DNA of 64,000 nt from Bradyrhizobium sp. ISRA464 (GTDB lineage: Bacteria; Pseudomonadota; Alphaproteobacteria; Rhizobiales; Xanthobacteraceae), in assembly GCF_029910095.1 (NCBI RefSeq), contig NZ_CP094526.1, positions 3,844,001 through 3,908,000 of the forward strand, read 5' to 3'. The first letter of the stretch is position 1, and each line of letters begins with the position of its first letter. Under the pieces are notes generated by a model, which worked only from the letters and a program-made list of their open reading frames with translations, had not been told where the DNA came from and did no database searches. Shown piece by piece: positions 1 to 64,000 of the stretch. The translations under genes were made by a program, and so were the position numbers.

Positions 1-2
1 AC

Positions 3-1334
3 CGGTTCTTCGTCGAGGTGTCGCTGAGCGCGCTGCACCGCGGCGATGGCTACGTCATCAACGCTTTCGTGCGTGACGTCACGCAGCGGCGCACGGCACA
101 GGAGCAGTTGATCCAGGCGCAGAAGATGGAGGCGGTCGGGAAGTTGACCGGCGGCATCGCGCACGACTTCAACAACATGCTGACGGTGATCACCGGTACG
201 ATCGAGATCCTCGCCGATGGCGTCAAGGACGCGCCGCACCTGGCCACGATCGCCAAGCTGATCAGCGACGCCGCCGATCGCGGCGCCCAGCTGACGGCGA
301 GCCTGCTGGCGTTCGCCCGCAAGCAGCCGCTGCAACCCGCCGAGACCGACGTCAACCGCCTCATTGGCGAGGTGGTGCGGCTGTTGTCGCAGACGCTGGG
401 CTCGCGGATCGAGATCAGGACGGAGCTTGCCCGCGACGCGTGGCTCGCCTTCGTCGACCGCGGCCAGCTCAGCGCCGCGCTGGTCAACCTCGCGATCAAC
501 GCGCGCGATGCGATGCCGGACGGCGGAACGCTGACATTTGCCACCCGCAACATCCAGCTCGGCATTCCCGACGCAGTGGCGCGCGGCGTCGAGCGGGCCG
601 GCGACCACCTTGTGATCGAGGTGACCGATACCGGTGTCGGGATTTCGCCGACGCATCTGGAGAAGATCTTCGATCCGTTCTTCTCCACCAAGGAAGTGGG
701 GCAGGGCACCGGGCTCGGGCTCAGCATGGTGTTCGGCTTCGCCAAGCAGACCGGAGGCGGCATCGAGGCGCTGAGCGAGGAGGGGCAGGGCGCCACCTTC
801 AGGATCTACCTGCCCAAGGCCGACGGAACTGCGCCCCTTCCGGTCGAAGAGACTGATCAGCCGCTCCGCGGCGGCGACGAGACCATCCTGTGCGTCGAGG
901 ACGACGACAAGATCCGGGAGTACGTCACGGGGCAGCTCGAGAGCCTGGGCTACAAGGTGCTCGTCGCGGCCAATGCGGACGCCGCGCTCGATATCGTCAA
1001 TCGCGGTGCTGCGTTCGATCTCCTGTTCACCGACATCGTGATGCCCGGCCGCATGAACGGGCGGCAGTTGGCCGAGACCCTGATGACGGGGCGGCCGACG
1101 CTACGCGTGCTGTTGACGTCGGGTTACAGCGACGGCGCGCTGCCTGCGCAGGCGCGTCCCGGCCACGGCATTCCGCTGCTGACAAAGCCCTACCGGCGCG
1201 CCGAGCTTGCGCGGATGCTGCGGCGCTGCCTCGATCTGGCGGTCGACGTGCAGGGCGATCCGGTTCCGCTGCCTTACTCCGTGCAACCCGATCTCGAGCG
1301 CTTCCTGCGCGAGAATCCACCGGACAAGACGTAG
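3..1334 (+). CDS. Hybrid sensor histidine kinase/response regulator (5' end outside window)
   Basis: The reading frame is open from the first bases of the window, so the gene begins upstream; the GTG at 18 is not the real start. The first visible residues (FFVEVSLSALHRGDG, then VRDVTQRR) look like the end of a PAS sensor domain. They are followed by a HisKA dimerisation domain with the H-box GGIAHDFNN (phospho-accepting His), a HATPase_c domain (NLAINARDAMPDGG N-box, DTGVGI, GTGLGLS G-boxes) and a C-terminal receiver domain (CVEDDDK acidic pocket, phospho-acceptor Asp in FTDIVMPG, conserved Lys in LLTKPY). It should autophosphorylate on His and pass phosphate to its own receiver Asp. The input signal and output partner cannot be read from here. 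The next gene on the strand starts about 120 bases downstream and is probably separate. Confidence 0.93.
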   Translation, partial: RFFVEVSLSALHRGDGYVINAFVRDVTQRRTAQEQLIQAQKMEAVGKLTGGIAHDFNNMLTVITGTIEILADGVKDAPHLATIAKLISDAADRGAQLTASLLAFARKQPLQPAETDVNRLIGEVVRLLSQTLGSRIEIRTELARDAWLAFVDRGQLSAALVNLAINARDAMPDGGTLTFATRNIQLGIPDAVARGVERAGDHLVIEVTDTGVGISPTHLEKIFDPFFSTKEVGQGTGLGLSMVFGFAKQTGGGIEALSEEGQGATFRIYLPKADGTAPLPVEETDQPLRGGDETILCVEDDDKIREYVTGQLESLGYKVLVAANADAALDIVNRGAAFDLLFTDIVMPGRMNGRQLAETLMTGRPTLRVLLTSGYSDGALPAQARPGHGIPLLTKPYRRAELARMLRRCLDLAVDVQGDPVPLPYSVQPDLERFLRENPPDKT

Positions 1335-1454
1335 TCCGGCGCGCTGTTGAGGCGATCCACGCGGAAAACGCTGCACACTGCCATCGATCATGATCTATCA
1401 TCGCCGCACAACAATGGCGCGGCCGATGAACGGCCCGAATTCAGGGAGTGTCGA

Positions 1455-2522
1455 ATGCAGGACCGCAAATGGTCGAGACGCGACTGGCTCAAGGCATCGG
1501 CGGCGACGGCGGCTGGCATGGTGTTCGCGGAGCCCTTGAGGGCGGCCGCGCCGCTGGCGTCGGCGGTGACGCCGGAGCTGATCGCCGCAGCGCGGAAGGA
1601 GGGCAAGGTCTCGTACTACAGTGCGCTGGAATTGAACACGGCCGAACGCCTCGCGCGGGCATTCGAGCAAAAATATCCGGGCATCAGCGTCCGCGTCGAG
1701 CGCTCCGGCGCCGAGCGCATCTTCCAGCGCATCGCCCAGGAGCAGGGCAGCGGCATCAACGCGGTCGACGTCGCCAACTCCACAGATCCCGCGCATTATC
1801 TCGACTGGAAGAAGAACGGCTGGCTCGCGGCCTATCTGCCCGAGGATGTCGCGAAGCATTATCCGGCCGACCAGATCGATCCTGACGGGACCTATGCGAC
1901 ATCCTGCGCGTGGTTCGAGGTGATCGGCTACAACACCGAGCAGGTGAAGCCGGAGGAGGCACCGAGGAGCTATGCCGATCTGCTCGATCCGAAATGGCGC
2001 GGCAAGCTCGTCAAGGCGCACCCGAGCTACTCTGGGGCCATCCTGACCGCGACCTTCGTGCTGGCGCGCGACCTCGGCTGGCCGTATCTGGAGAAGCTCG
2101 CCCAGCAGCGGGTGATGCAGGTGCAGTCGGCGGCCGATCCGCCGAAGAAGATCCTGCTCGGCGAGCGCGCCGTGATGGCCGACGGCAATGACTACAACCT
2201 CGTGCTGGCCAAGGACCAAGGCAAGCCGGTCGAGGTGGTGTATCCGGCCGAGGGCGCGCCGCTGATCATCGTGCCGAGCGGCATCTTCAAGAGCGCGCCG
2301 AACCCGAATGCGGCGAAGCTGTTCCAGAACTTCTTCTTCAGCGGCGAGACCCAGCAGATGCTGGCCGACGAGTTCGCCCACCGCTCGTTCCACGCAGGGG
2401 TGAAGGAGAAGGTCGGGCACGTGCCGCTGGCGGAGCTGAAGCTGCTCAAGGCCGATCCGGCCGAGGTGCAGGTGCAGAGCGAGCAGATCAAGGCGCGCTA
2501 CGCGAAGCTGTTCCGGGTGTAA
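1455..2522 (+). CDS. ABC transporter substrate-binding protein, iron(III)/AfuA-like family 1
   Basis: 355 residues from the ATG at 1455, which is preceded by CAGGGAG 6 bases upstream; an in-frame ATG at 1347 has no such site. The N-terminus carries a twin-arginine-type signal (WSRRDWLKASAATAAG) ending near AEPLRAAAP, so the protein should be exported folded to the periplasm. The mature part has the family 1 solute-binding pattern: ELIAAARKEGKVSYYSAL at the start, SYADLLDPKWRGKL in the middle, VPSGI and the C-terminal helices. Related proteins bind ferric iron or small organic solutes; the ligand here is unknown. No permease or ATPase gene is adjacent, so it is an orphan binding protein, perhaps serving a transporter encoded elsewhere. 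Confidence 0.85.
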   Translation: MQDRKWSRRDWLKASAATAAGMVFAEPLRAAAPLASAVTPELIAAARKEGKVSYYSALELNTAERLARAFEQKYPGISVRVERSGAERIFQRIAQEQGSGINAVDVANSTDPAHYLDWKKNGWLAAYLPEDVAKHYPADQIDPDGTYATSCAWFEVIGYNTEQVKPEEAPRSYADLLDPKWRGKLVKAHPSYSGAILTATFVLARDLGWPYLEKLAQQRVMQVQSAADPPKKILLGERAVMADGNDYNLVLAKDQGKPVEVVYPAEGAPLIIVPSGIFKSAPNPNAAKLFQNFFFSGETQQMLADEFAHRSFHAGVKEKVGHVPLAELKLLKADPAEVQVQSEQIKARYAKLFRV

Positions 2523-2530
2523 TTCAACCC

Positions 2531-2613
2531 GTCGGATGGGTAGAGCGCAGCGAAACCCATCGTTGTCGCAAAGTCTGACATGATGGGTATCGCTTCGCTC
2601 CACCCATCCTACG
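2531..2613. repeat. Palindromic intergenic repeat (GGATGGGTA family)
   Basis: Two 28-base arms, 2534-2561 and 2582-2609, are near-perfect inverted copies (left begins GGATGGGTAGAGC, right ends GCTCCACCCATCC) around a 20-base loop. The pattern is familiar as a dispersed intergenic palindrome in Bradyrhizobium genomes. It lies between two convergent genes. Confidence 0.8.
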
Positions 2614-2647
2614 GATCGCGCGCAATGGCGACATCCCACTCCAGAAC

Positions 2648-2676
2648 AAAAGGCGCTTCCGACGGAAGCGCCTTTC
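2648..2676 (-). terminator. Rho-independent terminator of glnA
   Basis: A 10-base perfect stem (AGGCGCTTCC at 2651-2660 with GGAAGCGCCT at 2664-2673) and a 3-base loop. Read on the minus strand the stem is followed by TTTTGTTCT, the expected U-rich tail, 22 bases past the glnA stop codon. Confidence 0.85.
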
Positions 2677-2697
2677 GCATCTCTGAGGCTGTAACGC

Positions 2698-4107
2698 TTA
2701 CAGCGAGTAATACATCTCGAACTCGACCGGATGCGGGGTCATTTCGAACCGGGCGACCTCGGTCATCTTCAGCTCTATATAGGCGTCGATGAAGTCGTCG
2801 TCGAACACGCCGCCGTTCTTGAGGAACGCGCGGTCCTTGTCGAGGTTCTCGAGCGCCTCGCGCAAGCTGCCGCAGACCGTCGGGATCTGCTTCAGCTCTT
2901 CCTTCGGCAGGTCGTAGAGGTCCTTGTCCATCGCCGGACCCGGATCGATCTTGTTCTTGATGCCGTCGAGGCCGGCCATCAGCATCGCGGCGAAGCCGAG
3001 ATAGGGGTTGGCCATTGGGTCGGGGAAGCGCACCTCGACGCGCTTGGCTTTCGGGTTCGCCGTGTAGGGGATGCGGCAGGACGCCGAACGGTTGCGCGCG
3101 GAATAGGCGAGCAGCACCGGCGCCTCATAGCCCGGGACCAGGCGCTTGTAGGAGTTGGTCGACGGGTTGGTGAAGGCGTTGATCGCCTTGGCGTGCTTGA
3201 TGATGCCGCCGATGTAGTGCAGGCAGGTTTCCGACAGGTCGGCATACTTGTTGCCGGCGAAGGTCGGCTTGCCGTCCTTCCAGATCGACTGGTGGACGTG
3301 CATGCCCGAGCCGTTGTCGCCATAGACCGGCTTCGGCATGAAAGTGGCGGTCTTGCCGTAGATGTGCGCGACCTGATGGATGCAGTACTTGTAGATCTGC
3401 ATCTGGTCGGCCATCAGCGTCAGCGTATCGAACTTCATGCCGAGCTCGTGCTGGGCCGACGCCACCTCATGGTGGTGCTTCTCGACCTTGACGCCCATCT
3501 TGGCCATGGCGCCGAGCATCTCGGAGCGCATGTCCTGCACCGAGTCCTGCGGCGGCACCGGGAAATAGCCGGCCTTGGTGCGGATGCGGTGGCCGAGGTT
3601 GCCGCCCTCATATTCGGTGGCCGAGTTGATTGGCAGCTCCGAGGAGTCGAGCTTGAAGCCGGTGTTGTAGGGCTCGGCCGAATAGCGCACGTCGTCGAAC
3701 ACGAAGAACTCGGCCTCGGGACCGACGAACACGGTGTCGCCCACGCCCATCGACTTCACCATCGCCTCCGCCTTCTTGGCGATGCCGCGGGGGTCGCGGT
3801 TATAGGGCTCGCCGGTGGTCGGCTCGAGCACGTCGCAGGTGATGACCATGGTGGTCTCGGCGAAGAACGGGTCGATCGTCGCGGTGACCGGGTCGGGCAT
3901 CAGGCACATGTCGGATTCGTTGATCGCCTTCCAGCCGGCGATCGAGGAGCCGTCGAACATCTGACCTTCGGCAAAGGTATCCTCTTCGATCATGCTGACA
4001 TCGAAGGTCACATGCTGCCATTTGCCACGCGGATCGGTGAAGCGCAGGTCGACGTATTTGACGTCGTTGTCCTTGATCATCTTCAGGACGTCTTTGGCGG
4101 TCTTCAT
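2698..4107 (-). CDS. glnA: Type I glutamine synthetase
   Basis: 469 residues, the normal length for GlnA of the GSI-beta class. It makes glutamine from glutamate, ammonia and ATP in the cytoplasm as a dodecamer. The beta-grasp N-domain ([17 protein letters not shown]) is followed by the catalytic domain with FDGSSIAGW, the metal and glutamate-binding motif [21 protein letters not shown] and the ammonia/ATP segment [11 protein letters not shown]. The adenylylation site is visible as DLYDLPKEE (Tyr near residue 400), so activity should be controlled by GlnE. The start has AAGGGG 6 bases upstream. It lies 150 bases downstream of glnB on the same strand, the usual glnB-glnA arrangement in rhizobia, and ends at a clear terminator. 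Confidence 0.98.
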
Positions 4108-4257
4108 GAATACCCCTTATGGATGTGCGGGTCGGTTCCAGCGATCGGCGACGTTATTCCCGCTTTTGGCGAGTTGCTGTGACCACTCAAACGAAATCAG
4201 GCTGCCGAAGCAGCCTTTTTTCTCTTTTTGGGTCGCAGAATCCGGATAGCATCGGGC

Positions 4258-4665
<408 letters not shown>

Positions 4666-4739
4666 CTAAGGCTTCCGGCGCCGGGCCGGAAACACGCACA
4701 ATGGTCGCACAACGTGCCATTGCGAGCGGCTTCCTCAAA

Positions 4740-4755
4740 AGCAGGGTCTATGCCA
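4740..4755 (-). promoter_or_regulatory. Probable sigma-54 (-24/-12) promoter of glnB-glnA
   Basis: On the minus strand TGGCA (4755-4751) and TGC (4743-4741) give GG-N10-GC spacing, the invariant core of RpoN promoters. Transcription would start near 4729, leaving a leader of about 130 bases before glnB. NtrC/RpoN control of glnB is established in rhizobia; the assignment here rests on motif and position only. Confidence 0.6.
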
Positions 4756-4842
4756 GTTTGTCAGGGGCCCCGATTTCGGAACGTTATCAGCCTTTTAACA
4801 GGCAATCGGATGATATCGAACCACAACGGGCATGATATCCAA

Positions 4843-4857
4843 GCCTATCGAATAGGC
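4843..4857. promoter_or_regulatory. Short perfect palindrome between divergent glnB and nnr
   Basis: GCCTAT-CGA-ATAGGC, 6-base arms and 3-base spacer, about 88 bases upstream of the glnB -24 element and 94 bases upstream of nnr. It could be an operator, but no regulator can be named from the sequence. Confidence 0.3.
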
Positions 4858-4950
4858 AAATTGACCAATATGTGTGCAGTCGACCGGTCAAAACCCTGCG
4901 AACGTCACAGGAAATGCCTCTCGAAAAGGCGAAGAGATTGAGGATTCGGC

Positions 4951-6456
4951 ATGGACGTTCTGACCACCACCGAGATGGAGCGCGCCGACCGGCTGACCAT
5001 CGCAGCCGGCACGCCCGGCTTCGCCTTGATGATGAGCGCGGGCCAAGCGGTTGCCGAGGCGGCGATGGACCTGGTCGAGGAGGGGCCGATCGTCGTGGTC
5101 GCCGGCCGCGGCAACAATGGCGGTGACGGGTTCGTCGCGGCCGCCGAGCTTGCGGCGCGTGGCCGCGAGGTCTCGGTCATCCTGCTCTGCGAGCGCGACA
5201 GCCTGCAGGGCGATGCCGCGCTGGCGGCGAAGGGCTGGAAATATCCGGTGCTGCCGTTCAACCCGCAGGCGCTGGGCATCGGCAAGCCGGCGCTGATCAT
5301 CGACGCGCTGTTCGGCGCCGGCCTCAACCGGCCGGTCAAGGGCGACCCGCTGGAGATGATCGCGGCGATCAACGCCAACGGCGCGCCAGTGCTGGCCGTC
5401 GATCTGCCGAGCGGCATCAACGGCACCACCGGCGCCGTGATGGGCGCCGCGGTGCAGGCGACCGAGACCGTGACCTTCTTCCGCAAGAAGCCCGGCCATC
5501 TGCTGCTGCCGGGACGGATGCATTGCGGCCGCGTGCGCGTCGCCGATATCGGCATCGATCCGCAGGTACTGGACGAGATCAAGCCGCTGACCGCCGAGAA
5601 CCTGCCGCAGGCTTGGCGGTGGTCGTTTCCGGTGCCGCGGATGGACGGCCACAAATATGCGCGCGGGCATGCGGTGGTGGTGTCCGGCGACATCGCCTCG
5701 ACCGGCGCGGCCCGGCTCGCCGCGCGCGGGGCGCTGCGCGCCGGCGCCGGCCTGGTGACGCTGGCCTCGCCGCGCGACGCGCTGGCCGTCAATGCCGCGG
5801 CGCTGACCGCGGTGATGGTGCGCGCGGTCGACAATCCGATCCAGTTCGCCGAACTGCTCGGCGACAAGAGGCTCAATGCCTGCGTGATCGGCCCCGGCGT
5901 CGGCGTCAATGCGCGCACGCGCGACTTCGTCCACACCGCGCTGTCGGCGCAGCGGCACCTCGTGCTCGATGCCGACGCGCTGACGAGTTTTGCGGGCGCG
6001 CCGGACCGGCTGTTCGAGGCGATCAAGGCCTCCGACGGTCAGCAGGTGGTGCTGACGCCGCATGAGGGCGAGTTCCCGCGGCTGTTCAGCGACATCTCCA
6101 ACAAGTATCCCGGCCGCTCCAAGCTTGAGCGCGTGCGCGCCGCGGCCGAGCGGTCCGGCGCCGTGGTGCTGCTGAAGGGCGCGGACACAGTGGTCGCATC
6201 GCCAGCCGGCCGCGCCACCATCGCCGCCAATGCGCCGCCCTGGCTCGCCACCGCCGGCGCCGGCGACGTGCTGTCCGGCATCATCGCAGGCTTTCTGGCG
6301 CAGGGCGTGCCGGCGTTCGAGGCCGCCAGCATCGGTGTGTGGATGCACGGCGAGGGCGCCGGCGAAGCCGGGCCCGGCCTGATCGCGGAGGATCTGACCG
6401 AGGTGTTGCCCGCTGTGTTCCGCCGGATCTACGACGAGTTCGGGATTGAATATTAG
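4951..6456 (+). CDS. nnr: Bifunctional NAD(P)H-hydrate epimerase / ADP-dependent NAD(P)H-hydrate dehydratase
   Basis: 501 residues, the usual size of the fused enzyme. It repairs damaged, hydrated NAD(P)H. The N-terminal YjeF_N epimerase domain (about residues 1-215) shows the signature GRGNNGGDGFV and VDLPSGING. The C-terminal ribokinase-like dehydratase domain (about 225-500) shows GPGVGVNARTRD, LTPHEGEFPRLF and the catalytic GAGDVLSG loop. The start follows GAGGATT in a good position. It is divergent from glnB-glnA, an arrangement known from related genomes; the functional link, if any, is unclear. The 3' side is followed by intergenic repeats and insertion sequences. Confidence 0.95.
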   Translation: MDVLTTTEMERADRLTIAAGTPGFALMMSAGQAVAEAAMDLVEEGPIVVVAGRGNNGGDGFVAAAELAARGREVSVILLCERDSLQGDAALAAKGWKYPVLPFNPQALGIGKPALIIDALFGAGLNRPVKGDPLEMIAAINANGAPVLAVDLPSGINGTTGAVMGAAVQATETVTFFRKKPGHLLLPGRMHCGRVRVADIGIDPQVLDEIKPLTAENLPQAWRWSFPVPRMDGHKYARGHAVVVSGDIASTGAARLAARGALRAGAGLVTLASPRDALAVNAAALTAVMVRAVDNPIQFAELLGDKRLNACVIGPGVGVNARTRDFVHTALSAQRHLVLDADALTSFAGAPDRLFEAIKASDGQQVVLTPHEGEFPRLFSDISNKYPGRSKLERVRAAAERSGAVVLLKGADTVVASPAGRATIAANAPPWLATAGAGDVLSGIIAGFLAQGVPAFEAASIGVWMHGEGAGEAGPGLIAEDLTEVLPAVFRRIYDEFGIEY

Positions 6457-6550
6457 ATCGCTCGCGCTCGCCGACAGGGACGACGCGGCCGCGCGCTCGG
6501 GACGTTAAAGCGGGATGAGTTTGGGTTGAATCGAGTCGCGGCGGCTTCGG

Positions 6551-6702
6551 TCCACCTCTCCCTGTCGGGGAGAGGTCGGATTGCGCTCGGCGATGCGGAG
6601 CATCGTCCGGTGCAATCCGGGTGAGGGGCCTTGCGCTCTCGATAGACCGTAACCCCTCACCCGATTTCCTGCGCAAATCGACCTCTCCCAACGGAGAGGT
6701 GA
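6551..6702. repeat. Composite palindromic intergenic repeat (CACCTCTCCC family)
   Basis: An outer pair ACCTCTCCCTGTCGGGGAGAGGT (split stem at 6554-6576) is followed by a long hairpin around 6577-6620 (GGATTGC...GCAATCC arms) and ends with a second ACCTCTCCCAACGGAGAGGT hairpin near 6681-6700. Recognised from experience as a dispersed Bradyrhizobium intergenic repeat. The rest of the 290-base gap between nnr and the first IS holds nothing else I can identify. Confidence 0.75.
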
Positions 6703-6746
6703 CCTCCAACGCTGTTTTCAGGTCAATTTAATCCCATCATGCTTTA

Positions 6747-7594
6747 GGCAGTGTGGACTCTAAGGATTCCCTTTTGAGAGCAAATCAGATTCAAGGCTGC
6801 TTTTGGGGAGGCAGTCTTGGGTGTGATGGATCGTTTGGTGTTGAGCGACGCGGCCTGGGAGCGCATGGCGCCGCTGATCATCGGCCGGCCCGACCAGAAG
6901 GGCTCGACCGGGCGAGACAACCGGATGTTCGTGGAAGGTGTGCTTTGGATCGTGCGGACCGGCTCTCCCTGGCGTGATCTTCCGGAGGTGTTCGGGGACT
7001 GGAACAGCGTGTTCCGGCGCTTCAGCCGATGGAGCACCAAGGGTGTTTGGTGGCGGATCTTCGAGGCGATGTCCGACGACCCAGACTTCGAATATCTAAT
7101 CGTCGATTCCACCATCGTCCGGGCGCATCAGCACGCCGCTGGGGCGAAAAAAGGGGGCCTGAAGATCAGGCGCTTGGCCGCTCGCGCGGCGGCCTGAGCA
7201 CGAAGATCCATATGGCCGTTCGCGGTCTTGGATGTCCTGTCCGGTTCACGCTCACCGCAGGCCAGAAGGGCGATGCACCGCAAGCCGCCGCATTGATCGA
7301 GGGACTGCCCGCCGAGGTCGTCATCGCCGACACAGCCTATGACGCCGACCATTTGCGCCAAGACATCGCCGCCAAAAAGGCGCTCGCCGTGATCCCCAAC
7401 AACCCGTCACGCGCGCTCAAATATCCGCTCGACAAGCATCTCTATGCCCAGCGCCATCTCGTGGAATGCTGCTTCTCCAAACTCAAGCAGTTCCGTCGCG
7501 TCGCTACCCGCTTCGAAAAAACCGCCCGAAATTACCGCGCCGTCGTCACTCTCGCCGCCATCGTCCTATGGATGCGATAAGTGTCCACACCGCC
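6747..7594 (+). mobile_element. IS5-family (IS427-like) insertion sequence, 848 bp
   Basis: The terminal inverted repeats match at 13 of 15 positions (GGCAGTGTGGACTCT at the left, GGCGGTGTGGACACT as reverse complement of the right end). TA flanks both ends (6745-6746 and 7595-7596), consistent with the TA duplication typical of this group. The element contains a two-frame transposase. Its right end is the target of the next element, which abuts it. Confidence 0.85.
6826..7580 (+). CDS. IS5-family transposase, made by -1 frameshifting across an A6 run
   Basis: Two overlapping frames encode one DDE transposase. The first (ATG at 6826, or upstream TTG/GTG) runs to a stop at 7195-7197 and holds the N-terminal DUF4096-like part and the first catalytic Asp (VDSTIVRAHQ). 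A run of six A at 7147-7152 followed by five G allows a -1 slip into the second frame, which reads ALGRSRGGLSTK, the second Asp (IADTAYDADHL) and the Glu region (ECCFSKLKQFRR) to the stop at 7580. This layout is standard for IS427-group elements, so the element may be intact rather than mutated. GGGGAGG at 6805-6811 is the likely ribosome-binding site. Confidence 0.85.
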
Positions 7595-7597
7595 TAG

Positions 7598-9008
7598 CAC
7601 TACAGTTGCATTTATCTGACGGTTCTGAATCTATGGGCAACCATGATTCGGGATCAGATGAATGGTGGTGCTTCGGTTGAGGATGTGCTGTCGCTGTGGG
7701 CGGCGTCATTGCGGGAGGCCAAGCAGCGTATCCGACCTTTGTTCACGCAGGAGCGTGTAGCCGCTTCGGCGGCCCAGTTTCTCGACGCGTTGCTCGGCAA
7801 CGAGCCGCGCAAGACAGGCTGGATGCGGGCCGAGGCAGCTGGCGACAGCGGACCGTGGCGACAGCAGGCCTTACTGGGTCGTGGGCGCTGGGATGCCGAC
7901 GACTTGCGCGACATCGTTCGTGATCATGTCATCGAACATCTGGGCGACAACAACGCAGTCCTGGTGATCGACGAGACCGGCTTTCTCAAGCAGGGCAAGG
8001 CCTCGTGCGGCGTGGGGCGGCAATACACGGGTTCTGCCGGCAAGATCACCAACTGCCAGATCGGCGTGTTCGCCTCCTACGTATCCGTCAAGGGTCACGC
8101 CTTCATTGATCGTGCGCTCTATCTGCCGAAAGCCTGGACATCCGATCCCACCCGATTGAAAGCGACCCATGTGCCGGAGACGGTGGCATTTGCCACCAAG
8201 CCGCAGTTGGCCGTCAGCATGGTCAAGAGGGCGATCGCGGCCGACGTCCCCTTCGCTTGGGTGGCTGCCGACAGTGTGTATGGCGTCGGCGACCTCGAAG
8301 CGGCTCTGCGGCGTGCCGGCAAAGGCTACGTGCTGGGCGTCCACGCCAACCACTGGTTCAGCTCATGGCACCCGGATTACCTCGTGGCTGGTGAAGCAAA
8401 GGAGATTGCCGAGGCGCTCCCCGCCCAAAAGTGGAAGCGCCTGTCGGCAGGTCATGGAACCAAGGGCGAACGTCTCTACGATTGGGCCTATTGCCCGCTG
8501 GCCGATCTCGACGCTGCCGAATACGACATGCAGCTGCCAGGCATCTGGACCCGCGGGCTGCTGATCCGACGCGGCCTTGCCGACGGTGAACTCTCCTACT
8601 TCACCACATGGTGTCCCGAGGGCACCTCGATCGAGAGCCTCGTTCGTGTTGAAGGAACGCGATGGCGTGTCAAAGAAGATTTTGAGACGACAAAGGGCGA
8701 GCTCGGTCTCGACCACAATGAAAGTCGCTCTTGGCACGGCTGGCACCGGCATGTCTCCCTGGTCATGCTGGCTTACGCCGTCATGACCACCGTCCGATCT
8801 CAGGTGAACGCGATGATGCCGAAAAAAACGAAATCGACGCACCGGCAAGACTCATCCGCTGGTCGGTCCAGGAAATCCGACGCCTCATCTTAAAGCTTGC
8901 ACAGCGCCGGATCCCAATCGTTCGCGTCCTGGCATGGTCCACATTCCGACGCGCCCATCAAGCCGCAGCTCGAAAGGCGCATCTCAAATCAAAAATGCAA
9001 CTGTAGTG
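7598..9008 (+). mobile_element. IS701-family insertion sequence, copy 1, 1411 bp
   Basis: The ends are inverted (CACTACAGTTGCATTT at the left; the right end reads as CACTACAGTTGCATTTTT on the other strand). A 4-base target duplication CTAG flanks the element at 7594-7597 and 9009-9012, fitting the YTAR preference of IS701 elements. The left CTAG uses the last base of the neighbouring IS5 element, so this element inserted second, at the junction. The right CTAG contains the stop codon of the minus-strand enolase gene. Confidence 0.9.
7643..9006 (+). CDS. IS701-family transposase, likely with -1 frameshift tail
   Basis: The zero frame runs from ATG 7643 to a stop at 8893 (416 residues). It holds the DDE core of the family: VIDETGFLKQG, AADSVYGVGD and EDFETTKGELGLDH. 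A run of seven A at 8822-8828 allows a -1 slip after two Lys codons into a frame that stays open to a TAG at 9004-9006, inside the terminal repeat, and encodes a basic tail (LIRWSVQEIRR, KLAQRRIP, FRRAHQAA, ending KSKMQL). Family members normally end with such a tail, and copy 2 near 31 kb has the same A7 and the same tail frame. Either translational slippage is used or both copies carry the same kind of frameshift. Confidence 0.85.
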
Positions 9009-10094
9009 CTAGCTCACCAGATACTTCGCCACCGCGGACTCATTCCATTCGATGCCGAGGCCGGGACCGCGCGCGGTGACCGTGCCGTCGACGACCTCGG
9101 CAGGGGTTGCCAGGATCGTGCCGGCGAAGTCGAGGAATTCGAGCCAATGCGCGGTCGGCGTCACCGCGAGCAGATGCGCACTGACCTCCGCGAACAGGTG
9201 GCTCGACATCGGGATCGAGGCGGCGTCGGCCTGACCTGCGACCTGCAGCCAGCCGGTGACGCCGCCGACCTTCATCACGTCAGGCATGATGAAGTCGGAG
9301 GCGCCGGCCGCGATCGCCTCGGCAAAGCCGCGCGGAAACCACCAGTTCTCGCCGGCCTGGATCGGCGTCGGCGAGGTCTCGCGGACCTTGGCGTGGCCGG
9401 AGAGGTTTTCCTGCGGCACCGGCTCCTCGATCCAGTGCAGGTCGTAGGGCGCGAGCCGCGCGATGCGGCGCGTCGCTTCCGCCGGATCGAGCGACTGGTT
9501 GAAGTCGATCATCAGCGCGACGTCGGAGCCGAGCAGGGCGCGCACGCCCTTGACCACGCGCTCGTCATTGGCGGCATCTCCATCGCCACCCTTGATCTTG
9601 ATGCCCCTGAAGCCCTGGTCGAGCGAGCGGCGCAGCGCGCGCTCATCGGCGACCGGATCGACCGCGCCATAGCTGTCATAGGCCTTGATCGGCTTGGCCG
9701 AGCCGCCGAGCAATTCGACCAGCGGCCGGCCGGCGAGTTGCCCGAGCACGTCCCAATAGGCCATGTCGAGGCCTGACACCGCCATTCCGACCAGCCCCTG
9801 CCAGCCGAGCAGCCGGAATTTGGCGTCCATCGCCTTCATCAGCTCGAACGGCGCGACCGGCTTGCCGACGAGGTCGCGGCCGATCTCCTCGATCAGGTAG
9901 CAGAGAGGTTTAAGCGTAAGCTTGCTGTAGGCGAAGATGTAGGCGCGGCCGGTAACGCCCTGATCGGTCTCGACATCGATCAGGACCAGCGGACCGGAAT
10001 CGATCACGCCGAAGGCGTTCTTCACGGGACGCTTGAGCGGCACCACGACGCCTCGTGCGCGGACTCCGCGAATCGCGGCAACTGTCTGACTCAT
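9009..10094 (-). CDS. Mandelate racemase/muconate lactonizing enzyme family protein (enolase superfamily)
   Basis: 361 residues from ATG 10094, which has GGGGGAAA upstream; an ATG ten codons earlier lacks a site. All residues of the mandelate racemase active site are present with nearly the same numbering: KIK (Lys166, Lys168), metal ligands Asp197, Glu223 and Glu249, the Asp272/His299 pair (PDVMK, SSHLF) and Glu319. It should abstract an alpha-proton from an acid substrate such as mandelate or a sugar acid; the substrate is not predictable. It begins 20 bases after the upstream oxidase-like gene, so the two form an operon. The stop TAG lies in the target duplication of the IS701 element; before the insertions it was probably TAA. 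Confidence 0.9.
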   Translation of the reverse strand: MSQTVAAIRGVRARGVVVPLKRPVKNAFGVIDSGPLVLIDVETDQGVTGRAYIFAYSKLTLKPLCYLIEEIGRDLVGKPVAPFELMKAMDAKFRLLGWQGLVGMAVSGLDMAYWDVLGQLAGRPLVELLGGSAKPIKAYDSYGAVDPVADERALRRSLDQGFRGIKIKGGDGDAANDERVVKGVRALLGSDVALMIDFNQSLDPAEATRRIARLAPYDLHWIEEPVPQENLSGHAKVRETSPTPIQAGENWWFPRGFAEAIAAGASDFIMPDVMKVGGVTGWLQVAGQADAASIPMSSHLFAEVSAHLLAVTPTAHWLEFLDFAGTILATPAEVVDGTVTARGPGLGIEWNESAVAKYLVS

Positions 10095-10113
10095 GGTCGT
10101 TTCCCCCTTGTTC

Positions 10114-11439
10114 TTATTGCACACTGTACCATCGGAGCAGCCGTGGCGCGGCCCAATCGGCGGCGGTGGCCTCGATCAGATAGCGTCCCGGGTATTCGGC
10201 GAGGAAGGCGATCCGCTGGGTCTGGCCGGGCTCGATCGCGAGCGTGTCGAGCCAGAACGGCTTCCAGCCGTCGTCCAGCCGATCCAGCAGCCGGAAATGA
10301 TGGCCGTGCAGGTGGAATACGGTGGTCGTCGCGGCGCGGTTGGTCAGCGCCAGCACGACGGGCCTGCCGGTCTTCGCCTGAAAGGCGGGGGCAGCGGATG
10401 GCTTGAAGTCGGCCGGCCGGACCCAATCGGCCGGAGTGCCGAGCGCAAGCTCGACCCGCTGGGCGTTCTTCAGCTCGATCTGGGCGGGCAGGTCGTTGCC
10501 CGGGAGCGGCGGGGCGGGCGGAAACGGCGCGGAGCGGATCGGCGGGTCCGCCGAGACGATCAGTTTACCGATCGGGTGGGCCTGTTGGCCGTCGTGGAGC
10601 AGGATCGGGAAGTTCGTTCCGGGAGGCCCGGCGGCATCGACGAAGACGTCCGTGCGATTTCCCGGCGCTAGCACCAGGGCACCGTTGCGGGCCGGGAACG
10701 GTTCGGCCGGCTGGCCGTCGATCCCCATCACCCTGACCTCGAGGTTCTCTAGCTTGACCGCCAGTACATTGCGCGGGCTTCCGTTGATGAACCGAAGTCT
10801 GAGGCGGGCGTTGGTGGGAGCGGAGATATCGAATGAGGTTTGGCCGTTAACTGTATGAATTAACGTTGTATCCTTCGGATCTGTCCCGGGCGCGATCGCT
10901 GTCCCATCCTGACGCAGCCGCCATTCCTCGATCAGCAGGACGTGGTCGCGATCGACAGCGACCGGCGAGCTGCTGTCGACAATCAGGGCGCGTGGCCGCG
11001 CCGGCGCGGAGGGACCATCGCCAAGCAGGCCTGCGTCGAAGAGGAAGGTTCCAGCATGTCGGAGCGCGAGCTGGAAGGTATCCTTTGCGCCTGCCGGGAG
11101 CGGGGCCCGGGACGTCAGCGGCTCGGCCGCCGGCACGCCGTCGAGCCCGCGGCAATCGAGCGCGGCCGGCACCAGTAGCTCGTTGCTGAAGGAGACATCG
11201 AGCACTTCGCCGCGCTTGAAGCGGAGGTCCCCATTGCCAAGCGACCAGACCCGGGTCTCCGGCCCTCCGGGACGCAGCGAGATGCGGTCCGCCCGGGCCT
11301 GCAGCGCGACGGCCGTGCGGCCTTGCGCCGCGCCGGTGACAGGCAAGATCGGGCCCAGCGCCGCGGCGCCTAGGAGGGTCGCCAGGCGGCGTCGGGTGAG
11401 AGGGAATTCGGGGCTTGCCATTGGGCCGATGCGGACCAT
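10114..11439 (-). CDS. Multicopper-oxidase-fold exported protein with degenerate copper sites
   Basis: About 441 residues if started at ATG 11439 (AGCTGAAAATG context); an ATG at 11421 is also possible, and an upstream ATG at 11550 is unlikely. A twin-arginine signal is visible (LTRRRLATLLGAAALG). Three cupredoxin-like domains follow. In active oxidases the copper ligands sit in HWHG, HxH, HPxHLHG and HCH motifs. Here the first two are replaced (LDCRGLDGVP, GTFLFDAGLLGD), HLHGHHF is kept, and the C-terminal HCH is absent (YPGRYLIEATAADW). It probably binds little or no copper, like the cell-division protein FtsP/SufI, and may be structural or bind a ligand. It precedes the enolase gene in an operon. 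Confidence 0.8.
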   Translation of the reverse strand: MVRIGPMASPEFPLTRRRLATLLGAAALGPILPVTGAAQGRTAVALQARADRISLRPGGPETRVWSLGNGDLRFKRGEVLDVSFSNELLVPAALDCRGLDGVPAAEPLTSRAPLPAGAKDTFQLALRHAGTFLFDAGLLGDGPSAPARPRALIVDSSSPVAVDRDHVLLIEEWRLRQDGTAIAPGTDPKDTTLIHTVNGQTSFDISAPTNARLRLRFINGSPRNVLAVKLENLEVRVMGIDGQPAEPFPARNGALVLAPGNRTDVFVDAAGPPGTNFPILLHDGQQAHPIGKLIVSADPPIRSAPFPPAPPLPGNDLPAQIELKNAQRVELALGTPADWVRPADFKPSAAPAFQAKTGRPVVLALTNRAATTTVFHLHGHHFRLLDRLDDGWKPFWLDTLAIEPGQTQRIAFLAEYPGRYLIEATAADWAAPRLLRWYSVQ

Positions 11440-11501
11440 TTTCAGCTCAGTCTGTCCAGCCGCATTGGGTCGCAGGCGGCCATGCAAAAGCGCCCATTTT
11501 T

Positions 11502-11532
11502 TTGCTGCGAACCCGCGGGCGCATGCTATAAG
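11502..11532 (+). promoter_or_regulatory. Possible promoter of tRNA-Leu
   Basis: TTGCTG at 11502-11507 and TATAAG at 11527-11532, about 44 bases before the tRNA. The 19-base spacer is long, so the -35 assignment is weak; the -10 is better supported. Confidence 0.4.
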
Positions 11533-11575
11533 CCCGGCCGCCCGCGGCATCGCGGTCGGATGGGATGCTTTTCAC

Positions 11576-11660
11576 GCGGGCGTGGCGGAACTGGTAGACG
11601 CGCTGGATTTAGGTTCCAGTGACGAAAGTTGTGGGGGTTCGAGTCCCTCCGCCCGCACCA
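11576..11660 (+). tRNA. tRNA-Leu (anticodon UAG)
   Basis: Acceptor GCGGGCG pairs with CGCCCGC near the 3' end and CCA is encoded at 11658-11660. The anticodon arm CTGGA-TTTAGGT-TCCAG gives anticodon TAG. A long variable arm and GGTTCGAGTCC T-arm are present, as expected for a class II leucine tRNA. Confidence 0.97.
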
Positions 11661-11823
11661 AGCGCTTACAGCGTTTGCATGACGATTCCTTGGAGAACCT
11701 TGAGCCTTCAGAGGGCCGCGGGTTCACCGAACCACCGGCGTCAGGCTGCGAGGCCGCGTCGACTTGATTGAACACAGCCACGGCCGCGAGGTCCGTGGCC
11801 GAAAGCGGAAGAAGATTGATACC

Positions 11824-13185
11824 ATGCAGGTCACCGAGACCCTCAACGAGGGACTGAAGCACGAATTCAAGATCAGCGTTCCCGCATCCGATCTCGATGC
11901 CAAGGCGGACGCCAAGCTGGTCGACCTCAAGGACAAGGTCCGTCTCAACGGTTTCCGTCCCGGCAAGGTGCCGGTCGCGCATCTGAAGAAGATCTATGGC
12001 CGTTCGGTGATGGCCGAGACCATCGACCAGACCATCAGCGACACCAACCGGAAGATCTTTGAAGATCGCGGCTTCCGCCTCGCGGGCGAGCCGAAGATCA
12101 CGATGCCGACCGAGAAGAACGAGGTCGACGATCTGCTCACGGGCAAGACCGACCTGACCTACACGGTCGCGATCGAAGTCGTGCCGCCGATCCAGCTCGC
12201 CGACTTCAAGACCTTCTCGGTTGAGAAACCGGTTGTCGATGTCGCCGACGCCGACGTCGACGACGCCATCAACCGCATCGCCGAAGGCAGCCGTCCCTAC
12301 AACGCCAAGGCCGAAGGTGCGAAGGCGGAGAAGGGCGACCGCGTCACCATCAACTTCAAGGGCACCATCAACGGCGAAGCCTTCGAGGGCGGCACCGGTG
12401 AGGGCATCCAGGTCGTGATCGGCGTCGGCCAGTTCATCCCGGGCTTCGAGGACCAACTGATCGGCATCGGCGCCAACGAGACCCGCACGCTGAAGGTCTC
12501 CTTCCCGAAGAACTATCTGAACGACAAGCTCGCTGGCCAACCGGCCGAGTTCGAGACCACCGCGACCCTGATCGAGGCGCCCGGCGAGACCAAGATCGAC
12601 GACGACTTCGCCAAGACGCTCGGTCTGGAGTCGCTCGACAAGCTGAAGGAGCTGATGCGCGAGCGCCTGAAGGGCGAATTCGCCGGCGCCACCCGCCAGC
12701 GCGTCAAGCGCGCGCTGCTCGACCGCCTCGACGAGAGCCACAAGTTCGAGGCGCCGCCGTCGCTGGTCGAGGAAGAGTTCAACCTGATGTGGAACTCGAT
12801 CAAGGCCGAGATGGACTCCTCCGGCAAGACCTTCGCCGACGAGAACACCACCGAGGAGGCGGCCAAGGAGGAGTACCACAAAATCGCCGACCGCCGGGTC
12901 CGCCTCGGCCTCGTGCTGTCGGAGATCGGCGAGAAGAACAAGATCACCGTGACCGACGACGAGGTCTCGCGCGCCGTGATCGAGCGCGCGCGCCAGGTGC
13001 CCGGCCGCGAGAAGGAAGTCTGGGACTACTACCGCAGCAACGCCCAGGCGCTGGCCCAGCTCCGTGCCCCGATCTACGAGGACAAGGTCGTCGACTTCAT
13101 CCTGGAACTCGCCAACGTGACCGAGAAGAAGGTCACCAAGGAAGAGCTGTTCAAGGATGACGACGCCGAGAAGACTGCCGCTTAG
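11824..13185 (+). CDS. tig: Trigger factor, ribosome-associated chaperone and prolyl isomerase
   Basis: 453 residues from ATG 11824 ([15 protein letters not shown]), the start typical of the family; the in-frame ATG at 11764 adds an unrelated stretch. The N-terminal ribosome-binding domain carries GFRPGKVP, the ribosome-docking signature. The FKBP-type PPIase domain follows (about residues 160-250; [25 protein letters not shown]), then the C-terminal helical chaperone domain rich in Glu and Lys. It binds nascent chains at the ribosome exit. It opens the tig-clpP-clpX-lon cluster, a conserved alphaproteobacterial order, and is separated from clpP by 288 bases holding a palindromic repeat. Confidence 0.98.
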
Positions 13186-13198
13186 ACTGCTTCAATTT

Positions 13199-13272
13199 GA
13201 GCATGATCTCCGCGCAAACGCTTCGCGTTTGTCGCGAGGGAAAACCGGTTTCCACTTTTCCGGATCCTGCTC
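13199..13272. repeat. Palindromic repeat, GCATGATCC family, after tig
   Basis: Outer arms GAGCATGATC (13199) and GGATCCTGCTC (to 13272) enclose a hairpin CGCGCAAACG/CGTTTGTCGCG. The ACCGGTTTCCACTTTTCCGGATC portion is shared with repeats at 44641 and 49834. The remaining bases to clpP hold no recognised signal. Confidence 0.7.
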
Positions 13273-13473
13273 GAATTCCGGCACCTGGCGTTAATGATGA
13301 ATGGCGAAAGCGCGCGCGCGACGGGTCCCCGTCGCTAGGCGCGGTCGCTCGAATCAGCTTGAACTTCGACCTGCCCAGGTGGCTAGTATCGTGTCGGTCT
13401 TGTCGGCCGGAAATTGGCCTATATCTGGGTTAAGCTGAAGTTCTGCATCACCCCTAACCCCCTGGGTCTTCCC

Positions 13474-14109
13474 ATGCGCGATCCCGTTGAAACCTACATG
13501 AACCTTGTGCCGATGGTCGTCGAGCAGACCAATCGCGGCGAACGCGCCTACGACATCTTCTCGCGCCTCTTGAAGGAGCGCATCATCTTCGTCACCGGTC
13601 CGGTCGAAGACGGCATGTCGACGCTGATCGTGGCGCAGCTCCTGTTCCTCGAGGCCGAGAACCCGAAGAAGGAAATCTCGATGTACATCAACTCGCCGGG
13701 CGGGGTGGTGACGTCGGGTCTTGCGATCTACGACACGATGCAGTTCATCCGTCCGCCGGTGTCGACGCTGTGCACGGGGCAGGCGGCCTCGATGGGCTCA
13801 CTGCTGCTTGCGGCCGGCGAGAAGGACATGCGCTTCACGCTGCCGAATTCGCGCATCATGGTCCACCAGCCCTCGGGCGGTTTCCAGGGCCAGGCCACCG
13901 ACATCATGCTGCACGCGCAGGAGATCCTGAATCTCAAGAAGCGCCTCAACGAGATCTACGTGAAGCACACCGGCCAGGCCTACAAGGCGATCGAGGAAGC
14001 GCTCGAGCGCGACAAGTTCCTCACGGCCGAGGATGCGAAGGCGTTCGGCCTCGTCGACAAGGTCATCGACAAGCGTCCGGACGACCCAGCCACGGCGAAG
14101 GCCGCGTAA
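13474..14109 (+). CDS. clpP: ATP-dependent Clp protease proteolytic subunit
   Basis: 211 residues from ATG 13474 ([18 protein letters not shown]), the N-terminus usual in alphaproteobacteria; the upstream in-frame ATG at 13414 encodes an unlikely extension. No good Shine-Dalgarno is visible for the chosen start. The serine protease forms tetradecameric rings and degrades proteins delivered by ClpX or ClpA. The nucleophile is Ser106 in GQAASMGS, with His131 in MVHQPSGG and a downstream Asp. The gene lies upstream of clpX, but the two are separated by 443 bases, so clpX probably has its own promoter. Confidence 0.98.
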
Positions 14110-14552
14110 GTCAGGGCAGGCATCCCATGGCGTCGGTGTGATTTCCACATTGACGCCTCACATAAGCGGCAAACACGACGGCGGACCCGCCCGCGAGTGC
14201 ACGTGCACGGGCAAAAGGTTCCGCTTTCGTGCTCATAGCCGGAGTGGTAATCCCGCAACGTTCCGTGGATTTCGATGCGTATTCCACGTGCCAACGCCGG
14301 AAATCACGGTATTGTCACGGTCTTGAGCAGGCCGCCCGATTAGCGAATTCTTGATAGTCGGGTGCCAGCATGGTTGGCTGTGACGTATCGGCTATGATCG
14401 CGGGAGATTCGAAAACACCGTGATTCGCACGGTCAAGACTACGTAGGGTCTTTTTTGGTACGGAATTTGCTCTATCTACCCTTGAAGCTCCGGTTTTGTG
14501 CCGGATTGGGTCGATCTGGCAAACGAGATCGAACGGCGGACGGAGATAATGA
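14110..14552 (+). other. Long clpP-clpX intergenic region
   Basis: 443 bases without a credible gene. It contains a 12-base palindrome GTGCACGTGCAC at 14197-14208 and a T-rich stretch near 14450-14456. An A+T-rich segment at about 14455-14500 probably includes the clpX promoter, but I cannot assign boxes with confidence. GGAG at 14542-14545 is the clpX ribosome-binding site. Confidence 0.5.
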
Positions 14553-15827
14553 ATGAGTAAGGTCGGCACGAGCGACTCCAAGAACACGCTGTATTGCTCG
14601 TTCTGCGGCAAGAGCCAGCACGAAGTCCGCAAGCTGATCGCGGGACCGACCGTCTTCATCTGCGACGAATGCGTTGAACTGTGCATGGACATCATCCGCG
14701 AGGAGAACAAGTCCTCGCTGGTGAAGTCGCGCGACGGCATCCCGACGCCGAAGGAAATCTGCAAGGTGCTGGACGACTACGTGATCGGCCAGAGCCACGC
14801 CAAGAAGGTTCTGTCGGTTGCCGTCCACAACCACTACAAGCGGCTGAACCATCAGACCAAGCACAACGACGTCGAGCTTGCGAAGTCGAACATCCTGCTG
14901 ATCGGTCCGACCGGTTCGGGCAAGACCCTGCTCGCCCAGACGCTGGCCCGTATCCTCGACGTTCCCTTTACCATGGCCGATGCCACGACGCTGACCGAGG
15001 CCGGCTACGTCGGTGAGGACGTCGAGAACATCATCCTGAAGCTCTTGCAGGCGGCCGACTACAATGTCGAGCGCGCGCAGCGCGGCATCGTCTATATCGA
15101 CGAAATCGACAAGATCAGCCGCAAGTCGGACAATCCCTCCATCACCCGCGACGTCTCGGGCGAGGGTGTCCAGCAGGCGCTGCTGAAGATCATGGAAGGC
15201 ACGGTGGCGTCGGTTCCGCCGCAGGGCGGCCGCAAGCATCCGCAGCAGGAGTTCCTGCAGGTGGATACCACCAACATCCTGTTCATCTGCGGCGGCGCCT
15301 TCTCGGGGCTGGAGAAGATCATCTCCGCGCGCGGCCGTTCGACCTCGATCGGTTTCGCGGCGCAGGTGCTGGCGCCGGAGGACCGCCGGACCGGCGAGAT
15401 CTTCCGCCACGTCGAGCCCGAGGATCTCCTGAAGTACGGCCTGATCCCGGAATTCGTCGGCCGTCTGCCCGTCGTTGCAACGCTAGAGGACCTCGACGAG
15501 AGCTCGCTGAAGAAGATCCTGACCGATCCGAAGAACGCGCTGGTGAAACAGTACCAGCGCCTGTTCGAAATGGAGAACATCGAGCTGACCTTTGCAGACG
15601 AGGCGCTTGGCGCGGTCGCCCGCAAGGCGATCGAGCGCAAGACCGGCGCACGCGGCCTGCGGTCGATCCTGGAGAGCATCCTGCTCGAGACGATGTTCGA
15701 CCTTCCGGGCCTGGAAGGTGTCGAGGAAGTCGTGATCTCGCGCGAGGTTGTCGAGGGAACGGCCCGTCCGCTCTACATCTACGCGGATCGTTCCGACCGC
15801 GCCGTCGAGAGCAGCGCGAGCGCTTAA
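14553..15827 (+). CDS. clpX: ATP-dependent Clp protease ATP-binding subunit ClpX
   Basis: 424 residues, the normal length. This AAA+ unfoldase recognises and threads substrates such as ssrA-tagged proteins into ClpP. The N-terminal zinc-binding domain has four cysteines (CSFCGK, CDEC), the Walker A motif is GPTGSGKT, Walker B is IVYIDEIDK, and the [19 protein letters not shown] segment and sensor/arginine-finger region ([16 protein letters not shown]) follow. The IGF-type loop that docks on ClpP is present in the large domain. The start has GGAG 7 bases upstream. A hairpin follows the stop codon. Confidence 0.99.
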
Positions 15828-15859
15828 AGCGCGCAACGCCGAGCTGACCAATATTGCGC

Positions 15860-15887
15860 GGCTGCCGGCTCATCCGGCAGCCGTCTT
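15860..15887 (+). terminator. Hairpin terminator after clpX
   Basis: Perfect 9-base stem GGCTGCCGG / CCGGCAGCC at 15860-15882 with a 5-base loop, followed by GTCTTGG. The U-tract is short, so termination may be partial. Confidence 0.5.
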
Positions 15888-15937
15888 GGCGTGGCGGCAA
15901 ATGTCTGTTTGGCCTGAAGTTTCGGGCATTTCTCGTA

Positions 15938-15969
15938 CTTGACACCCATGTGCCCGATTGCCACCTAAT
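15938..15969 (+). promoter_or_regulatory. Probable lon promoter
   Basis: CTTGACA (15938-15944) and CCTAAT (15964-15969) are about 19 bases apart. The CTTGAC-type -35 and a C-rich -10 could be read by the vegetative factor or by a heat-shock RpoH factor, which controls lon in many proteobacteria. Motif-based only. Confidence 0.4.
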
Positions 15970-16127
15970 GCTATCGGTGACGACGCTCGACGTGTCGAGA
16001 TTCGTCGCTTCACGAGACGGAGAAGGCGGCTGCTGATGGTCACCTGATCCGGATCACCAAGGCACCTTGTGGCGGTTGCGCAAGCAGGCGGGCTGCGTGC
16101 AAGGGGGCAAAACAAAAGGATTAGGCC

Positions 16128-18554
<2,427 letters not shown>

Positions 18555-18577
18555 GCGAGCTCCGATAGGAAGCAATC

Positions 18578-18607
18578 AAACGGCGCCTTCGGGCGCCGTT
18601 TTTGTTT
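18578..18607 (+). terminator. Rho-independent terminator of lon
   Basis: CGGCGCC-TTCG-GGCGCCG stem with a stable UUCG loop (18581-18598), followed by TTTTTGTTTT, 27 bases past the lon stop. Confidence 0.93.
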
Positions 18608-18660
18608 TGACGGCTCTTTTGTCCAGCGTCTCGCATCCGTCGAATGCGACGGGCGGCGGA

Positions 18661-19872
18661 TTACTTTCGCTTCTCGACGATGAAATTGCCGATCGCCCCA
18701 CACGCCATCAGCACGCTCGTTCCCAGGAAAACCGCGCGCATGCCGATATGTCCGCCGATGAAGCCGCCGGCGAGGGGGCCGATCACTTGGCCCGCGTACT
18801 GCGCCGACACCGAATAGCCCAGCATGCTGCCCGTGACAGTGTCGGACACATTGTGCCGGATGACGCTTGCGATGCACGGCAGCAGGCCGCCGAGCGCGAG
18901 GCCCATCAGGAAGCGCAGCAGGATCAGTTGCCACCCGCTGACCACGAAGGCCTGCGGGACCAGCAGCAGCGCCGAGACGGCAAGGCACACGATGATGATC
19001 CGCCAATGGCCGACGCGATCGGCGAGCTTGCCGAGGTGAGACGAGGACAGCAGGCTGCCGAACGCCGCCGCCGACATCACGAGGCCCGCGATGAATGTCA
19101 CCTGCGGCGCTTCGACCAGTTGGGCGACATAGACCGTGATGATCGGCTCGATCGACATGTTGGCGACCATCAAGAGCAGGCCCGTCACCCACATCGCGAG
19201 GACCGGGCGCTTGTCCGGAACGAGCGCCCAGCCGCCGCGCGATTTGCTCCCGCGCGCCGCAGGCGGCCGAACGCCCTCGCGGATCAGGAAGGTCGTGCCG
19301 AGGAAGGTGAAGAAGATGACGCCGCCGGCGATGAAGAAGGTGGAGCGAATGCCGATCAGGGGCGGCAGAATGCCTCCGACCAGGGGGCCAACCAGGCTCC
19401 CGGCCATGATGCCGGCGGACAGCACGCCGATCGCCCAGCCGGAGCGTGCTTTCGGCGTTTGCGCAGCGACCAGCACGGTCGAGCCCGAGGCGTAGCCGCC
19501 GAGCAGGCCGGTCAAGAGCCGCAGTCCGACCAGTTCATAGACGTTGTGCGCCATGCCGATCAGCGACATCGCGATGGCCATGCCGAGGCTGGCGCGGATC
19601 AGCATCAGCTTGCGGCCGTAACGGTCGGCGAGCCGCCCCCACAGCGGAGCGGTCAACGCGGCGCTGAAGAAGGTCGCGCCATAGGCGACGCCCGACCACT
19701 GCACGATGGCGGCGTGATCGGTCACGCCAAGCTGTTCGACATAGAGCGGCAGGAACGGCAGCAGCAGCGTCATCGCCACGATCGTGGTGAAGGAGCCGAA
19801 CACGCAAACGATCAGGTTCTGCTTCCAGGGGCCGGCGTCGAGGATTGCCTCGCGATCAACTTCCGCGTCCAT
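18661..19872 (-). CDS. MFS transporter, drug/H+ antiporter-1 type
   Basis: 403 residues with about twelve hydrophobic helices. The loop 2-3 signature GRLADRYGRKLMLIRA and the helix 5 region SAGIMAGSLVGPLVGG mark a DHA1-type antiporter, probably exporting a small molecule. The N-terminus is short and cytoplasmic. It starts one base after the stop codon of the GntR-type regulator on the same strand, so the two are co-transcribed and the regulator presumably responds to a substrate of the pump. Substrate unknown. Confidence 0.88.
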   Translation of the reverse strand: MDAEVDREAILDAGPWKQNLIVCVFGSFTTIVAMTLLLPFLPLYVEQLGVTDHAAIVQWSGVAYGATFFSAALTAPLWGRLADRYGRKLMLIRASLGMAIAMSLIGMAHNVYELVGLRLLTGLLGGYASGSTVLVAAQTPKARSGWAIGVLSAGIMAGSLVGPLVGGILPPLIGIRSTFFIAGGVIFFTFLGTTFLIREGVRPPAARGSKSRGGWALVPDKRPVLAMWVTGLLLMVANMSIEPIITVYVAQLVEAPQVTFIAGLVMSAAAFGSLLSSSHLGKLADRVGHWRIIIVCLAVSALLLVPQAFVVSGWQLILLRFLMGLALGGLLPCIASVIRHNVSDTVTGSMLGYSVSAQYAGQVIGPLAGGFIGGHIGMRAVFLGTSVLMACGAIGNFIVEKRK

Positions 19873-19873
19873 G

Positions 19874-20542
19874 TCAGCGCAGCCCGATCACGGCAAAGCC
19901 GCGCGCCCGCAGGCCGCGGCGATCCTCGTTCAGCGAACGGAGCAGCCGATCGCGGGTGTCGCTGATGTGGTCGGCCGCCTCGCGCGCGGCGGCGTCGGGC
20001 TCGTTGTTCTTGATGAAGCCGAGGATGCGGCGGTGCTCGCGCCAAGCCTGCTCGCGCGAGGGCTCGGTCCACACTTCCAGCCAGCGCGCCCGCGACAGCC
20101 GGGTCATGGCGCCCGCGATCGCCTTGACGATGAAGGGATTGCCCGAGAGCCGCGCGATCTCGACGTGGAAATCAGTGCCGACGCGGTGCCACTCCTCGCG
20201 AGGCGCACCCGACTGGCAGGCGTCGAGCATGCCTTCGATCCCGGCGATATCGGCCTCGCTGGCCCGCGCGCAGGCGAGGCGGACTGCGGTTGTCTCCAGC
20301 GGCACGCGGAACTCGGCGAGGGCTTCCAGTTCGCCGAGATCGATCGGCGCGACAATCCAGTTGCGGCCGTCGCGCCGGACCAGCTCTTCGCCTTCGAGCC
20401 GCACCAGCGCCGCGCGGATCGGCGTGCGCGATCCCTCGAAGCGGCTCTCCAGCCACCGTTCCGTCAGTCGCTCGCCCGGGCCGAGGTCGAGCGAGAGGAT
20501 CATCTCGCGGAGCTGGTCGTGGATCTGAAGCATCTGCGACAT
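19874..20542 (-). CDS. GntR-family transcriptional regulator with FCD domain
   Basis: About 222 residues from ATG 20542 (MSQMLQIHDQLREMIL). ATG 20593 is an alternative. The furthest upstream in-frame ATG (20683) would put the operator pair inside the coding region and is rejected. The N-terminal winged helix shows LGPGERLTERWLESRFEGSRTPIRAALVRLE, written here as the usual GERLTE and SRTPIR motifs, and the C-terminal all-helical FCD ligand domain has the metal-binding pattern DFHVEIARLSGNP and EHRRIL. It probably represses itself and the MFS gene with which it is coupled. Confidence 0.88.
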   Translation of the reverse strand: MSQMLQIHDQLREMILSLDLGPGERLTERWLESRFEGSRTPIRAALVRLEGEELVRRDGRNWIVAPIDLGELEALAEFRVPLETTAVRLACARASEADIAGIEGMLDACQSGAPREEWHRVGTDFHVEIARLSGNPFIVKAIAGAMTRLSRARWLEVWTEPSREQAWREHRRILGFIKNNEPDAAAREAADHISDTRDRLLRSLNEDRRGLRARGFAVIGLR

Positions 20543-20601
20543 GGCGGGTGGTCCAGACGAGAAGATGGATGGCGAGTTTTGGATCAGCGACATATCCCGG
20601 G

Positions 20602-20636
20602 ATGGTATCCCATACAAGGCATATTTGGGATACCAA
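20602..20636. promoter_or_regulatory. Double operator for the GntR/FCD regulator
   Basis: Two 12-base palindromes, ATGG-TATC-CCAT (20602-20613) and TTGG-GATA-CCAA (20625-20636), lie 23 bases centre to centre, about two helical turns, 60-94 bases upstream of the regulator start. Together they also form a 9-base inverted repeat. They resemble the TGGTATACCA-type sites bound by FCD regulators. Confidence 0.65.
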
Positions 20637-20764
20637 AACAGCATGCCGTCGGATTGAGTGGGGGACGGCGCGCGGTTCGTCACCCCTTGTGGACGGGACC
20701 AGCCGTGCGTGGAGGGGTAACGGCGCGCGCCCTATCTTCGTTGCAGCAACGACAGGAGGCAGAC

Positions 20765-21169
20765 ATGCAGATCGACGGGCGATGCCACTGCGGGGCGGTG
20801 ACCTATCAGGCTGAGATCGATCCGGAGCGGGTGTCGATCTGCCACTGTACGGACTGTCAGACGCTCACCGGATCGCCTTACCGCGTCACCGTGATCTGCG
20901 CCGCCGAGCAAGTGCGGCTGACCGGGCGGGCGCCGAAAATGTACGGGAAGAAGGGCGACAACGGCCAAATCCGCTTCCAGCACTTTTGCGGCGATTGCGG
21001 TTCCCCCGTGTTCACGAGCGGCGAGGACGGCGGGCCCGACGACTGGGGCATTCGCTGGGGCAGCATCCGCCAGCGCGACCGACTGACGCCGAAACGCCAG
21101 ATCTGGTGCCGCTCGGCCGCGCCATGGATCAACGATCTCGCGGGATTGCCGGGGCGCCCGACGGATTAG
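20765..21169 (+). CDS. GFA-family (CENP-V/GFA domain) zinc protein
   Basis: 134 residues from ATG 20765, preceded by an ideal AGGAGG; the longer open frame upstream is not coding. The cysteine pattern CHCGAV, CHCTDCQ and CGDCGSPV forms the two zinc sites of the GFA fold, first described in glutathione-dependent formaldehyde-activating enzyme. Most members of this family are of unknown function, and formaldehyde activity should not be assumed. It stands alone between the GntR operator and tRNA-Val. Confidence 0.88.
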   Translation: MQIDGRCHCGAVTYQAEIDPERVSICHCTDCQTLTGSPYRVTVICAAEQVRLTGRAPKMYGKKGDNGQIRFQHFCGDCGSPVFTSGEDGGPDDWGIRWGSIRQRDRLTPKRQIWCRSAAPWINDLAGLPGRPTD

Positions 21170-21180
21170 AGCCGTCGACC

Positions 21181-21209
21181 TTGCACCGCGGGGGTCGGCG
21201 AGGCTAAAG
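21181..21209 (+). promoter_or_regulatory. Probable promoter of tRNA-Val
   Basis: TTGCAC (21181-21186), 17-base spacer, CTAAAG (21204-21209), ending 15 bases before the mature tRNA. Confidence 0.5.
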
Positions 21210-21224
21210 AGGCGCGGCAGGTAA

Positions 21225-21301
21225 GGGCGGCTAGCTCAGCTGGTTAGAGCATCTCGTTTACACCGAGAGGGTCGGGAGTTCGAATCTCTCGCCGCCTACC
21301 A
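21225..21301 (+). tRNA. tRNA-Val (anticodon UAC)
   Basis: 77 bases with acceptor GGGCGGC pairing with GCCGCCT (first pair G-U), D-arm TAGCTCAGCTGGTTAGAGCA, anticodon loop TTTACAC (anticodon TAC), T-arm GTTCGAATC and encoded CCA. Confidence 0.97.
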
Positions 21302-21486
21302 GCCTTTGCCCTACGGGCTACGGCTCGGCGAGCCAGCCTTCGCGGCAAAAGTTGCCACGTGCTCGTTACCGTAGGGCGAAGGCGGACTGGTCTCGCACGA
21401 TGATTGCCATTCCCCGCCGCACAAATTGCCGCCGCTATTGGCGCGATGATATGTTTCCGTTCGCCGCCCAACCGGGAACTCGATCC

Positions 21487-21792
21487 ATGCGCACAGTTGC
21501 CGCCGCCATTCTCCTGACCGCCTTCATTGCCGGACCTGCCCTGGCGCAGGATCATGTTCAGCGATATCGCGAAGAGATCGAGAAGTCGCCGGCGGACCAG
21601 GCCAACGAGCAGCGGGCCCAGCGCGCCTATCAGCGCGCAATCAACAGTGTGCCGGACCAGAAGCCGGTCGATCCGTGGGGGATCGCCCGCAGCGATAACG
21701 CTCCGAAAGCTGCGCCCAAGGCGCACGCCAAGTCAGCCGCGAAAACGGCCGCGCCGAAGCAGGCCAAGCCGGCGAGCGCCTCCGCCAACTGA
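21487..21792 (+). CDS. Small exported protein of unknown function
   Basis: 101 residues from ATG 21487. A clear Sec signal peptide (MRTVAAAILLTAFIAGPALAQ) is followed by a short charged helix (HVQRYREEIEKSPADQ, QRAQRAYQRAI) and a low-complexity Ala/Lys-rich tail. No cysteine for lipidation. It should be a small periplasmic protein. I recognise no domain. It precedes the YciI-like gene by 23 bases and may share its transcript. Confidence 0.7.
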   Translation: MRTVAAAILLTAFIAGPALAQDHVQRYREEIEKSPADQANEQRAQRAYQRAINSVPDQKPVDPWGIARSDNAPKAAPKAHAKSAAKTAAPKQAKPASASAN

Positions 21793-21815
21793 TCCGCGAG
21801 ACAGGGGCCAGGTCC

Positions 21816-22121
21816 ATGAAGCATTACGTTTGCAAATTGACCGGTCCGCGCCCGACTTTTCCGCAGGACATGACGCCGCGGGAGGCCGAGATCATGCAGG
21901 CGCATGTCGCCTATTGCGGCGAATTGTTGCGCGCCGGCAAGGCGCTGATCTTCGGGCCGGTGGCTGATCCCGCCGGCGTCTGGGGATTGGGCGTGCTGCA
22001 ACTGCCTGACGATGCCGATCCGCATGAGATCATCGCCAACGATCCAGCCACGAAGGCCAATGCCGGCTTCATTTATCAGGTGATGCCGATGCTGCGGGCC
22101 GCAACAAGAGAGACCTGCTGA
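21816..22121 (+). CDS. YciI-like (YCII-related) protein
   Basis: 101 residues of the dimeric alpha-beta barrel fold. The family pattern is visible: MKHYVCKLTGPRPTF at the start, a central MQAHVAYCGELLRAGKALIFGPV with the conserved His, and DDADPHEIIANDPATKANAGF near the end. Function within the family is unclear; some members are dehydrochlorinase-like or enzyme-associated. The stop TGA overlaps the next ATG (TGATG), so it is translationally coupled to the methyltransferase. Confidence 0.8.
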   Translation: MKHYVCKLTGPRPTFPQDMTPREAEIMQAHVAYCGELLRAGKALIFGPVADPAGVWGLGVLQLPDDADPHEIIANDPATKANAGFIYQVMPMLRAATRETC

Positions 22122-22978
22122 TGGACGCCGCGCAAGGTCACGAGCGTAACGCTGATCAAATTGCATATTGGAACGGGCCCGGTGGCCAGCGCTGGGCTGC
22201 GCGGCAGGCTGCGCAGGACATCGTGCTCAAGCCGGTGCTCGACCTGCTGGTCGATCGCGCAAAGCCGACTGCCGGCGAGCGCATCCTTGATGTCGGCTGC
22301 GGCAGCGGCGCGTCCACGAATGCGTTTGCGAAGAAAGTCGGGCCGTCAGGCTGTGTGTTCGGCGTCGATGTCTCGGGACCGATGCTGGAGCGGGCGCGGC
22401 AGAGCACGCCGCAGGATGCGCCGGTCGACTATGCGCTCGCCGATGCCACCGTCTATCCGTTCGACCCCGCGAGCTTCGATTTGCTCGCATCGCGCTTCGG
22501 CGTGATGTTCTTTGCCGAGCCCGCCGTGTCGTTTGCCAATTTGCGCAAGGCGCTGAAGCCATCGGGCCGGCTCGCCTTCGCCTGCTGGAAGGAGCCGCGC
22601 GAGAATCCTTTCTTCATGGCATCGTTGCAGGCTGTCTACAAGCACGTGCCGAAGCTGCCGCAGCTTGGTCCCGAAGATCCAGGTCCGTTTTCGTTCGCGT
22701 CCGAAGCGCGTGTCAACCGCATCCTCGGCGAAGCCGGATTTTCCGGTATCGCGATGGAGCCATGCCGGCTCGAGCTCGACGTCGCGATCGGGCGCGGCCT
22801 GGACGCTGCGGTGCAGGCGGCGCTCGAGATCGGCCCGGCCAGCCGCGCGCTGGAAGGACACCCCGATGACGTGCGGACCGCCGCCATCACCTCGATCCGC
22901 GAGGCGTTGACGCCGTTCGCGAAGGGCGACTCCGTGCTGCTGCCCGCCGCGATCTGGATCGTGACGGCGCGGGCCTGA
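22121..22978 (+). CDS. Class I SAM-dependent methyltransferase
   Basis: 285 residues. The SAM-binding motif I is ILDVGCGSGASTNAFA (about residues 50-65), followed by the acidic end of strand 2 (GVDVSGPMLERAR) and motif II/III (DLLASRFGVMFF, LKPSGRLAFACWKE). It belongs to the broad Methyltransf_11/25 group; the methyl acceptor cannot be told. It is coupled by a one-base overlap to the YciI-like gene and converges with pepT. Confidence 0.85.
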   Translation: MDAAQGHERNADQIAYWNGPGGQRWAARQAAQDIVLKPVLDLLVDRAKPTAGERILDVGCGSGASTNAFAKKVGPSGCVFGVDVSGPMLERARQSTPQDAPVDYALADATVYPFDPASFDLLASRFGVMFFAEPAVSFANLRKALKPSGRLAFACWKEPRENPFFMASLQAVYKHVPKLPQLGPEDPGPFSFASEARVNRILGEAGFSGIAMEPCRLELDVAIGRGLDAAVQAALEIGPASRALEGHPDDVRTAAITSIREALTPFAKGDSVLLPAAIWIVTARA

Positions 22979-22982
22979 GACG

Positions 22983-24239
22983 TTAGGCCCGCTCTTCCCA
23001 GATCATCGCCAGATGCACGATGGTCTGCACGGCCTTTTCCATGTCCTGCCGGCTCACCCATTCCAGCCGCGAGTGGAAGGCGTGTTCGCCGGCGAAGATG
23101 TTGGGGCAGGGCAGGCCCATGAACGACAGCCGCGAGCCGTCGGTGCCGCCGCGGATCGAGGCCTTCACCGGCGTCAGGCCGGCGCGCTTGATCGCCTCGA
23201 TCGCGTAGGTGACGACCTCGGGGTGACGGTCGATCACCTGCTTCATGTTGCGGTACTGCTCCCTGACCTCCATGCGGTAGGTCGAGCGCGGATAGGCTTT
23301 CATGACGTCCTTCACGATGGCTTCGAGCAGCGCTTCCTTCTGCTTCAGCCCGTCCGAGGTGAAATCGCGCACGATGAAGTCGATCCGCGCCTTCTCCAGC
23401 GCGCCCGAGATCGCGACCGGATGCAGGAAGCCTTCCTTGCCCTCGGTGGTCTCGGGTGAGCAGGTATCCTTCGGCAGGCGATCGACGATTGCAGCGGCGA
23501 TCTTGATCGCGTGCTCCATCCTGCCCTTGGCGAAGCCGGGATGGGTCGCGACGCCCTCGATGATGATGCTGGCGCCGTCGGCGGAGAAGGTCTCGTCCTC
23601 GATATGGCCCGCGCTCTCGCCGTCCATGGTGTAGCCGAAATCGGCGCCGAGCTTCTTGATATCGACCTTGTCGACGCCGCGGCCGATCTCCTCGTCGGGC
23701 GTGAACAGGATCTTGATCGTGCCGTGCTTCACCTTTGGATTGCTGACGAAGAAGTGTGCGGCATCCATGATCTCGGCGACACCAGCCTTGTTGTCGGCGC
23801 CGAGCAGGGTGGTGCCGTCGGTGGTGATGATGTCGTTGCCGATCTGGCCGGCCAGCGCCTCATGCTCCGCGGCGCGGATCACCTGCGAGGGATCGGCCGG
23901 CAGCACGATGTCGCCGCCGCGGTAGTCCTGCACGATCTGCGGCTTGACGTCCTTGCCGGTGCAGTCGGGCGAGGTGTCCATATGCGAGCAGAAGCAGATC
24001 ACCGGAACCTTCTTGTCGGTGTTGGCCGGGATCGTCGCGTAGACGTAGCCGTGCGCGTCGAGATGGGCATCCGGTATCCCCATCGCCTGCAGCTCGGAGA
24101 CCAGGAGGCGGCCGAGATTCTTCTGCTTCTCGGTGGACGGGCAGGTCGGCGAATCGGGATCGGACTGGGTGTCGATCACGACGTAGCGCAGGAAGCGCTC
24201 GGTGACGGTGTGCTTGAAGTCGAGAACCGGTGCCAGCAT
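22983..24239 (-). CDS. pepT: Peptidase T, aminotripeptidase (M20 family)
   Basis: 418 residues, close to the 408-415 usual for PepT. The zinc enzyme removes the N-terminal residue from tripeptides. Metal ligands and catalytic residues are visible: SHMDTSPD (first His and Asp), LLGADNKAGVAEI (bridging Asp), FTPDEEIGRG (catalytic Glu pair), MDGES, and the C-terminal AGEHAFHSRLEWVS. The dimerisation insert lies between about residues 215 and 330 (IRGGTDGSRLS follows). No neighbours of related function; it converges with the methyltransferase gene. Confidence 0.95.
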   Translation of the reverse strand: MLAPVLDFKHTVTERFLRYVVIDTQSDPDSPTCPSTEKQKNLGRLLVSELQAMGIPDAHLDAHGYVYATIPANTDKKVPVICFCSHMDTSPDCTGKDVKPQIVQDYRGGDIVLPADPSQVIRAAEHEALAGQIGNDIITTDGTTLLGADNKAGVAEIMDAAHFFVSNPKVKHGTIKILFTPDEEIGRGVDKVDIKKLGADFGYTMDGESAGHIEDETFSADGASIIIEGVATHPGFAKGRMEHAIKIAAAIVDRLPKDTCSPETTEGKEGFLHPVAISGALEKARIDFIVRDFTSDGLKQKEALLEAIVKDVMKAYPRSTYRMEVREQYRNMKQVIDRHPEVVTYAIEAIKRAGLTPVKASIRGGTDGSRLSFMGLPCPNIFAGEHAFHSRLEWVSRQDMEKAVQTIVHLAMIWEERA

Positions 24240-24270
24240 GAAGACCGCGCAAAGTAAAGGAATGGAAAGG

Positions 24271-24319
24271 GCGCGTTTCTCGAACGAAGCGGATCCGGTT
24301 CGCGCGAAGAAAACGCGTC
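24271..24319. repeat. Palindromic repeat, GCGTTTTCnAGCGAA family, copy upstream of pepT
   Basis: Arms GCGCGTTT (24271) and AAACGCG (24311) with the internal CGAACGAAGCGGATCCGGTTCGCG hairpin. The same consensus recurs at 48295-48338 in the nuo operon. Confidence 0.65.
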
Positions 24320-24354
24320 GAAAGATGAATTCTCTATCTAGCTAGGGTCTGTAA

Positions 24355-24402
24355 CAGAAAAGCGCCATTCCGGGGCCGCGTCGCGATCCGGAATGGCGCC
24401 TT
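24355..24402 (-). terminator. Terminator of the HU gene
   Basis: 12-base perfect stem GCGCCATTCCGG / CCGGAATGGCGC (24362-24373 and 24388-24399) with a 14-base loop. On the minus strand it is followed by TTTTCTGTT. Confidence 0.85.
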
Positions 24403-24424
24403 GGGCAGGCCCTGAAACTGCGGC

Positions 24425-24724
24425 CTAGACGGCTTCCTTGAGCTCCTTGGCGGCGCGGAAGGCGACCTTCTTGCTGGCCTTGATATGGATCTGCTCGCCG
24501 GTGGCGGGGTTGCGGCCCATGCGGGCGGCGCGCTTGCGGACCTGGAGGATGCCCAGCCCAACGATGCGGATCCGCTCGCCCTTCTTGAGATGCTTGGTGA
24601 TCCGGGTGACCATGTCGGTCAGGATCGCCTCGGCCTGCTTCTTGGACAGTTCCTGCTCCTCGGCGATGGCCGCCGCCAGGTGCTTCAGCGTGATCGTCGC
24701 CGGGGTCGCTGCTTTCTTCGCCAT
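24425..24724 (-). CDS. hup: HU-family DNA-binding protein
   Basis: 99 residues, somewhat longer than the 90 typical of HU because of an N-terminal extension (MAKKAATPATITLKHL). The dimeric histone-like protein bends and compacts DNA. The DNA-binding arm is recognisable as ARMGRNPATGEQIHIKASKKVAFRAAKELKEAV, in short the RNPATG motif with flanking basic residues; the helical body reads LSKKQAEAILTDMVTRI. AGGAGGG precedes the start. The terminator lies just downstream. It is divergent from tRNA-Asp. Confidence 0.95.
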   Translation of the reverse strand: MAKKAATPATITLKHLAAAIAEEQELSKKQAEAILTDMVTRITKHLKKGERIRIVGLGILQVRKRAARMGRNPATGEQIHIKASKKVAFRAAKELKEAV

Positions 24725-24980
24725 GTGTGGCCCTCCTCGTTGCTGGATGATGCTTTCGCGCCAATGGCGCGCAGTCCGCGCCAGGAAAAACGCGTCCGGA
24801 AGAGTCCTGAAACCATCGGTGCCGATACGGGCGGAGCCGGATCGGCGTCAGGAAACCAAGATGTATCAGGCCTTATTTGATTCGGGGCTTCGCTGACTAC
24901 GCCGGTTCGCCTGAAAACAGGCCGCAATCCGCGCAGGCGACGCGGAAAACGCCTCCCTTGTGTAGGGATTTGCAACGTCC

Positions 24981-25009
24981 TTGACTAACGGGATGAGGGC
25001 CATTATGCC
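24981..25009 (+). promoter_or_regulatory. Probable promoter of tRNA-Asp
   Basis: TTGACT (24981-24986), 17-base spacer, TATGCC (25004-25009), 38 bases before the tRNA. The remainder of the 322-base gap between hup and the tRNA shows no further gene. Confidence 0.6.
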
Positions 25010-25046
25010 CTCGGTCCTGCGCGGATCAGTCCTTTGATCGGCATCC

Positions 25047-25123
25047 GCGGGAGTAGCTCAGTTGGTTAGAGCGCCGCCCTGTCACGGCGGAGGCCGCGGG
25101 TTCGAGTCCCGTCTCTCGCGCCA
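25047..25123 (+). tRNA. tRNA-Asp (anticodon GUC)
   Basis: 77 bases with acceptor GCGGGAG pairing CTCTCGC, anticodon loop CTGTCAC (GTC), T-arm GGTTCGAGTCC, discriminator G and encoded CCA. A T6 run follows immediately. Confidence 0.97.
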
Positions 25124-25129
25124 GTTTTT

Positions 25130-26581
25130 TCAATGACTTAGCAGCTTGACGCCCCTCGGTGGTGTGCCGTCGCGCGGTGTTGATCGCGCGGTTGTCCTGC
25201 TCGGTTCCTTCGCCAGCTCGACGCTCACCGGATCGGCCTGCTCGAATGGCCGCGTACTGAGCTGCGGGAAAAATCCGGATGCAGCGGCAATGACGACGTC
25301 GACCGGTTGAACGGCCGGCCCGGGGCTGCGGGCGAGCGCCGGGCGCCATTCCGGTGTCAGCCACCAGAGCAGGAACAGCAGCGCGATTCCGTTGGTCAGA
25401 AGCCCGGTTGTCATCGGCACGTTCATGATCGTCTGAACGGCAACGCCGGATGAAACGGCGATGAAGCGCGGCGACAGGTGCCGCGAGACCGCCGATCCGA
25501 CGGCCAGGATCAGGCCGCAGAGGAAAGCCGACACCGGAGCCAACGCCAGACCGACCGAGGCGATACCTTCCGTCGCGAGGAAGGAGGCGTTGAAATTGCC
25601 GTCCCGATAGACCGCTGCGAGCTCAGGTCCGAGTTCGCCATACGCGCAGCTGGCCAGGTGTCGCAGGATGGATATCTGACAGAAGTGGGTCAGCTCGCGG
25701 TGTGCGAAGAAGCCGGCATAGTGATCAAGCGCCAACGAGGGAATCGCGACGAAGCGCAGGTTAATCACGCTGAACACCAAGTAGTTCTTGTCAGCGGTGA
25801 GAAACAGGAAGGCCGCAAGACCGATGATCATCGGTACGAAAAGCGCAAGCACGGTGGCGAGCCGCGGGCTGCAGTGGCCGAACAGCCAGAACAGAAACGG
25901 CAGCCAGATTGGCAACAGAAGAACGGTCTTGTTGTTGACCACCGGATAGAAGCAAAGCGCAAACGACAGCACGCCGATCGCCGCTATCCATCGGCTGCGC
26001 GTTGCAAAATGCGCGAACAGATACGGCAGAACGGCTCCGATGACGATCCCGATGAGATAGTTCAACGGCGCCGGTCGCGTGATGGCGCTCCGGGCAGGAC
26101 CATACGGATCGCTGAAGCTGGCGCCATAGGAGATGTCAATCATCAGCACAGCGAAAGACGTTCCGAACAGGATGACGGCGATGCGGTTCATTGCCGCTTC
26201 CGACAATTCGGGCCGCCAGATCTGAAGATCCACGAACATGAGAGGCAGCATCGCTGCGGCGAGCGCGGCGATCATGGCCCAACGCGCCACGGCGTGGGCA
26301 TAGTCGAACCCGGTGAAGAAGCTCAGCCAGGCGAAGCCGAACACTGCAGAGAGCAGGAAGAAGGCCACGATATAGCCGAAGCAGAATCGCGCGGTGACGA
26401 ACGCCGGGACGAAGACAAGCATCACGGCGGTGCCGAGCACGGCTTGTGCGGTGATGCTGTCGGACCGCCAGAAATGCATCGCCGGAAAGGCGTGCCCGCA
26501 GGCCATCATCGAAACGATGCTGACGACGAAGAATCCGAGGATTGCGACCCCGACAAGCAAGTCATCGCGCGTCAGATTCAT
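25130..26581 (-). CDS. Polytopic membrane protein, unrecognised
   Basis: About 483 residues from ATG 26581 (MNLTRDDLLVG); the upstream in-frame ATG at 26638 adds a less likely stretch. Roughly eleven or twelve hydrophobic segments cover residues 10-430, followed by a polar Pro/Thr/Arg-rich cytoplasmic tail. A large non-membrane loop between late helices reads ELTHFCQIS and GNFNASFLATEGIASVG. That loop, a GxxNASFLA segment before a late helix pair, is reminiscent of polysaccharide repeat-unit polymerases, but the resemblance is weak and no glycan genes are nearby. Function unknown. It ends 6 bases from the convergent tRNA-Asp. Confidence 0.65.
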   Translation of the reverse strand: MNLTRDDLLVGVAILGFFVVSIVSMMACGHAFPAMHFWRSDSITAQAVLGTAVMLVFVPAFVTARFCFGYIVAFFLLSAVFGFAWLSFFTGFDYAHAVARWAMIAALAAAMLPLMFVDLQIWRPELSEAAMNRIAVILFGTSFAVLMIDISYGASFSDPYGPARSAITRPAPLNYLIGIVIGAVLPYLFAHFATRSRWIAAIGVLSFALCFYPVVNNKTVLLLPIWLPFLFWLFGHCSPRLATVLALFVPMIIGLAAFLFLTADKNYLVFSVINLRFVAIPSLALDHYAGFFAHRELTHFCQISILRHLASCAYGELGPELAAVYRDGNFNASFLATEGIASVGLALAPVSAFLCGLILAVGSAVSRHLSPRFIAVSSGVAVQTIMNVPMTTGLLTNGIALLFLLWWLTPEWRPALARSPGPAVQPVDVVIAAASGFFPQLSTRPFEQADPVSVELAKEPSRTTARSTPRDGTPPRGVKLLSH

Positions 26582-26853
26582 CGCCCTGTCCAGCCCCACA
26601 GAACAAGCGACAGGTACCAGCAAGCGCAGGCGAAGCAAGTTAAGCTAATTCAAGCGTTTGTTTCTGTGTTTCTGAACGCTGGTTGGAGAAGGGATTTCTC
26701 GCGCGAGGATCTCCTGGCCGAGGCGACCGACGTGGCGCGGCGCACGCGCTCACGCAAAGAACGCGGCAACCGCCTTGAGGTCGGATTGGCCGGGCACGCC
26801 GCCGCGCAAATTGGCGTCGATGACGTTGCGGCACGCGTCGACCGGCTCCCGAG

Positions 26854-27054
26854 CTAGAACTCGAAGAGGTCGCGGCCGCGCCGCGCCAGGACGTGCAGGT
26901 CCGCCACCGTGCCGCGGATTGCGCTGCATTGACGGCATTCGATCAGTGTGTCGTCGGACGCGTGCACCGGGTCGGTCAGCTTGATCGACAGGCTGCCGCA
27001 ATCGGTGCAGATGATCTTGAAACCGGTCGTTGCGATCTGCTGCTGCAAATTCAT
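26854..27054 (-). CDS. Small zinc-ribbon-like protein
   Basis: 66 residues with two CxxC pairs (ICTDCG and ECRQCS) about 25 residues apart, the arrangement of a single zinc ribbon. A predicted N-terminal helix (MNLQQQIA) precedes it and the tail is charged. Start at ATG 27054 with CAGG upstream. No family can be named; a nucleic-acid or protein-binding role is possible. It lies alone between the membrane protein gene and a hairpin. Confidence 0.6.
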   Translation of the reverse strand: MNLQQQIATTGFKIICTDCGSLSIKLTDPVHASDDTLIECRQCSAIRGTVADLHVLARRGRDLFEF

Positions 27055-27211
27055 TTTGGCCTGAGCCCCTATTGATGCCGACCTTAGCCGACAACTTTTA
27101 AAACCGGGATCGCGGCGCGGGTCGCAATCGAATGACTGCGTTAGATCGCCGTTAATGCTGCGCGCAAGCGAGGCGGGGACTGCGGAGTGCGTCGCAGGCG
27201 AGGGGGTGCAA

Positions 27212-27240
27212 ACAAAAAGGCCAGCAGGCGGCCCTTTTTG
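27212..27240. terminator. Bidirectional hairpin terminator
   Basis: AAAAAGGCC ... GGCCCTTTTT with one bulge. T5 on both strands means it can end the small minus-strand gene at 27262 and transcripts from the other side. Confidence 0.7.
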
Positions 27241-27261
27241 TCTGCAGTAGCCTGGACGATG

Positions 27262-27462
27262 TCAGCGGACGGTCGAGGTCCCCGACGAGGTGATCGCGAC
27301 CGGCTTGCCTGCCTTAATGACCTGGGTCTGCGCCGTCTGGGTGAAGTCCGCATTGTTCCGGGCCGAAATGCCGAAAGCCGCGACCGCGATCCCGGCCACG
27401 AGGGCAACGACCACGATCTTGAGGTGGGTCGCGCGGTCCGCTGAATGGATCGAGTGGTTCAT
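27262..27462 (-). CDS. Small single-pass membrane or exported protein
   Basis: 66 residues from ATG 27462, chosen because GGAGG sits 5 bases upstream; the longer frame to 27951 overlaps the TRAP gene and is not credible. A charged N-terminus (MNHSIHSADRATHLK) is followed by one hydrophobic segment (IVVVALVAGIAVAAFGIS) and a Thr/Ser-rich C-terminus (KAGKPVAITSSGTSTVR). I recall similar small proteins as multi-copy hypotheticals in Bradyrhizobium; their function is unknown. It is divergent from the TRAP binding-protein gene. Confidence 0.75.
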   Translation of the reverse strand: MNHSIHSADRATHLKIVVVALVAGIAVAAFGISARNNADFTQTAQTQVIKAGKPVAITSSGTSTVR

Positions 27463-27652
27463 GGTCGCCTCCGGGCGTCTATGCGCCATCTGTTGGCGAT
27501 AGTGGTAAGCGCCATCTGTTTCCGGATCGTTTCGTGGCTTCCCCGAAATGGTTTCGTCGCGCCGGTGGATTGGTTTCGCCGCGTATTGCGCGACGCTGCC
27601 GCAGGGCCGAAACTCGGCCGGGCGCTGCGATGCGCCAGGGAGAAAAACAATA

Positions 27653-28675
27653 ATGAAAACAATGAATATGACCCGCAGGGGTCTGTTGGGAACCGGTTCC
27701 GCGGCGATCGCCGCCGCAATGCTCGGTAAACCCGCTCTTGCCGCGACCGAGTTCGACTTCAAGCTCGGCGTCAACACTCCGGAAACCCATCCACTAACTA
27801 TCCGCCTGACCGAAGCCGCGAAGGCGGTCGGCGCGCAGTCGTCCGGTCGGGTCAACATCACGGTGTTCGCCAACAGCCAGCTCGGCGGCGACCCCGAGAT
27901 GCTGTCGCAGGTCCGGGCCGGCGGGATCGAGTTATTGGCCGCGCCGAGCATGACGCTGTCGACGCTGGTGCCGATGTCGGGCCTGCCGAGCGTCGGCTTT
28001 GCGTTCCAGTCCTATGACCAGGTCTGGGCGGCGATGGACGGCGGGGTCGGCGATCTCGTGCGCGAGGCGATCGCCAAGACCGGCGTGACGCCGATGAAAA
28101 AGGTCTGGGACAACGGCTTCCGCCAGATCACCTCGTCGTCGAGCCGGCAGCTCAACAGCGTTGACGATCTCAAGGGCTTCAAGATCCGTGTGCCCGTGAC
28201 CGCGCTGCTGACCTCGCTGTTCTCCGGCCTCGGCGCGCTGCCGTCGAGCATCAGCTACAGCGAGCTCTATTCGGCGCTGCAGACACACATCGTCGAAGGG
28301 CAGGAGAATCCGCTGGCCCAGGTATCGACCGGCAAGCTCTACGAGGTGCAGAAATATTGCGCTCTCTCGAACCATTGCTGGAGCGGCTACTGGATCCTCG
28401 GCAACCGCCGCGCGATGGCGAGCCTGCCGCCCGATCTGCTCGAGATCATCAATGCGGCCTTCGACGCGGCGGCGGTGAAGGAGCGGGCCGACCTCGTCGA
28501 AATGGATCGCTCGTTGCAGGCCGAGCTGACGAACAAGGGCATGACGTTCAACAAGCTCGATCACGTGCAGTTCAGGGCCGCGTTGGTGAAAGCCGGCTTC
28601 TACACGCAGTGGCAGAAAACCTACGGCGCGGACGCCTGGGCGATGCTGGAGAAATATACCGGCAAGCTGACCTGA
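27653..28675 (+). CDS. TRAP transporter solute-binding protein, DctP family
   Basis: 340 residues from ATG 27653 with AGGGAG upstream; an earlier in-frame ATG (27548) is rejected. A twin-arginine-like signal (MTRRGLLGTGSAAIAAA) ends near LAAT. The mature protein has the DctP pattern: LGVNTPETHPLTIRL, QLGGDPEMLSQVRAGGIEL, the ligand-carboxylate-binding Arg region GFKIRVP, and EGQENPLAQ. It should capture a carboxylate in the periplasm for a TRAP permease, but no DctQ or DctM gene is adjacent, so it is an orphan. The hairpin at 28701 may end the transcript. Confidence 0.9.
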   Translation: MKTMNMTRRGLLGTGSAAIAAAMLGKPALAATEFDFKLGVNTPETHPLTIRLTEAAKAVGAQSSGRVNITVFANSQLGGDPEMLSQVRAGGIELLAAPSMTLSTLVPMSGLPSVGFAFQSYDQVWAAMDGGVGDLVREAIAKTGVTPMKKVWDNGFRQITSSSSRQLNSVDDLKGFKIRVPVTALLTSLFSGLGALPSSISYSELYSALQTHIVEGQENPLAQVSTGKLYEVQKYCALSNHCWSGYWILGNRRAMASLPPDLLEIINAAFDAAAVKERADLVEMDRSLQAELTNKGMTFNKLDHVQFRAALVKAGFYTQWQKTYGADAWAMLEKYTGKLT

Positions 28676-28700
28676 CGGCGCGACGTCGTGCGGCCTCGTG

Positions 28701-28743
28701 CATCGTGCGCGTGATTACCTGACGCGTAATCGCGCGCACGATG
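28701..28743. repeat. Strong 18-base inverted repeat
   Basis: CATCGTGCGCGTGATTAC (28701-28718) pairs with GTAATCGCGCGCACGATG (28726-28743), with one G-U and a 7-base loop. No U-tract follows. It may end or stabilise the TRAP gene mRNA. Confidence 0.7.
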
Positions 28744-28810
28744 TCTCCTTGCGATGATCGGTCTGTCGGCGGCGTGAACGCTGCCGCACGATCTGCAAGG
28801 GAGATGCGAG

Positions 28811-29719
28811 ATGAACCGTCGAACTGTCCTGGAAGCAACATTGCCCGGCTCGGCGCTTGCGGCGGCAACGCCGGCTGCCGCGCAAACCGTCGCGGCGCCG
28901 CAGGCCGCGCGCGCCTCGCGCGTCACCGCAAAGGACAGCACCTCATTGTTCGTGCAGGATTGGGGCTCAGGCCGGCCGGTGCTGTTCCTTGCCGCCTGGA
29001 CATTCAATTCTAGCATCTGGGGCGGCCCTATCGTGGCGCTCAATGCCAAGGGCTATCGCTGCGTCGCGCCCGACCGGCGAGGGCATGGCCGCTCGGACAT
29101 GCCGGCGACCGGATACGACCTCGATACGCTGACCGACGACGTCGCTGCCGTCATCGAACAATGCGACCTGCATGACGTCACGCTGGTCGGCTACTCGATG
29201 GGGTCGATCGAGGCGGTCAATTATCTCGCGCGCCACGGTTCGGGTCGGATCGCGCGGTTGGTCTTGGTGGCGCCCACGACGCCGTTTCTGGTGAAGACCG
29301 AGGACAATCCCGACGCCGTGCCGAAGGACGCGATCGAGGCGCAGCTTGCGGAGATCGCGCAGGACTATCCGGGCTGGCTCACCGCCAACGAGGCGCCGTT
29401 CTTCATGCCGAATACACCCGAGGTCACGCGGGCCTGGATCAGGGAGATGATGTTGAACGTGCCGCTGCCGGTCGCGCTCGGCTGCCGCAAGACGATCGCC
29501 TTCGCCGATCTTCGCGCGGCCGCCGCCGGGATCGATCGTCCGACGTTGATCGTGCAGGGCGACAAGGATGCCAGCGCGCCTCTTGAATTGACCGGCGCCA
29601 AGACGGCGAAGCTGATCGAAGGCAGCAAGCTCAACGTCTACGAAGGCGCCCCGCATGCGCTGCCGCTGACGCATGGCGGGCGCCTGGTGTCCGACCTGCT
29701 CGCGTTCATGGCGGGTTGA
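28811..29719 (+). CDS. Exported alpha/beta hydrolase, haloperoxidase/esterase-like
   Basis: 302 residues. An N-terminal signal (MNRRTVLEATLPGSALAAA, a Tat-like RR) suggests export. The hydrolase domain starts near residue 40. Oxyanion strand (LFLAAWTFNSSIW), nucleophile elbow GYSMGS, acid in VQGDKDASAP and catalytic His in GAPHALPLTH form a complete triad. The sequence type (GHGRSDMPATGYD, TLTDDVAAVIE) is that of cofactor-free haloperoxidase-like esterases, most of which are probably lactonases or esterases. Start with GGGAG upstream. Substrate unknown; no operon partner is evident. Confidence 0.88.
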   Translation: MNRRTVLEATLPGSALAAATPAAAQTVAAPQAARASRVTAKDSTSLFVQDWGSGRPVLFLAAWTFNSSIWGGPIVALNAKGYRCVAPDRRGHGRSDMPATGYDLDTLTDDVAAVIEQCDLHDVTLVGYSMGSIEAVNYLARHGSGRIARLVLVAPTTPFLVKTEDNPDAVPKDAIEAQLAEIAQDYPGWLTANEAPFFMPNTPEVTRAWIREMMLNVPLPVALGCRKTIAFADLRAAAAGIDRPTLIVQGDKDASAPLELTGAKTAKLIEGSKLNVYEGAPHALPLTHGGRLVSDLLAFMAG

Positions 29720-29724
29720 GGCCG

Positions 29725-30569
29725 TCAGGCCGCGCGCCGGATGTCGGATCGGATCCAGCGCGCGGCCCAGACGAAGAGCAGGGCGCCGAGCGTGGTCGTG
29801 CGCGCCAGGAACGGCGGGATCCATACCGCCGTAGCGTAGTTCGTGTAGGTCGTCAGGCAGAAACCGATCAGCACGATCACGAAGCTCGGCTGGGCGCCGA
29901 GGAAGCGCAGCGTCGGCCCGATCGGCTCGGCCTTGAACGTCTCGGCCATCGCGCCGCGCTTCGGCTCGGAGATGGTCAGCCACAGCACGGCGGCGAGCGC
30001 GATGCCGGGAAGGCCGGCGGAGAAGAACGCCGTGCGCCAGCCATAGTGCTGGTTGACATAGCCGCCGAGGAAATAGCCGAGGAAGACGCCGAGATAGGTG
30101 CCGATCGCATAGATGCCGGGCGCGCGCGGACGCTCGTTCTTGTCGAAGAGATCGGCAATCATCGACTGCGACGCCGGCGTGCCTGCCGACTCGCCAATGC
30201 CGACACCGATCCGGGCGAGCGCCAGCGTGGTGACGCTGGACGCCATGCCGCAGAGATAGGTCATCGCGCTCCAGAACGCGAAGGCCACCGCCACGATGTT
30301 GCGGCGGTTCAGCCGGTCCGCCATCCGCGCGATCGGAATGCCCAGCAGCGAATAGAACAGCACGAAGCCGAAGCCCGCGAGCAGGCCCATCGTGGTGTCG
30401 CTGAGCGTGAACTCTTTCTTGATCGGCTCGATCAGCACGTTGAAGATCGTGCGATCGAGGAAGTTGAGGGCGTAGATGATCGTGAGCAGCCCGAGCACGT
30501 AATAGCGCCGGGCGCAGGCCTCGCGTCGGCTTGCGTTGGCACAGATGCGCGCGGTGCGAATTCGACCAT
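29725..30569 (-). pseudogene. Decayed MFS transporter (spinster-like), frameshifted and internally deleted
   Basis: The frame open from 30498 to 29725 encodes helices 1-7 of an MFS transporter (LNFLDRTIFNVLIEPIKKEF, GIGESAGTPASQSMIADLF) up to WIPPFLAR and then jumps directly to what looks like the last helix (TTTLGALLFVWAARWIRSDI). About 170 residues normally in between are missing, an in-frame internal deletion. The expected N-terminus (RTARICANASRRE...RRYYVLGLL) is encoded upstream in the same frame but has no start codon; the only ATG with a ribosome-binding site (30569, GGGGGAAA) is in another frame. The gene lies downstream of the Rieske oxygenase on the same strand, now separated by an IS701 element, so it was probably the transporter of that operon. 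Confidence 0.75.
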
Positions 30570-30617
30570 GGCTTTCCCCCGATATGTCTTTTTTGTTCGC
30601 TCGAGTGCGGGCCCTAG

Positions 30618-32040
30618 CATTACAGTTGCATCTTCCTGAAGGTTCTGAATCTATGGGCGACCATGATTCGGGATCTGATGATTGGTGGCGCGTCGGTTGA
30701 GGATACGCTGACGCTGTGGGCTTCGTCGTTGCGAGATGCCAAGCAACGCATCCGTCCGCTGTTTACGCAAGAGCGGGTCGCGGCCTCGGCGGGGCAATTT
30801 CTCGACGGACTGTTGGGCAACGAGCCGCGCAAGACGGGTTGGATGCGGGCGGAAGCGGCTGGCGATCCAGGCCCGTGGCGCCAGCAGGCGATTCTGGGTC
30901 GGGGGCAGTGGGATGCCGACGCGCTGCGCGATATTGTACGTGAGTACGCGCTGGAAACGCTGGGTGACGAGGACGCGGTTCTGGTCATCGATGAGACCGG
31001 CTTTTTGAAACAGGGCAAGGCCTCGTGTGGGGTCGCGCGCCAGTACACTGGCTCGGCGGGCAAGATCACCAATTGCCAGATCGGAGTGTTTGCCTCCTAT
31101 GTGTCGCGGCATGGCCATGCCTTCATCGATCGGGCGCTCTACCTGCCAAAGGAATGGACGGACGAACCCGCTCGCCTGAAGGCCGCACATGTCCCGAGCG
31201 ATGTGAGCTTTGCGACGAAGCCCCGGATCGCGCATCAAATGATCGCTCGCGCGATCGCCGCAAAGGTGCCGTTCTCGTTCGTAGCAGCGGACAGCGTGTA
31301 TGGCACGGGAGCGATCGAAACCCTGCTGCGCAAGGCGGGCAAAGGCTATGTTCTGGGGGTTGCTTCCAATCACGTGTTCTATTCCTGGGGCAAGCAGCAG
31401 CCTGTCGCCGGCACTGCCTCTACGATCGCGCAGAGCCTTCCCAAGAAGGCCTGGCGCCGCCTGCCGTCCGGCGAAGGAACCAAAGGTCCGCGCTGGCACG
31501 ACTGGGCCTATCTTGAGCTGGCCGATCTCGACGCCGGCGAATACAACGACGACCTTGCCGGGGAATGGACCCGAGGTCTTCTGATCCGCCGCAATATTGC
31601 CGACAACAGCTTAGCCTTCTTCTCCACATGGTGCCCCAAGGGCACGTCCATGCAGAAGCTGGTATCCGTGGAAGGCCATCGCTGGGCCATCGAAGACAGC
31701 TTCGAAACCGCCAAGAACGAGCTCGGTCTTGATCACAACGAAACCCGCTCCTGGCATGGCTGGCATCGCCATGTCTCACTGGTCATGCTTGCCTTCGCCA
31801 CGATGGCCGTCATCCGTCATCGGGCCAACACCGGAGCATTGCTTAAAAAAACGCGACCGCGGCCCCGACCGAAGCATCGTTCTTGATCCGCTGGTCGATC
31901 CAGGAAATCCGCCGCATCGCCATGAAGCTCGCCCAGCGGCGCATCCCGCATGCCCACATCCTCGCATGGTCATCCTGGCGCAGGGCTCATCAAGCCAACG
32001 CGCGCAAAGCGCATCTCAAGCAAAAATTACAACTGTAATG
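30618..32040 (+). mobile_element. IS701-family insertion sequence, copy 2, 1423 bp
   Basis: Inverted ends CATTACAGTTG at the left and, as reverse complement, CATTACAGTTG at the right. A CTAG target duplication lies at 30614-30617 and 32041-32044. The element is related to, but clearly diverged from, the one at 7598. Its right CTAG contains the stop codon of the minus-strand Rieske gene, so it sits between that gene and the decayed MFS gene. Confidence 0.9.
30663..32038 (+). CDS. IS701-family transposase, copy 2, likely with -1 frameshift tail
   Basis: The zero frame (ATG 30663 to stop 31886, 407 residues) contains VIDETGFLKQG, AADSVYGTGA and EDSFETAKNELGLDH. A run of seven A at 31845-31851 lies at the same place as in copy 1. 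The -1 frame after it stays open to TAA at 32036-32038 and encodes the same basic tail (LIRWSIQEIRR, KLAQRRIP, WRRAHQAN, ending KQKLQL). Outside this tail the proteins differ at many positions, so the shared A7 and the preserved tail frame argue for functional slippage rather than chance mutation. Confidence 0.85.
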
Positions 32041-33231
32041 CTAGGCCTCGCGGATATAGTTCCCCGCTTCGAATTCGACCGGCCTGGCGTCGGCGTCGAA
32101 CGACACCCCGATCGGGTCGCGACCGGCCGCCAGCGCCTCGAGCTGGTCAGAGAGCATGCGGCGGATCATCAAGATGCCGCGGTCGCTCTGGCCGAAATGC
32201 TCCTCGGAATGGATCGTCTGCGCGCCCTGGCCGACCTGTGCCTCGTAATCACCCGGGGATTGCTGGTGCTCGGCTTCCGTCATGTCCCACCAGAACTTGC
32301 CGTTGAACTTCGAGCGCATCCGGCCGATGTCGCCGGCGTTCTTGACCCGGCCCGCGACATAAATGCGGAACGAGGTGTCGTCGATCGGCAGCGTCCAGCC
32401 GATCGATTCCACCCGGGCGAACTGGGCGACGCGCGGATTGGGCACCACGCGCAGCGTGGGGAGGGCAGCCTCGGTGACGCGATAGAACACCTTGCCGTCG
32501 TCCTGCCTGCGGATCGAGCGCACGGCGACGCCGCGCGGCGACATCTCGAACTTCACCTCCGGCATCGAGGCCATCATGGTGGTGAACTGCGGGCCGCTGA
32601 ACGAGCCGTGCAGCACCGGCACGTGGTAGGGGTCGACCACGTTCTCGAAATGCTGCAGCCAGTTGCAGGGGATGATCGCGGGGCCGCCGCCGCCGATCGA
32701 GGAATCGTCGGCCTCGACGAACTCGCCGTCGTCCATGGTCTCGAGACATTCGTAGCGCGGCAGCACCGGCTGTTTCTCGGCCGGGCCCATATAGGCGAAG
32801 ATCAGGCCGTAGCGCTCCTGCACCGGATACCATGGCTGGCGCACCTTGTCCTTGAAGCGGCCGCCGTCGGGCTCGCAGGGCTGCTCGAGGCAGTGGCCTT
32901 CGGTGTCGAATTTCCAGCCGTGATAGCAGCAGCGGATGCCGTCTTCCTCGACCTTGCCGTAATAGAGCGTGGTGCCGCGATGGCAGCAGCGGGCATGCAG
33001 CAGGCCGACCCGACCATGCTTGGCGCGAAAGAGGATGAGGTCTTCGCCGAGAGCGCGCACTTTTCTGGGGATATCGGTGGCGTCGCTGGAGAGACCGATC
33101 GGGTGCCAGTAGCGGCGCAGCAGTTCGCCCATCGGCGTGCCGCGGACGACCGAGGTGAGCTCGGTCCGGGTGGTGGACGGCTTCATGGCATAGGCCGTGC
33201 CGAGGTCGCGGTCCTGCTGGGTGATCGTCAT
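32041..33231 (-). CDS. Rieske non-heme iron oxygenase, alpha subunit type
   Basis: 396 residues. The N-terminal Rieske domain binds a 2Fe-2S cluster through CCHRG and CCYHGW (Cys/His pairs near residues 82-105). The catalytic domain holds the mononuclear iron ligands in NVVDPYHVPVLHG (two His) with a downstream Asp. The overall type resembles phthalate/vanillate demethylase-like ring hydroxylases, so an aromatic or methoxy-aromatic substrate is likely but not determined. No reductase gene is adjacent. It is divergent from a MarR-type gene with a palindromic operator between them. Its stop TAG comes from the IS701 target duplication. Confidence 0.9.
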   Translation of the reverse strand: MTITQQDRDLGTAYAMKPSTTRTELTSVVRGTPMGELLRRYWHPIGLSSDATDIPRKVRALGEDLILFRAKHGRVGLLHARCCHRGTTLYYGKVEEDGIRCCYHGWKFDTEGHCLEQPCEPDGGRFKDKVRQPWYPVQERYGLIFAYMGPAEKQPVLPRYECLETMDDGEFVEADDSSIGGGGPAIIPCNWLQHFENVVDPYHVPVLHGSFSGPQFTTMMASMPEVKFEMSPRGVAVRSIRRQDDGKVFYRVTEAALPTLRVVPNPRVAQFARVESIGWTLPIDDTSFRIYVAGRVKNAGDIGRMRSKFNGKFWWDMTEAEHQQSPGDYEAQVGQGAQTIHSEEHFGQSDRGILMIRRMLSDQLEALAAGRDPIGVSFDADARPVEFEAGNYIREA

Positions 33232-33275
33232 GCTGTTTCCTCCCTGCCGCTAGCCTGGCGGCCGTGGTCGTTATG

Positions 33276-33314
33276 CGTTGACTAAGTCAACGATATATCG
33301 ATGACAATGTCAAC
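33276..33314. promoter_or_regulatory. MarR-type double operator between Rieske gene and regulator
   Basis: A perfect palindrome CGTTGAC-TAA-GTCAACG (33276-33292) and a second, imperfect copy GATGAC-AAT-GTCAAC (33300-33314), 23 bases centre to centre. It lies 45 bases upstream of the oxygenase start and 50 upstream of the regulator start, ideal for repression of both. Confidence 0.75.
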
Positions 33315-33363
33315 GATCTCGGCTAGCTTGGCAGCGCGCGCCTTTGTTGGCAGAGGTTGGCCG

Positions 33364-33879
33364 ATGACCGAGAAGCTGAAGACCGGAAGGGCGATACCGC
33401 CGGAGATCGTCGTGGACGCGGAACTGGCGCCGATCACCGCCATGATGTCGTCGCGGCTGATGGTGCTAGCGAATCTGCTCAAGCGCGGCGCCATGCTGCG
33501 CTACAAGCGCCTCGCCGGACTGTCCTCGGTCGAGTTCGGCTTGGTCGCTTCGCTCGGTCGGCGGCCGCCGATGAGCGTGGTCAGGCTCGCGGAAGCCGTC
33601 GGCATGGACAAGGGCCAGATCAGCCGGGCGCTTGCCGAACTGGTCGCGCGCAAGCTGGTGGCCAAGGCGGTCAACCCGAAGGACAACCGCGAGACGCTGG
33701 TGTCGCTGACCAAGGCCGGGCTGGCCGCGCATGACGCCATCGTCGCCGGCGCGCAGGAGCGTAACCGCCGCCTGCTGGAACAGCTCAGCCCGGAGGATCT
33801 GGAGCGTCTGCTCGGTCATATCGATCGCCTGACCGCGACGGCCGCCGAGATGCTCGCTGCCGAGAAAGAGCGGGGCTGA
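33364..33879 (+). CDS. MarR-family transcriptional regulator
   Basis: 171 residues from ATG 33364 (MTEKLKTGRAIPPE), preceded by AGAGG; an in-frame ATG at 33301 would start inside the operator. The winged helix-turn-helix is clear: LSSVEFGLVASLGRRPPMSV, then VRLAEAVGMDKGQISRAL (recognition helix) and the wing NPKDNRETLVSLT with the conserved Asp-Asn-Arg. Such dimers usually repress a divergent catabolic gene and release on binding an aromatic acid. Here the divergent Rieske oxygenase is the obvious target. Confidence 0.9.
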   Translation: MTEKLKTGRAIPPEIVVDAELAPITAMMSSRLMVLANLLKRGAMLRYKRLAGLSSVEFGLVASLGRRPPMSVVRLAEAVGMDKGQISRALAELVARKLVAKAVNPKDNRETLVSLTKAGLAAHDAIVAGAQERNRRLLEQLSPEDLERLLGHIDRLTATAAEMLAAEKERG

Positions 33880-33999
33880 TCTGGGAACAGTGCAGGGCAC
33901 CAAAGCGCCGCCGCGGCGTTGCCCCAAGGAGGCAAGCGTGCCGCCGGATCGGGCCCGGAGCCTGCGGGGAGGGCGGTAAAAGCGTCAAAATTGCTTGTC

Positions 34000-34027
34000 T
34001 TGCGCCCCCTGTTGCGCTGCGCTAAAG
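34000..34027 (+). promoter_or_regulatory. Possible nuo operon promoter
   Basis: TTGCGC (34000-34005), 16-base spacer, CTAAAG (34022-34027), 67 bases upstream of nuoA. The same -10 hexamer occurs before tRNA-Val. Weak, motif only. Confidence 0.35.
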
Positions 34028-34093
34028 CCTCAAGAACAATTCCAATCAACGAATCTGCGGCACGTCCGAAACCGCAGCAAGAAGGCTTCGCCG

Positions 34094-34459
34094 ATGAGCG
34101 GCATCCTGCAGAATTATCTCCCACTTGTGGTCTTTGTTGGGGTAGCGAGCCTGATCGGTTTGGCGCTCCTGATCGCGCCGTTCCTGCTCGCGTTCCAGCA
34201 ACCGGATCCGGAAAAGCTGTCCGCCTATGAATGCGGATTCAACGCTTTCGACGACGCCCGCATGAAGTTCGACGTCCGGTTCTACCTAGTGGCGATCCTC
34301 TTCATCATCTTCGACCTCGAAGTGGCGTTCCTGTTCCCCTGGGCCGTGGCGTTCGGAAAGCTGGGTGCGACCGGCTTCTGGTCGATGATGGTGTTCCTGG
34401 CCGTGCTGACGGTCGGGTTTGCATATGAATGGAAGAAAGGTGCGCTCGAATGGGATTGA
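34094..34459 (+). CDS. nuoA: NADH-quinone oxidoreductase subunit A
   Basis: 121 residues from ATG 34094 ([13 protein letters not shown]) with AAGAAGG upstream; the longer frame from 33995 is not needed. Three transmembrane helices and the conserved loop [21 protein letters not shown], in short ECGF...[14 protein letters not shown], identify NuoA of the complex I membrane arm, at the junction with the quinone site. First gene of the nuo operon; overlaps nuoB by 10 bases. Confidence 0.98.
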
Positions 34460-35034
34460 GCCCCACCGCGCTACAGCCGGCGATCGCGCCGGCTCCGAAG
34501 GGCATTCTTGATCCGTCGACCGGCAAGCCGGTCGGCGCCAACGACCCGTTTTTCCTCGAGGTCAATCACGAACTGTCCGACAAGGGCTTCTTCGTGGCCG
34601 CGGCCGACGACCTGGTCACCTGGGCGCGGACCGGCTCGTTGATGTGGATGACCTTCGGTCTCGCCTGCTGCGCGGTCGAGATGATGCAGGTGTCGATGCC
34701 GCGCTACGACGTCGAGCGCTTCGGATTTGCGCCACGCGCCTCGCCGCGGCAGTCCGACGTGATGATCGTCGCGGGCACCTTGACCAACAAGATGGCGCCG
34801 GCGTTGCGCAAGGTGTACGACCAGATGCCGGAGCCGCGCTACGTCATCTCGATGGGCTCCTGCGCCAATGGCGGCGGCTACTACCACTATTCCTATTCGG
34901 TGGTCCGTGGCTGCGATCGCATCGTGCCGATCGACATCTACGTGCCGGGCTGCCCGCCCACCGCGGAAGCGCTGCTCTACGGCGTGCTGCTGCTGCAGAA
35001 GAAGATCCGCCGCATCGGCACTATCGAACGCTAA
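34450..35034 (+). CDS. nuoB: NADH-quinone oxidoreductase subunit B
   Basis: 194 residues from ATG 34450, inside the end of nuoA. It carries the N2 4Fe-4S cluster closest to quinone: tandem cysteines in [10 protein letters not shown], then [10 protein letters not shown] and [11 protein letters not shown]. An N-terminal extension of about 35 residues is usual in alphaproteobacteria. Peripheral-arm subunit next to NuoD. Confidence 0.98.
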
Positions 35035-35045
35035 GGTTTAACGTC

Positions 35046-35663
35046 ATGGACGACGGCAAGCTCGACGCCCTTGGGCAGACGATCGTGAGCGCGCTTCCGG
35101 GCGCCGCCACGGCGCACTCGGTTGCGTTCAACCAACTCACTGTCGACGTCGAGGTGGGCAAGATTGTGGAGGTCGTGACCTTTTTGCGCGACGATCCCAA
35201 TTGCCGCTTCGTCAACATCACCGACGTGACCGCGGTCGACTATCCCGGCCGCGAAAAGCGCTTCGACGTCGTCTATCATCTGCTGTCGCCGACGCTGAAC
35301 GCCCGCATCCGGCTGCGTGCCGAGGCCGACGAGACCACGCAGGTGCCGTCGATCATCGGCGTCTTCCCGGGCGCCGACTGGTTCGAGCGCGAGACCTACG
35401 ATCTCTACGGCGTGATCTTCACCGGCCATCCGGACATGCGCCGGCTGCTGACCGACTACGGTTTCGACGGCCATCCGCTGCGCAAGGATTTCCCGCTCAC
35501 CGGCTTCGTCGAGGTCCGCTACGACGACCAGGAGAAGCGGGTGCTGTACGAGCCGGTCCGGCTCAACCAGGAATTCCGCAAGTTCGATTTCCTCTCGCCG
35601 TGGGAAGGCGCGGACTATCCGCTGCCGGGCGATGAGAAGGCGAAGGCGGAGCCGAAGGCCTGA
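35046..35663 (+). CDS. nuoC: NADH-quinone oxidoreductase subunit C
   Basis: 205 residues from ATG 35046 ([19 protein letters not shown]); the longer open frame from 34644 is antisense-like overlap with nuoB. The 30-kDa subunit signature [27 protein letters not shown] is present, in short ERExYDLxGxxFxGHPD and a following HPLRKDFPL. It is a separate gene here, not fused to nuoD. Confidence 0.97.
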
Positions 35664-35665
35664 TC

Positions 35666-36862
35666 ATGAACGAGCAACCGCAAAATCTTCGTAACTTCAC
35701 GATTAACTTTGGTCCGCAGCATCCTGCGGCACACGGCGTGCTCCGTCTTGTGCTCGAGTTGGATGGCGAAGTCGTCGAGCGCGTCGATCCGCATATCGGG
35801 CTGCTTCACCGCGGCACCGAGAAGCTGATCGAGCACAAGACCTATCTGCAGGCGATTCCCTATTTCGACCGGCTCGACTACGTCGCGCCGATGAACCAGG
35901 AGCATGCGTTCTGCCTCGCGGCGGAGAAGCTTCTCGGCATCACGGTGCCGCGCCGCGGCCAGCTGATCCGCGTGCTCTATTGCGAGATCGGCCGCATCCT
36001 CTCCCATCTGCTCAACGTCACCACGCAGGCGATGGACGTCGGCGCGTTAACCCCGCCGCTGTGGGGTTTCGAAGAGCGCGAGAAGCTGATGGTGTTTTAC
36101 GAGCGCGCCTCGGGCTCGCGCATGCACGCGGCGTTCTTCCGCGTCGGCGGCGTGCACCAGGACCTGCCGCCGAAGCTGATCGACGATATCGAGGCGTGGT
36201 GCGATCCGTTCCTCAAGGTGGTCGATGATCTCGATACGCTGCTTACCGGCAACCGTATCTTCAAGCAGCGCAACGTCGACATCGGCGTGGTGCCGCTGAC
36301 GCAGGCCTGGGAGTGGGGCTTCTCCGGCGTGATGGTGCGCGGCTCGGGCGCGGCCTGGGACCTGCGCAAGGCACAGCCCTATGAGTGCTACGCCGAGATG
36401 GATTTCGACATCCCGATCGGCAAGAACGGCGACTGCTATGACCGCTACCTGATCCGCATGGAAGAGATGCGCCAGTCGGTGCGCATCATGAAGCAGTGCA
36501 TCGAGAAGCTCAAAGCCCCCGACGGGCAGGGGCCGGTCGTGGTCGAGGACAACAAGATCGCGCCGCCGCGCCGGGGCGAGATGAAGCGTTCGATGGAAGC
36601 GCTGATCCATCACTTCAAGCTCTATACCGAGGGCGTGCACGTGCCAGCCGGCCAGGTCTATGCTGCGGTCGAAGCGCCGAAGGGCGAGTTCGGCGTCTAT
36701 CTGGTCGCCGACGGCACCAACAAGCCCTACAAGTGCAAGATCCGCGCGCCGGGCTTCGCCCATCTGCAGGCGATGGATCACGTCTGCCGGGGCCATCTGC
36801 TTGCCGACGTCTCGGCGATTCTCGGCTCGCTCGATATCGTGTTTGGAGAGGTCGATCGGTGA
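35666..36862 (+). CDS. nuoD: NADH-quinone oxidoreductase subunit D
   Basis: 398 residues. The 49-kDa subunit forms the quinone pocket with Nuo[21 protein letters not shown] at the start ([10 protein letters not shown] motif), HRGTEKL, the quinone-site His and Tyr ([14 protein letters not shown]) and the C-terminal VFGEVDR are visible. Its TGA stop overlaps by one base with the ATG of the embedded methyltransferase, so translation is coupled to that gene rather than to nuoE. Confidence 0.98.
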
Positions 36863-37821
36863 TGGCGCAGCCGCCCATTCAGTTTGACCGTGCCTCGGGC
36901 GCCCTGGAAGGGGCCAACGCCTGGGAGCGGACGGCTGCGCTGGCGCTGGCGACGGGCGCGAAGATCTCCTCGCATTTCTCGCATATGGGCTACATCGCGT
37001 GCGCCAACCTGCTGCGCAAGACGCTGCCGGAGCGCGACATCGCGGTAAAGCTCAACGAGGATGCGGTATTCGAGTTTCCGTATGGCGACGGCTACTGGAG
37101 CAAGCTGCTCAACCGCGACTACACCTATGAGGATGAGCTCGAGTTGCTGTTCGAGGACTCTGCCGACGTGGGCTATACGTTGCTCGATTGCGGCGCGAAC
37201 TACGGCTACTGGTCGGTGCTGGCGTCGAGCAGGCCGTTCGGCGCCCATAAGGCGATCGCGATCGAGCCGTCGGAGCAGAACTATGCGAAGCTCACCAACA
37301 ATTCGCGCGTCAACGGCAATCGCTTCGAGACCATGAAGTGCGCGATCGGCGCCGGCCGCGGCACGGCGCGGTTGTCGGGCACCAAGCACGAGGCCTTCAG
37401 TATTGCCGGCGACAGCGCCAACGGCGAGGAAGTGCCGGTCATCGCGCTCGATGATCTGATCAGGGACCAACAGGTCTCGCCCGAGGGCAAGTATCTGGTG
37501 AAGCTCGACGTCGAGGGCGTCGAGATCGATGCGATGAAGGGCGGCCAGCGGCTGATGGAAGCCGACAGCGTGCTGCTCTGCGAGGAGCACGGCAGCGACC
37601 GCAAGCACACCGTGTCCCGCTACATCCTCGAGCATACACCCATGAAGCTGACCGTGTTCGACCGCCGCACCCGTCGCCTTGAGACCGTGAACGAGTTCTC
37701 GATTCTCGATCGCATCAAGGTTTCCACCAACATCGGCTACAACGTGTTCGGCACCGCAAGCGCCTTCTGGCAAGACCGGATCGATGCGCTGAACGCCAAA
37801 GCCGCACGCCGCGTGCAATGA
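36862..37821 (+). CDS. FkbM-family methyltransferase embedded in the nuo operon
   Basis: 319 residues from ATG 36862, overlapping the nuoD stop (TGATG). The SAM-binding motif is TLLDCGANYGYWSVLAS (about residues 110-126), followed by the acidic AIEPSEQNYAKL; the FkbM signature is VKLDVEGVEIDAMKGG near residue 215. An N-terminal region of about 100 residues (GAKISSHFSHMGYIACANLL) has no motif I know. FkbM enzymes are usually O-methyltransferases acting on small molecules or glycans. Its position, coupled to nuoD and 11 bases before nuoE, suggests a link to complex I, or may just be a cargo gene. No signal peptide. Confidence 0.85.
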   Translation: MAQPPIQFDRASGALEGANAWERTAALALATGAKISSHFSHMGYIACANLLRKTLPERDIAVKLNEDAVFEFPYGDGYWSKLLNRDYTYEDELELLFEDSADVGYTLLDCGANYGYWSVLASSRPFGAHKAIAIEPSEQNYAKLTNNSRVNGNRFETMKCAIGAGRGTARLSGTKHEAFSIAGDSANGEEVPVIALDDLIRDQQVSPEGKYLVKLDVEGVEIDAMKGGQRLMEADSVLLCEEHGSDRKHTVSRYILEHTPMKLTVFDRRTRRLETVNEFSILDRIKVSTNIGYNVFGTASAFWQDRIDALNAKAARRVQ

Positions 37822-37832
37822 GAGACTGAACG

Positions 37833-38444
37833 ATGTCCGTCCGCCGCCTTGCCCCGAAGGAATTGCAGCCCGCGAGCTTTACGTTCACGGACGAGAATCT
37901 CGCCTGGGCCAAGAAGGAGATCACGAAATATCCGCCGGGCCGTCAGGCCTCGGCCGCGATCGCGATCCTGTGGCGCGCGCAGGAGCAGCATGACGGCTGG
38001 GTCTCGGAAGCCGCGATCCGCGCCGTCGCCGACCTGCTCGAGATGCCGCATATCCGCATGTTGGAGATCGCGACCTTCTACACGATGTTCCAGCTTTCGC
38101 CGGTCGGCAAGAAGGCGCATGTGCAGGTCTGCGGTACCACGCCGTGCCGGCTGCGCGGCGCCGGCGACCTGATCGAGGTGTGCAAGCATCGCATCAATCA
38201 CGAGCCATTCCATCTGTCGAAGGACGGCAACTTCTCGTGGGAGGAGGTCGAGTGCCTCGGCGCCTGCGTGAACGCGCCTATGGTGCAGATCTGGAAGGAT
38301 ACCTACGAGGACCTGACCAAGGAGAGCTTCGGCAAGGTACTCGACGGCTTTGCCGCGGGCAATCCGCCGAAGCCCGGTCCGCAGATCGACCGTCAGTTCT
38401 CGGCGCCGGTAGGCGGCCCGACCACGCTGAAGGAAACCACCTGA
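37833..38444 (+). CDS. nuoE: NADH-quinone oxidoreductase subunit E
   Basis: 203 residues. The 24-kDa subunit of the NADH-binding tip holds the 2Fe-2S cluster N1a through four cysteines in [11 protein letters not shown] and [11 protein letters not shown]. The C-terminus after residue 175 is a Pro/Gly-rich extension ([13 protein letters not shown]). Its stop overlaps by one base with the start of the next small gene. Confidence 0.98.
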
Positions 38445-38656
38445 TGCGCGGCTTCCTGATGCAAGCGAGCGGGATGGGGAGGGGCGGTGCGATGAAGGGC
38501 TGGCGCTACATCGCCCTGCACACGGCTGCGGCTGCGTGCTTCATCTTCCTGCTGCAGCGCTACGGGCTGAACGCCTCGCTGGAGACCAGCCTGTTGTGGG
38601 CCTTCGTGTTCGGCGGTTGCGCCGCGGGGCTCGCCTATACCCAAGCCAATCGGTGA
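38444..38656 (+). CDS. Small membrane protein between nuoE and nuoF
   Basis: 70 residues from ATG 38444, coupled to nuoE by TGATG; a second start at ATG 38492 ([10 protein letters not shown], 54 residues) has a stronger site (GGGGAGGGG). Two hydrophobic segments are visible, [16 protein letters not shown] and [17 protein letters not shown], joined by a short polar turn. No known domain. It is not one of the 14 core complex I subunits. Codon use and tight spacing fit a real gene of this operon; it could be an accessory or assembly factor, but nothing shows that directly. Confidence 0.65.
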
Positions 38657-38675
38657 TGTTCGGAAAGTTTTGAGC

Positions 38676-39998
<1,323 letters not shown>

Positions 39999-40028
39999 TG
40001 GCGGCGAAGCTGGGAAAGACTTGAAGAC

Positions 40029-42104
40029 ATGACCAAGATCATCATCGATGGCAAAGAGATCGATGTCGCCCCGGACTACACGCTGCTGCAGGCGTGTGAG
40101 GCGGCGGGCGCCGAGATTCCGCGCTTCTGCTATCACGAGCGGCTGTCGATCGCCGGCAATTGCCGCATGTGCCTCGTCGAGGTGAAGGGTGGTCCGAAGC
40201 CGGTCGCGAGCTGCGCCTGGGCCGTGCGCGACTGCCGTCCGGGCCCGAAGGGCGAGCCGCCGGAAATCTCGACCCGTTCGCCGATGGTGAAGAAGGCGCG
40301 CGAAGGCGTGATGGAATTCCTGCTGATCAACCATCCGCTGGACTGCCCGATCTGCGACCAGGGCGGCGAATGCGATCTGCAGGATCAGGCGATGGGCTAC
40401 GGCGTCGACACCAGCCGTTTCGCCGAGAACAAGCGCGCGGTCGAGGACAAGTATCTCGGTGCGCTGGTCAAGACCTCGATGAACCGCTGCATCCAGTGCA
40501 CGCGCTGCGTCCGCTTCTCCGCCGAGATCTGCGGCGCCCCCGAAATGGGTGCGACCGGACGCGGCGAGGATATGGAGATCACCACCTATCTGGAGTCCGC
40601 GCTGAGCTCCGAGCTGCAGGGCAACCTCGTCGACATCTGCCCGGTGGGCGCGCTGACCTCGAAGCCCTATGCATTCGCGGCGCGGCCCTGGGAACTCGGC
40701 AAGACGCAGTCGATCGACGTCATGGACGGCCTCGGCTCGGCGATCCGCGTCGACACCCGCGGCCGCGAGGTGATGCGCATCCTGCCGCGCATCAATGAGG
40801 CGGTGAACGAGGAGTGGATCTCTGACAAGACCCGCCACATCGTCGACGGCCTGCGCACCCAGCGCCTCGACCGTCCCTATGTGCGGGAGAACGGCCAGCT
40901 CAGGCCGGCGACCTGGCAGGAAGCCTTCGCGGCGATCGCGGCCAAGGCCGGCCGCAGCGACGGCAAGCGGATCGGTGCCATCGCGGGCGACCTTGCCGCA
41001 GTCGAGGAGATGTACGCACTGAAGGAGCTGCTGGCGAAGTTCGGCTCGGTCAATCTCGCGGTGCAGGGCGGCGACGCGTTCGCCGCCAAGGCCGGCCGCG
41101 GCACGTATATCTTCAACCCGACCATCGCCGGCATCGACAAGGCCGACGCGCTGCTGATCATCGGCTCGCACCCGCGCAAGGAGGCCGCCGTGCTGAACGC
41201 GCGGATCCGCAAGCGTTGGCGCACCGGCGGGCTCAAGGTCGGCATGATCGGCGCCAAGGCCGATTTCACCTATGACCTCGAATATCTCGGCGCGGGCATC
41301 GAGACGCTCGCCGATCTCGTGGCCGGCAAGCACTCCTTTGCCGACGTGCTGAAGAACGCCAAGAATCCGATCATCCTGGTCGGTGCCGGCGCCTATACCA
41401 GGCATGACGGCGCGGCGGTGCTGGCGCAGGCCGCCAAGCTCGCCGTCGACGTCGGCGCACTCAAGGACGGCTGGAACGGCTTTGCGGTGTTGCAGGACAC
41501 GGCGTCGCGCGCAGGCGCGCTCGATATCGGCTTCTCGCCGGCGGCCGGCGGCCTGACCGCGGCGCAGATGACGACCTTCGGCACGCTCGACGTGCTGTTC
41601 CTGCTCGGCGCCGACGAGATCAGCGCGCCGGACGGCACCTTCGTCGTCTATATCGGCACCCATGGCGACCGCGGCGCGCATCGCGCCGACGTCATCCTGC
41701 CGGCGGCGGCCTACACCGAGAAGTCCGGCATCTACGTCAATACCGAGGGCCGCGTGCAGATGGCCAACCGCGCCGCGTTCCCGCCGGGCGAGGCCCGTGA
41801 GGATTGGGCGATCATCCGCGCGCTGTCCGACGTGGTGGGCAAGAAGCTGCCGTTCGACTCGATGCAGGCGCTGCGCCAGGCGATGTTCAAGGCCTATCCG
41901 CACCTGATGCGGCTCGACCAGATCGAGGCCGGCAAGGCGGACGACGTCAAGGCGCTGGCGGGCAAGGGCGGCAGCGTCGACAAGGCGGCCTTCAAGCCGA
42001 CCGTCGAGGATTTCTATCTGACCAACCCGATCGCCCGGGCCTCTGCCGTGATGGCGGAATGCTCGCGCCTGGCGTCGGGTCGAATGCTGGCGGCAGCGGA
42101 GTGA
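40029..42104 (+). CDS. nuoG: NADH-quinone oxidoreductase subunit G
   Basis: 691 residues. The N-terminal 2Fe-2S domain ([20 protein letters not shown] pattern, in short CYHx8CxxC), the His-ligated N5 cluster region ([19 protein letters not shown]), and N4 ([11 protein letters not shown]) are all present. The C-terminal molybdopterin-oxidoreductase-like domain is structural. The fourth N7 motif of some bacteria is not seen, as expected for the alphaproteobacterial and mitochondrial type. Confidence 0.98.
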
Positions 42105-42114
42105 GCGTGATCTG

Positions 42115-43185
42115 ATGGCTGAATTCTTCGCAAGCTCGTTCTGGACCGGCTTCCTCTGGCCGCTGATCATCATGGTCGCGGAGAGCCTGCTGCTGCTCGT
42201 CGTGCTCCTGATCGCGATCGCCTACATCCTGCTCGCCGACCGCAAGATCTGGGCGGCGGTGCAAATCCGGCGCGGCCCCAACGTGGTCGGTCCGTTCGGA
42301 CTGCTGCAATCCTTCGCCGACCTGCTGAAGTTCGTGCTGAAGGAGCCGACGATCCCGGCCAGCGCCAACAAGGGCGTGTTCCTGCTGGCGCCGCTGGTCT
42401 CCTGTGTCCTGGCGCTCGCCGCCTGGGCGGTGATCCCGATGGATTTCGGCTGGGTGATCTCCGACATCAATGTCGGCATCCTCTACATCTTCGCGATCTC
42501 GTCGCTGTCGATCTACGGCATCATCATGGCCGGCTGGTCGTCGAACTCGAAATATCCGTTCCTGGCCGCGCTGCGCTCGGCGGCGCAGATGGTGTCCTAC
42601 GAGGTCTCGATCGGCTTCGTGATCATCACCGTGCTGCTCTGCGCCGGCTCGCTGAACCTCTCGGCGGTGGTGGAGGCGCAGAACACCCGCGGGCTCGCCA
42701 GCCTGATCGGCCTGCCGCAGCTCACCATCCTGAACTGGTATGTGTGGCCGCTGTTCCCGATGTTCGTGGTATTCTACGTCTCGTCGCTCGCGGAAACCAA
42801 CCGTCCGCCGTTCGACCTGGTCGAGGCGGAATCCGAGCTCGTCGCCGGCTTCATGGTCGAATACGGCTCGACGCCGTACCTGCTGTTCATGCTCGGCGAG
42901 TACGTTGCGATCACCACGATGTGCGCGATGGCGACGATCCTGTTCCTTGGCGGCTGGCTGCCGCCGGTGGCGCTGCGGCCGTTCACCTGGATTCCGGGGA
43001 TCGTGTGGTTCGCGCTGAAGCTGTTCTTCATGTTCTTCCTGTTCGCGATGGCGAAGGCGATCGTGCCGCGCTATCGCTATGATCAACTGATGCGGCTCGG
43101 CTGGAAGGTGTTCCTGCCGCTGTCGCTGGCGATGGTGGTGATCGTGGCCGCTGTGCTGCAGTTCGCCGGCATCGCGCCGAAGTGA
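42115..43185 (+). CDS. nuoH: NADH-quinone oxidoreductase subunit H
   Basis: 356 residues with about eight transmembrane helices. The quinone-tunnel loop is recognisable: [21 protein letters not shown] (ETNRxPFDLxExESELVxG) and [16 protein letters not shown]. It connects the peripheral and membrane arms. Confidence 0.98.
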
Positions 43186-43192
43186 GGCCGTC

Positions 43193-43687
43193 ATGAGTGT
43201 TAACGTCAACGCAACAGCCCGCTCGCTTCTGCTGTCGGAATTCGTCTCGGCGTTCTTCCTTGCCATGCGCTATTTCTTCCAGCCGAAGCCGACGCTGAAC
43301 TATCCCTTCGAGAAGGGCCCGATCTCGCCGCGCTTCCGTGGCGAACATGCGCTGCGCCGCTATCCGAACGGCGAGGAACGCTGCATCGCCTGCAAGCTGT
43401 GCGAGGCGATCTGCCCGGCGCAGGCGATCACGATCGAGGCCGGCCCGCGCCGCAACGACGGCACCCGCCGCACGGTCCGTTACGACATCGACATGGTGAA
43501 GTGCATCTATTGTGGCCTGTGCCAGGAGGCATGCCCGGTGGACGCCATCGTCGAGGGGCCGAACTTCGAATTCGCGACCGAGACCCGCGAGGAACTCTAT
43601 TATGACAAGGCCAAGCTGCTCGCCAATGGCGACCGCTGGGAGCGCGAGATTGCGAAGTCGATCGCACTCGACGCGCCGTACCGGTGA
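43193..43687 (+). CDS. nuoI: NADH-quinone oxidoreductase subunit I
   Basis: 164 residues. Two ferredoxin-type 4Fe-4S motifs, [12 protein letters not shown] and [12 protein letters not shown], carry clusters N6a and N6b between NuoG and NuoB. The N-terminal helix ([18 protein letters not shown]) anchors it to the membrane arm. Confidence 0.98.
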
Positions 43688-43696
43688 GGTGAGGGC

Positions 43697-44335
43697 ATGA
43701 TCCTTCCGGCGTTGTTCTTCTATCTGTTTGCCGCCGTCTGCGTGGCGTCGGCCGTCATGGTGATTGTCTCGCGCAATCCCGTGCACTCCGTGCTGTTCCT
43801 GATCCTGGCGTTCGTCAACGCGGCCGGCCTGTTCATCCTGATGGGGGCCGAGTTCCTCGGGATGATCCTGATCGTCGTCTATGTCGGCGCCGTCGCGGTG
43901 CTGTTCCTGTTCGTGATCATGATGCTCGACGTCGACTTCGTGGAGTTGCGCGAGGGCTTCATCCAGTATCTGCCGATCGGCATCGTGATCGGCGGCATCT
44001 TCATGTTCGAGCTGTTGCTGGTGGTCGGCGCCTGGGCGATCAACCCGGCCGTGACCAGGACGATCACCGCGGCGATCCCGACCAATGTGAGCAACACCGA
44101 GGCGCTGGGCCTCGTGCTCTACACGAAGTACATCCATTACTTCCAGCTCGCCGGCATGGTGCTCCTGGTCGCGATGATCGGCGCCATCGTGCTGACGCTG
44201 CGCCACAAGGCGAACGTCAAGCGGCAGAACATCAACGTGCAGAACGCGCGCACGCCGGACATGGCGATGGCGCTGCGCAAGGTATCGTCGGGGCAGGGGC
44301 TGCAGGACGCCGACGCGGCGGAGTGGGTGAAATGA
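43697..44335 (+). CDS. nuoJ: NADH-quinone oxidoreductase subunit J
   Basis: 212 residues with five hydrophobic helices. The family signature [26 protein letters not shown], shortly [13 protein letters not shown] and [23 protein letters not shown], is present. The C-terminal 40 residues are polar and rich in Arg and Asn. Overlaps nuoK by 4 bases (ATGA). Confidence 0.97.
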
Positions 44336-44640
44336 CGATCGGGCTCGGGCACTATCTCGCGGTCGGCGCGATCCTGTTTACGCTCGGGATCCTCGGTATC
44401 TTCCTCAATCGCAAGAACATCATCGTCATCCTGATGTCGATCGAGCTGATCCTGCTCTCGGTCAACATCAATCTGGTGGCGTTCTCGACCTTCCTCGGCG
44501 ACATCGTCGGCCAGGTGTTCGCACTCCTGGTGCTGACGGTGGCAGCGGCCGAGGCCGCGATCGGCCTCGCCGTGCTGGTGGTGTATTTCCGCAACCGCGG
44601 TTCGATCGCGGTTGAAGACGTCAATCTGATGAAGGGCTAA
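44332..44640 (+). CDS. nuoK: NADH-quinone oxidoreductase subunit K
   Basis: 102 residues from ATG 44332 ([16 protein letters not shown]), the standard family start, overlapping the nuoJ stop. Three helices with the conserved membrane Glu residues ([17 protein letters not shown] and [13 protein letters not shown]). The stop codon is followed without a gap by a palindromic repeat. Confidence 0.98.
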
Positions 44641-44687
44641 CGCATGATCCGGAAAAGTGGAGACCGGTTTTCCGGCACGATCATGCG
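44641..44687. repeat. Palindromic repeat, GCATGATCC family, between nuoK and nuoL
   Basis: CGCATGATC (44641-44649) and GATCATGCG (44679-44687) enclose CGGAAAA/TTTTCCG, a two-step hairpin filling the nuoK-nuoL gap. Same family as 13199 and 49834. Confidence 0.8.
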
Positions 44688-44702
44688 CAAAGAGAACGTC
44701 CA

Positions 44703-46775
44703 ATGATACAGGCAATCGTATTCCTGCCGCTGCTGGGCGCCATCCTCGCAGGGATCATTTCGCTGGTCGGTGCGCATGCGCGCAATCCGAGCGGCGATAC
44801 CGTCGAGCATCATGACGATGCGCATGGCGACGCCCATGCCGCGGCGGCCCATGATGATCACGGCCATGACGACCACGGCCACGACGATCACCATGTCTCG
44901 GAGCCGCCGGCCGCCGGATCGCGGCTGGCCGAGCTGATCACCACCGGCCTCTTGTTCGTATCGGCGGCGCTGTCGTGGTTCGCGCTGGTCGATGTCGGCT
45001 TCATGCATCATGACGCCCGCGTCGTGCTGATGCCCTGGATCACCTCGGGCGACCTGCAGGTGGCCTGGACGCTGCGGGTCGACACGCTGACGGCGGTGAT
45101 GCTGGTCGTGGTCAACACGGTGTCCGCGCTCGTTCACCTCTATTCCATCGGCTACATGGACGAGGACCCGAACCGGCCGCGCTTCTTCGGCTATCTCAGC
45201 CTGTTCACCTTCGCGATGCTGATGCTGGTGACCTCGGACAACCTCGTGCAGCTGTTCTTCGGCTGGGAGGGCGTCGGTCTCGCGAGCTACCTCCTGATCG
45301 GCTTCTGGTACCAGAAGCCGTCGGCGAACGCCGCGGCGATCAAGGCCTTCGTGGTCAACCGCGTCGGCGATTTCGGCTTCGCGCTCGGCATCTTCGCGAT
45401 CTTCGCGCTGGTGGGCTCGACCGATTTCGAGACCATCTTCCATGCGGCGCCCGGGCTGACCGGCAAGACCATCGACTTCTTCGGCTGGCATGCCGATGCG
45501 CTGACGCTGACCTGCCTGCTGCTGTTCATGGGCGCGATGGGCAAGTCGGCGCAGTTCCTGCTGCACACCTGGTTGCCGGACGCGATGGAAGGCCCGACCC
45601 CGGTGTCGGCGCTGATCCATGCCGCGACCATGGTCACCGCCGGCGTCTTCATGGTGGCGCGCCTGTCGCCGCTGTTCGAGCTGTCACCGACCGCGCAGGC
45701 GGTGGTGATGTTCTTCGGCGCGACCACGGCGTTCTTCGCCGCGACCGTCGGCCTGGTGCAGAACGACATCAAGCGCATCGTCGCGTACTCGACCTGTTCG
45801 CAGCTCGGCTACATGTTCGTGGCGATGGGGGCAGGGGCCTATTCGGTCGGCATGTTCCACCTGTTCACGCACGCCTTCTTCAAGGCGCTGCTGTTCTTGG
45901 GCTCCGGCTCGGTGATCTACGCGATGCATCACGAGCAGGACATCCGCAACATGGGCGGCCTGTGGCGCAAGATCCCGTACACCTTCGCGGTGATGTGCAT
46001 CGGCACGCTGGCGCTGACCGGCTTCCCGCTGTTCGCGGGCTACTTCTCCAAGGACGCGATCATCGAGGCGGCCTATGCGGCGCACAATCCGTTCGCAGTC
46101 TACGCCTATCTGCTGACGGTCGCGGCCGCCGGCCTGACCTCGTTCTATTCCTGGCGTCTGATCTTCAAGACCTTCTTCGGCGAGCCGCACGACCAGAAGC
46201 ACTATGAGGCGGCGCATGAGAGCCCGATGTGGATGCTGGTCCCGATCGGTGTGCTCGCCGCCGGCTCGATCCTCGCGGGCCTCCCGTTCAAGGAGCTGTT
46301 CGCCAGCCCCCACGGCGTGGAAGAGTTCTTCCGCGAGTCCGTGAAGATGAACCCGCATATCCTCGAGGACATGGAGCAGATCCCGGCGTGGCTCGCGCCG
46401 CTGCCCACCGTCATGATGGTGATCGGCCTGTTCATCTCCTACATGTTCTACATCCGCAGGCCGTACCTGCCGGTCGAGCTCGCGAACCAGCAGCCGATGC
46501 TGTACCAGTTCCTGCTCAACAAATGGTACTTTGACGAGGTGTACGACCTGATCTTCGTGCGCACGGCGAAGTGGATCGGCTACACGCTCTGGAAGAAGGG
46601 CGACGGCTTCATCATCGACGGCTTTGGTCCCGACGGCGTCTCGGCCCGCGTGCTCGACGTCACCCGCAACGTCGTCAAACTGCAGACCGGTTACCTCTAT
46701 CACTACGCCTTTGCGATGCTGATCGGGGCTGCCGGATTGATCACCTGGTTCATGTTCGGCTTGGGAGGCCAGTAA
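44703..46775 (+). CDS. nuoL: NADH-quinone oxidoreductase subunit L
   Basis: 690 residues. The largest antiporter-like subunit, with the long lateral helix at its C-terminus. Proton-channel residues sit in the conserved helices ([39 protein letters not shown], shown here as GWEGVG and [20 protein letters not shown]). Unusual: an insertion in the first loop, residues 36-64, is made almost only of His, Asp, Ala and Gly (11 His). It lies between helices 1 and 2 where other NuoL proteins have a short loop. Confidence 0.98.
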
Positions 46776-48290
46776 ATGACAACCTGGCCAATCCTTTCGG
46801 TCACGACCTTCCTGCCGACCGTCGGCGCGATCCTGGTTTATCTGCTGGCGCGGGGCGGGGACGAGACCGCCAACCGCACCGCGCGCTGGATCGCGCTGTG
46901 GACGACGGTGATCACCTTCGTGATCTCGCTGATCCTGGTGGCACGCTTCGATCCGGCGCAGACCGACTTCCAGTTCGTCGAGAAGGCATCCTGGCTCGCC
47001 ACCGGCATCACCTATCACATGGGTGTCGACGGCATTTCGCTGCCGCTGCTGATCCTCACCACGGCGATCATGCCGCTGTGCATTATCGCGAGCTGGCGGG
47101 CGATCACGACCCGGGTCGGCGAATACATGATGGCGTTCCTGATCCTGGAAACGCTGATGGTCGGCACCTTCTCGGCGCTCGATCTCGTGCTGTTCTACCT
47201 GTTCTTCGAAGGCGGCCTGATCCCGATGTTCCTGATCATCGGCGTCTGGGGCGGTCCGCGCCGGGTCTACGCGTCGTTCAAGTTCTTCCTGTACACGCTG
47301 CTCGGCTCGGTCCTGATGCTGCTTGCCATCATGGCGCTGTACTGGAACGCCGGCACGACTGACATCCCGACCCTGATGCACACCGCGGTGCCGCGCGGCA
47401 TGCAGACCTGGGCGTGGCTCGCCTTCTTCGCCTCGTTCGCGGTGAAGATGCCGATGTGGCCGGTACACACCTGGTTGCCGGATGCGCACGTCGAGGCGCC
47501 GACGGCGGGCTCGGTGGTGCTGGCGGCGATCCTCCTGAAGATGGGCGGCTACGGCTTCCTGCGCTTCTCGCTGCCGATGTTCCCGCTGGCCTCGCATGAC
47601 TTCGCGCCATTCGTGTTCACGCTGTCCGTCATCGCCATCGTCTACACCTCGCTGGTGGCGCTGATGCAGGAAGACATGAAGAAGCTGATCGCGTACTCCT
47701 CGGTCGCGCATATGGGCTTCGTCACCATGGGCATCTTCGCGGTCACGACGCAGGGCGTCGCCGGCGGCATGTTCCAGATGGTCTCGCACGGCATCGTCTC
47801 CGGCGCGCTCTTCCTTTGCGTCGGCATAGTCTACGACCGCATGCATTCGCGCGAGATCGCGACCTATGGCGGCCTGGTGAACCGGATGCCGCTCTACGCG
47901 ATGACGTTCATGATCTTCACCATGGCCAATGTCGGCCTGCCCGGCACGTCGGGTTTCGTCGGCGAGTTCATGACGCTGCTCGGCACCTTCAAGGTCTCGC
48001 TGCCGACGGCGTTCTTCGCCACCACGGGCGTGATCCTGTCGGCGGCCTATGCGCTCTGGCTCTACCGCAAGGTGGTGTTCGGCGCGCTGGTCAAGCCGAC
48101 GCTGATGTCGATCAAGGATCTCACCTTCCGTGAATGCCTGACGCTGTTCCCGCTGATCGCGCTGACCATCCTGTTCGGCGTCTATCCGAAGCCGGTGCTC
48201 GACATGTCGGCCGCTTCGGTCCAGCAACTCGTCAACAATTACAATACCGCCGTGACTGCCGTGAAGGCAGCCTCGCTGGTCGTGAAATAG
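46776..48290 (+). CDS. nuoM: NADH-quinone oxidoreductase subunit M
   Basis: 504 residues, starting directly after the nuoL stop with GGGAGG upstream. Antiporter-like membrane subunit: the helix 5 Glu ([17 protein letters not shown]), the broken-helix region ([21 protein letters not shown]) and [15 protein letters not shown] carry the proton-pathway Glu, Lys and His residues. Confidence 0.98.
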
Positions 48291-48294
48291 CATA

Positions 48295-48338
48295 GCGTTT
48301 TCAAGCGAAGTGGGACCCGGTTCGCATGAAGAAAACGC
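48295..48338. repeat. Palindromic repeat, GCGTTTTCnAGCGAA family, between nuoM and nuoN
   Basis: Outer arms GCGTTTTC (48295-48302) and GAAAACGC (48331-48338), inner GCGAA/TTCGC. Same consensus as 24271-24319. It begins four bases after the nuoM stop codon. Confidence 0.75.
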
Positions 48339-48396
48339 GTCAAATAAAAAGGACAGGACCTCGATCGGAGTTGGGGTTCTCGGTTAGGACAATGCC

Positions 48397-49833
48397 ATGA
48401 GCTTTTCCAGTGCAGGTTATCAGTTGCAGCCGGTGCTGCCGGAGCTGGTGCTCGCGGTCGGCGCCATGGTGCTGTTGATGATCGGAGCCTATCGCGGGCA
48501 GGGGACGACGCGGCTCGTCACGGCGCTTGCAGTGTGCCTGCTGGTTCTGACCGGCCTGCTGGAAGTGTGGCTGCCGGCCGGCAAGCTCGTCACCTTCGGC
48601 GGCAGCTTCATCGTCGACGACTTCGCCCGGTTCCTGAAAATCCTGGCGCTGATCGGCTCGGCCGCGACCCTGATCCTGGCGACCGAGTTCCTGTCGGACC
48701 CCTCGCGCCGGACGTTCGAGTTCTCGATCCTGGTGCTGCTGTCGACGCTCGGCATGATGGTGCTGATCTCCGCCGGCGATCTGATCTCGCTCTATCTCGG
48801 CCTCGAGCTGATGAGCCTGGCGCTCTACGTCGTCGCCGCGAGCCAGCGCGACAACGCCAAGTCGAGCGAGGCCGGCCTGAAGTACTTCGTGCTCGGCGCG
48901 CTGTCGTCGGGCATGCTGCTCTACGGCGCGTCGCTGATCTATGGCTTCACCGGCACGGTCAGCTTCGCCGGCATCGCGGCGGCTGCGACCACGGGCAGCC
49001 TCGGCATCGTGTTCGGCCTCGTCTTCCTGCTCGCCGGCCTCTGCTTCAAGGTGTCGGCGGTGCCGTTCCATATGTGGACGCCTGACGTCTATGAGGGCGC
49101 CCCGACGCCGGTGACGGCGTTCTTTGCTTCCGCGCCGAAGGTCGCCGCGCTCGCCGTGTTCACGCGCGCGACGCTCACCGCGTTCCCCGGCATCGTCACC
49201 GAGTGGCAGCAGATCCTGGTGTTCGTGTCGATCGCCTCGATGGCGCTGGGCTCGTTCGCGGCGATCGGCCAGACCAACATCAAGCGGCTGATGGCCTATT
49301 CGTCGATCGGCCACATGGGCTTTGCCCTGGTCGGCCTCGCTTCCGGCACGGTCGAGGGCGCGCAGGGCGTGCTCGTCTATATCGCGATCTATGTCGCGAT
49401 GACGCTCGGTTCCTTCGCGATCATCATCGCGATGAAGCGCAACGGCCAGGCGGTCGAGCAGATCAGCGATTTCGCCGGCCTGTCGCGCACCAATCCGCTG
49501 CTCGCCTTCTTCTTCGCGATGCTGCTGTTCTCGCTCGCCGGCATCCCGCCGCTCGCCGGCTTCTTCGCCAAGTGGTATGTGTTCGTCGCCGCGATCAAGG
49601 CAAACCTGTTCACGCTCGCGGTGATCGGCGTGCTGACCAGCGTGGTGGGCGCGTTCTACTACCTGTCGATCGTCAAGGTGATGTATTTCGACCAGCCGGT
49701 CGGCAAGCTCGATCCGGTGCGCGTCGAGTTGCGCACGGTGCTGGCGGTCGCAGGCCTCTTCAACATCTTCTTCTTCGCCTATCCAGGGCCGCTGGTCAGC
49801 ATGGCAACGGCGGCGGCGAAGTCGCTGTTCTGA
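48397..49833 (+). CDS. nuoN: NADH-quinone oxidoreductase subunit N
   Basis: 478 residues, third antiporter-like subunit. Helix motifs: [40 protein letters not shown] (shortly [16 protein letters not shown]) and [18 protein letters not shown]. Last gene of the core nuo set. The gap before it (106 bases) holds a palindromic repeat, and the gap after it another. Confidence 0.98.
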
Positions 49834-49884
49834 CGCGCATGATCCCGAAACGTGGAGACCGGCTTTCGGAGATGATCATGTGCA
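49834..49884. repeat. Palindromic repeat, GCATGATCC family, between nuoN and birA
   Basis: CGCATGATC (49836-49844) and GATCATGTG (49874-49882) enclose CCGAAA/TTTCGG. It fills the gap between nuoN and birA. Confidence 0.75.
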
Positions 49885-49894
49885 AAACGTCAAA

Positions 49895-50698
49895 ATGACC
49901 TTCACGCTCGGACCCCGGGCCATTGCGGCGGGCTACAAGCTCGCCGCTTTCGACCAGATCGACTCGACCAATGCCGAGGCGCTCCGGCGCGCCCGCGATG
50001 GTGCGCGCGGGCCGATGTGGTTCGTGACCCCGGAGCAGACCGCGGGGCGCGGTCGGCGGCAGCGGGCCTGGGTCGCGCCGCGCGGCAATCTCGCCAGCAG
50101 CGTCCTCGAGGTGATGGACGTTCCCCCCGCGGTCGCGGCGACGCTCGGCTTCGCCGCCGGGCTGTCGCTCGAGGCGGCCTTGCAGAAGGTCAGCATCGAA
50201 GCGGCGTTGCGGCTCGGGCGGAGCCCGGCATACACCCTGAAATGGCCGAACGACGTGCTGGCTGACGGCAGGAAACTGTCGGGCATCCTGCTGGAGGCCG
50301 AAGGTGTCGACGATTACCTTGCGGTCGTGGTCGGGATCGGCACCAACGTCGTGGCGGCGCCCGAGGGCACCCCGACGCCGGCCGTGTCGCTCGCCGCGCT
50401 CGGCGTCCAGATCGGGCCGGAAGAGCTGTTCGCAGCATTGTCGGATGCATGGGTCGAGTTCCGCGGGATCTGGGACAATGGCCGGGGCTTTGCCGAGATC
50501 CGCCGCCTGTGGCTGGAGCGCGCCGCCGGCCTCGGCGGCAAGGTGGCGATCCAGACCGGGACCGCGGCGCTGGAGGGGACTTTCGACACCATTGATGACA
50601 CCGGTTGCCTGATCGTCCGTACCGCTGACGGCCAGCGCATGCCCGTGACTGCCGGCGAGGTCTATTTCGGCAATGCAGCCTCGGTGAGGGCCAGTTGA
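49895..50698 (+). CDS. birA: Biotin--[acetyl-CoA-carboxylase] ligase
   Basis: 267 residues from ATG 49895; a GTG five codons upstream (49880) overlaps the repeat and is less likely. It joins biotin to biotin carboxyl carrier proteins through biotinyl-AMP. The catalytic domain shows IDSTNAEA, the biotinyl-AMP loop AGRGRRQRAW, the KWPNDVLADGRKLSGILLE core and a GIGTNV motif. There is no N-terminal helix-turn-helix, so it is not a repressor. It sits directly after the nuo genes and overlaps rnj by one base, an arrangement conserved in alphaproteobacteria. Confidence 0.95.
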   Translation: MTFTLGPRAIAAGYKLAAFDQIDSTNAEALRRARDGARGPMWFVTPEQTAGRGRRQRAWVAPRGNLASSVLEVMDVPPAVAATLGFAAGLSLEAALQKVSIEAALRLGRSPAYTLKWPNDVLADGRKLSGILLEAEGVDDYLAVVVGIGTNVVAAPEGTPTPAVSLAALGVQIGPEELFAALSDAWVEFRGIWDNGRGFAEIRRLWLERAAGLGGKVAIQTGTAALEGTFDTIDDTGCLIVRTADGQRMPVTAGEVYFGNAASVRAS

Positions 50699-52368
50699 TG
50701 GCGCGCCCGGACGAACTGACCTTTGCGCCGCTCGGCGGCGTCGGCGAGATCGGCATGAACCTGTCGATCTACGGCCTCGGCAATCGCCATCAACGTGCAT
50801 GGCTCGCGGTCGATCTCGGCGTCTCCTTCGGCGACGAGGAGCATCTGCCCGGCATCGACCTGATCATGCCGGACATCCGCTTCCTGGAGAAAGAGCGCAA
50901 CAATCTGATGGGCCTGGTGCTCACGCACGCCCATGAGGACCATTTCGGCGCCATCATCGATCTCTGGCCGAAGCTCGGCTGCAAGATCTACGCGACGCAG
51001 TTCAGCGCGTCGTTGTTCGAGGCCAAATGCGCCGCCGAGCGCAATCCGCCGAAGATCCCCGTCACGGTGATCCCGTCGGGTGGCCGGGTCGACATCGGCC
51101 CGTTCAATGTCGAGTTCATCCCGGTCGCGCATTCGATTCCGGAGTCGCACGCGCTGGCGATCAGGACCGAAGTCGGCACCGTGCTGCACACCGGCGACTG
51201 GAAGATCGACCCGACCCCGATCCTCGGGCTGCCGACCGACGAACGGCGGCTGCGCGAACTCGGCGACGAAGGCGTGCTGGCGCTGGTCGGCGATTCCACC
51301 AATGCCGTGCGCGACGGCCGGTCGCCGTCGGAAGCCGAGGTCGCGAAGACCATCGCCGACCTCGTGAAGAAGGCGAAGGGGCGGGTGGCCGTCACCACCT
51401 TCGCCTCCAACGTCGCGCGCATGAAAGCGGTCGCCGACGCTGCCAGGGCAGCGGACCGCGAAGTCGTCGTGGTCGGCCGCGCCATGGAGCGGGCGGTGCA
51501 GGTGGCGCGCGAATGCGGCTATCTCAACGGCGTGCAGAGCTTCCGCAGCACCGAGGTCTATGGGCATTTCCCGCCGGACAAGGTGCTGGCGCTGTGCACC
51601 GGCAGCCAGGGCGAGCCGCGCGCGGCGCTGGCGCGGATCGCCAATGACGATCATCCGCAGATCACCCTGAACAAGGGCGACACCGTGATCTTCTCGTCCC
51701 GCACCATTCCCGGCAACGAGAAGGCAGTCGGCAGCATCATCAACGGGCTGGTCGAGCAGGGCGTGGAGGTGATCACCGACCGCGACCATCTGGTGCACGT
51801 CTCCGGCCATCCGCGCCGCGACGAGCTCCGCGACATGATCTCCTGGGTGCGGCCGCAACTCCTGATTCCCGTGCACGGCGAGGCCCTGCATCTGGCCGAG
51901 CACGCCAAGCTGGCGCGCGCCGCCGGCGTGCCGAAAGTTCTGACCTGCCGCAACGGCGACCTGGTCAAGCTCGGACCGGGCGATTCCGGCATCATCGACG
52001 AACTGCCGGCCGGCCGGCTCTACAAGGACGGAACCATCCTGGAGGACGCCAAGTCGCGCGCGGTGGTGGAACGGCGGCGGATGGGATTTGCCGGCTGCGC
52101 CTTCGTCGCCATCGCCATGACCGAGCAGGGCGAGCTTGCCGACGATCCCGAGGTTGATCTCGTCGGCATGCCGGAGAAGAATGCCGCCGGCGAAATGCTC
52201 GATGACATCGTGTTTGAGGTCGTGGTCTCGACGGTCGAGGGCTTGTCGCGGCCGCGGCGGCGCGATCCGGATGCGCTGGCCGAATCGGTGCGCCGTGCGG
52301 TGCGGGCATTGTTGAACGAGCAATGGGGCAAGAAGCCGATCTGCCTCGTGCACGTTCTGACGGTCTGA
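50698..52368 (+). CDS. rnj: Ribonuclease J
   Basis: 556 residues from ATG 50698 (TGATG overlap with birA). The metallo-beta-lactamase/beta-CASP nuclease processes and degrades RNA and matures rRNA in alphaproteobacteria. The zinc motif LTHAHEDHFGA, the Asp in LHTGDWKID, the beta-CASP insert (GDSTNA, CTGSQGEPRAAL) and the His in HVSGHPRRDEL and PVHGEALH are complete. The C-terminal domain (VVERRRMGFAG) is present. Confidence 0.95.
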   Translation: MARPDELTFAPLGGVGEIGMNLSIYGLGNRHQRAWLAVDLGVSFGDEEHLPGIDLIMPDIRFLEKERNNLMGLVLTHAHEDHFGAIIDLWPKLGCKIYATQFSASLFEAKCAAERNPPKIPVTVIPSGGRVDIGPFNVEFIPVAHSIPESHALAIRTEVGTVLHTGDWKIDPTPILGLPTDERRLRELGDEGVLALVGDSTNAVRDGRSPSEAEVAKTIADLVKKAKGRVAVTTFASNVARMKAVADAARAADREVVVVGRAMERAVQVARECGYLNGVQSFRSTEVYGHFPPDKVLALCTGSQGEPRAALARIANDDHPQITLNKGDTVIFSSRTIPGNEKAVGSIINGLVEQGVEVITDRDHLVHVSGHPRRDELRDMISWVRPQLLIPVHGEALHLAEHAKLARAAGVPKVLTCRNGDLVKLGPGDSGIIDELPAGRLYKDGTILEDAKSRAVVERRRMGFAGCAFVAIAMTEQGELADDPEVDLVGMPEKNAAGEMLDDIVFEVVVSTVEGLSRPRRRDPDALAESVRRAVRALLNEQWGKKPICLVHVLTV

Positions 52369-52407
52369 CGCGCACCTCGCGGGCGCGCAACGACAAGGGA
52401 GAGAGAC

Positions 52408-52812
52408 ATGCTGGGCCGGCTCAATCACGTCGCGATTGCGGTCAAGGACGCCAAGAAGGCGGCCAAGATCTATGGCACGGCCTTCAACGCCGAGATTTCC
52501 GACGCCGTGCCGCTGCCGGAGCACGGCGTCGTCACTGTGTTCGTGACGCTGCCGAACACCAAGATCGAGTTCATCGAGCCGCTGGGCGAGGCCTCGCCGA
52601 TCGCGAAGTTCGTCGAGCGCAATGCCGACGGCGGCATCCACCATGTCTGTTATGACGTACCCGACATCATCGCCGCCCGCGACCGCCTGGTCGCCGAGGG
52701 CGCGCGTGTGCTCGGCGACGGCCAGCCGAAGATCGGCGCCCACGGCAAGCCGGTGCTGTTCTTCCACCCCAAGGATTTCTCCGGCGCCTTGGTCGAGATC
52801 GAACAGGCCTGA
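52408..52812 (+). CDS. mce: Methylmalonyl-CoA epimerase
   Basis: 134 residues of the vicinal-oxygen-chelate fold, with GGGAGAGAG before the start. It interconverts the R and S forms of methylmalonyl-CoA in propionyl-CoA use. The metal ligands are the His in LNHVAIAV, the His in GGIHHVCYDV and the Glu in GALVEIEQA near the end. It lies in the conserved birA-rnj-mce-DUF1467 run. Confidence 0.95.
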   Translation: MLGRLNHVAIAVKDAKKAAKIYGTAFNAEISDAVPLPEHGVVTVFVTLPNTKIEFIEPLGEASPIAKFVERNADGGIHHVCYDVPDIIAARDRLVAEGARVLGDGQPKIGAHGKPVLFFHPKDFSGALVEIEQA

Positions 52813-52818
52813 GGTCGC

Positions 52819-53103
52819 ATGGCGTACCAGATTTCCACCGGGCTTGCGATCTACTTCGTCCTTTGGTGGATCGTGCTGTTCCTGACGCTGCCGTTCGGCG
52901 TGCGCAGCGAGCAAGAGGACGGGGTTGGTGCGCCCGGCACCGATCCCGGTGCGCCGGTCCTGGCGCAGATGGGACGCAAGCTACTCTGGACCACGCTGCT
53001 CTCGGCCGTGATCTTCACGATCGGGATGTGGGCCTATTACGCCGGCTATCTCTCGATCGAGCGGTTGTCGAGACTGATGGGGATGCCGGCGTTCCACAAC
53101 TGA
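52819..53103 (+). CDS. DUF1467 family membrane protein
   Basis: 94 residues, six bases after mce. Two transmembrane helices (IYFVLWWIVLFLTLPFGV and LWTTLLSAVIFTIGMWAYY) flank a polar loop with the motif PFGVRSEQEDG. This alphaproteobacterial family is always small and of unknown function. In many relatives prolyl-tRNA synthetase and lolCD follow; here methylthioribose kinase does. Confidence 0.9.
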   Translation: MAYQISTGLAIYFVLWWIVLFLTLPFGVRSEQEDGVGAPGTDPGAPVLAQMGRKLLWTTLLSAVIFTIGMWAYYAGYLSIERLSRLMGMPAFHN

Positions 53104-53179
53104 CAAGAAAAGGCCGGATCGGCCCGAAGCGGGAGCGAGGATCAACCTCGCCCTGCGACATCAGGAGGAGGCGACCACG

Positions 53180-54484
53180 ATGAACCTGCAGGCGCAACCG
53201 GGCTCCGGGCAGAGCCAATACCGAATCCTGCGCGAGTCCGATCTGCGGGATTACCTCGCGGGCCTGCCCGCGATCGTCGCGCACCTCGGCGGAGCGCCGG
53301 CCGACTGGTCGATCAGCGAGGTCGGCGACGGCAATCTGAACCTCGTCTTCATCGTCAAGGGCACGAGCGGCGGCATCGCCGTCAAGCAGGCGCTGCCCTA
53401 TGTGCGCCTGGTCGGCGAGAGCTGGCCGCTGCCGCTCTCGCGCGCCCACTACGAGCATCTGGCGCTGGTGCATCAGGCGCGGCTGGCGCCGAAGCTGGTG
53501 CCGTCGGTGCTGCACCATGACGGCCCGCTCGCGCTGACCGCAATGGAGCTGCTCGAGCCCCATATCATCATGCGCAAGGGGCTGATCGGTGCCACGCGCT
53601 ACCCGCGCTTCGTCGAGGACATCTCGACCTTCCTGGCCCAGACGCTGTTCTTCTCGTCCGACCTTGCGCTCTCGGCCGCGGAGAAGAAGGAGGGAATCGC
53701 GGCGTTCGCCGGTAACCATGCGCTCTGCAAGATCACCGAGGATCTGATCTTCACCGATCCTTATCGCATCGCCGAGCAGAACCGCTGGACCGCGCCTTAC
53801 CTCGATGCGACCGCGGCTGCCTTCCGCGAGGATTTCGAACTGCATGTCGCGATCTCAAGGCTCAAGCTGAAGTTCATGGCGAGCCCCGAGGCGCTGATCC
53901 ATGGCGACCTGCACACCGGCTCGATCATGGTTACCGAGCGCGAGACTCGGGTGATCGACCCCGAATTCGCGTTCTACGGCCCGATGGGGTTCGATATCGG
54001 AGCCGTCATCGGCAATCTGATCATGGCCTATCTCGCCTCGGCAGGGCACGAGCGCACGCCCGGCGAGCGCGCCTCGTTCGAGGCCTGGCTGTTGGAGACG
54101 GTCGAGGGCGTCTGGACCGAGTTTGCTCGAAAATTTCTTGCGTTGTGGCGAACTGAGGCCAAGGGCGACGGCTATCCGGTGTCGCTGTTTTCCGGCGAGG
54201 CGGGCGCCGCGCGGCTGGAAGCGGAGCGGCAGGTCTACATGGCGCGGCTGTTGCAGGACACGGTTGGCTTCGCCGCCGCCAAGACCATCCGCCGCATTCT
54301 CGGCCTCGCGCACAACATCGATTTCGAGTGGATCGCGGACGAGGAGCAGCGCGCGATCTGCGAGGCGCGCAGCCTCAGGCTGGCACGCCGGATGATGCTG
54401 GAGGCGCCGTCCTTCACGACGATCGGGGCGGTGACCGGGGCGGCGCGCGAGGTCCGCAACTGGCAGCCGGAGTTTGTTCGATAG
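53180..54484 (+). CDS. mtnK: S-methyl-5-thioribose kinase
   Basis: 434 residues with AGGAGGAGG before the start. It phosphorylates methylthioribose in the methionine salvage pathway. The protein-kinase-like fold is seen: glycine loop EVGDGNLNLVF, the ATP-anchoring Lys in IAVKQALPYV, the catalytic loop LIHGDLHTGSIM (Asp) and the metal-binding IDPEFAFYGPMGFDIG. The usual partner mtnA does not follow; a strong ribosome-binding site and a 19-codon frame lie directly after it, then insertion sequences. No riboswitch was seen in the 76-base leader. Confidence 0.93.
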   Translation: MNLQAQPGSGQSQYRILRESDLRDYLAGLPAIVAHLGGAPADWSISEVGDGNLNLVFIVKGTSGGIAVKQALPYVRLVGESWPLPLSRAHYEHLALVHQARLAPKLVPSVLHHDGPLALTAMELLEPHIIMRKGLIGATRYPRFVEDISTFLAQTLFFSSDLALSAAEKKEGIAAFAGNHALCKITEDLIFTDPYRIAEQNRWTAPYLDATAAAFREDFELHVAISRLKLKFMASPEALIHGDLHTGSIMVTERETRVIDPEFAFYGPMGFDIGAVIGNLIMAYLASAGHERTPGERASFEAWLLETVEGVWTEFARKFLALWRTEAKGDGYPVSLFSGEAGAARLEAERQVYMARLLQDTVGFAAAKTIRRILGLAHNIDFEWIADEEQRAICEARSLRLARRMMLEAPSFTTIGAVTGAAREVRNWQPEFVR

Positions 54485-54492
54485 GAGGGAGC

Positions 54493-54552
54493 ATGGGAAT
54501 GCGATCGCTGCCGTTTCGGGCGGTGCGGCAAATTAACCCGACGGGCAAATGA
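54493..54552 (+). other. Short frame after a strong ribosome-binding site, probable gene remnant
   Basis: AGGAGGG 4 bases upstream of ATG 54493 suggests the start of a gene downstream of mtnK. The frame stops after 19 residues (MGMRSLPFRAVRQINPTGK), and the tandem insertion sequences begin 16 bases later. A second ATG overlaps the stop (ATGA at 54549). The product, if any, is unknown. Confidence 0.4.
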
Positions 54553-54568
54553 GCACTTCCGCCGTCGA

Positions 54569-56247
54569 GGCTGGGCAAGAACTCGGCATTTTTTGGAGTT
54601 GATGTACGATTCGGCGCATGGCGAATCGGACGTTCAAGGCCGGCGACAGCCGGGAGCAACCCAGTCTTCTTCCTCCCCGGATTGAGGACTATGTCGGACA
54701 GCAGAATCCGGTGCGGGCGATCGACAGTTTCGTTGGCGCGCTCGACCTTTCAAAGCTCGGCTTCCGCCATGCGGATCGTGCCGCGGACGAAGTGGGGCAG
54801 CCGCCCTACGATCCGGCCGATCTGCTGAAGCTCTACCTTTACGGCTACATCAACCAGATCAGGTCGTCGCGGCGGTTGGAGCGGGAGGCCTGCCGCAATC
54901 TGGAGCTGATCTGGCTGTTGAAGAACATGAAGCCGGGCTATCGGACGATCGCCAACTTCCGCAAGGAGAACTGGGCGGCGCTCAAGGCCGCGAACCGCAG
55001 TTTCGTGCTGCTCCTGCGCGACCTCGGCCTGATCGGTGGGACCTTCGTTGCGATCGACGGGGCGCTATTCCATGGTAACGCCAGCAAGGGCAGCATCTTC
55101 ACGCAAGGGAAGCTGGCCAAACAGATCGCCGCGTTGGACAAGGAGATCGAGGCTTATGGCAAGGCCCTTGAAGCCAACGATGCCGAGGAAGCCAAGCGAT
55201 GTGCCGGTCCGGGAGATGGCAGCAAGGGCAGCGGCGATGTCGGCGAGAAGGTGAAGGAGCTGATGGCCCGGCGCGAGCGCGCGCAAGCCGACCTCAAGAA
55301 CCTGGAGACAAGCGACAAGGGGCAACTCTCGAAGACCGATCCCGACGCAAGGCTTCTGAGCAAGGGCGACCAGACCATTGCGGGTTACAACGTGCAGAGC
55401 GTCGTTGACGACAAGCACACGCTCATCGTTGCCAGCGAGGTCGTCAACCGCAACGACGCGGGCCATCTTCATGAGATGGCAAAGGCGGCAAAAGAGGCCC
55501 TCGACGTCGAGACTCTGCAGGTGGCGGCCGATGCCGGCTATTCCACCAGCGAGGACCTGAAGGCCTGCGAGGATGACGGCATTGTTGCCTATGTGCCGCT
55601 GCACGAGGGCAATGGCAAGCTCAAGGAAGGCCGCCTCAGCCGCAAGGACTTCAGTTACGATGCGAACGCCGATGCCTACCGTTGCCCGGCCGGCGAGCTG
55701 CTGCGCCCGACGGAAGGGCGCTGGACGAACACGAGCGGCCGCATCGAGATCCGCTACCTGGCGCGCAAGGCGGCCTGCGCAGCATGTCCCCTGAGCGCGC
55801 GGTGTCTTGCCCCGAAGGCGCCTTACCGGAGCATCGCGCGCTGGGAACACGAGGACGTTCTCGAACGTCACCGCATGAGGATGCAAAGCGCCGAGGCTGC
55901 CACATTGATGCGCCGCCGTTCCGCCATCGTCGAGCACCCTTTCGGAACACTCAAATGCCGCGCCGGCTATCAGCACTTTCTCGTGCGCGGCTTCGACAAG
56001 GTCCGCGGCGAATGGAGCCTGATGGCGCTTTGCTACAACTTCACCCGCGTGCTCAGCATTCTCGGCTTCGACCGCTTCGTCGCGTACCTTGCAGAAAAGA
56101 CGCGCATTGCCGGCGCAAACCTCCTTGCGGCCACTCTGCGCGCCATTCGGCTTGCTTTGCGGCCCTTCCGCGCCAAAATCTCGCTGTCGCTCGTCGTCAG
56201 TGCTTTCCGAGCCGCCCCAGCCCCTTAGTTGCCATTCTTGCCCAGTC
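54569..56247 (+). mobile_element. IS1182-family insertion sequence, tandem copy 1, 1679 bp
   Basis: Ends GGCTGGGCAAGAA (54569) and TTCTTGCCCAGTC (to 56247) are inverted with one mismatch. TCGA, a palindromic 4-base sequence, lies just outside the left end (54565-54568) and just outside the right end (56248-56251). Copy 2 starts after TCGACGA. Confidence 0.88.
54618..56228 (+). CDS. IS1182-family transposase (tandem copy 1)
   Basis: 536 residues, complete. The N-terminal DUF772 domain (RAIDSFVGALDLSKLGF, YDPADLLKLYLYGYI, RRLEREACRNLELIWLL) precedes the DDE catalytic core with Asp in FVAIDGALFHGN, Asp in VAADAGYST and Glu in VEHPFGTLK. A charged coiled-coil-like insert (residues 165-240) and a cysteine cluster (CPAGEL, CAACPLSARC) are usual in this family. 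No frameshift, so potentially active. Identical in sequence to copy 2 as far as I compared. Confidence 0.92.
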   Translation: MANRTFKAGDSREQPSLLPPRIEDYVGQQNPVRAIDSFVGALDLSKLGFRHADRAADEVGQPPYDPADLLKLYLYGYINQIRSSRRLEREACRNLELIWLLKNMKPGYRTIANFRKENWAALKAANRSFVLLLRDLGLIGGTFVAIDGALFHGNASKGSIFTQGKLAKQIAALDKEIEAYGKALEANDAEEAKRCAGPGDGSKGSGDVGEKVKELMARRERAQADLKNLETSDKGQLSKTDPDARLLSKGDQTIAGYNVQSVVDDKHTLIVASEVVNRNDAGHLHEMAKAAKEALDVETLQVAADAGYSTSEDLKACEDDGIVAYVPLHEGNGKLKEGRLSRKDFSYDANADAYRCPAGELLRPTEGRWTNTSGRIEIRYLARKAACAACPLSARCLAPKAPYRSIARWEHEDVLERHRMRMQSAEAATLMRRRSAIVEHPFGTLKCRAGYQHFLVRGFDKVRGEWSLMALCYNFTRVLSILGFDRFVAYLAEKTRIAGANLLAATLRAIRLALRPFRAKISLSLVVSAFRAAPAP

Positions 56248-56254
56248 TCGACGA

Positions 56255-57933
56255 GGCTGGGCAAGAACTCGGCATTTTTTGGAGTTGATGTACGATTCGG
56301 CGCATGGCGAATCGGACGTTCAAGGCCGGCGACAGCCGGGAGCAACCCAGTCTTCTTCCTCCCCGGATTGAGGACTATGTCGGACAGCAGAATCCGGTGC
56401 GGGCGATCGACAGTTTCGTTGGCGCGCTCGACCTTTCAAAGCTCGGCTTCCGCCATGCGGATCGTGCCGCGGACGAAGTGGGGCAGCCGCCCTACGATCC
56501 GGCCGATCTGCTGAAGCTCTACCTTTACGGCTACATCAACCAGATCAGGTCGTCGCGGCGGTTGGAGCGGGAGGCCTGCCGCAATCTGGAGCTGATCTGG
56601 CTGTTGAAGAACATGAAGCCGGGCTATCGGACGATCGCCAACTTCCGCAAGGAGAACTGGGCGGCGCTCAAGGCCGCGAACCGCAGTTTCGTGCTGCTCC
56701 TGCGCGACCTCGGCCTGATCGGTGGGACCTTCGTTGCGATCGACGGGGCGCTATTCCATGGTAACGCCAGCAAGGGCAGCATCTTCACGCAAGGGAAGCT
56801 GGCCAAACAGATCGCCGCGTTGGACAAGGAGATCGAGGCTTATGGCAAGGCCCTTGAAGCCAACGATGCCGAGGAAGCCAAGCGATGTGCCGGTCCGGGA
56901 GATGGCAGCAAGGGCAGCGGCGATGTCGGCGAGAAGGTGAAGGAGCTGATGGCCCGGCGCGAGCGCGCGCAAGCCGACCTCAAGAACCTGGAGACAAGCG
57001 ACAAGGGGCAACTCTCGAAGACCGATCCCGACGCAAGGCTTCTGAGCAAGGGCGACCAGACCATTGCGGGTTACAACGTGCAGAGCGTCGTTGACGACAA
57101 GCACACGCTCATCGTTGCCAGCGAGGTCGTCAACCGCAACGACGCGGGCCATCTTCATGAGATGGCAAAGGCGGCAAAAGAGGCCCTCGACGTCGAGACT
57201 CTGCAGGTGGCGGCCGATGCCGGCTATTCCACCAGCGAGGACCTGAAGGCCTGCGAGGATGACGGCATTGTTGCCTATGTGCCGCTGCACGAGGGCAATG
57301 GCAAGCTCAAGGAAGGCCGCCTCAGCCGCAAGGACTTCAGTTACGATGCGAACGCCGATGCCTACCGTTGCCCGGCCGGCGAGCTGCTGCGCCCGACGGA
57401 AGGGCGCTGGACGAACACGAGCGGCCGCATCGAGATCCGCTACCTGGCGCGCAAGGCGGCCTGCGCAGCATGTCCCCTGAGCGCGCGGTGTCTTGCCCCG
57501 AAGGCGCCTTACCGGAGCATCGCGCGCTGGGAACACGAGGACGTTCTCGAACGTCACCGCATGAGGATGCAAAGCGCCGAGGCTGCCACATTGATGCGCC
57601 GCCGTTCCGCCATCGTCGAGCACCCTTTCGGAACACTCAAATGCCGCGCCGGCTATCAGCACTTTCTCGTGCGCGGCTTCGACAAGGTCCGCGGCGAATG
57701 GAGCCTGATGGCGCTTTGCTACAACTTCACCCGCGTGCTCAGCATTCTCGGCTTCGACCGCTTCGTCGCGTACCTTGCAGAAAAGACGCGCATTGCCGGC
57801 GCAAACCTCCTTGCGGCCACTCTGCGCGCCATTCGGCTTGCTTTGCGGCCCTTCCGCGCCAAAATCTCGCTGTCGCTCGTCGTCAGTGCTTTCCGAGCCG
57901 CCCCAGCCCCTTAGTCGCCATTCTTGCCCAGTC
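56255..57933 (+). mobile_element. IS1182-family insertion sequence, tandem copy 2, 1679 bp
   Basis: Same ends as copy 1, exactly 1686 bases further on. TCGA follows the right end (57934-57937). The only difference noticed between copies is T at 56230 against C at 57916, between the transposase stop and the right end. Confidence 0.88.
56304..57914 (+). CDS. IS1182-family transposase (tandem copy 2)
   Basis: 536 residues, the same protein as copy 1, with intact DUF772 domain, DDE residues and cysteine cluster. Start at the equivalent ATG 56304. The 5' leader of this copy is the same as that of copy 1, so both would be expressed from the same internal promoter. The inner junction places the right end of copy 1 next to this copy's left end, which in some IS families creates a strong hybrid promoter. 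Confidence 0.92.
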   Translation: MANRTFKAGDSREQPSLLPPRIEDYVGQQNPVRAIDSFVGALDLSKLGFRHADRAADEVGQPPYDPADLLKLYLYGYINQIRSSRRLEREACRNLELIWLLKNMKPGYRTIANFRKENWAALKAANRSFVLLLRDLGLIGGTFVAIDGALFHGNASKGSIFTQGKLAKQIAALDKEIEAYGKALEANDAEEAKRCAGPGDGSKGSGDVGEKVKELMARRERAQADLKNLETSDKGQLSKTDPDARLLSKGDQTIAGYNVQSVVDDKHTLIVASEVVNRNDAGHLHEMAKAAKEALDVETLQVAADAGYSTSEDLKACEDDGIVAYVPLHEGNGKLKEGRLSRKDFSYDANADAYRCPAGELLRPTEGRWTNTSGRIEIRYLARKAACAACPLSARCLAPKAPYRSIARWEHEDVLERHRMRMQSAEAATLMRRRSAIVEHPFGTLKCRAGYQHFLVRGFDKVRGEWSLMALCYNFTRVLSILGFDRFVAYLAEKTRIAGANLLAATLRAIRLALRPFRAKISLSLVVSAFRAAPAP

Positions 57934-57937
57934 TCGA

Positions 57938-58378
57938 CGGGCAAATCAGTGGCACGAATCCGCCCGTCTCACCCGCCTGAGGGGCGCTTCGCGATCGTCA
58001 CGAGTGTTGGGTCGAGATGCGGTGGACGCCGATTGCGCAACTGACGAGTGCGCATGAGGCGGACGGTGAAGTCGTGTGGTTCCGACGCCCCAGTGGCAGG
58101 TGTCTCCTCGCTAAGCACGCGAACGCGTCTTTGCGAAGACGGTGACAAAAAAGCCAAGTCTCGCCGGGGAGAGCAGGTATAAGCCGTAACCCATCGCGCA
58201 GGGAAAGCCGGGATTGCTCCGGTTTCACCTGTGGTCCTACCTCCCGAGCTTTCCATTTGCTCGGGACCCATGGGTGCAATCGGCACCCGGCTTTCCCTGC
58301 GCCCTCTGTTCAAGAGAGGGCGAAAGATTGACGAAAACCTCGGACACATCGTGCCGCGAGAACGCAATGCCACATCTT
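57938..58378. repeat. Dispersed repeat region with nested hairpins, gene-free
   Basis: No credible gene in this stretch. The segment resembles a long non-coding repeat I associate with Bradyrhizobium genomes. A 17-base perfect inverted repeat GCGCAGGGAAAGCCGGG (58196-58212) and CCCGGCTTTCCCTGCGC (58286-58302) encloses a second hairpin CCCGAGC/GCTCGGG (58243-58249 and 58259-58265). Confidence 0.65.
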
Positions 58379-58382
58379 AACG

Positions 58383-58602
58383 ACGGTCATCGCCCGCAAA
58401 AGCGGGCGATCCAGTATCCCAGAGGCAGCAGTGATTGAATCGACAGGCCGCAGCGTACTGGATACCCCGCATGCGCGGGGTATGACGGCGGAGCGGAGCG
58501 ACGGATTGCTTCCGTCTGCGCCGAGGCTTCGGCGGACAAGTCGTCGCTTCAGCGCAAAATTGCTTTGCAATTTTGTCGCGAGCTCCTCGCAATGACGGCG
58601 TG
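58383..58602. repeat. Palindromic repeats, GTCATCGCCCGC family
   Basis: ATCGCCCGC-AAAA-GCGGGCGAT (58390 onward) and ATACCCCGC-ATGC-GCGGGGTAT (58462 onward) frame CCAGTATCC and GGATACC-type arms. A further hairpin GCAAAATTGCTTTGCAATTTTG lies near 58554-58576 and the block ends with CGCAATGACGGCG. Recognised as a dispersed intergenic repeat of this bacterial group. Confidence 0.7.
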
Positions 58603-58675
58603 AGACATCGAGCGAGAGCAGTGCACAACCCATCACCATCAAGGCGAGCAGGTCTCGCAAGTGGCCTCAGCAATC

Positions 58676-59713
58676 TCACTCCGCCGCCTGCTCGCGCAGC
58701 CGCTGCGCGTAGACGTTGATGATCAGCGCGGCGAGCAGGATCAGGCCGCGGATCAGGATCTTCAGGAAGCTGTCGATATTGACGTGGTCGAGGCCGTTGT
58801 TGAGCACGCCGAGCACGAACAGGCCGACGATGGTGTTGCCGATGCCGCCGCGGCCGCCGAACAGGCTGGTGCCGCCGACCACCACGGCCGCGATGGAATC
58901 CAGGAGATAGGTATCGAACTCGTTCTGCTGGGCGCTGCCGAAATGCGCCACCCCGAGCATGCCGCCGATCCCCGAGCAGACCGCCGAGATCACCATCACG
59001 CTGCCGAGGATGAGCTTGACGTTGAGGCCGGAAAACTCCGCGGCCTCGCGATTGCCGCCGACCATATAGACGTAGCGGCCGAACCGCGTGTAGGTCAGCA
59101 CCAGATGGCCGCCGAGCAGCATCACGGCGGCGACGATCACGATCCAGGGGATGCCGCCGATCGAGCCGGAGCCGAGCGTCGTGATCAGGTCCGGCACCTT
59201 GTAGGCGATCTGGCCGCGCACCAGCAGCGCGGAGACGCCGGCGGCGATCTGCATCATGGCGAGGGTCATGATGAAGGAGGGGATGCCGATCATGGTCAGT
59301 CCCAGCGCATTGACCACGCCGAGCAGCGCGCACAGCGCCAGCGCCAGCAGGATCGCGGCCCAGCCGGACATCGGCACATTGGCGATGTTGACGTAGGATT
59401 CCTGCAGCGTGAAGTAGGCAACCGCGATGCCGGTCACGTTGGCGATGCTGGCGATCGAGAGGTCGATCTCGGCGCACAGGATGACGAAGGTGAGGCCGAC
59501 GGCGATGATGCCGGTGACCGACACTTGCGTGAGGATGTTGCCGACATTGTCGAGGGTCGCAAACGACGGGCTCGCGATGGCGAAGAAGGCACTGAGGAAA
59601 ATGAGCGTCAGGAACGGCGCGATGTTGCGCATCTGCGAGCGCAGGAAGGGCGCCAGCCCGCGCGACCGCTTGTGATCCGCTCGCGCTGTCGCGCTGTCAC
59701 TGCTTGCCATCAT
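58676..59713 (-). CDS. Sugar ABC transporter permease, RbsC/xylose-type
   Basis: 345 residues with about eight to ten transmembrane helices of the BPD_transp_2 family. The family signature GLTFVILCAEIDLSIASI and the ATPase-contact loop AVVVGGTSLFGGRGGIGNT, shortly GGTSLFGGRGG, are present, as is the MVGGNREAAEFSGL segment. It forms the inner-membrane channel with the ATPase and binding protein encoded upstream on the same strand, 9 bases away. Sugar not determined. Confidence 0.93.
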   Translation of the reverse strand: MMASSDSATARADHKRSRGLAPFLRSQMRNIAPFLTLIFLSAFFAIASPSFATLDNVGNILTQVSVTGIIAVGLTFVILCAEIDLSIASIANVTGIAVAYFTLQESYVNIANVPMSGWAAILLALALCALLGVVNALGLTMIGIPSFIMTLAMMQIAAGVSALLVRGQIAYKVPDLITTLGSGSIGGIPWIVIVAAVMLLGGHLVLTYTRFGRYVYMVGGNREAAEFSGLNVKLILGSVMVISAVCSGIGGMLGVAHFGSAQQNEFDTYLLDSIAAVVVGGTSLFGGRGGIGNTIVGLFVLGVLNNGLDHVNIDSFLKILIRGLILLAALIINVYAQRLREQAAE

Positions 59714-59722
59714 GTATCCCCA

Positions 59723-61225
59723 TCAAGCCGCCTCCAGCAGGCGATCCTTGCTCACCGCCTCGCCGGCGAATTCACGCACCACCGCGCCGCGCTTCAGCAC
59801 CAGGATCCGGTCGGCCAGCGACAGCACCGTTTCCGGTTCCGTCGACAGCACGATGATCGCGAGTCCCTTGGCGCGGAGGTCGCGGACGATGTTGATCACG
59901 TCGTTCTTGGCGCCGACATCCATGCCGCGGGTCGGCTCGCACAACACCAAAAGACGCGGAGGGTAGGTCAGCCATTTCGCCAGCGCCACCTTCTGCTGGT
60001 TGCCGCCGGAGAGCATGCCGAGGTCGAGGCCGACGACCGGCGGCCGGATCTGCAATTGCTCGACCTGCCGCTGCGCGATCGCGCGCTCCCGGACCGGCTT
60101 GAGCAGCAGGGCGGAGATTCGGTCGAGGATGCTGATCGAGACGTTCTTGTAGACCGGTTCCTGGTGGAACAGCATGGCGCGCCGGCTCTCGGGCACCAGC
60201 GCGATACCCGCACGCCTCGCCGCCGCGGTGCTGCGGAATGTCTTGGAGGAGCCGTCGACCGCCAGCGTTCCGCCGTCCGGCTTCAGCTTGCCGAACAGGA
60301 TGCGCGACAGCTCCAGCTGCCCGCAACCCATGAAACCGTAGATCCCGAGCACCTCTCCGGCGCGGGCCTCGAACGAGACGTCCTGCAGGCTGCGGCCGAG
60401 CGAGAGCTGGTTGACCTTCAGGACCACCGAACCGTCGCCCGACTGTGGCAGCATGAGATCGTCGGTGTAGCTGTGCTCCAGCACTTCGCCGCCGCGGCCG
60501 ATCATGGCCTCGATCAGAGCGCCCTTGGTGGTGGCGGCGGACGCAGTCTCCGCGATCTTCCGCCCGTTCCGGAACACGGTCACGGTGTCGGAGACACGCA
60601 GGATGTCTTCGATGAAATGCGAGATGAAGACGATGCTGGTGCCTTCGTCGCGCAGCTTGCGCAGCGTCGCAAACAGACGCTCGACCTCCGGCGGCGAGAG
60701 CGCCGAGGTCGGCTCGTCCAGGATGATGATGCGCGCGCCGGAGAACAGCACGCGGGCGATCTCGATCAGTTGCTGCAGGCCGATCGGCAGGTCGCCGAGC
60801 CTGCTCATCGGATCGACGTCGATGCCGAAGCGGGCGAGCTGCTCGCCGGCCTCGCGCGCCATCCGCCGCCACTGCACCAGCCCGAGCCGATTGGTCGGCT
60901 GGTTGCCGAGGAAGACGTTCTCGGCGACCGTCAGGTCGGGGGCGACACTGAGCTCCTGATGCACCATGCCGATGCCGGCCGCGTGCGCGTCGCGGGCCGA
61001 GCGGAAGCGGGTCTCCTTGCCATCAAGCATGAAGCGGCCGGAAAACTCCGGGTGCACGCCGGCGATGATCTTCATCAGCGTGCTTTTTCCTGCGCCGTTT
61101 TCGCCGACGAGACCATGGATCTCGCCGGCATAGAGCGAAAAGTCGACCCCACGAAGGGCTTCGACACCGCCGAAGGCCTTCGTGATCTGGTTCAACTCGA
61201 GGATCGGGGAGCGTCCCTGCGACAT
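59723..61225 (-). CDS. Sugar ABC transporter ATP-binding protein, RbsA-type with two ATPase domains
   Basis: 500 residues, the expected size for a tandem-domain RbsA/MglA. The N-terminal domain has Walker A GENGAGKST, signature LPIGLQQLIEIARVL (in place of LSGGQ), and Walker B IIILDEPTSAL. The C-terminal domain has a degenerate Walker A (GFMGCGQLELSRILFG), signature LSGGNQQKVALAKWL and Walker B LLVLCEPTRGMDVG. One degenerate site is normal in this family. Sits between the binding protein and the permease genes. Confidence 0.95.
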   Translation of the reverse strand: MSQGRSPILELNQITKAFGGVEALRGVDFSLYAGEIHGLVGENGAGKSTLMKIIAGVHPEFSGRFMLDGKETRFRSARDAHAAGIGMVHQELSVAPDLTVAENVFLGNQPTNRLGLVQWRRMAREAGEQLARFGIDVDPMSRLGDLPIGLQQLIEIARVLFSGARIIILDEPTSALSPPEVERLFATLRKLRDEGTSIVFISHFIEDILRVSDTVTVFRNGRKIAETASAATTKGALIEAMIGRGGEVLEHSYTDDLMLPQSGDGSVVLKVNQLSLGRSLQDVSFEARAGEVLGIYGFMGCGQLELSRILFGKLKPDGGTLAVDGSSKTFRSTAAARRAGIALVPESRRAMLFHQEPVYKNVSISILDRISALLLKPVRERAIAQRQVEQLQIRPPVVGLDLGMLSGGNQQKVALAKWLTYPPRLLVLCEPTRGMDVGAKNDVINIVRDLRAKGLAIIVLSTEPETVLSLADRILVLKRGAVVREFAGEAVSKDRLLEAA

Positions 61226-61234
61226 GAGGGCCGC

Positions 61235-62257
61235 TCAGATCAGGAAGTGATCCTCCATCCACTGCATGCCGGGGGCGTTGGCCTTGGTCACCACGGGGCC
61301 GTCGGTCACGACATTCTTCGGGATGCCCTTGCCGCTCTTCTCGCCGGCGACCACGGCGGCCACGCCCGCGATGATGGCGCCGCCATGGATGCGGCAGGAC
61401 GGGTTGCGGACGGTCGCGTACATGCGGCCTTCGCTCACTGCCTGGATCGCCGGCGGCATGGCGTCGACGCCGCCGATCAGGATGTTGGTGCGGTTGTGCG
61501 CCTTCATGATGTTGTAGGCGGCGAGCGCCATGTCGTCATTGTGGAAGAAGGCTGCGTCGATCTGCGGGTACTTCGTCAGATAGGTCTCCCAGAGGCGGGC
61601 GGTCTTGGAGACGTCCCAGTCGGCGGGCTGGGTGTCCAGCACCTCGATGTTCGGAAATTGCTTCACCACCGAGTTGAAGCCCTTGGCGCGGCCCTGCGCG
61701 CCGGTGTGACCGAGCGCGCCCTGGGTCATGATGATCTTGCCCTTGCCGCCGATCGCGTTGCAGAGCGCCTGCGTCACCGACGCGCCCATGAACTCGTTGT
61801 CGGGAGCGAGGAAGAAGTGGACGTTGATCTGGTCGAGCGGCGCGATCAGCGTATCCATGTCGATCACGGGAATGCCGGCGTCGATCATCTTCTGTACGGG
61901 TTGGGTGAGGGTGCCGATGCCGAACGCCTGGATCGCGACGAAATCCCATTTCTGCGACGCCATATTGTCGATCGCGGCGCGTTGCTTGACGGCGTCAAGC
62001 TGGCCGTCAAACCATGTGACCTCGACGTTGAACAGCTTGCCCCAGAACTCGGCCGCCTTCTTGCCCTGCGCGCACCACGTCGCCTGCAGTCCCGCGTTGG
62101 AGAATGCGGCCTTCAGCGGCTTTTCCGAGCGGCCCATTTCGGCTGCGAGCGCGGGGTTGACGTTCATCCCGCCGAACAGCACTGCTGCCGCTCCGCCGGC
62201 TGCCGCCATTTGCAGAAGATCGCGTCGTGACGTCGGAGTTTTATCCATCCCTGGCAT
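61235..62257 (-). CDS. Sugar ABC transporter substrate-binding protein, RbsB-like (Peripla_BP_4)
   Basis: 340 residues from ATG 62257 with GAGGGAG upstream; an in-frame start at 62437 is rejected. A twin-arginine-type signal ([17 protein letters not shown]) precedes the mature domain starting near LAAEMGRSEKP. The pattern of sugar-binding proteins is seen: KAAFSNAGLQATWCAQG, AFGIGTLTQPVQKMIDAGIPVIDMD, HNDDMALAAYNIM and IGGVDAMPPAIQAV. It delivers a monosaccharide or related polyol to the adjacent permease and ATPase. First gene of the three-gene transporter operon. Confidence 0.93.
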   Translation of the reverse strand: MPGMDKTPTSRRDLLQMAAAGGAAAVLFGGMNVNPALAAEMGRSEKPLKAAFSNAGLQATWCAQGKKAAEFWGKLFNVEVTWFDGQLDAVKQRAAIDNMASQKWDFVAIQAFGIGTLTQPVQKMIDAGIPVIDMDTLIAPLDQINVHFFLAPDNEFMGASVTQALCNAIGGKGKIIMTQGALGHTGAQGRAKGFNSVVKQFPNIEVLDTQPADWDVSKTARLWETYLTKYPQIDAAFFHNDDMALAAYNIMKAHNRTNILIGGVDAMPPAIQAVSEGRMYATVRNPSCRIHGGAIIAGVAAVVAGEKSGKGIPKNVVTDGPVVTKANAPGMQWMEDHFLI

Positions 62258-62375
62258 TGGTGTTTGCTCCCTCTTCATTTTTCTGGCCGTCGGCGTCAGT
62301 TGCACGCGCCGCGGATAAAGCGAGTGTGTCACAATCGGAACAGCTCCGCTACGCCCTCGCGGTGACGCGATGTTG

Positions 62376-62783
62376 CTAACCCGCGTGCTGCCGAACGACG
62401 GTCTCGAGGTCGTGCAGCAGCTTGTGCCACGCAGCATCGATGTCGCTCGACCATTGCTCGGCGAGAAGCTCGCGCAGGGTTGCGGCGATCACGCCGAAGA
62501 ACCCGACGAACAGCTCGCGCGGCGTGCCGTAGGCGTCATGCGACGACACCTCGCATTCGATCAGCCGGAAATGTCCGGTGCGCTCGCCGGCAAAATCGAG
62601 GATGGCCTCGATCGTGAGCGACAGCATCGAGCCCTTCACCGGATCGCTGCCTTCGGTGCGAAACATCGCCTGCGCCTCGGGGTGTTCGCGGAACAGGCGG
62701 CGATAGACCAGCGGCGTGAGATCGTCGCAGCACGCGGCGGCGAGCTCGAAGCTATGCTCGATCGGATTTGTTGATGACGTCAT
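62376..62783 (-). CDS. Single-domain globin-like haemoprotein
   Basis: 135 residues, the size of a single-domain bacterial globin. Features include LVYRRLFREHPEAQAMFR (A-C helices with the CD Phe), GSMLSLTIEAILDFAG (E helix), the candidate proximal His82 in CEVSSHDAYGTP and a terminal WHKLLHDLETVV helix. It would bind haem and sense or detoxify O2, NO or related gases. The start lies 28 bases after a strong terminator on the same strand, so it may have a separate promoter or be controlled by read-through. It may be co-transcribed with the sugar transporter 118 bases downstream. Confidence 0.8.
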   Translation of the reverse strand: MTSSTNPIEHSFELAAACCDDLTPLVYRRLFREHPEAQAMFRTEGSDPVKGSMLSLTIEAILDFAGERTGHFRLIECEVSSHDAYGTPRELFVGFFGVIAATLRELLAEQWSSDIDAAWHKLLHDLETVVRQHAG

Positions 62784-62804
62784 TGCCGATTGCGATCATC
62801 ACAC

Positions 62805-62834
62805 AAAAAAAGAGCAGGGCTCCAAGCCCTGCTC
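62805..62834 (-). terminator. Rho-independent terminator without an upstream gene
   Basis: GAGCAGGGCT / AGCCCTGCTC perfect 10-base stem (62812-62821 and 62825-62834) with a 3-base loop. On the minus strand it is followed by T7. Confidence 0.9.
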
Positions 62835-62995
62835 CAAAAATTGTGTCGACCCTATTTGCCCCAAAAATGCGATTTGATCTTGATTGATGGGGTGACGCTG
62901 CTTATGCGCGTCGGGTTCCTCCCGAGACTTGGACCACCAAGACTAACCTTGCGGCTGGCCTAGGGCCGAATTGGTAGACCATCTTTCCAGGCTTG
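62812..62995 (-). ncRNA. Candidate non-coding RNA or attenuated leader upstream of the globin gene
   Basis: A strong terminator at 62805-62834 faces the minus strand, but no protein gene lies upstream of it on that strand. The minus-strand sequence above it has consecutive hairpins: CTTGG/CCAAG with a 4-base loop, TCGGG/CCCGA and GACGC/GCGTC around 62917-62955, and CCCCA/TGGGG near 62870-62900. The 5' end is not defined; 62995 is a guess. It could be a free-standing small RNA or a leader that ends before the globin gene. It does not match tmRNA, SRP RNA or a cobalamin riboswitch as I know them. Confidence 0.45.
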
Positions 62996-63229
62996 TCACC
63001 ATTTTCGGCAACGATTGTTCAAATTTCGAGCATTTTGCGAAATGATTGAGATGGTGCTACTGCCGGTTGCAGTGCGGGCCCGAAAACGCGTGATGGGGTA
63101 AGGGGATACGGCAGGTGCGAAGCACCCCGGGGCGCAATCGTCATGGCTAGTCATTTCCTGCCGTTGGAATAGACGGCGGCCGACTATGGTCTCGACTTCC
63201 AGGGTTCCTGGTGGTTAGTTCCCTCCCGG

Positions 63230-63613
63230 ATGGGTTTCGCGATGCGCCGGCGGCTGAAGAATTTTCTGCCCATAGTCCTGGTTGCCCTGCTGGTGCAGAT
63301 TTTTGCACCGATCGGGGCCTGCTGGGCGGCGAGCCTTGCCGCGTCCGACCCGCTGGCCGCTGCCGGCATCTGCCATGTCGACCCGAGCTCAGGGGGCGGG
63401 CAGGGCGACCAGGCTGGTCAGCACGCCCATGACGGCTGTTGCGCGGTGTGCAGCGTGCTGCAGACCGGGGCTCCCATCGATACCCCGCAAGTATCCGCTT
63501 CGCCCGCCGAACGCGCGGCGAGCCAGGTCGCCTGGCACGATTTCGCGTCCGTGCTGGTTCGCTCTCGCATCGGTTCGCACGCGCAGGCGCGCGCGCCTCC
63601 ATTTCTGTCCTGA
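63230..63613 (+). CDS. DUF2946 family protein
   Basis: 127 residues from ATG 63230; ATG 63242 (MRRRLKNFLPIVL) is equally possible. An N-terminal hydrophobic segment (FLPIVLVALLVQIFAPIGACW) acts as signal or anchor. The family hallmark is a His/Cys cluster, here HAHDGCCAVCSVLQ, which could bind a metal. These proteins often sit beside TonB-dependent receptors or copper genes, as here: the next gene is a TonB-dependent receptor 85 bases downstream. Function not established. Confidence 0.75.
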   Translation: MGFAMRRRLKNFLPIVLVALLVQIFAPIGACWAASLAASDPLAAAGICHVDPSSGGGQGDQAGQHAHDGCCAVCSVLQTGAPIDTPQVSASPAERAASQVAWHDFASVLVRSRIGSHAQARAPPFLS

Positions 63614-63698
63614 CGACGTTCTCGCGGCCGGTGCGTCTTGCGCGCCGGTGAAATGCCCTTGAGCAAACCGGCCAATGCGCCGGTGTCAGGATTCATAC

Positions 63699-64000
63699 AT
63701 GTTTCGTCATCATGCCCGCGGTGGCGCGGGCGTTGTCGCCGTCCAAGCGGCGCTGCTGGCGTCTGCTGAGCTGGCCCATGCGCAGAGCGGTGAGCAGAAG
63801 GTGCTCCCGGCTGTCACCGTCGAAGCGCCGCGCCCATCGCCACGGCAGGCCGCGCACAAGCCGGTCCATCGGGCGGCCGCCAGCCGGCCGCGGACGGCGC
63901 CTGCCGCGGCGGCGCAGCACAGGCCAATCGTGGTCGTCAATGCCGAGGGAGCAGGTGCCAACGCCTCGCTCAGGACCCCGCCCGCGGTCGAAAGGTTCCA
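63699..64000 (+). CDS. TonB-dependent receptor (3' end outside window)
   Basis: Open from ATG 63699 to the end of the window, 100 residues visible. A signal peptide (GVVAVQAALLASAELAHAQ) is followed by SGEQKVLPAVTVEAP, which resembles the TonB box and plug start of outer-membrane receptors. Then comes an Ala/Pro/Arg/His-rich linker of about 45 residues. The plug and barrel are beyond the window. The ligand, perhaps a metal chelate, is unknown; the DUF2946 gene just upstream suggests a metal. Confidence 0.65.
   Translation, partial: MFRHHARGGAGVVAVQAALLASAELAHAQSGEQKVLPAVTVEAPRPSPRQAAHKPVHRAAASRPRTAPAAAAQHRPIVVVNAEGAGANASLRTPPAVERF

Follow-up and report, generated by a model that had tools for sequence, protein, structure and literature searches.

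The locus analyzed here lies in a window of 64,000 nucleotides from Bradyrhizobium sp. ISRA464 (the whole stretch of DNA under study) and raises the question of why insertion sequences (ISs) of two families should lie end to end on the stop codon of a single gene. Between two convergent genes, namely, an NAD(P)H-hydrate repair gene (4951-6456, plus strand) to the left of the stack and an enolase-superfamily gene (9009-10094, minus strand) whose stop codon carries it, we found three adjoining units. The first is a palindromic repeat of the MITE or REP type in appearance, at about 6508-6744; an IS5-family element and then an IS701-family element follow. The product of the minus-strand gene resembles the mandelate racemase/muconate lactonizing enzymes (MR/MLE) of the enolase superfamily, and no NCBIfam model matched it above the cutoff. 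On the sequence evidence presented below, this stack is probably (at a probability of about 0.78) an example of a wider tendency of IS701-family elements to land at IS5-family ends more often than their target sequence predicts; here, the site struck was by chance a stop codon.

Three layers on one stop codon

The 848-bp IS5-family element (6747-7594, plus strand) is bounded by a TA duplication (6745-6746 and 7595-7596). The first (DUF4096; 6817-7197) and second (DDE; 7029-7580) of its plus-strand transposase frames both matched the NCBIfam IS5 model NF033580 (134 and 161 bits, with a cutoff of 110). The IS427 group of the IS5 family is distinguished by two overlapping frames and by a TA duplication within a YTAR target. 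The window element shows these features: in addition to its TA duplication, its frames overlap at an A6G5 run (AAAAAAGGGGG, 7147-7157), a putative site of frameshifting. Its relatives at loci L103, L109, and L126 display a 2-bp TA duplication, with one end reading CTA|GG and the opposite end CC|TAA; the G and C that adjoin the TA are therefore part of the IS5 element.

The 1,411-bp IS701-family element (type a; 7598-9008, plus strand), delineated by its ends, its copies, and a profile match, is flanked by CTAG on both sides (7594-7597 and 9009-9012), with inverted repeats, CTAG included, at 7594-7613 and 8993-9012. Its 416-aa transposase (7643-8893, plus strand) matched the NCBIfam IS701 model NF033540 with 420 bits (cutoff of 150). 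The length of 1,400 to 1,550 bp and the 4-bp duplication given for the family in the portion of PMC2266710 consulted here agree with this element, whereas landing on an IS5 end, as seen here, is not among the features described in that portion. Family members in the sections of PMC8024623 considered have repeats of 4 to 9 bp without a consensus, in contrast to the CTAG found here; in this genome, CTAG stands on both sides at all 30 IS701 loci displayed, and a 31st, at 485742, has TTAG.

A single CTAG is common to the two elements. The inner copy begins with the C that closes the IS5 element (7594) and continues with the TA of the IS5 duplication, while the first three bases of the outer copy (9009-9011), read on the minus strand, are the TAG stop of the enolase-superfamily gene. 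The preliminary description had recognized both elements, their TA and CTAG duplications, and their common stop codon; it had also composed the IS701 target of the IS5 end plus that stop and had the stop re-created at each insertion step. All of this holds, the last because each insertion duplicates the TA.

The reconstruction of the original site fared less well. The GCTTTA to the left of the IS5 element, previously read as native flank, belongs to the palindromic repeat and forms its end where it abuts the IS5; this third layer had been missed. AAGC..GCTT are the ends of this repeat, and a TA stands on either side of it (6506-6507 and 6745-6746); a full-length copy with 96% identity (L072; ends CTAAAGC..GCTTTAG) and further partial copies occur elsewhere. 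Its inverted ends and several copies are seen directly, and the TA on both sides is a putative target duplication. In the nearest relative found (G003, locus L002), whose flanks are 92% and 90% identical to those of the window, the site is free of both the repeat and any IS and reads CTCCTAGCTCACC, with TAG as the stop; the empty junction that had been predicted, GCTTTAGCTCACC, was not found, although this relative is another species and not a strict empty-site test. Nor did the proposed preinsertion TAA find a counterpart: across 14 relatives, the stop of this gene is TAG in 11 and TGA in 3 but never TAA. The likely history, in part inferential, is that the stop was TAG, that the palindromic repeat entered its TA and turned it into TAA, that IS5 entered the same TA and returned it to TAG, and that IS701 entered the resulting CTAG and left TAG once more. 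The first of these steps is not proven, in that the TTA to the left of the repeat fits a TAA stop equally well.

Palindromic repeats recur at the end of this gene in relatives. At L005, L007, and L008, its TAG stop is the start of another, GTAGGATGGGTGGAGCG-like repeat, and at L006, L009, L010, and L011, such a repeat lies about 10 bases behind the stop. GTAG-tagged repeats have reportedly been described in one published study (PMC3733652). Relatives of the window IS5 at L109, L110, L123, and L127 sit on the ends of CTARAGCRYGAT palindromic repeats, so that 4 of 24 relatives occupy such ends versus 8 of 309 YTAR sites (P = 0.007); the corresponding count for IS701 in Bradyrhizobium is 0 of 24 loci. 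Repeated palindromes are known IS targets, as in the ISs that target REP palindromes (PMC1525189, in the part drawn on here). The palindromic target is the point of likeness to these 4 relatives and the window copy; however, REP elements are not transposons with ends of their own, and IS701 shows no such excess here.

IS701 copies at IS5 ends

The genome holds 33 IS701 copies, of which 3 are of type a and 30 of type b (29 full-length and 1 interrupted); this count excludes a 49-bp match and the fragment at 2782432. It also holds 8 full-length copies of the IS5 element, two partial matches being left out. Fourteen of the 16 ends of these eight copies carry an IS701, and every copy touches at least one. 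The type and orientation of the IS701 neighbors take seven forms among the eight loci; this variation implies that the insertions were independent. One stack, at 2378965-2384087, is four elements deep. The exact IS5/IS701 junction pattern occurs 13 times in this genome and not once in the other 264 genomes searched, the pattern being one that fits this element pair only. At L262 (G000, about 174804-176125), an insert of some 1.3 kb, which contains a long open frame, splits one of the IS701 copies that lie at IS5 ends.

The most serious alternative is that sequence alone accounts for these junctions, with IS701 choosing sites resembling C-CTAG-G, of which IS5 ends supply half, and experiencing no further attraction. 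The lone IS701 sites do prefer a C before and a G after CTAG, and the two unoccupied IS5 ends in this genome score low (33 and 119), as do several occupied ones. Nevertheless, a target model, in the form of a matrix built from 18 lone IS701 sites and extrapolated to the whole genome from a sample of 195 kb, predicts that only 0.09 to 0.52 of the 33 IS701 copies would fall on the 16 IS5 ends, depending on the flank length used, as against the 14 observed. Moreover, the genome offers 752 occurrences of CTAGGC, counting both strands, and 27 places with GCCTAGGC. When inverted ends next to IS701 were sought without recourse to homology, 18 of 164 boundaries scored at least 13/18, 12 of them in this genome; in the control, the best of 30 offsets reached at least 13 at 11 of 164.

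For other genomes, we read 145 distinct boundaries from the best 80 of 390 confirmed IS701 loci together with 29 other-genome loci; 3 from loci chosen for adjacency were dropped before counting. Where 300 bp or more of sequence was present (130 boundaries), 14 had an IS5 frame within 150 bp, compared with 3 of 1,219 control windows further out. This rate could by itself come from a preference for CTAGG combined with many IS5 copies. The IS5 ends found at these boundaries differ widely, and none of the 29 best-match relatives of the window IS5 in other genomes had an IS701 in the flanks examined.

Eight genomes were read more fully (60 copies plus L172 and L152/L180, with fragments and one partial copy left out). 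One reservation about the pairing is that the IS5 sequences used as tblastn queries had been taken from elements lying next to IS701. Full-length IS701 copies touch an IS5 in 3/3 cases in G019, 3/3 in G155, and 2/2 in G224, three genomes where the pair was known beforehand, and in 1/3 in G226, 19/30 in G227, 1/18 in G259, 0/3 in G200, and 0/1 in G230. The copy in G226 (L345) was counted by its IS5-type end, the IS5 frame lying 215 bases in. A distant IS701-like element with the ends CACTACTTTGGCNG, present at L155, L180, L229, and L239, abuts IS701 copies or, in L180, the free end of an IS5.

Other IS5/IS701 pairs behave likewise elsewhere, as G227 illustrates. Its IS5 element (36 copies) differs from that of the window, has the ends GTGTCTGTCCGGGA and GAGTCTGTCCGGGA, and mostly duplicates TTA; 19 of its ends carry an IS701. 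These are divided 10 to 9 between the two ends of the element, include both orientations, and have 19 distinct outer flanks. These 19 junctions represent 18 IS701 copies, one of which lies between two IS5s, and the copy at L296 touches another IS5. The IS701 duplication is TTAG in 16 of the 18 copies joined to this IS5, whereas of the 12 copies not joined to it, 10 are flanked on each side by CTAG and 2 show unequal duplications. This use at IS5 ends of a target that IS701 otherwise does not use argues for an attraction beyond sequence. Taken with the excess over the target model, it leaves the explanation by base sequence alone improbable, if the best placed of the alternatives. Three head-to-tail IS5 pairs, three bases apart, also occur in G227 (C1:5177863-5179731, 2814864-2816732, and 3343993-3345857), indicating that IS5 lands on itself as well.

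Stop codons and the order of insertion

The preliminary description held that stop codons are safe landing sites favored by both families. We scored this by joining the flanks of each insertion by script and determining whether the best coding frame ends at the insertion site, with other CTAG or YTAR sites nearby scored in the same way as controls. The codon model was trained on genes of the window, recovers 12 of the 16 TAA/TAG stops of these training genes, and is less sensitive in other genomes, for cases and controls alike. At first sight, the proposal is favored by this genome, where 7 of 26 insertion loci (the fragment at 2782432 excluded) and 3 of the 8 IS5 loci coincide with stops, but 19 of 87 CTAG sites lie on stops as well, and the IS5 count does not depart from this background (P = 0.24). 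In other genomes, the corresponding values are 3 of 24 IS5 loci (4 of 28 having been dropped because their ends were not recognized) versus 3 of 81 CTAGs and 1 of 49 IS701 insertions versus 15 of 162 CTAGs. The pooled survey, using the first 24 loci of this genome, contains no excess on stops (11 of 97 insertions versus 37 of 330 background sites; P = 0.55), an outcome that the preliminary description had itself named as grounds for refutation. Its related claim that CTAG is scarce holds, and a good share of CTAG occurrences are stop codons, as the same 19 of 87 shows. We recognized no report of ISs favoring stop codons in the open literature, a search in which subscription journals lay mostly outside, and we regard a preference for stops as very unlikely. 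A type b IS701 copy at 30614-32044 of the window, flanked by CTAG, lies on the predicted stop of a minus-strand gene.

Equally hard to sustain is the converse order, in which IS701 came first and IS5 then inserted in the adjoining CTAG. Six of the eight loci in this genome are compatible with either order, their IS5 target and IS701 duplication both being CTAG. The orders can be told apart where the base beyond the far IS5 end is not the one that IS5 supplies, since each order then calls for its own IS701 duplication. The window IS5 has a T on its left (TTAG), and the outer IS701 duplication is CTAG, which supports the order that the preliminary description had given, IS5 and then IS701. At 172094-177123, two IS701 copies flank one IS5, with the duplications CTAG/CTAG and CTAA/CTAA. 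Together with L192, L193, L228, L152/L180, L307, and L314, these make eight informative loci, all eight of which give IS5 first; three G227 junctions (one at L304 and two at L311), where the IS701 duplications are unequal, are omitted from this count. No locus was seen in which the far-side base of IS5 appears in the outer IS701 duplication.

The idea that IS701-IS5-IS701 forms a compound transposon whose parts are copied together has least in its favor, in that a common arrangement at 3514422 and 3574085 and triplets in G019 and G155 are set against seven arrangements with two IS701 subtypes in eight loci, where a compound transposon has a fixed arrangement and one outer duplication, against unequal left and right duplications at 172094-177123, and against all four end/orientation classes in G227.

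A proposed mechanism and its precedents

We return to IS701 landing on IS5 ends as the preferred reading. An IS5-family element inserting in TA (or TTA) sets its terminal G beside the TA and so generates a YTAR sequence, usually CTAG or TTAG; this is the 4-bp target that IS701 duplicates, and IS701 then enters such junctions at both ends of the IS5 and in both orientations. The sequences show directly the junctions, their numbers, their independence, and, where it can be read, the earlier arrival of IS5. Beyond this, a factor other than YTAR appears to draw IS701; for example, its transposase might recognize the IS5 end, or alternatively, IS701 might be recruited to the gap repair that accompanies a new IS5 insertion. 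The beta clamp is bound by transposases of several families (PMC4549789, in the part cited), which makes such recruitment thinkable, no more. We tentatively suggest, at somewhat less than even odds, that IS701 transposases are actively guided to the junctions made by IS5, and not by base sequence; the guide could be the end of IS5, the IS5 transposase, or the repair of the newly made junction.

Elements that target the ends of other elements are already known; the pairing of IS701 with IS5 is new, and we found no report of it in the open literature, with subscription journals mostly outside the search. According to the part of PMC8269217 used here, IS4321 and IS5075 (IS1111 group of IS110) insert in the terminal inverted repeats of Tn21-type transposons. 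The likeness is that the ends of one element are the target of another; that work speaks of a safe harbor and records that a chance match near the stop codon of a gene was also struck. However, the families and chemistry are other ones, and the target there is a conserved repeat, in contrast to the very different IS5 ends here, which have only YTAR plus G in common.

Hot spots of ISs attract new ISs, as noted in the portion of PMC9208149 considered. The junctions described here offer a simple rule for such pileups, in which the insertion chemistry of one family builds the target of the next, and stacked ISs need not mark a favored position in a gene, stop codons included. Should the attraction beyond sequence prove real, it would be a new example of transposon targeting that is directly testable by a plasmid assay. 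If IS701 is indeed guided, IS5 elements would act as mobile docking pads on which an unrelated IS family multiplies without breaking new genes.
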